From a virus, in the IMG/VR virus record IMGVR_UViG_3300029448_000404, positions 1 to 25,085 of that record: a stretch of 25,085 nt of DNA. One strand, 5' to 3'. Positions 1 to 25,085 of the stretch are shown piece after piece. The position numbers and the translations under genes are program-made. The notes under the pieces are model-generated. The model saw only the letters and a program-made list of their open reading frames with translations, did not search any database and was not told where the DNA came from. Each line of letters begins with the position of its first letter. Position 1 is the first letter of the stretch.

Positions 1-363
1 AAATCTCACGATAAAATGGATGCATTAGATAGACAATATAAATCTAGTGGTTTTAACGAATCTGATTACATAACTTTAACAGATGAAATAGTTGAGTATT
101 TTGATAAAAATTTAAATAGTATTTTCAAAAAAGATAGAGATTTAAAAATTGGATATGCAATCATTGACTTAATTAAGCAACGAGATGGTATTGAAAATTT
201 CAATAAAAAAGCTATTTATATATTAATTAGGGAAATGACTAATGTTGAAACTGCTCACATTACATCAGTTGTAAATGTTTTTAAAAAACATTATAAAAAA
301 TTATTAAATACCTTTAATAAAAATGGTACAATAATACACGATTCTTCAGGATCTTTCTTTTAA
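1..363 (+). CDS. Unrecognised small protein, probably 5'-truncated by the window edge
   Basis: The reading frame is open from base 1, and the first ATG is at 16. No Shine-Dalgarno sequence precedes that ATG, and the five upstream codons contain no stop, so the true start probably lies outside the window. The visible part (115 residues from the ATG) is highly charged and predicted mostly helical, with a Lys-rich C-terminal third (two HYKK/FKK stretches) and a Ser/Phe tail (SSGSFF). Residues about 65-95 (KKAIYILIREMTNVETAHIT) could form a helix-turn-helix-like unit, which would fit a DNA-binding or transcription role, but I do not recognise the family. The gene is followed at once by a hairpin terminator, so it ends a transcription unit separate from the structural block. 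It could be a late-transcription or packaging accessory factor; this is a guess. That it is a coding region is fairly sure. Confidence 0.7.
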   Translation, partial: KSHDKMDALDRQYKSSGFNESDYITLTDEIVEYFDKNLNSIFKKDRDLKIGYAIIDLIKQRDGIENFNKKAIYILIREMTNVETAHITSVVNVFKKHYKKLLNTFNKNGTIIHDSSGSFF

Positions 364-369
364 ATGACT

Positions 370-394
370 AACCCACTTAAATGTGGGTTTTTTA
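370..394 (+). terminator. Rho-independent terminator after the first gene
   Basis: A 7-bp perfect stem (AACCCAC at 370-376, GTGGGTT at 383-389) encloses a 6-nt loop and runs into T residues (388-393). It begins 7 nt after the stop codon of the upstream gene. It is an unusually GC-rich island in this AT-rich DNA, as expected for an intrinsic terminator. It separates the left-edge gene from the virion gene block. Confidence 0.85.
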
Positions 395-417
395 TTTCAT
401 ACAATTTCTTACAAATT

Positions 418-440
418 TTATATTTATATATGAATAAATA
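418..440 (+). promoter_or_regulatory. Candidate phage late promoter ahead of the baseplate block
   Basis: The 18-bp string TTATATTTATATATGAAT (418-435) recurs exactly at 20965-20982, the only other longer intergenic gap in the structural region. Here it starts 41 nt before the start codon and there 47 nt before. The next bases give AATAAATA (433-440), one mismatch from the T4 late-promoter box TATAAATA. No well-spaced -35 box is visible, which fits a phage-modified polymerase. The exact duplication and its placement between a terminator and a Shine-Dalgarno site are seen directly; the late-promoter role is inferred. Confidence 0.6.
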
Positions 441-458
441 CATCTATTAGGAGATGAT

Positions 459-857
459 ATGTCGGACAACAATGAAATATTTGAAGGAAAAACTTTCCAA
501 GATTTAACAAAGGACATCTATGAGAACACTACAAAGCGTAAAGTTCAGATAGATTTGTTAATATCAGAGATACATGGATTCATTACAACCATCGATGATG
601 TGGTTATGGTAGCTCCAATAATAAAAGAATATATGGATACAGCTGTTCGTAATGATGAACATCTGGTTAAATTGGCTGGTGTATTACAAAGAATTATTTC
701 TAAATCACAAGGTGATTCAGATGAATCAATGTTATTAAGTGATGAGGAAAAGGAAGAATTAATGGGGACACTTCAAGACACGGTAGAGGACTTGCAACGA
801 GAAAGTGATAAACTTGAGGCTACAAAAAACAAAACAATTGATTTGGGGAGTAACTAA
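459..857 (+). CDS. Small acidic helical protein, first gene of the virion block
   Basis: This 132-residue protein is not a family I can name. It is predicted almost wholly helical, with heptad-like stretches at about residues 10-90 and a charged C-terminal helix (about 94-125) rich in Glu, Asp and Lys that could form a coiled coil. It has no signal peptide or membrane segment. The start is well supported: AGGAG at 449-453 lies 5 nt before the ATG, downstream of the candidate late promoter. The stop overlaps the next start by one base (TAATG at 855-859), implying translational coupling to the spike gene. As the first gene of a baseplate operon it may be a minor structural protein or an assembly factor. 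Function is inferred from position only. Confidence 0.75.
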   Translation: MSDNNEIFEGKTFQDLTKDIYENTTKRKVQIDLLISEIHGFITTIDDVVMVAPIIKEYMDTAVRNDEHLVKLAGVLQRIISKSQGDSDESMLLSDEEKEELMGTLQDTVEDLQRESDKLEATKNKTIDLGSN

Positions 858-2146
858 TGGGTTCAGTATTTGTAACTGAGAGAGATAAAGTAATTAAGGA
901 TGTATTAGGTAGAAAACAACCTATTCCAATTTATTTACAATTTGTTCCTGGACTATGTGTAGAAGCTGTACATTCAAGCGAATCCTTATCATATAAAGGT
1001 ACACAAACAATAAATACAATTATAGCAGTTCCTCATGTAACTAAAAAACTTTATAATAAAAAGTCTATAGCTAGGGCAAATGAACAAAATAGATATTTTC
1101 CATTAATGAGGACAATGCATGATTTACCTTCAGCTGGAGATCCAGTTTTATTGTGTACAATAGGGAAAATAAATTATTACTTGGGTCCTTTAAATTCAAT
1201 GGAAAATAATGTAACTTGGAACAAAGACCCAAACTTTACATCTGAATTAAATTTAGATTTGTCATTTGAATATGGTGGAGTTTCAGAAGAGGGTAAGTCA
1301 GGAGAAACTTCAAATTTTAATAAAGAAAATCAATATAAAAGATTACAGAAAAAAAGAAAAGAAGGTTTGGACTATGGAATAAATATAGGTGAAACCACTG
1401 GTGACTCTATTATTGAAGGTAGGCATGGTAATAGTATTCGTGTTGGTAGTAGAAGTAACAATCCATATATTTTTATATCAAATCAAAGAGAATCAAGTAA
1501 TGATTTTGAATCTATAGGAGATGGTAGTTTAATAAGTATAACATCAAATGGGAATCTAAATCAACATCTTGGCGGTAAGGGTTTAGATAACTTTCAATTA
1601 GCATCCGATACTATTCCAGCAAATAAAATAAATAGAAGAATGGGTGAAATAATTTCAATTGTTAATAATGGTATAGATACTAATACATTACTTTATATCT
1701 ACGGTTCAAAATTAACTGATAGAAAAACCTTTGATGGAAACCCTATTTATGAAGGACTTATTAAAAATCAAATGTTATTACATTCTGATAGAATTATATT
1801 AAATTCTAAGGGTGAAGATGGTGATATTTATTTATCTTCTAAGAGAGATGTCCACATTGGGACAGGTAGACATTTAACAATATCAGCTAATGAAGATTTC
1901 ATAATAGAGTCACAACGAACATTTTTAGGTGGCACTCCGACTGAACAAATGGAATCAATGATATTAGGTGATAGTTTAATATTAATTTTAGAAGAACTTT
2001 TAACACTTTTAGGTGCTACGACATCTAATATGTATTTTCCAGTTCCACTAGCTATAGCTGGAACTCCATTAAAACAATATATGGATACATTAAAAGATAA
2101 ATTAGCAACAATAAAAAGTAACAAACATTTTATAGAACCAAACTAA
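857..2146 (+). CDS. Baseplate central spike-like protein (gp5/gpV type, OB fold plus beta-helix)
   Basis: This 429-residue protein has the layout of tail-spike proteins of the T4 gp5 / P2 gpV / VgrG class. Residues about 22-114 look like an OB-type beta domain, ending with a stretch on the pattern 'LPSAGDPVLLCTIG'. A charged, low-complexity linker follows (about 135-178). The second half alternates short beta strands with glycines and asparagines: about 180-211 (GNSIRVGSRSNNPYIFIS) and about 308-360 (DRIILNSKGEDGDIYLSSKR), as in the trimeric beta-helix needle. A C-terminal helical tail follows. No lysozyme domain is visible, unlike T4 gp5. It would sit at the axis of the baseplate and puncture the outer membrane on contraction. 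GGGGAG at 845-850 sits 6 nt before the ATG, and the start overlaps the upstream stop by one base. The class is likely; exact orthology is uncertain. Confidence 0.7.
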   Translation: MGSVFVTERDKVIKDVLGRKQPIPIYLQFVPGLCVEAVHSSESLSYKGTQTINTIIAVPHVTKKLYNKKSIARANEQNRYFPLMRTMHDLPSAGDPVLLCTIGKINYYLGPLNSMENNVTWNKDPNFTSELNLDLSFEYGGVSEEGKSGETSNFNKENQYKRLQKKRKEGLDYGINIGETTGDSIIEGRHGNSIRVGSRSNNPYIFISNQRESSNDFESIGDGSLISITSNGNLNQHLGGKGLDNFQLASDTIPANKINRRMGEIISIVNNGIDTNTLLYIYGSKLTDRKTFDGNPIYEGLIKNQMLLHSDRIILNSKGEDGDIYLSSKRDVHIGTGRHLTISANEDFIIESQRTFLGGTPTEQMESMILGDSLILILEELLTLLGATTSNMYFPVPLAIAGTPLKQYMDTLKDKLATIKSNKHFIEPN

Positions 2147-2158
2147 TAAGAGGTAATT

Positions 2159-2557
2159 ATGAAAAAGAAAAAAACAAATATAAAAACTATAATAAGACAA
2201 ATGGTTAGAGAAGAAGTTGCGATGGCTATCAAAGAAGTTATAACTGAATTGAAACAACCAACTCAATCTAAACCAAAACCAAAGAAAATTGTTGAGAAAA
2301 AATCATTTACAAATAATTCTGTATTGAATGATGTGTTGAATGAAACAGCTCAAGATGGTGAATGGAAAACATTAGGTGGTGGTGAATTTACAACTGATAA
2401 AATGAATGAATTGGTTGGTGGACAATATGGAGATATGATGAAGGATACACCACAACAAGTTCCATCAAGTGACCCAATGAGTCAATTCTTAAATAAAGAT
2501 TATAGTGAAGTTTTAAAAAAAACTGATGAAAAGCAAAAACAAAAACACGGAAGATAA
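2159..2557 (+). CDS. Small Lys/Gln-rich protein of the baseplate operon, function unknown
   Basis: I do not recognise this 132-residue protein. The N-terminal 35 residues are strongly basic and helical (KKKKTNIKTIIRQMVREEVA). They are followed by a Pro/Lys-rich disordered linker (about 36-50), a Gly-rich middle (GEWKTLGGGEF) and a basic Lys/Gln C-terminus. An amphipathic helix, linker and short motifs are typical of small phage assembly or scaffold-like proteins. The start has AAGAGG at 2148-2153, 5 nt before the ATG, and lies 12 nt after the spike gene stop. It is followed after 2 nt by the next start. Position between the spike and gp25-like genes suggests a baseplate or hub assembly accessory. 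That role is inferred from context, not from homology. Confidence 0.7.
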   Translation: MKKKKTNIKTIIRQMVREEVAMAIKEVITELKQPTQSKPKPKKIVEKKSFTNNSVLNDVLNETAQDGEWKTLGGGEFTTDKMNELVGGQYGDMMKDTPQQVPSSDPMSQFLNKDYSEVLKKTDEKQKQKHGR

Positions 2558-2559
2558 TT

Positions 2560-3120
2560 ATGGGATTAAAAGATGATTTAATGGAAGCCAAAGCTCAAGC
2601 AGCTTTAGCATCAGGAGCAAATCCAGATGATATAGATACATCTGCGGGTTCTCCTACTGAAGTTGAGGCTGAATTAATGAAAGAAGCTATAATTAATTTT
2701 TTAACAGAAGCTGATTTTACAGTAACTCAATTAAAAGCTCCTGTTACTGTTGAAAGTTTAAAAACACCTGACCAATTAGTAAATATTAGATTAGAAACTT
2801 TATTGGGTGATAAAGCACCAATACTAAAAACTATAAGAAAACTAGGTGCACTAATACCAGGAGCTGGTGAAGTCATAGATGAATTAGTTGATGAACTCGA
2901 AACTGCTATAGAAAAAGCTGTAACACCTTTATTAGAGGGTGGAGCTTCATTAGTTGGATTGGACTTAGACAAAGATGCTGGGGGTTTAGAAGCTGGTGGT
3001 TATGTCCATATTGGAGAAGATCCAGATTCAAAAAGTTCTTTTAATGTTGAGGATGAAAGTGGCCAAAGAAATTTTACAACTGTTAAATTAATTAGAGAAG
3101 ATGTTGAGGATATACTATAA
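2560..3120 (+). CDS. Acidic structural or assembly protein next to gp25-like gene, function unknown
   Basis: This 186-residue acidic protein is unrecognised. Residues 1-55 are Ala/Glu-rich and helical. Residues about 55-75 (DFTVTQLKAPVTVESLKTPD) look like a short beta region. Residues about 85-135 form a hydrophobic/acidic helical stretch with Gly-Ala-Gly turns (LIPGAGEVIDELVDELE). The C-terminus has a Gly-rich beta hairpin and an acidic tail ending EDVEDIL. No signal peptide or clear transmembrane helix is seen. The GGAAG before the ATG serves as a Shine-Dalgarno site. Its stop overlaps the gp25-like start by one base (TAATG at 3118-3122), so the two are probably translated together. A baseplate-associated role is inferred from the neighbourhood. 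Confidence 0.7.
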   Translation: MGLKDDLMEAKAQAALASGANPDDIDTSAGSPTEVEAELMKEAIINFLTEADFTVTQLKAPVTVESLKTPDQLVNIRLETLLGDKAPILKTIRKLGALIPGAGEVIDELVDELETAIEKAVTPLLEGGASLVGLDLDKDAGGLEAGGYVHIGEDPDSKSSFNVEDESGQRNFTTVKLIREDVEDIL

Positions 3121-3608
3121 TGGCTATTAAAGACATATCAAGAAAACCATATATTCAAGATAATGATACTAATGTTAAAGTTGGTATTGATTTACCAATT
3201 CGTAGAGGTGATGATTTAGATGGATTCTTTGCATCAACATCAACAACCATTGAAGCTGTAAAAAATAATTTAAGAAACTTATTACAAACTGAAGAAGGTG
3301 AGAGATTTTTTCAACCAAACTTAGGTTTAAATTTAAAGGCAGTTTTGTTTGAACAAATTAATGAAGAAAACTTGTTAAGTATACAAAATAAAATTTTAGA
3401 TAAAATTGATTTTTGGTTACCATTTATTGAAATTCATGACATCGAGTTACTAACAACAGATAAAGAACCAAGTATCAAAACTAATGAAATCAGAGTAAAA
3501 ATATTATTTAATTTAAAGCAAGACCCTAACACCTTAGATTCAGTGTCAATAAATTTTACAAGTAATGTAACTGGAGATAACACAACCACTGCTGGTGGTG
3601 GGTATTAA
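3120..3608 (+). CDS. Baseplate wedge protein, gp25-like
   Basis: At 162 residues this is close to the usual size of the GPW/gp25 family. The family's signature is clear at residues about 43-80: 'TIEAVKNNLRNLLQTEEGER' followed by FFQPNLGLNL, matching the classic N-Ixx-LLxT-xxGER-xxxPxFG-xL pattern. After it come the helix 'ENLLSIQNKILDKI' and a terminal beta sheet (about 100-150). In T4, gp25 joins gp6 and gp53 to form the wedge core around the hub and helps start sheath polymerisation. The gene sits directly before the gp6-like gene, an order common among contractile-tail phages and injection systems. The N-terminal approximately 30 residues precede the core domain and are ordinary. The start is set by the TAATG overlap and an upstream GAGG. 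Assignment is strong. Confidence 0.92.
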   Translation: MAIKDISRKPYIQDNDTNVKVGIDLPIRRGDDLDGFFASTSTTIEAVKNNLRNLLQTEEGERFFQPNLGLNLKAVLFEQINEENLLSIQNKILDKIDFWLPFIEIHDIELLTTDKEPSIKTNEIRVKILFNLKQDPNTLDSVSINFTSNVTGDNTTTAGGGY

Positions 3609-3621
3609 TTGGAGATAAAAA

Positions 3622-5862
3622 ATGCCAACATATGGTAAAGAAAATTTTAAAGAATCAAATGTAAATTATTTAAATAAAGATTTTGGAGCATTGAAAGAAT
3701 CATTAATGAATTATGCTAAATCTTATTTTCCAAATACATATCGTGATTTTAATGAATCATCACCTGGTATGATGTTATTAGAAATGAATGCTTATGTTGG
3801 TGATGTATTGTCATTTTATATTGACCAACAATATCGTGAATTATTACTACCATTAGCTGAAGAGAGAAGAAATATAATTAACTTAGCTAAAATGTTTGGT
3901 TATAAAGTAAAACCAATAGTTCCAGCTTATGTAGATTTAACTTTTACATCTGATGTAGCAGCATCAAGTGGTGATAATTCTAAAGTTGATTATTCAAAAG
4001 CGGGAACATTTAGTCCTGGCATTGAAATAACTTCAGCAGCAAATTCTGATATATCTTTTACTACACTTGAACATATTGATTTTAGAATATCATCTTCAAA
4101 TGACACTAACACAATTGGTAGTGTTGAGGATTCTGGTTTAGCATCAGCTTACACATTATCAAGAACTATAAGAGCTGTAAGTGCAACTGAAAAAACATTT
4201 TCATTTCAAGTTGGTTTACCTGTAAAATTTAGAACTCTAACACTACCAGATACAAATGTAATTGATATTATTTCTTGTGTGGATTCAAATAATAATAATT
4301 GGTATGAGGTTGATTTTTTAGCACAAGATAAAGTTCCAATCCAAACTCACTACACAGATGATGCTAATAGAACTTCGGCATATGGAAATAGTTTAAATAA
4401 TACAAATTCAGATGTGGCTGTTCCATACTCTTTACAATATATTAAAACAGGAAAAAGATTTACTCGTGAAACAAATACAGATAATACGACATCACTTATA
4501 TTTGGTAATGGAATCTTAAAAGATGGACAACTTGTTGACGATGGGTTTATTGATATGGAGCAAGTTGGAATTGTAATACCTGGACAGACAAATGATTTAA
4601 ATAATTCTATTGACCCATTGTTGGGTGATGAGTACTCAACTCTTGGTGAAACACCAAACCAAACAACTTTAACTATTACTTATCGTGTAGGCGGTGGTAT
4701 AGAATCAAATGTTCCTTCAAATGATTTAAATAGTGCACCAACTTCTTTATCTCCAGAAAATGGTGATACTTCAGCAAGATTATTAACTGTAAAAAATATC
4801 AATCCAGCTCGTGGTGGTAAAGACGAAGAAGATACAATTGAAATAAGAGAAAAAGCTAGAGCATTTTTCACAACACAAAACAGATGCGTTACAAAAGAAG
4901 ACTATGAAGCTAGAGTTATGAACATACCTGCTAAAAATGGAAACATCTCAAAGGTATATGTTACAAGAAGTGGTGATAATGTCACACCAGCTGGAGTAGA
5001 AGAATTTAATTCAGCAGTGGGAGATATGATGATAGCTACAAGTGGGTATAATAATTATTTAGGCCAAATGCAAGCATTAGCTGAATCGGATCAAGTAGAT
5101 GATGCAACATTTAGAAATTTAGCAATTACATTTACAGAGACTACCACAGCTGCAGGATGGGCTGAAAAGGGCCTTAATGCACAGGAAACTTTATTAACTT
5201 ATAGTGATTTAACAATATTTGAAGTATCAGCAATAAACATCTATGTATTAGGTTATGATAATCAAAAACAATTAGTTGGTAATCCACACGCAGGTTTTTT
5301 AGAAACATCTGATAATTTACCAATAACATTAAAAAACAATATAAAAAAATATTTAGATAATTTTAGAATAATGACAGATACAGTAACAATTAATGATGGA
5401 TACATTGTAAACTTTGGTGTAATATTTGATATTATTGCTGAAAAATATGCTGATAAACAAAAAGTAAAATTAGATTGTATACAAAAAATAATAGATTATT
5501 TTAATATTAATAAAATGCAATTTAATCAACCAATTTTTAAAAGTCAATTAGAATTTGAATTAATGGGTGTAGAGGGTGTTCGCTCTATTGGACACGTAAC
5601 TCTTACTCAAAAAGATGATTACAATAGTGATTCAGCTGACGCTGATTTATCTAAAGCAACATATAGATATTCATATGACAATGAAGGTGGGTTTGAAGAT
5701 TCGTCTATTAATGGTGGTGGAACTATTGGTTATGGTTATAAATATAATTTTCAAAATGCACTATCGGATGATGGTACAATTGTATTACCACCAAATACAT
5801 CAACACCAACGGTTTTTGAATTAAAGAATCCAAATCAAAACATACAAGGGAGAGTTAGATAA
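3622..5862 (+). CDS. Baseplate wedge protein, gp6/baseplate J-like
   Basis: This 746-residue protein fits the T4 gp6 / P2 gpJ ('baseplate J-like') family. Residues about 41-97 hold the characteristic N-terminal block (ESSPGMMLLEMNAYVGDVLS, then FYIDQQYRELLLP and a helix ending MFGYKVK). Residues about 397-450 hold the J-like core pattern: RGGKDEED, a helix with IREKARAFF, then the arm NRCVTKEDYEARV. Residues about 625-670 hold a late beta/alpha unit with the typical GVEGVRSIGHV. Two copies per wedge would build the inner ring that transmits the contraction signal. GGAG lies just before the ATG, 13 nt after the gp25-like stop. The stop overlaps the next gene by one base. It is somewhat longer than T4 gp6, with the extra length in the beta-rich middle (about 105-390). 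Assignment is strong. Confidence 0.9.
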   Translation: MPTYGKENFKESNVNYLNKDFGALKESLMNYAKSYFPNTYRDFNESSPGMMLLEMNAYVGDVLSFYIDQQYRELLLPLAEERRNIINLAKMFGYKVKPIVPAYVDLTFTSDVAASSGDNSKVDYSKAGTFSPGIEITSAANSDISFTTLEHIDFRISSSNDTNTIGSVEDSGLASAYTLSRTIRAVSATEKTFSFQVGLPVKFRTLTLPDTNVIDIISCVDSNNNNWYEVDFLAQDKVPIQTHYTDDANRTSAYGNSLNNTNSDVAVPYSLQYIKTGKRFTRETNTDNTTSLIFGNGILKDGQLVDDGFIDMEQVGIVIPGQTNDLNNSIDPLLGDEYSTLGETPNQTTLTITYRVGGGIESNVPSNDLNSAPTSLSPENGDTSARLLTVKNINPARGGKDEEDTIEIREKARAFFTTQNRCVTKEDYEARVMNIPAKNGNISKVYVTRSGDNVTPAGVEEFNSAVGDMMIATSGYNNYLGQMQALAESDQVDDATFRNLAITFTETTTAAGWAEKGLNAQETLLTYSDLTIFEVSAINIYVLGYDNQKQLVGNPHAGFLETSDNLPITLKNNIKKYLDNFRIMTDTVTINDGYIVNFGVIFDIIAEKYADKQKVKLDCIQKIIDYFNINKMQFNQPIFKSQLEFELMGVEGVRSIGHVTLTQKDDYNSDSADADLSKATYRYSYDNEGGFEDSSINGGGTIGYGYKYNFQNALSDDGTIVLPPNTSTPTVFELKNPNQNIQGRVR

Positions 5863-6965
5863 TGCATCATTTTATTTTTCCAACACAAGACACTTGGATT
5901 TCAAGTGGTAGTAGTAAAATAGATGGAACTTCTTTTAAAGACCAAAACTTTGGAAGAGACCAAATACTTGAAGTCAAAAAAGAATTTTTTAATAGTTCAT
6001 TTGACCATCCAACAAGAGCTTTAGTTCAATTTAGTGGGACAGATTTTACTGAACTGTCTAAATCTGTAGCTGATGGTACAATTACAAATCCAACATATTT
6101 TTTAAAACTTTTTGAGGCTGAGGGTAATGCAGAAATACAAGGAGATTATACTTTAGCTATTCAACCAATATCACAATCTTGGACAGAGGGTACAGGTAAG
6201 TTTGGTGATAGACCAAAAAATACAAATGGTTGTAGTTGGGAAAATCGTAGTAATCCTACTGGTGGAACAGAAGTAGCTTGGGCTAATTCTGGTGCAACAG
6301 TTTATACTATAAGTTCTTCAACTCAAACATTTTCAAATCAATCAGCTGATGTCGAAGCTGATGTTACAGATATGGTAAATATGTGGATAAATGGACAAGA
6401 AGAAAATTATGGAATGTTAGTTAGTTTTAGCGGAAGTCAAGAAACAGATACAACTACATTTGGTCATTTAAAATTTTTCTCAAGAAACACTCATACAATT
6501 TATCAACCAAAATTAGAAGTAAGATGGGACGACCATTTACCTTGTACTGGTTCGAATACAGGCTCATTAAATGAATTAACAATGAGTGGATTGGCTGATA
6601 ACTTTTTATACATGAGAGGTTTAAGGGAAGAATATAAAGAAGGTGAACGAGTTAAATTTAGAATTGGTGCTAGAAAAAGATACATTCAAAAAACATTTTC
6701 TAATTCTGTTCAAACCGTAACTGGTTCATTTATAACCGAAGGAAAAGGGTTATATGCTATTAAAGATGTTGCGACAGATGAATTTGTTGTTCCTTTTAGT
6801 GCTTATACAACAATGAGTTGTGACACTAATGGGATGTATTTTAATCAATGGTTAGATGGGTTTTATCCTGATAGAGTATATAAGTTTCAATTAAAACTAA
6901 AATATACAGATGGGCAAGAACAAGTGTTTGATGATGATTTTGAATTTATAGTTAAAAGGAAATAG
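5862..6965 (+). CDS. DNRLRE-domain baseplate or tail protein
   Basis: Residues about 1-225 of this 367-residue protein read as a DNRLRE-type beta-sandwich. It opens with FPTQDTWISSGS and a 'QNFGRDQILEV' strand, and includes TRALVQFSGTDF (the 'RALVQFDLS' hallmark), WTEGTGKFGDRP and, near 190, a stretch on the pattern D-MVNMWINGQEENYGMLV. Residues about 226-367 form a second, Ig-like beta domain ending in a basic tail. DNRLRE domains are best known from secreted cell-surface proteins; here the neighbours point to a virion part outside the wedge core, in the place where T4 has gp7 and gp8. GGGAG and the TAATG overlap fix the start. Domain reading is good; its exact place in the baseplate is inferred. 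Confidence 0.7.
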   Translation: MHHFIFPTQDTWISSGSSKIDGTSFKDQNFGRDQILEVKKEFFNSSFDHPTRALVQFSGTDFTELSKSVADGTITNPTYFLKLFEAEGNAEIQGDYTLAIQPISQSWTEGTGKFGDRPKNTNGCSWENRSNPTGGTEVAWANSGATVYTISSSTQTFSNQSADVEADVTDMVNMWINGQEENYGMLVSFSGSQETDTTTFGHLKFFSRNTHTIYQPKLEVRWDDHLPCTGSNTGSLNELTMSGLADNFLYMRGLREEYKEGERVKFRIGARKRYIQKTFSNSVQTVTGSFITEGKGLYAIKDVATDEFVVPFSAYTTMSCDTNGMYFNQWLDGFYPDRVYKFQLKLKYTDGQEQVFDDDFEFIVKRK

Positions 6966-6967
6966 TT

Positions 6968-8749
6968 ATGGCTGAATTAACACCGCAACAACAACAAGAA
7001 AATCTTGAAATATTATTAGATTTGGTAGCTGAAGCATTAATAGAAAGTTCTTTAGTTTCTACTAATTTAGTTAGAGAAAGTCAAAAAACAATTCGTAATG
7101 GTTTAATTCAAGTAGGTAGAACTAATGATGAGGGATTAGTTTTATATCAAAAAGATATTAAAGCTAATCAAGAAGATTTAGATTCTGAACAAGGTGCTGG
7201 ATTAGAAGTTCTACAACATTATGCAAATCAAGTTGTTGATTGGAATACTGTAAGTATTGCGGTTAATGGTGATATTGATATGATTGTATCTATATCTATT
7301 ATGGGTGGTGGTTTTCCTGATGGTGGTGTGGATATTACAAACTTTATTGTTGATGCAGAAAATGACAATCCTTTAAATGTAAGTCAATTTATTTCATTAG
7401 AACAATCATCATCAATTGTAGATGTAGAACAAGCTGAAGAATTTCTTGATACAAATATTTTTGAATTACTACCAAGTGGTGATACGAGACAAGCTAGAGT
7501 AACAAGATTTTTTCAAGAGTTAAATGCATTACTTCCACCATCAACACCTGAATTTGATTTATTCGATTCAGAGGGTAATGAAATTCCAGACAACAGAGTT
7601 GATAGAGCAGAGGATGGAACTTGGATTGGTGCTGAACAATATAGTCAAGATAATAGTATTTCGTACGCACAAGATAATCAAGATGGTAACATTGACGAAG
7701 AAGATGCTTACTTCCACAGATTAAAAGATACAGCAAATTCTACAAATGAAGCGAAAACCATTCAAGACATTTATAATAGAGTGCTTCCTTATTTAGATGA
7801 TATATTAGAAGAACAAGAAGAACCACAAGATGATAGGCCAACATATGTAAATAAATCAGATGGGTATTTAAAATTTAGAAATTTAAATCAAGGTATTATA
7901 ATTAGAAACACTCAAGAAGCTTTTGTTACAGGTTTAAATCCAGATCCAGATAGAGGTAGAGAATATTTAACTACAGGTTTTACAATATCAATGTGGGTTA
8001 GATTTTTAGATAAAACATCAACTGGAACTTTATTTAATTTTGGTAATCCATTTAGAAATCAACCTGACCCAAACTCTAATAGAGTTCAAGATGGATTTGG
8101 TTTTAAATTAGAAACATATGTTTTGAGTAGAGATGATAATACTGGTTATGCAACATTTGATGATAATAATGAACCTGATGATAGATATGATACATTTGGT
8201 AAATTTGTTGAAACTGTTAATTATAGGTCACCCTTTACTAATTTAAATCCATTTGAAAATACCGATTCAGCTCGTTTTGTAAGATTAGTCGTAAATGGAA
8301 CGGATACAAATGGAACTCCAGGATGGTTAAGAGATTCACATGTAGGATCACAACATATGTCAAAATTTACTTGGAATACTCCTGAAATAAATTTAGGCCT
8401 AAATGCAAACCAAGCTAGTGATGGTACTAATCAATCTGATGAATTAAGATTAATAAATTGTACACATATTCCTGAAGATTATAATGAATGGTATTTTATA
8501 AATGCCACATATAATCCTAATATAATTGAACCTGATAAATATAATATACTTGATGATTACAACTCAGGTTTAAATCCTTTGTGGGATAATTATAAACTGA
8601 ATTTTGATTATTGGATGAATAATTATTCTCCTAATGCTCAACAAGATGGTGGAGGGGCTTTGGTTGCAAAATCGGGTTATGGTAACCAATGTAAAGTAGA
8701 AATCATATCAAGGAGTGATTTATTAAGAGCTCGTGGATATAAGGTTTAA
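6968..8749 (+). CDS. Tail/baseplate protein with a C-terminal LamG-like domain
   Basis: This is a 593-residue protein. The N-terminal approximately 75 residues are helical and Gln/Glu-rich, probably a coiled-coil attachment segment. An acidic middle (about 75-285) includes a Gly-rich turn (SIMGGGFPDGG). From about 290 to 590 there is a concanavalin/LamG-type jelly roll: 'YLKFRNLNQGIII', then 'TTGFTISMWVRFLDKT' at about 335-350, 'GTLFNFGNPF', and a late 'YNEWYFINATYNPN' strand pair. Such domains bind glycans in many phage adhesins. AAGGA before the ATG supports the start, 2 nt after the previous stop. Position between the DNRLRE protein and the CBM/PKD protein suggests an outer baseplate or short-fibre component. 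The family name is not known to me; the LamG call is moderately sure. Confidence 0.65.
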   Translation: MAELTPQQQQENLEILLDLVAEALIESSLVSTNLVRESQKTIRNGLIQVGRTNDEGLVLYQKDIKANQEDLDSEQGAGLEVLQHYANQVVDWNTVSIAVNGDIDMIVSISIMGGGFPDGGVDITNFIVDAENDNPLNVSQFISLEQSSSIVDVEQAEEFLDTNIFELLPSGDTRQARVTRFFQELNALLPPSTPEFDLFDSEGNEIPDNRVDRAEDGTWIGAEQYSQDNSISYAQDNQDGNIDEEDAYFHRLKDTANSTNEAKTIQDIYNRVLPYLDDILEEQEEPQDDRPTYVNKSDGYLKFRNLNQGIIIRNTQEAFVTGLNPDPDRGREYLTTGFTISMWVRFLDKTSTGTLFNFGNPFRNQPDPNSNRVQDGFGFKLETYVLSRDDNTGYATFDDNNEPDDRYDTFGKFVETVNYRSPFTNLNPFENTDSARFVRLVVNGTDTNGTPGWLRDSHVGSQHMSKFTWNTPEINLGLNANQASDGTNQSDELRLINCTHIPEDYNEWYFINATYNPNIIEPDKYNILDDYNSGLNPLWDNYKLNFDYWMNNYSPNAQQDGGGALVAKSGYGNQCKVEIISRSDLLRARGYKV

Positions 8750-8755
8750 AATTTA

Positions 8756-11700
8756 ATGTCCATTCCAGAAGAAATATCATCTCAATTTGGTGTTTTTGAA
8801 GGTGTTAAACCTGAACAAACACTATCTCAATCATTTGATCCTTACAGTGGTATAGAAATAACATCAAGTTTCGTAAATACAGAAGTTGGACTTTTAAGTT
8901 CAAATTCAGATGGTAGAGTACCATTAGGTTTATTTTTTTTCGATGAAGATAATTATTTACAAAATAATTTTCCAGATGTAATTTCAGATCCAAAATTTAA
9001 ACAAATTGAAGTAACAAATTTAGTAGAAAATGGTACTGGTCAAGCTGTAAAAAGTTTTTATAATGTTTTAGATGCTGGTGATCCTATAATTGATGGTGTT
9101 GTTGTGGATAGGTCGATTTTTATTCCCGAAGGTGGTTGGGGATATAGTAGATATGATGGTGTGGGACAATCAGATAGAATGACAAACGACAGTGTAGATT
9201 ATAGTATTACATGGGGCCATTTGATTTGGGATAACGATGTAGGTCAAAATGGTGATGGAGTGGTTGATCCAAGTAAATACAGTAACTATCATATTATATG
9301 GAGTGAAGGTGAATTTCCTGATTATGAAGATAGGGGTGGTGGTTATTTTGGTTTTGATGGTGGTGGAGGTCCTGGTGGTGGTGGAGTTCTGTCCAGATAT
9401 TGGCAACAATCTGGTTATAGTTCTGAAGATAATCAACTTGGTATAAGTCCTGGTTATGCTGGATATTATCCATATCATACACTTTTAGAACTTCAAACAA
9501 AATTAAGAGACCAATTAACTAAGTTAGAAAATGAAGATATAGAATATGATGAATTATGTAATGAATTTGTAAAAGAGGTAATGGCTGATAGAAATGGAAC
9601 TAATAGATTCATACCAACTGTTGCATTTCAAGGTGTAAGTGATGGTGTTGTGTTTCCAAATTTTGCACATTGGTCTAATTTTATAGAAGGTGCCTCATAT
9701 GGTAGAGCTTTAGAATTTACTGCTACTAATTATCAAGCCGCTGTTTTTGACACCGCACAAAATAATACGGGTACATTTGAACAATTTGATGGAAATGGGT
9801 TTGGTTGGCATTGGGGAGATAGTGAAAACTCAAGTTATTTAAATGGAATAGGTCAAAATCAATACAGAACATTAAATCAATGCATAAAAATATATGATGC
9901 TTTTGAACAAACTAAAGAAAGTGAACTTTCTCCATACACTACAATGACAGTTAAATTTAGAATGTATACTAAATTTGCAGATTCAAATGGTGTAATGCCA
10001 GAAGTGGAAACTGCAATCCTTGATGGGGATGGTGAAGTTGGAGATCCCCAAAGAATAGATATTATAGGAGAGTTTGATAACAATTATATACATAAAGGAA
10101 CTGATGGTTTTGTAGCTACTGAACCAGAAGATTTTGGCGTATCTTTCTGGCCACTCTCCTTTCCAGATAATGAAATCATGCATTTCAGAGGTTATGGATT
10201 TCCCAAAAATTTTCATTATAAACCTTATGGTGATTTTCATTCATTAAGATATAATGATGGTTTAAACAATGATGGAACACTTAGTCATAAAGCTTCAAAT
10301 TTTGGAAGTATGGGTAGATTTAAAAATAGTGAAGTTGGAAAATGGGAAACTTTTTCTTATACTTTTAGTTTAAATGAAGCTTTTAATTATTTTAATAAAA
10401 CTTTAACTGTGCCTAGGTATACTGATTTTGATGTTGAGAAAAATCCTCCTCCTTATAAAAACACATTAGGAAAAGTTAGAGATTTACATTTTATGATACA
10501 AGCTGCTAACGAATTTCTTGGAACAGTTTATATTGATGATATAGAAGTTTATCAATCAGGAGACTTCATACCTGATGTTGATGTTAGAAAAAAAATATCT
10601 ACAGGACAATATGGTACGGCTGATTTAACAAAATATTATGATAAAGATTTACAACCAGAGGAATACAAAGATTCACAAGGTCCATTGGAGGCACAATTTT
10701 ATTTTTATCCAAACTATATAACTGAAGAAATATTTGACAAAAAAAGAACACCAATGTATCGTGATTTTCAAGAGGGATTATTTTATTTATATGATATAAA
10801 TTGGGGCGATGGTTCAAAAAATGATTTTATAACTGAACCTAAACAAATAGATGAAAACACAAGTGTTTATCATGCATATGAAACCCATGGAATTTTTGAA
10901 ATCACTGGAACTATGTTACGACTACAAAAACAAGAAAATGGTTCAATAGCTGGTATAATTAGTAATAAAAAATTTACTCTAAGAATAAATATTAATCCAG
11001 GTAGTGATGAAGATTTTAATTTTTTTAATACTGAAGGATATTCTTTTTTACCATATAAAAATACTGTACCGATGATTGGTGGTTATTCTGAACAAAGTAT
11101 TTATTATAAATCTTTAAAAAGACAATTGGGTTATCTAATTGCAGGTAAAGACACTTTAATGGATAATATAGAAGAAGAATATAGAGGAATAAATTATACT
11201 GATTTACCTTCCGCGGTTGCAGCATTAGGAGATTTCGACACTCCTAGCCCAAATGGTCCTCCAATTCCACTTTTGGCGGAGGACGGAGTTCCATTATTAT
11301 TACATTATGATAATGATACAATCAATAAATTTATATCTGAAACTGGTAATGATGATATAGTTGCCGGTACATTAAAAGTTAATGAATTTAATGCTATTTA
11401 TACAGCCAAGTGGACTGGTACACCTACTCAAGGCTCTTGGAGTTTACAAGAATACAATTTTATTCAAGGACAACAAGATGAAGACTATTATAATGAATCC
11501 CACACACCATCATTTTATGAAGTAACTTTATTTAAATTAATTGGTATTGAAACTCCTATTAAAATTACTGTAAATTTTGCTAGTCAAGGGGACAGATTAA
11601 AAGCAGAACTAGCATTGTTAAAAATGGATAGCAATTTTGAAACTCAAGGATTTAATGAAGTTTTTCCAGAATATATGAGACAACGAACACTTGCAAATGG

Positions 11701-12286
11701 GGAAGTTATATATAATGGTTTACCTGATGGAAAATTAGATAATGAAATCGGAAAATCAGTTGGTGATTGTGATTTAACATGTATAAAATATTATAATGAA
11801 CCAAAATCAATGTATGAAGTATTAGGGTTTGAAGATGAGGATGCTGGTATACCAAATAATCCAAGATATTGGAAAAACATAATTCCTAAAGATTATTCTA
11901 TATTTAATAGAGATATTTATACAGACAATGGATTACTAATAAATACTTATTCTGAACAAGAGTGGTTTGATAATTATTACTATCCTGTATTACCAAGACA
12001 TGGTCAAGATGGTAAATTTATTGAAGGAGATTTTCCAAACAATAACATACCATTTCCTTTAGAAGGTTCAATAACGAATCAAAATGAAGGAAGTAAAAAT
12101 TTATTAATTAATATATCTACAGAACAAGTTGAATCAAATGTATTAAATGATATGAGCGGAAATCAAAATTTAGGATTTGTATTTACAGATTATAAACCTA
12201 TTTTTGATAATCAAACTTTTAAACCTAAACGAATTAAATCATTATTAAATAATTTAGAAACTAAAAAAACAAATGGGGCATTTTAA
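8756..12286 (+). CDS. Large modular tail protein: Gly-rich loop, CBM-like sandwich and PKD domain
   Basis: This 1176-residue protein has several readable parts. A partial Ca-loop motif (N165-G-D167-G-V-V-D171) is followed by a Gly-rich loop (about 192-211, GYFGFDGGGGPGGGG). Residues about 300-605 resemble an enlarged carbohydrate-binding beta-sandwich, closing with the typical 'GTVYIDDIEVYQSG'. A PKD-type Ig fold spans about 675-750, with W683-G-D685-G-S, then Y705-x2-Y708-x3-G712. A 'PMIGG' turn near 770 and a C-terminal module around D1132-M-S-G-N1136, ending TNGAF, are shared with the next gene. A baseplate-periphery or adhesin role is inferred. The ATG has only AAGG 11 nt upstream, a weak ribosome site, so coupling to the gene before is possible. 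The stop overlaps the next start by one base. Confidence 0.65.
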   Translation: MSIPEEISSQFGVFEGVKPEQTLSQSFDPYSGIEITSSFVNTEVGLLSSNSDGRVPLGLFFFDEDNYLQNNFPDVISDPKFKQIEVTNLVENGTGQAVKSFYNVLDAGDPIIDGVVVDRSIFIPEGGWGYSRYDGVGQSDRMTNDSVDYSITWGHLIWDNDVGQNGDGVVDPSKYSNYHIIWSEGEFPDYEDRGGGYFGFDGGGGPGGGGVLSRYWQQSGYSSEDNQLGISPGYAGYYPYHTLLELQTKLRDQLTKLENEDIEYDELCNEFVKEVMADRNGTNRFIPTVAFQGVSDGVVFPNFAHWSNFIEGASYGRALEFTATNYQAAVFDTAQNNTGTFEQFDGNGFGWHWGDSENSSYLNGIGQNQYRTLNQCIKIYDAFEQTKESELSPYTTMTVKFRMYTKFADSNGVMPEVETAILDGDGEVGDPQRIDIIGEFDNNYIHKGTDGFVATEPEDFGVSFWPLSFPDNEIMHFRGYGFPKNFHYKPYGDFHSLRYNDGLNNDGTLSHKASNFGSMGRFKNSEVGKWETFSYTFSLNEAFNYFNKTLTVPRYTDFDVEKNPPPYKNTLGKVRDLHFMIQAANEFLGTVYIDDIEVYQSGDFIPDVDVRKKISTGQYGTADLTKYYDKDLQPEEYKDSQGPLEAQFYFYPNYITEEIFDKKRTPMYRDFQEGLFYLYDINWGDGSKNDFITEPKQIDENTSVYHAYETHGIFEITGTMLRLQKQENGSIAGIISNKKFTLRININPGSDEDFNFFNTEGYSFLPYKNTVPMIGGYSEQSIYYKSLKRQLGYLIAGKDTLMDNIEEEYRGINYTDLPSAVAALGDFDTPSPNGPPIPLLAEDGVPLLLHYDNDTINKFISETGNDDIVAGTLKVNEFNAIYTAKWTGTPTQGSWSLQEYNFIQGQQDEDYYNESHTPSFYEVTLFKLIGIETPIKITVNFASQGDRLKAELALLKMDSNFETQGFNEVFPEYMRQRTLANGEVIYNGLPDGKLDNEIGKSVGDCDLTCIKYYNEPKSMYEVLGFEDEDAGIPNNPRYWKNIIPKDYSIFNRDIYTDNGLLINTYSEQEWFDNYYYPVLPRHGQDGKFIEGDFPNNNIPFPLEGSITNQNEGSKNLLINISTEQVESNVLNDMSGNQNLGFVFTDYKPIFDNQTFKPKRIKSLLNNLETKKTNGAF

Positions 12287-14820
12287 TGGCTCAAATAAAA
12301 AAAATAATTAACGATAAACCCAGAGTTGGTTTACGAGGTCAATATAATTTTGAATCAGGTTCTAATGATTTTAGTTACGAAAATTCAACCAGTATACCAG
12401 CAGATTTTGATAAATTTCAAAAAAAAGATTTATACACTACTACGGAGGGTATTTATATAAATGAAGTAATTCTTCAAAACAATTTAAAATTTGAAGGTTC
12501 ATCTCTAATTAAAATTGATGAAATGAAAATGTGGTGGAATTCAGCTGAATATCAAACAAGACAGCATAAAGTTAGGTGTTGGATGTGGTCTCAATCAGCT
12601 AAAGACGGATTTAATTTCAAATTAGAAGATGCTAGTAAAAGTGAGAATGATGTTTATAGATTTTATGACTACTATGATGATGTTAATAAAAGTAGGAAAA
12701 CTAATTGGAATGTTGAAGAGATTGAGGGAGTACCAATAGTTCAAAATATATATGGGGATAGAGTTTTAACGACTGATAATGCACTTAGAGGGGATTCTGG
12801 AATTAAAAATGGATTCAATCCACTTGACGCTCTTACATTACTTGATGAAGCCAATACGGAATATGCTGTAATCGACCAGACAGTATATAATCCAATTTGG
12901 ATAATAATTTATGTCAGAGCATCAGCTGATAGTTATTCAAGGGGGGCTGATAAAACTAGAGCTATAACTTATTCTTTTATGATTAATAATTTAGATTTGT
13001 TTGATGAGAATGGTAATGGTAGACTTAATGAACTAACTTTAGATATTGATAGAAGTAAAACACATGAAGATCCTGGAAGTCATGCTAGAGTACATCGATA
13101 TAAGATGAAAAACCTTAAAGTATCAATAGATACGAGTCCAGGTGGTAGTAATACTGAAGAGGTTAGACAAAACTTTGAACAAGAAATATTAAATGTTGAA
13201 CCTTCAATAGAATTTGATTTTTCTGATTTTAATCCAACAGATTTTTTAAGATTAACACCCTATGCTGCTTTAAATAATATACGTGCTAACTCAGATTTAA
13301 GTGTAGCGCTTCCAGATTTTTTTGTAAAATCAACAGTATCAATATTGGATAAAAATACATTAGATGAAAATAGTACTGAACTTCCTCAAAATTTTATAGA
13401 TTTACAAAGTTATTATATCGACACTGATCCTTTATTGTCTTTAAAATCATCAGCTCCAGCAGAAGTTGGTTTTGATTTACTCTTTACTGTGCCAGACAAT
13501 ATTAATGTAGATGCATCTGGAGATTATAATTATTGGGTTGTTGATTGGAATGATAAGGATAATAAATTCTCATCTTTAGATGATTATATAAATTTAGCAC
13601 CAACAACTTTAAATGAACTATTGGAATTACAAAATCAAAATTTATATCTCCCAAAAAATCAATATCAAGCTGTCTGGGGTGGAGGCCTCGACTTTGGAAA
13701 CCAATCTGAAAATTATATTCCAATAACCAACGATTATAAAACACCTGGAATAAAAACTATAAAAATTATTGTTATTAATTCAAATTCGAATGAAGGTGGA
13801 TTTAATTCAACTTATGGTAGGATAGGGAGATGGAAACTTGTAACAATAAGATTTTATTTAGATATACCAATTAATCAATATCCTGATTTTGGTGATGTTG
13901 GTGGAAGTGATTACACTACTTTACCTTGGCCATATACAACTCCAATCATCGGTGGTGTTGATAAAAATTCAAAATACAAAAAAAGTATTCAAGATACATT
14001 GAGTAGTGGTAAGATTGGTGATACGGATATTATTGATGAAAAGTTTTTAACAAGAGATTTAGAAAATGATGAAATGGGTCAAACTATTTTTGAATTTGAT
14101 TTAGAGCGAGTAAGATTTTTTAATACTTCTTATGATATGAATGATTTGTTACAGATACCTGCAGGTGAAGGTTTATTAACAACAGAAGATTTAACACAAC
14201 AAATTGAAAGTTTTTATAATCCAACTATAACATTTGAGGATTATGAACAAGCAGATACATCTCCTGAATATTTAGCTACTTTACCATTTCCACAATATAT
14301 TGAAGAATTTGATTTAAATGGAAATGGTGAAGTAGATTTTGAAGATGCTGGTGAATGGGTTAATCCTTATATTGAAAGACCAGATATTTCAGATATGTTA
14401 TATGAATTATATTCCGGTGGTGAACCACCATCCTATTATACTTATCCTGATTATGTTTATGAATGGACTAATTGGTTAGATATAGAAAGAGGTATCAATA
14501 CCTACTCTGATTTTAATCCATACAATAATTTTTCACATTGGGATGGTTCAACACCTGCCAGAACTTTTTCAGAGAAAAGTTCAGTTGAACAGATATTTAT
14601 AAGTGACAATTTAGATGTTGATTTAAAAGAAAGTTGCAAATTAGAATTAAATACAGGTGAATTAACTGGTAAATCTATTTTGGATTCAAGTGGTAATTCA
14701 AACAAAGGATTAATATTTGGTGATTATAAAGTTAAAAAAGAGAGAAAAGGTAATCCAATGAGACGAGATTCTTTTATAAAAGTTCCTAAAAAAGCAAATA
14801 ATAAAAATGGAGCGTTGTAA
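12286..14820 (+). CDS. Large tail protein with dockerin/EF-type Ca loops, partial paralogue of the gene before
   Basis: This is an 844-residue protein. Its second half repeats the order seen in the preceding protein: a PKD-like fold from about 412 (VVDWNDKDNKF) to about 540, including 'DYKTPGIKTIKIIVIN' at about 483-498; a 'PIIGG' turn at about 552; and a C-terminal module around D800-S-S-G-N804 ending NNKNGAL. At 676-687 is a full dockerin/EF-type loop (D676, N678, N680, G681, V683, D684, D687). A weaker one lies at 240-249 (DENGNGRLNE). Both suggest bound calcium, common in marine adhesins. The N-terminal half (about 1-390) is beta-rich and unrecognised. The start has GGGG upstream and overlaps the previous stop. 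A probable baseplate-periphery or fibre component; exact function unknown. Confidence 0.65.
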   Translation: MAQIKKIINDKPRVGLRGQYNFESGSNDFSYENSTSIPADFDKFQKKDLYTTTEGIYINEVILQNNLKFEGSSLIKIDEMKMWWNSAEYQTRQHKVRCWMWSQSAKDGFNFKLEDASKSENDVYRFYDYYDDVNKSRKTNWNVEEIEGVPIVQNIYGDRVLTTDNALRGDSGIKNGFNPLDALTLLDEANTEYAVIDQTVYNPIWIIIYVRASADSYSRGADKTRAITYSFMINNLDLFDENGNGRLNELTLDIDRSKTHEDPGSHARVHRYKMKNLKVSIDTSPGGSNTEEVRQNFEQEILNVEPSIEFDFSDFNPTDFLRLTPYAALNNIRANSDLSVALPDFFVKSTVSILDKNTLDENSTELPQNFIDLQSYYIDTDPLLSLKSSAPAEVGFDLLFTVPDNINVDASGDYNYWVVDWNDKDNKFSSLDDYINLAPTTLNELLELQNQNLYLPKNQYQAVWGGGLDFGNQSENYIPITNDYKTPGIKTIKIIVINSNSNEGGFNSTYGRIGRWKLVTIRFYLDIPINQYPDFGDVGGSDYTTLPWPYTTPIIGGVDKNSKYKKSIQDTLSSGKIGDTDIIDEKFLTRDLENDEMGQTIFEFDLERVRFFNTSYDMNDLLQIPAGEGLLTTEDLTQQIESFYNPTITFEDYEQADTSPEYLATLPFPQYIEEFDLNGNGEVDFEDAGEWVNPYIERPDISDMLYELYSGGEPPSYYTYPDYVYEWTNWLDIERGINTYSDFNPYNNFSHWDGSTPARTFSEKSSVEQIFISDNLDVDLKESCKLELNTGELTGKSILDSSGNSNKGLIFGDYKVKKERKGNPMRRDSFIKVPKKANNKNGAL

Positions 14821-17800
14821 TGCCACAGTTTGAATATGAATTTTCTGAACAAGATAGACAATTAACGATTAGTGAAGGTGCGGTTAAATTTGGAGATAAT
14901 CCATATGATTATATTCGTTTAACTATTTATCCAAGTGAAGCAATTGATAATATTGTTGATTTACCTGATGATACAAAAGGTATTGATGGGCAGGCAATAT
15001 TTTATTCATCCATTAGTACAGACCCATTTGAAATAAACTTATCACCATTTACTGACTCACTTGATGAACTTAAAACTATGCAAATCGGTGGTACTGGTCA
15101 TAATGGTGGTGATTTTAAAATATACAAAAATCTAATTGATAATATTTACATCAAGCCAAATGAAATATTTAATGAATTTGGACTACCACAAGGTGCTTAT
15201 TCAATACAAATTGATTTTTTAAATCAAGTTAGTCCACCATTTGATGAAACACATTTTGATGATATGGGAGGAGAAATTTTACCTGCTACAGGTGATAATG
15301 CTCATTATCAATTTATTATAAAACAAATTTCAACTTCAAGAAAAGAAGTTCGTTTAAAATTATTAGATAAAAATATTGTAAATAATTCATCAACTATTTT
15401 AAATTTAACACAAGAGTTCAATGATAATCAACCTGAATTTTTAGATGAAGTTGATGGTGATGGGAATCAGATACCAAACCCAAGTTATAAATATCAATTT
15501 AAACATATATTAAATTTAGGAACCGGTGACCATAATCCAATAATGAATTATCAGTTTGATAGGGTATCTGATGGTAGAAATAACCAATCAATTATTTTAA
15601 AATTATATGATGCATTACCACCGAACATTACAAACTTAACAATGGTTAGTATTGAAAGAGAAATTATAACAACACAGATTCAAAATATTACATATTTTTC
15701 TGATGTTGCTCCTATTTTTTTTGGTGACGGTTTACAGCCAGACAGTTCAGAAAACTGGATAAATCCTACTAACAATCAAATAGGATTTGAAAACTATGAT
15801 GAATTAAGTGGTTCGATAGATGTTACTGCATTAGATAATTTAGTTTCAGAAAGTTTATATAATTACCCAAATTTAAACACAGATTTTACTGAATTTAAAA
15901 ATCATACATTTTTTGGTTCTGCTAAGAAAAAACTTGAAAACTTTAAAACAAAAGTTGAAACTATTCAAGGATATTATTCTGATATAGAAAGTTCACTTCA
16001 TATGAGTGGTGTGAATGTATTTGGAGATTCAAGTGCCGTAATTCAAAAAAGAAAAGATTTATTTAAAAAAATAAATGATGAAATAAAAACATTTACACCT
16101 TATGAAAGATTTTTATATTATGATGGGCAAAGTGAGTCAAGCGCATCAGCTCCTGGTTTGGGTAAAAATTATGCAGATATAGTTCCTGTGAGGGATGGAG
16201 TGTTAGGTGATTATGAAGGAGCACTAAATGGTGCTGATGGTTTTAATGTTGTGTATCATCACTCATCTAAAAATGTTGGTGGCTCACCAAATAGTAAATA
16301 TATAGATTTATTTACTGGTAAATATAATGTACAAGATAAACCATTTTTTAATTATAGTGGTTCACTTTTTTTATCATTTTTAATGAAGGGTGATAGTGGA
16401 AGTGCAATAACTTGGGAAAATAGAAATGCTAACTCTAATAATTCATTAGGTGCTTCTTTACCCCGCGAAGCTCTTCATCAGACTGAAATTAGTAATCCTA
16501 ACATAACAAGTAGTAAATATCAAAGATATGTTTTCAAAGCATCACAATCTTATTGGACTCCGGAAGGAACTATTGATAATGATGTTGGTAGTATTACAAC
16601 TTGGTCGGGTTCAAGAGAATACAATATTTTAAGTACAAATACAAAAACAGGTTCTGTATTGATTAAAGACTCTACGGGTTTATATCCAACAACAGTTGTA
16701 TCATCCAGCGCAGGAATACCTTTTAAAGGTTCAATAATGCCAGCTGGTGAATTGTTTAGAATTTTTATTATAAGTGATTTATCTTCAAGTTTAAGTGGTA
16801 GTTGGAATTTAGATTCTCAAACTTCAGGTGCTGCTGTTACAAATGCAATGTTAACCGACTTTAGTGGTAGAGGTAATTCAGGTTCAATAGAAGGAACACC
16901 AACGGTGTCTGATGGAGTATCAATTCATAATTCAACTTATGGAAACTCATTTTTATTCCAAAGTGAATCAAATGAGGGTGTTAGATTTTTTAGTGATACT
17001 GACTTTAATTATGGTAGAGAGGATAATTTTTCATTAAGTGTATGGGCAAAAAGATTTCATCCTGATACAGGTTCAGCAGACTCAGCTGGAAAAGCCGCAC
17101 AACCAATTTTTACAAGAGGTTTTGGGGCTGAATCATATGGTATAGATTATGATTTTGTTAATAATCAATTAAGAGCTGGTGTAAGGCCTGACGGCTCTAA
17201 TATGATAAACGCTGCGTTTAATGTAACAGACGATTTATTAGAATGGAATCATATTGTATTTACATTCGAAAGTGGTTCATCTACTGGTATAAAACTTTAT
17301 CTTAATGGTGAGTTAAAAGATACAGAATCAACAACAGGAACTGGCTATAGAATAACTGGTTCTGAAGACTTTACCTCTTCAGCTGCTACTATGAACACAT
17401 CTGAAGACGCATTAAGTATTGGTAGTAATGATGTGATAGGAGGTACGGCTGGATTTTACAATGGATTTATACAATATCCAAGAGTTTATAATAAAGCCAT
17501 AACATCGGCTGAAGTTCAAGAATTATATCAAAAACCTGATGGAATTTTAGACACAAAAATTACAGATGTTAAAGTAACACTTGTTAATCCAACTGATGTT
17601 TTACCATTTGATAATTTATATCATACAAGTTCAGCTAATTGGAATAATTGGTATAATGGTACATACGATTCAGCATCTGCTTTTGATAATGAAAATATAC
17701 ATAGTTTAGAAAACAACTTACCTCTTTATATTCAAGAAAGTTCTGATTATAATGAAATGAAAGATTTTCTTTCATTACAAGGTGAACAATATGATTTAAT

Positions 17801-20800
17801 TAAAAATCATATAGATTCAATGGGAACACTTCATGACAGAGGATATAAAAAAACAAATTCTCCTCCAGAAAACACATATCCTATATTATTAAACAATATG
17901 GGTTGGGAAGCAATAAATCCTTTTAGTGGTAGTTTAACTGATTCATTAGGTTCATATTTAACTGGTGTTACTTCAATTGATGATATTAAGAATAACACTT
18001 GGAGAAAAACACTTAACAATTTATTATACATTTATAAATCAAAAGGAACACAAAATTCTGTAAGAGCATTACTTAACACATATGGTTATCCACCTGATGT
18101 TATTGGCTTTCAAGAATTTGGAGGGGGTTCACAAGATTTAGATTTAGAAGATGAAATTCCTGATTTAGAAGATGTAAGTGGTAGTTTTGGATATAATGTT
18201 GTCCCTAAAATTTTACATAGATATATGTTTCAAAATAAACCAGAAAGAATTTTAAATCTTGATTGGTGGATGGATAGTGCAGATTTAGAAACTGTAGAAT
18301 TTGTTTATAAACATAAACAAACTAATAATGAACAAAAAATATTAAAATCAAGTGGTAGTGGTGATGAGACACTTTGGGATTTAAGATTAATTCCAAGTGC
18401 AAGTACTACAGATGTAGTTTTCTCACGATTCCAATTTAGATTAAATAATTCTAATACAGGCTCTTTAGCAATAGCTGATAATGCAGTTTCAATGTCAACT
18501 ATTGACCTTGAAGTAAGAGACGGAGAATTGTGGAATGTAATGTTACAAAGAATGACATCAAGTATAAGTGGAGCCGGAACACAAGAATATAAATTGCATG
18601 CAGCATTACAAGATGGTGCTCAAATCAAAACTTTTAATTCTGTAAGTATGTCTGTAAGTGGAGGATTAGAAACATTTGCAACTGCTTCATTTACATTTAT
18701 AGAATCAGCTTCCAATAACGATAAAATTACATTTACCTCAGCAGATGGAACAACTAAAACATATATGGCATTGTCATCAAGTGTAAATGGTGCTTTATCT
18801 GCTAGTAATTTAGTTTTATTTGCAACAGGTTCGGGAACAACAAAGGGTGCTGGTTCCTCTTCAGCTGCTGGTAATTTATTAGCAGCCATAACATCATCTA
18901 ATGGGCATGGGAATAAATTTTCTGTTAACCAACCATTTGAGACATTGGGTAATATTTCATTTACACAGAATGTGGGTGGTCCTAAAGGTAATACAGTTAT
19001 ATCAGTTGGTTTGGGTGAACTTACTAGTTCTACTAATCCTAATCCTCCAACTTCTTTTGTTGGTGGAAGCACTGATAGTAATCATTTTGCAAATAGAAAT
19101 TGGCAGTCAAGTGGTTCAAGACATTATTTATCTTCATCAAATTTATTTGTTGGTGAAACTGTAAGTGGTTCATTAGCAGAAATAAAAAGTTGGAAAACAG
19201 CTTTAAGTGCATCAAGCTTTAAAAAGCATGTACTTAATAAATTTTCTACTGTTGGTAATTCAATAGAATCATCTGACACAGAATTAGTTTATCATTTTAA
19301 ATTAAATGAAAATTACACAAGTGGTTCAGTAACTTCTTCAAATCACTTATTAACAATTGTAGATGCGGCACCAAAGTGTAGTGTATTATTAACAACAGAT
19401 TACTCATTTCAAAAAAGTGGAAGTATGTTTACAGGTTCTGCTGTTTATGGAGTTGATACAATACAAGTTTTAACATTTGGTTTTTACGATAATATAGTAG
19501 GTGATTATAGTGTTAATGATAATAATGTTTTAGTTATTGATAATAATCCAGTAATTGGTAATTTAAATCCACATTCATCAGCTATAGAATCATTAACAAG
19601 GCCAATAGGTAAAAAACCTAAAATTATAACTTCGCTTAAATTAGAAATTAATCGTTCACCACAAGATGCTGTTAACAGCTTTATATTAAATAATTTAGAT
19701 GGTTTTAATTTTGAAGATTATTATGGTAATCCAAAATATTATTATTCGTCATCATACAGTGAATTTGACACACTTAGAAAAGAGTTTTTTAAATGTTTTC
19801 CTGTAAAAGTTGATGTAAATACATTTGTCAGAGCTCATGAAGATATGTTTAATCATTCACTTTCTGAGGGTTTAAAAGCATTAGTTCCAGGCCGTTCTAC
19901 ATTTAGTGATGTAAATTCAAATGCAGGTGTAACAATAAAACCAACCATATTAGAAAAACAAAAATATGAAAACGAAAAACATAGTCTTGAAACAAATCCC
20001 AATACAGCTACAGGTAGTATTGAGGTAGTTTCTAAAGAAATCATAATGAGTGGTTCAATTCTTATATCACCAATAAGTGGTTCAGTGGATAGAGGATATA
20101 CTCCTTTTGGAATACCAAGTAGTGAAAGTTCATTAATAATACCATCTACTACTGGTTCAAAACTTGAGTTACCTTATAGTGCATCAATTAAAATATCAGA
20201 CTCTGGTAGTAAAAATGCTGTAACTGTTTTATCAAGTTCAATTATAAATCCACACTCTGTTTCAATATCGGTGGTTTCTTCAACTATAACTAGCGGTTCA
20301 CTTATCATATTCCCATCATCGGGTTCAATTGATTATGCATCAGATGCTAATGAATCATTTGTAAATATACACGATAGTTGGGGAACAAGTTCAGTTGATA
20401 CTCAATTTATAAATTTTGCCGCACCTCTTGATTCTGATGGTAATCATAATACTTATGATATAGATACGAGATTTAATTTTATTTCAATTGGTGACACTGA
20501 AATATATTCAGGTTCAAGACAAGGTAATGCTTCATTTAATTACTCTGATTTCTCAAATGCAGGTAGACTACACAATAGAAAAATAGTTAGTAATGATATT
20601 CATTCCAATGTCATTTATGAATCACTAATAAATTTAAATTCAGGACCTCAAACAGGAAGAATGATAGGAAAAACAAGATATTTCCTAACTGGTTCAGATG
20701 GTACAATAACACTTCCATCAAATCATATAAGTAAATTTAGTCAACCATTTAAAGAACGAATGTATGAAGGGGCACAAAACATTACAAATAGTGGTTCATC

Positions 20801-20936
20801 ATTTCTAAACGTACAGCATGAAGATTATTCAAGTGCTTCATTTTATAGAGTTAAAGTAACTGGTGGTGAAAGAGAAATTGTAATAAGAGATGGTAGTCAA
20901 CCATCATTAGATTCGGATGATAAAATAATATACTAA
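14820..20936 (+). CDS. Giant (2038-residue) modular tail protein with P2 gpI-like section and LamG domains
   Basis: Parts in order: a beta-rich N-terminus (about 1-350); a helical segment (about 359-454) on the pattern 'FFGSAKKKLENFKTK' then FTPYERFLYYDG; a jelly-roll-like stretch (about 480-655); a LamG domain (about 655-910) with 'NFSLSVWAKRF', 'EWNHIVFTFES' and KLYLNGELKD; a section resembling P2 gpI-type tail proteins (about 960-1104) with 'LLYIYKSKGTQNSVRALLN' then TYGYPPDV; a second LamG-like fold (about 1120-1480) that seems split by an inserted domain (about 1283-1415); a conserved block (about 1633-1730) with FPVKVDVNTFVRAHE and 'GVTIKPTILEKQK'; and a Ser/Gly-rich C-terminus with an internal repeat. 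The gpI-like part would attach it to the wedge and the jelly rolls would reach outward. GGAG and the TAATG overlap fix the start. One uninterrupted frame, no sign of decay. Confidence 0.7.
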   Translation: MPQFEYEFSEQDRQLTISEGAVKFGDNPYDYIRLTIYPSEAIDNIVDLPDDTKGIDGQAIFYSSISTDPFEINLSPFTDSLDELKTMQIGGTGHNGGDFKIYKNLIDNIYIKPNEIFNEFGLPQGAYSIQIDFLNQVSPPFDETHFDDMGGEILPATGDNAHYQFIIKQISTSRKEVRLKLLDKNIVNNSSTILNLTQEFNDNQPEFLDEVDGDGNQIPNPSYKYQFKHILNLGTGDHNPIMNYQFDRVSDGRNNQSIILKLYDALPPNITNLTMVSIEREIITTQIQNITYFSDVAPIFFGDGLQPDSSENWINPTNNQIGFENYDELSGSIDVTALDNLVSESLYNYPNLNTDFTEFKNHTFFGSAKKKLENFKTKVETIQGYYSDIESSLHMSGVNVFGDSSAVIQKRKDLFKKINDEIKTFTPYERFLYYDGQSESSASAPGLGKNYADIVPVRDGVLGDYEGALNGADGFNVVYHHSSKNVGGSPNSKYIDLFTGKYNVQDKPFFNYSGSLFLSFLMKGDSGSAITWENRNANSNNSLGASLPREALHQTEISNPNITSSKYQRYVFKASQSYWTPEGTIDNDVGSITTWSGSREYNILSTNTKTGSVLIKDSTGLYPTTVVSSSAGIPFKGSIMPAGELFRIFIISDLSSSLSGSWNLDSQTSGAAVTNAMLTDFSGRGNSGSIEGTPTVSDGVSIHNSTYGNSFLFQSESNEGVRFFSDTDFNYGREDNFSLSVWAKRFHPDTGSADSAGKAAQPIFTRGFGAESYGIDYDFVNNQLRAGVRPDGSNMINAAFNVTDDLLEWNHIVFTFESGSSTGIKLYLNGELKDTESTTGTGYRITGSEDFTSSAATMNTSEDALSIGSNDVIGGTAGFYNGFIQYPRVYNKAITSAEVQELYQKPDGILDTKITDVKVTLVNPTDVLPFDNLYHTSSANWNNWYNGTYDSASAFDNENIHSLENNLPLYIQESSDYNEMKDFLSLQGEQYDLIKNHIDSMGTLHDRGYKKTNSPPENTYPILLNNMGWEAINPFSGSLTDSLGSYLTGVTSIDDIKNNTWRKTLNNLLYIYKSKGTQNSVRALLNTYGYPPDVIGFQEFGGGSQDLDLEDEIPDLEDVSGSFGYNVVPKILHRYMFQNKPERILNLDWWMDSADLETVEFVYKHKQTNNEQKILKSSGSGDETLWDLRLIPSASTTDVVFSRFQFRLNNSNTGSLAIADNAVSMSTIDLEVRDGELWNVMLQRMTSSISGAGTQEYKLHAALQDGAQIKTFNSVSMSVSGGLETFATASFTFIESASNNDKITFTSADGTTKTYMALSSSVNGALSASNLVLFATGSGTTKGAGSSSAAGNLLAAITSSNGHGNKFSVNQPFETLGNISFTQNVGGPKGNTVISVGLGELTSSTNPNPPTSFVGGSTDSNHFANRNWQSSGSRHYLSSSNLFVGETVSGSLAEIKSWKTALSASSFKKHVLNKFSTVGNSIESSDTELVYHFKLNENYTSGSVTSSNHLLTIVDAAPKCSVLLTTDYSFQKSGSMFTGSAVYGVDTIQVLTFGFYDNIVGDYSVNDNNVLVIDNNPVIGNLNPHSSAIESLTRPIGKKPKIITSLKLEINRSPQDAVNSFILNNLDGFNFEDYYGNPKYYYSSSYSEFDTLRKEFFKCFPVKVDVNTFVRAHEDMFNHSLSEGLKALVPGRSTFSDVNSNAGVTIKPTILEKQKYENEKHSLETNPNTATGSIEVVSKEIIMSGSILISPISGSVDRGYTPFGIPSSESSLIIPSTTGSKLELPYSASIKISDSGSKNAVTVLSSSIINPHSVSISVVSSTITSGSLIIFPSSGSIDYASDANESFVNIHDSWGTSSVDTQFINFAAPLDSDGNHNTYDIDTRFNFISIGDTEIYSGSRQGNASFNYSDFSNAGRLHNRKIVSNDIHSNVIYESLINLNSGPQTGRMIGKTRYFLTGSDGTITLPSNHISKFSQPFKERMYEGAQNITNSGSSFLNVQHEDYSSASFYRVKVTGGEREIVIRDGSQPSLDSDDKIIY
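20049..20342 (+). repeat. Internal protein repeat in the C-terminus of the giant tail protein
   Basis: Residues 1744-1760 (SGSILISPISGSVDRGY, bases 20049-20099) and 1825-1841 (SGSLIIFPSSGSIDYAS, bases 20292-20342) share 9 of 17 positions and lie 81 residues apart. This suggests a tandemly repeated small beta unit. The DNA copies have diverged, so it is an old duplication or a structural convergence. Confidence 0.5.
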
Positions 20937-20964
20937 TTTAAAGTTTAGGTTTTTTTCTATTTTT

Positions 20965-20982
20965 TTATATTTATATATGAAT
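20965..20982 (+). promoter_or_regulatory. Second copy of the candidate phage late promoter
   Basis: This is an exact 18-bp match to 418-435, lying in the 75-nt gap between the giant tail gene and the next cluster and starting 47 nt before the start codon. It is followed by a 10-bp perfect palindrome ATTTCGAAAT (20989-20998) and then AGGAG. A long T-rich run lies just upstream. It would give the 21012-23727 cluster its own supply of transcript. The repeat is seen directly; promoter function is inferred. Confidence 0.6.
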
Positions 20983-21011
20983 TAAAGTATTTCGAAATTT
21001 AGGAGATAAAA

Positions 21012-21701
21012 ATGGGATATTTAGACAATTCATCAATTACGGTTGATGCAGTTTTAACAAAAAAAGGTAGAGAAATTTTAAAAAATGGTGGTAATTTAAA
21101 TATTACTTCTTTTACACTTTCTGACAGTGGAGTAGATTACACACTTTGGAACACAGACCACCCAAGTGGTTCAGCTTTTTATGGTGAGGCTATTGAGAAC
21201 TTACCTATGTTAGAAGCTAGTGTTCATGCAGAATATAATTTAAGAAATAGATTAATAAGTTTAAATCAAAACACAATTGCTATTCCTGCTTTAGTTTTAG
21301 GTGGATTGGATAGAAAAGGTGGAACAAATTTAACATTTAATGAAGGTGATGAAAACAAAGGTAGAATTACAGCAGAACTATTAGGATTTAATTCAACTGC
21401 TGGTTTAGGTAAATATTTTGTAATTCAAGACCCTACAATAGTTTCTACAAATAGTGGAGCTGGTCAAAATATAAGTGGAACAAGTAGAATGTTTTTACAG
21501 GAACAAGATATACCACATGCTAGAGAATATCAGTTTACTGGTAATACATTCCAATTAAATCCATTACAGCAAGATGCAACAGGTAAATCAACAAATGTTT
21601 ATGTGGTTGATATTGAAACTGGAGCATATAATTCATTTACTGTAGTGAATAATATTACTAAGAGTCAAAGAGCAGTATTATCAACTGTTCGTTCATCATA
21701 A
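21012..21701 (+). CDS. Conserved virion-type structural protein, function unknown
   Basis: This is a 229-residue protein. The N-terminus is compact and reads as a small alpha/beta unit (MGYLDNSSITVDAVLTKKGR), then a region ending PSGSAFYGEAIENLPMLE (about 50-71), then a beta-rich remainder with Gly and Asn turns. My recollection is that sequences opening this way occur in T4-like marine phages beside other structural genes, but I cannot name a function. No signal peptide or membrane segment is visible. AGGAG lies 6 nt before the ATG, below the second copy of the candidate late promoter, so it is probably made in large amounts late in infection. It heads a three-gene cluster with two larger beta-rich proteins. 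A tail, fibre or head-decoration component are all possible. Confidence 0.7.
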   Translation: MGYLDNSSITVDAVLTKKGREILKNGGNLNITSFTLSDSGVDYTLWNTDHPSGSAFYGEAIENLPMLEASVHAEYNLRNRLISLNQNTIAIPALVLGGLDRKGGTNLTFNEGDENKGRITAELLGFNSTAGLGKYFVIQDPTIVSTNSGAGQNISGTSRMFLQEQDIPHAREYQFTGNTFQLNPLQQDATGKSTNVYVVDIETGAYNSFTVVNNITKSQRAVLSTVRSS

Positions 21702-21717
21702 TTTAGGAGATTTTTAA

Positions 21718-22833
21718 ATGGCTATCGCAGGTACAAATATTAGATTAGATTCAACGGAGGGAATGGATAAAATATCCCAGACGGAAAAGGTAACCAGTCC
21801 TTATTTTTCAACTGGAGCAACAACAATAGTAGGTACTAATTTAGTATCATCATCATTAACTGATACAAATGAAACTTATTTCTTTGGTATATCTCATACA
21901 GATACATTAACAACTGAAGAATTTAATGTGACATTTGGTAGTGTAAATGGGCATGGTGCAAATGTGGAAGCTAATACAAAATCTGAAACAGAGGCAATTT
22001 ATAAACAATTTGCTAATTTACTTCTGGCTCCTACAGAAGTAACTGGTGGATTTTTTATTTCATCTCCTGCTACTACTTCAGCCGTAGCTAGTGGAAGAGA
22101 TGATGAAATATTTGTTCTTCTTGCAAAAAGAAGTAATATGAAAGATAGAATTAATAAAGGAACTTGGCAAATATCTTTAAGTGGTTCTAAATCTGATGGT
22201 GCAGCTGCTGATTTATTACATTTAGTAGATGATAGTTCAACAACAAATCCAACTGCAACTCCTGTCGGTGATAGATATAATATTGTAAGTGCATCTTCTG
22301 CTGGTGTTATTACTACTGCAGCAACTGCAAGAAACTTTGGTTTCTTTTATCCTGATTTGGGGGTATTGGTATTTAGTGGTGCTGAATTATCTTCTTCAAT
22401 TCCAGGAGTTTCTGCAACAGCGGCTCTAGATGGTGTGGTTCAACATAAAGGTACTGAGTTAGCACTTTCACAAAGTGGATTTGCAAATACAGAGAATACA
22501 GATGCAAATTACAAAACAGCTTTAAAATTTGTAAATTGTTTACAAGGTGGAAATAGTAAACTAACATTCAGAGATGAAGAAGACCAAGTAAGTGCTCAAT
22601 ATTTCTGTAGAGTTAGAAGTGGGCAAATGAATTTTTCAAATAGTCCAACATTTATTAGTGGTTCATTGAATGAATTAAGGCAATCAACAATGAAAGGTAA
22701 TCCAACAACATTTATTTCATCAGTTCAATTATATAATAATTCTGGTGATATAGTCGCTGTTGGTAATTTATCAACACCATTAAAGAAAAACTTTAGTTCG
22801 GAAGCAACAATAAAAGTTAAACTTACTTATTAA
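21718..22833 (+). CDS. Beta-rich structural protein, paralogue of the next gene
   Basis: This is a 371-residue Ser/Thr-rich protein without a recognised family. Visible parts: an early beta region (about 1-60); a segment with NVTFGSVNGHGANVE and a helix 'ETEAIYKQFANLLL' (about 75-105); a strand pair 'MKDRINKGTWQISLSGS' (about 142-158); 'RNFGFFYPDLGVLVFSGAE' (about 204-222); and a C-terminal sheet 'FISSVQLYNNSGDIVAVGNL' followed by a basic strand ending KVKLTY. Three of these elements reappear in the same order in the next protein, so the two probably share a fold. AGGAG before the ATG gives a good start, 16 nt after the previous stop. It likely belongs to the virion (neck, tail or fibre); the exact place is unknown. 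Confidence 0.7.
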   Translation: MAIAGTNIRLDSTEGMDKISQTEKVTSPYFSTGATTIVGTNLVSSSLTDTNETYFFGISHTDTLTTEEFNVTFGSVNGHGANVEANTKSETEAIYKQFANLLLAPTEVTGGFFISSPATTSAVASGRDDEIFVLLAKRSNMKDRINKGTWQISLSGSKSDGAAADLLHLVDDSSTTNPTATPVGDRYNIVSASSAGVITTAATARNFGFFYPDLGVLVFSGAELSSSIPGVSATAALDGVVQHKGTELALSQSGFANTENTDANYKTALKFVNCLQGGNSKLTFRDEEDQVSAQYFCRVRSGQMNFSNSPTFISGSLNELRQSTMKGNPTTFISSVQLYNNSGDIVAVGNLSTPLKKNFSSEATIKVKLTY

Positions 22834-22842
22834 TGATATGTT

Positions 22843-23727
22843 ATGTTTGTATTCAAGCAGATTGATAAATCATCGACAAGTTTTCAAAATAGTGTTGTAA
22901 ATTATACTCAAAATCTTACAACTGCATCTGCTGGTATCCAATCAGTTAAAATAATATCTGGTTCAGTAAGTCAAAGTTATTGGAACTCATTAAATGTTTT
23001 ATTCTATACAAGTGGTTCACCTGTATACATAAGTGAAAGTAAGTTTACAGCCCCATCAAGTAATTTATCAATCAAACAACCAATCGGTGAACAATATCTA
23101 ACTAAATATCATGGATACCCAAGTAGTTCAATTATACAAATTCCATCTCAATATTATGGAGAAAAAATAAAAGAGGGAAGTTTCGAATTAACAGATTTAA
23201 ATAACACAGATAATAGTGGTAACAATCCAATAATCATAGATGATGGTTTTGGAAATCTTTACTCTACAAATGCACATCATTCACAAAGTGCTGGAGCTTT
23301 ATCATCAGTTGATAATTATGTTGGTAATATATTTTATAATCAAGGCATAGCTGTAATTACAGAAACTGGTTCTTGGAGTGGTAGTGTAGATTATTCAGAT
23401 TTAGCTACTAATTTTAATTTACAATTTAATTCACATCACACAATTATTTCTCATGAATACACTGTTACTATATTACCTCAAGATTTTAATTTAACTACAA
23501 ACTATAGTATTAGGTCTCCACTGAGTGGTAGTACAGAAGGATTTTCATTATCTACACCACATATAGCTTCAACTTTCACTGGTAGTGATTTTCAACCATA
23601 TATAACTCAAATTAATTTGTGGCAAAATGGTGTTTATGATTCACCTGTTATTCAAGCTACTCTACCTCGACCAATTAGAAAAACTGATAAAATAAATTTG
23701 AGTTTTAAAATAAGATTAGATTTATAG
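22843..23727 (+). CDS. Beta-rich structural protein, diverged paralogue of the gene before
   Basis: This is a 294-residue protein. It opens with a short N-terminal strand-helix part (MFVFKQIDKSSTSFQ). Further along it has 'YYGEKIKEGSFELTD' (about 104-118), IDDGFGNLYST, 'VGNIFYNQGIAVITETGSW' (about 165-183), a 'HEYTVTILPQDFNLTTN' strand and a C-terminal sheet 'PYITQINLWQNGVYDSPVI' ending SFKIRLDL. These match, in order, the 'KGTWQISLSGS', FYPDLGVLVF and FISSVQLYNNSG elements of the preceding protein. The start at 22843 has no recognisable Shine-Dalgarno site. The two nearby upstream ATGs (22833, 22838) are in other frames, so translation may depend on ribosomes finishing the gene before (stop at 22831-22833). 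Virion role inferred from neighbours. Confidence 0.7.
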   Translation: MFVFKQIDKSSTSFQNSVVNYTQNLTTASAGIQSVKIISGSVSQSYWNSLNVLFYTSGSPVYISESKFTAPSSNLSIKQPIGEQYLTKYHGYPSSSIIQIPSQYYGEKIKEGSFELTDLNNTDNSGNNPIIIDDGFGNLYSTNAHHSQSAGALSSVDNYVGNIFYNQGIAVITETGSWSGSVDYSDLATNFNLQFNSHHTIISHEYTVTILPQDFNLTTNYSIRSPLSGSTEGFSLSTPHIASTFTGSDFQPYITQINLWQNGVYDSPVIQATLPRPIRKTDKINLSFKIRLDL

Positions 23728-23734
23728 GAGAAAA

Positions 23735-24244
23735 ATGGTTATATTAGGATTAGATGCATCAACGACTTGCGTTGGTTATGCATTCACAAAAGATAAGAAG
23801 ATTCTCGATATGGGATTCATCGACATCAAAAAAGAAAAAACACCCAAAGATAAAGTTGAAAAAGTGCTTGGAAAATTGAATGAAAGTTCGTATATTAACG
23901 ATGTTATGGATATTAACATTGAAGATAATCTATCAGGTTTTGCTGGTGGAAGAACTTCACAACAAGTTATTATCAAGTTAGCAAAGTTTAATGCTATACT
24001 TTGTTTTATGTTAGAGAATTTTGATTTCAGAGTTCATAACATAAATCCAATGACTGCTAGAAAGAATGTATTTGGAAAAGCTAGAGTTAAAGGATTAAAA
24101 GCAAAAGATTTTGTTAAACAAGAAATAGAAAAAATGTACAACACATCTAAATGGTGTAAAGAAACTACACGAGGAAATTGGGATAAAAGAAATATCGATA
24201 TGTATGATGGTTTGGTTATGTCACTTTTTGAAAAAAAAGCTTGA
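23735..24244 (+). CDS. RuvC-like Holliday junction resolvase
   Basis: This 169-residue protein has an RNase H-like fold of the RuvC class. It starts with 'VILGLDASTTCVGYAF', carrying D7 on the first strand. E63 (and D64) follows in 'NIEDNLSGFAGGRTSQQ', and D155 and D158 close the site in NIDMYDGLVMSLF. The order and the three-residue gap between the last two match the catalytic tetrad of E. coli RuvC (D7, E66, D138, D141). 'MTARKNVFGKARVKGLKAKD' is the usual basic segment that touches DNA. T4 itself resolves junctions with gp49 (endonuclease VII), so this phage seems to use a different enzyme to clear branched DNA before packaging. AGGAG lies before the ATG. The gene sits 7 nt after a structural gene, so it could be co-transcribed with the late cluster. 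Confidence 0.85.
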   Translation: MVILGLDASTTCVGYAFTKDKKILDMGFIDIKKEKTPKDKVEKVLGKLNESSYINDVMDINIEDNLSGFAGGRTSQQVIIKLAKFNAILCFMLENFDFRVHNINPMTARKNVFGKARVKGLKAKDFVKQEIEKMYNTSKWCKETTRGNWDKRNIDMYDGLVMSLFEKKA

Positions 24245-24270
24245 CTTTAATACTAAAACTTTCGTATATT
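24241..24270 (+). promoter_or_regulatory. Sigma70-like promoter ahead of the primase gene
   Basis: TTGACT (24241-24246) and TATATT (24265-24270) each match five of six consensus bases and are 18 nt apart. The -35 box overlaps the stop of the resolvase gene (TGA, 24242-24244). Transcription would begin about 24276-24278, right at the primase ATG, giving a leaderless or nearly leaderless message. The exact T4-late-like string TATAAATA at 24281-24288 lies inside the coding region and is probably chance. The promoter fits the change from late structural genes to replication genes. Confidence 0.6.
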
Positions 24271-24277
24271 GTATTGA

Positions 24278-25085
24278 ATGTATAAATACGAATTAGTCAC
24301 ATTGTTAGAAAAAGTATTGATGAAAAGTTACCAAATGAAAAATGGTGAAAGTGCTTTTCATTGTCCATTTTGTAATCATCACAAAAAGAAATTACAAGTA
24401 AATTTTGACACCCAAAAATGGCATTGTTGGGTTTGTAATGCTGGTGGACATAAGATTGGAGTATTGTTAAGAAAGATAAATGCACCTAAACAAATTATAT
24501 CAGAGGTATTAAAAATACTTGGTGACTACAGAGGTGTTAAATACGAAAAAGATGAAAAAACAGAATATAATGTTTCATTACCACAATGTTATAAACCACT
24601 TTGGAAACCATCTACAGACCCATTATATACAAATGCAATAAGTTATTTGAAGAGGAGAGGAATAGGTGGAATAGATATTCTTCGTTATTCGATGGGGTAT
24701 TGTTCGTCAAATGGGTATTCTAATCGTATTATTATTCCAAGTTACGATGCTGATGGTAAATTGAATTATTTTATAGCTAGAGATATGTTTCCTAATTCAA
24801 AGTTCAAATATAAAAATCCACCGATGTCAAAAGATACGGTGTGTTTTGAAATGTTTGTAAATTGGAATGAACCTATTATATTGGTTGAGGGTGTGTTTGA
24901 TGCTATTGCAATTAGGAATAATGCTATTCCTTTATTAGGTAAGTTTCCAAGTAAAACATTAGTTATGAGATTAGTAGAAAAACAAGTTAAAAAGATTTAT
25001 GTTGCTCTTGATGAAGACGCTAGACAAGATGCAATTAAGTTAAGTAAGTTTTTAATGGATTATGGAATTGAAACATACTTATTAA
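24278..25085 (+). CDS. DNA primase with zinc ribbon and Toprim domain (3' end beyond the window)
   Basis: The frame is open to the right edge, giving 269 codons with no stop. A four-cysteine zinc ribbon (C29, C32, C50, C53, in HCPFCNHHKKK and WHCWVCNAGG) is followed by a linker and a catalytic region. Toprim signatures are clear: E204-G-x2-D208 in 'IILVEGVFDAIAI', and D245-x-D247 in VALDEDA. This is the order of DnaG/T7-gp4-type primases, which make RNA primers for lagging strands. A helicase domain may or may not follow outside the window. An in-frame TGA lies directly before the ATG, so no earlier start exists. No Shine-Dalgarno site is seen; later ATGs at 24320 and 24335 would still keep the zinc ribbon. 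Function is firm; the start is somewhat less so. Confidence 0.92.
   Translation, partial: MYKYELVTLLEKVLMKSYQMKNGESAFHCPFCNHHKKKLQVNFDTQKWHCWVCNAGGHKIGVLLRKINAPKQIISEVLKILGDYRGVKYEKDEKTEYNVSLPQCYKPLWKPSTDPLYTNAISYLKRRGIGGIDILRYSMGYCSSNGYSNRIIIPSYDADGKLNYFIARDMFPNSKFKYKNPPMSKDTVCFEMFVNWNEPIILVEGVFDAIAIRNNAIPLLGKFPSKTLVMRLVEKQVKKIYVALDEDARQDAIKLSKFLMDYGIETYLL

Follow-up and report, generated by a model that had tools for sequence, protein, structure and literature searches.

In-frame insertion of a predicted sheath/FliD-type domain in the giant tail protein of an uncultivated phage

Introduction

A seven-stranded beta-sandwich with a helix has been described as an additional lateral domain of phage tail sheaths, and the same fold was reported for nozzle, auxiliary capsid, FliD and flagellin proteins (PMC12846349). 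In crassviruses, the auxiliary capsid protein gp36 contains a FliD-like (FD) domain at residues 75-237, located between two parts of a PH domain, and this domain of related fold touches the capsid protein (PMC10172136). These two papers already document the fold and its repeated use on the surface of phages. Additional sheath domains, mostly Ig-like, are found away from the tube and were proposed by Evseev et al. to be stabilizing; the same article, citing others, mentions promiscuous Ig-like domains that horizontal exchange has spread among virion proteins (PMC9230969). The tail structure of cyanophage A-1(L) has been reported (PMC10966104), and shuffled protein fragments (domain mosaicism) have been presented as a general phenomenon that includes tail proteins (PMC10684548).

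The sequence examined here is the 25,085-nt virus record IMGVR_UViG_3300029448_000404, the whole of which is called the window below. Residues 1283-1416 of its giant tail protein form a module that is like the sheath lateral ("additional") domain of A-1(L), Milano and XM1 and of Adele, phiTE and Sf14 in its predicted fold. In contrast to the sheath domains, it occupies a loop within a tail protein that is not a sheath and whose orthologues have the site empty, and its sequence family is not represented in Pfam, PHROG or NCBIfam. The FD domain of crassvirus gp36 belongs to the same fold class (FliD 6IWY, flagellin 4NX9) and is likewise inserted in another domain, but host fold and virion part are different, and filled and empty orthologue sites are not described for gp36 in the sections of PMC10172136 cited here. 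The insertion is an instance of the general phenomenon treated in PMC10684548, although the word sheath is absent from the main text of that paper and the module is not described in the sections cited here. Open-licence literature, as judged by titles and the start of abstracts, held no description of the module in a LamG-type or baseplate-region protein. New here are the comparison of filled and empty sites and the several entry points in one protein.

Results

The tail protein is encoded by an ORF of 2038 aa (14820..20936, + strand), assigned from the ORF list and homologues, and all its features given below lie on the same strand. A homologue is found downstream of the baseplate genes in the Flavobacterium phage immuto and another downstream of the tail lysozyme gene in the Microcystis phage Mel-JY01. 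Residues 1062-1102 gave a weak match to phrog_48 (tail, E 0.015). The protein has a LamG domain of its own (Laminin_G_3, residues about 732-900, 17013..17519), which scored 52.6 bits in Pfam, above the curated cut-off; it is the sole Laminin_G_3 match over the cut-off in the window and is separate from the domain that the module interrupts. Upstream of the tail gene, the protein encoded at 5862-6965 has a Pfam match to CBM96 (carbohydrate-binding, E 6e-10).

Relatives were collected by scanning viral contigs, first with residues 901-1560 (n=32) and then with a module-free alignment, which added seven contigs (L087, L092, L095, L096, L098, L100 and L101). L097, L094, L090 and other re-fetches of the same contigs were left out before counting, whereas rows with a low pLDDT or a long branch (L101) were kept in the total of 39. 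Of the first 32 relatives, 30 gave a blastp alignment to residues 901-1560 that was split in two, the 5' piece stopping at 1277-1285 and the 3' piece resuming at 1412-1424. With L031 and L032 the alignment ran through; the segment is also absent from the window's site in these two, which have a related module elsewhere. The seven relatives of the second scan showed an unbroken alignment to the module-free row. The initial annotation had suggested a comparison with homologues that lack the insert: residues 1283-1416 (18666..19067) are missing at that site in 39/39 relatives, and the flanks join directly. The N-terminal half of the interrupted domain (residues about 1120-1282, 18177..18665), which is conserved and ends in Gly-Gly, is contiguous in the module-free relatives with the C-terminal half (residues about 1417-1500, 19068..19319, from the comparison of relatives). 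As judged from these sequence comparisons, segment 1283-1416 is a real insertion in the tail protein. The earlier proposal of a separate inserted module with flanks forming one domain is borne out by the empty site and by the tree described below; its limits (1281-1417) are correct within a few residues, and the motifs quoted with it, GHGNKFSV and PKGNTVISV, are present where they had been placed. The richness in Ser, Ala and Gly that had been pointed out (37.9% S+A+G) is by itself unremarkable, as 140 of 1906 segments of the same length in the protein reach that value. The insertion rests on the homologue comparison and not on composition.

The closest relative, L002, is 86% identical over 500 columns and has no module. 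In the tree it is the sister of the window with a support of 100/100, and the next branch, L004 (88/91), also lacks the module. Columns filled in less than 30% of the rows were dropped from this tree. The module was still largely present in the rows of L031 and L032, which had 666 and 676 residues ahead of this removal, and the siteB result of the tree is unreliable. Because the relatives, including the sister and the next branch, are without the module, a single gain on the window's branch is the simplest account of its distribution. The alternative, a module ancestral at the window's site and lost by the relatives, draws on the ease with which an accessory domain may in principle be lost, but several separate losses would be needed to empty the site in all 39, L002 and L004 among them, and we regard it as very unlikely. 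Still harder to credit is an assembly chimera in the metagenomic contig. The GC content of the module (35.6%, ninth among 191 windows, compared to 30.4% for the ORF) would fit such an origin, but the segment is in frame, its third-codon GC of 12.9% is like that of the ORF (11.5%), and several independent contigs encode related modules in proteins of this family.

At the 5' seam the sequence reads GGAGGA (Gly-Gly, 18660..18665), and two glycine codons are found there in five module-free relatives; the 3' end of the module reads GGTGGA (19062-19067). The paired glycine codons at the seams may reflect microhomology or chance. Beyond these two codons, no target-site duplication was detected at the module edges. 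An 11-nt perfect inverted repeat is present near both edges of the insert (18659-18669 and 19039-19049, 369 nt apart), which by our own estimate is within chance for AT-rich DNA. The insert corresponds to one domain and gave no match in Pfam, PHROG or NCBIfam, to an enzyme family or otherwise. A self-mobile element (transposon, intein) is not supported, as neither a target-site duplication nor inverted ends beyond chance nor an enzyme of its own was seen for the segment.

A LamG-like fold, which the initial annotation had assigned to the interrupted domain, could not be established. Laminin_G_3 matched weakly in 2 of the 17 module-free members of this domain (best E 0.0048), hhalign against the tail protein's own Pfam-confirmed LamG family gave 0.1%, and a wider LamG set matched no better. 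In the flank domain of L033, a match to Laminin_G_3 positions 102-147 (E 8.6e-4, below cut-off) covers the predicted closing strands. The flank profile also hit a proteasome subunit in the PDB (E 0.0021), which was taken as chance. A single-sequence model of 534 residues (17997-19600) was uninformative with a pLDDT of 33.5, and the combined alignments of flanks and module (A5, A8, A9 and A10) were rejected, their module rows falling wholly or partly on wrong columns despite tuning of the row set.

Profile iteration over the fetched loci yielded 41 domain rows of the module family, some of which are re-fetched or near-identical contigs. The family model matched the window at 18690-19070 with E 4.4e-25, the window itself being one row of the model. 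Conserved throughout the family are a Tyr that follows the first hairpin, a G-H pair behind the helix, the motif G-x-x-G-N and, at the end, F-x-G-G. In the window the G-H-x-G motif appears as GHGNKFSV (18903..18926), with N at the fourth position, and the G-N motif as PKGNTVISV (18981..19007); in the 30 rows of alignment A11, G and H of the former and the first G of the latter are invariant and its N nearly so. Of 24 records searched with A11, 13 gave matches; these are mostly rows of the model, an exception being an extra copy in an open frame of 1966 aa on a contig of 147 kb. The nearest copy found is only about 40% identical to the window's module, which therefore has no known donor. No match was obtained in cultured phages by tblastn with six module queries (low-complexity filter on), two scans of bacterial and archaeal genomes gave no copy, and a viral scan with the window's module alone confirmed nothing.

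The module was modelled by AlphaFold with the 30 family rows of A11, a row set that was not tuned in the manner of the combined alignments. The model (pLDDT 73.9, pTM 0.73) shows strands, one helix (model residues 62-75, 18849..18890) and again strands, the last 11 residues being unsure. Foldseek found no match in the PDB at E<=0.001, and five among predicted viral proteins (best E 5.8e-7, TM 0.69). The top match in VIA-align was the sheath of cyanophage A-1(L), residues 93-184, with Z 8.8, followed by phage Bas63 (7.8), FliD (7.3 and 7.1), Milano (7.1) and the portal-tail structure of cyanophage P-SCSP1u (6.8); the XM1 sheath was found at 5.8. All but two of the values are under the caution line of Z 8, below which a match may reflect a common arrangement. 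The first 33 rows (Z 5.0-8.8) are sheath, FliD, flagellin or flagellar, and phage connector or portal/tail proteins, and entries cited in PMC12846349 (8i4m, 6iwy, 5h5w, 8erm) recur in the list. It is the consistency of this list rather than any single Z value that carries weight. The predictions support a beta-sandwich with one helix, nearest to the sheath lateral domain and the outer domains of FliD and flagellin. The best PDB sequence match of the module was the Milano sheath (gp20, E 0.11), and the protein of L065, a divergent member, matched positions 93-186 of phrog_165 (tail sheath) with E 2.2e-5 over residues 155-256, where its module copy is located. Phage Ig-like domains as mentioned in PMC9230969 resemble the module as accessory domains spread among virion proteins, but Ig-family Pfam profiles gave no match at E<=10 in four module copies, and antibody chains reached a Z of 2.8 or less in VIA-align compared to 8.8 for the sheath.

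In orthologues of the tail protein, related modules are found at three other places. L031 and L032 have one in an earlier loop of the same interrupted domain, L025 in a C-terminal stretch that runs without a gap in the window and in many relatives, and L096 in a linker. Beyond this protein, phrog_23 identified seven out of 14 scanned host proteins as tail sheaths. The sheath of L050 (phrog_23, 1375 aa) has three module copies, as do proteins of about 1000 aa in L058 and L059, the former without informative PHROG match. In L035, two copies are present in a protein of LamG type (weak match to Laminin_G_3 under the cut-off, E 2.3e-6), where its homologue in L044 has a short loop. The module family is thus re-used in other virion proteins.

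Some of these loci showed further features. In L035, two sheath-like proteins are encoded side by side (6113-8728 and 8744-10399), one with the module and the other without a listed match. In L057, a 190-kb contig, a 2958-aa open frame (1467-10340) has two modules and no PHROG match. The orthologous tail gene of L030 (3-3911, IMGVR_UViG_3300025103_000041) has in-frame TGA codons, at least two of which align by eye with Trp residues in the protein of the window; translating TGA as Trp gives an open frame of 1302 aa that contains seven of these codons. In this phage TGA probably codes for tryptophan; a tRNA search in the L030 locus found none.

Discussion

The reading we consider probable is that of an autonomous accessory domain of the sheath-lateral/FliD/flagellin type, inserted in frame in a baseplate-region tail protein and working as a surface decoration. 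The domain would have entered a loop of a conserved beta-rich domain without loss of frame, on the lineage leading to the window's phage and after the closest known relative had branched off. Glycine-rich seams may make it tolerable to the host domain, with the two halves still folding together. We infer that the module is most likely exposed on the surface, where it would make weak contacts with neighbouring virion subunits or with the cell surface, and that it is rather not the main receptor-binding part.

A possible but distinctly less favoured function is that of structural cement, the module stabilizing the assembled tail via contacts between neighbouring subunits. The contact of the related-fold domain of gp36 with the capsid protein (PMC10172136) and the stabilization by additional sheath domains proposed by Evseev et al. 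(PMC9230969) would be in line with this, but at the window's site the module is dispensable for assembly, being absent there from every relative compared.

Tail sheaths are not known as receptor-binding parts. That so many of them carry the family speaks against a host-range determinant exchanged through selection by the receptor, a role along the lines of the initial annotation; we regard it as unlikely, even though the presence and place of the module vary and the tail protein bears a LamG domain elsewhere. Because the module is frequent on sheaths, a specific host-range role is less likely than a general surface role, and this frequent placement suggests a general surface accessory.

In a wider perspective, and with somewhat less confidence than for the window itself, we favour the view that this unnamed FliD/sheath-fold sequence family is a portable insert of uncultivated phages. 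It would enter loops of folded domains at several places, in baseplate-region, LamG-type and sheath proteins, singly or in tandem and without disrupting the host domain, to serve as a general-purpose decoration of the virion surface. The sister without the module and the orthologues with related copies elsewhere provide a clear pair of filled and empty sites for a domain insertion in a virion protein. Accessory domains of sheaths are tied here to one in another tail protein by a sequence family, beyond fold alone. Finally, the comparison of close relatives makes it testable how phages gain surface domains and what purpose the FliD/sheath-type domain serves.
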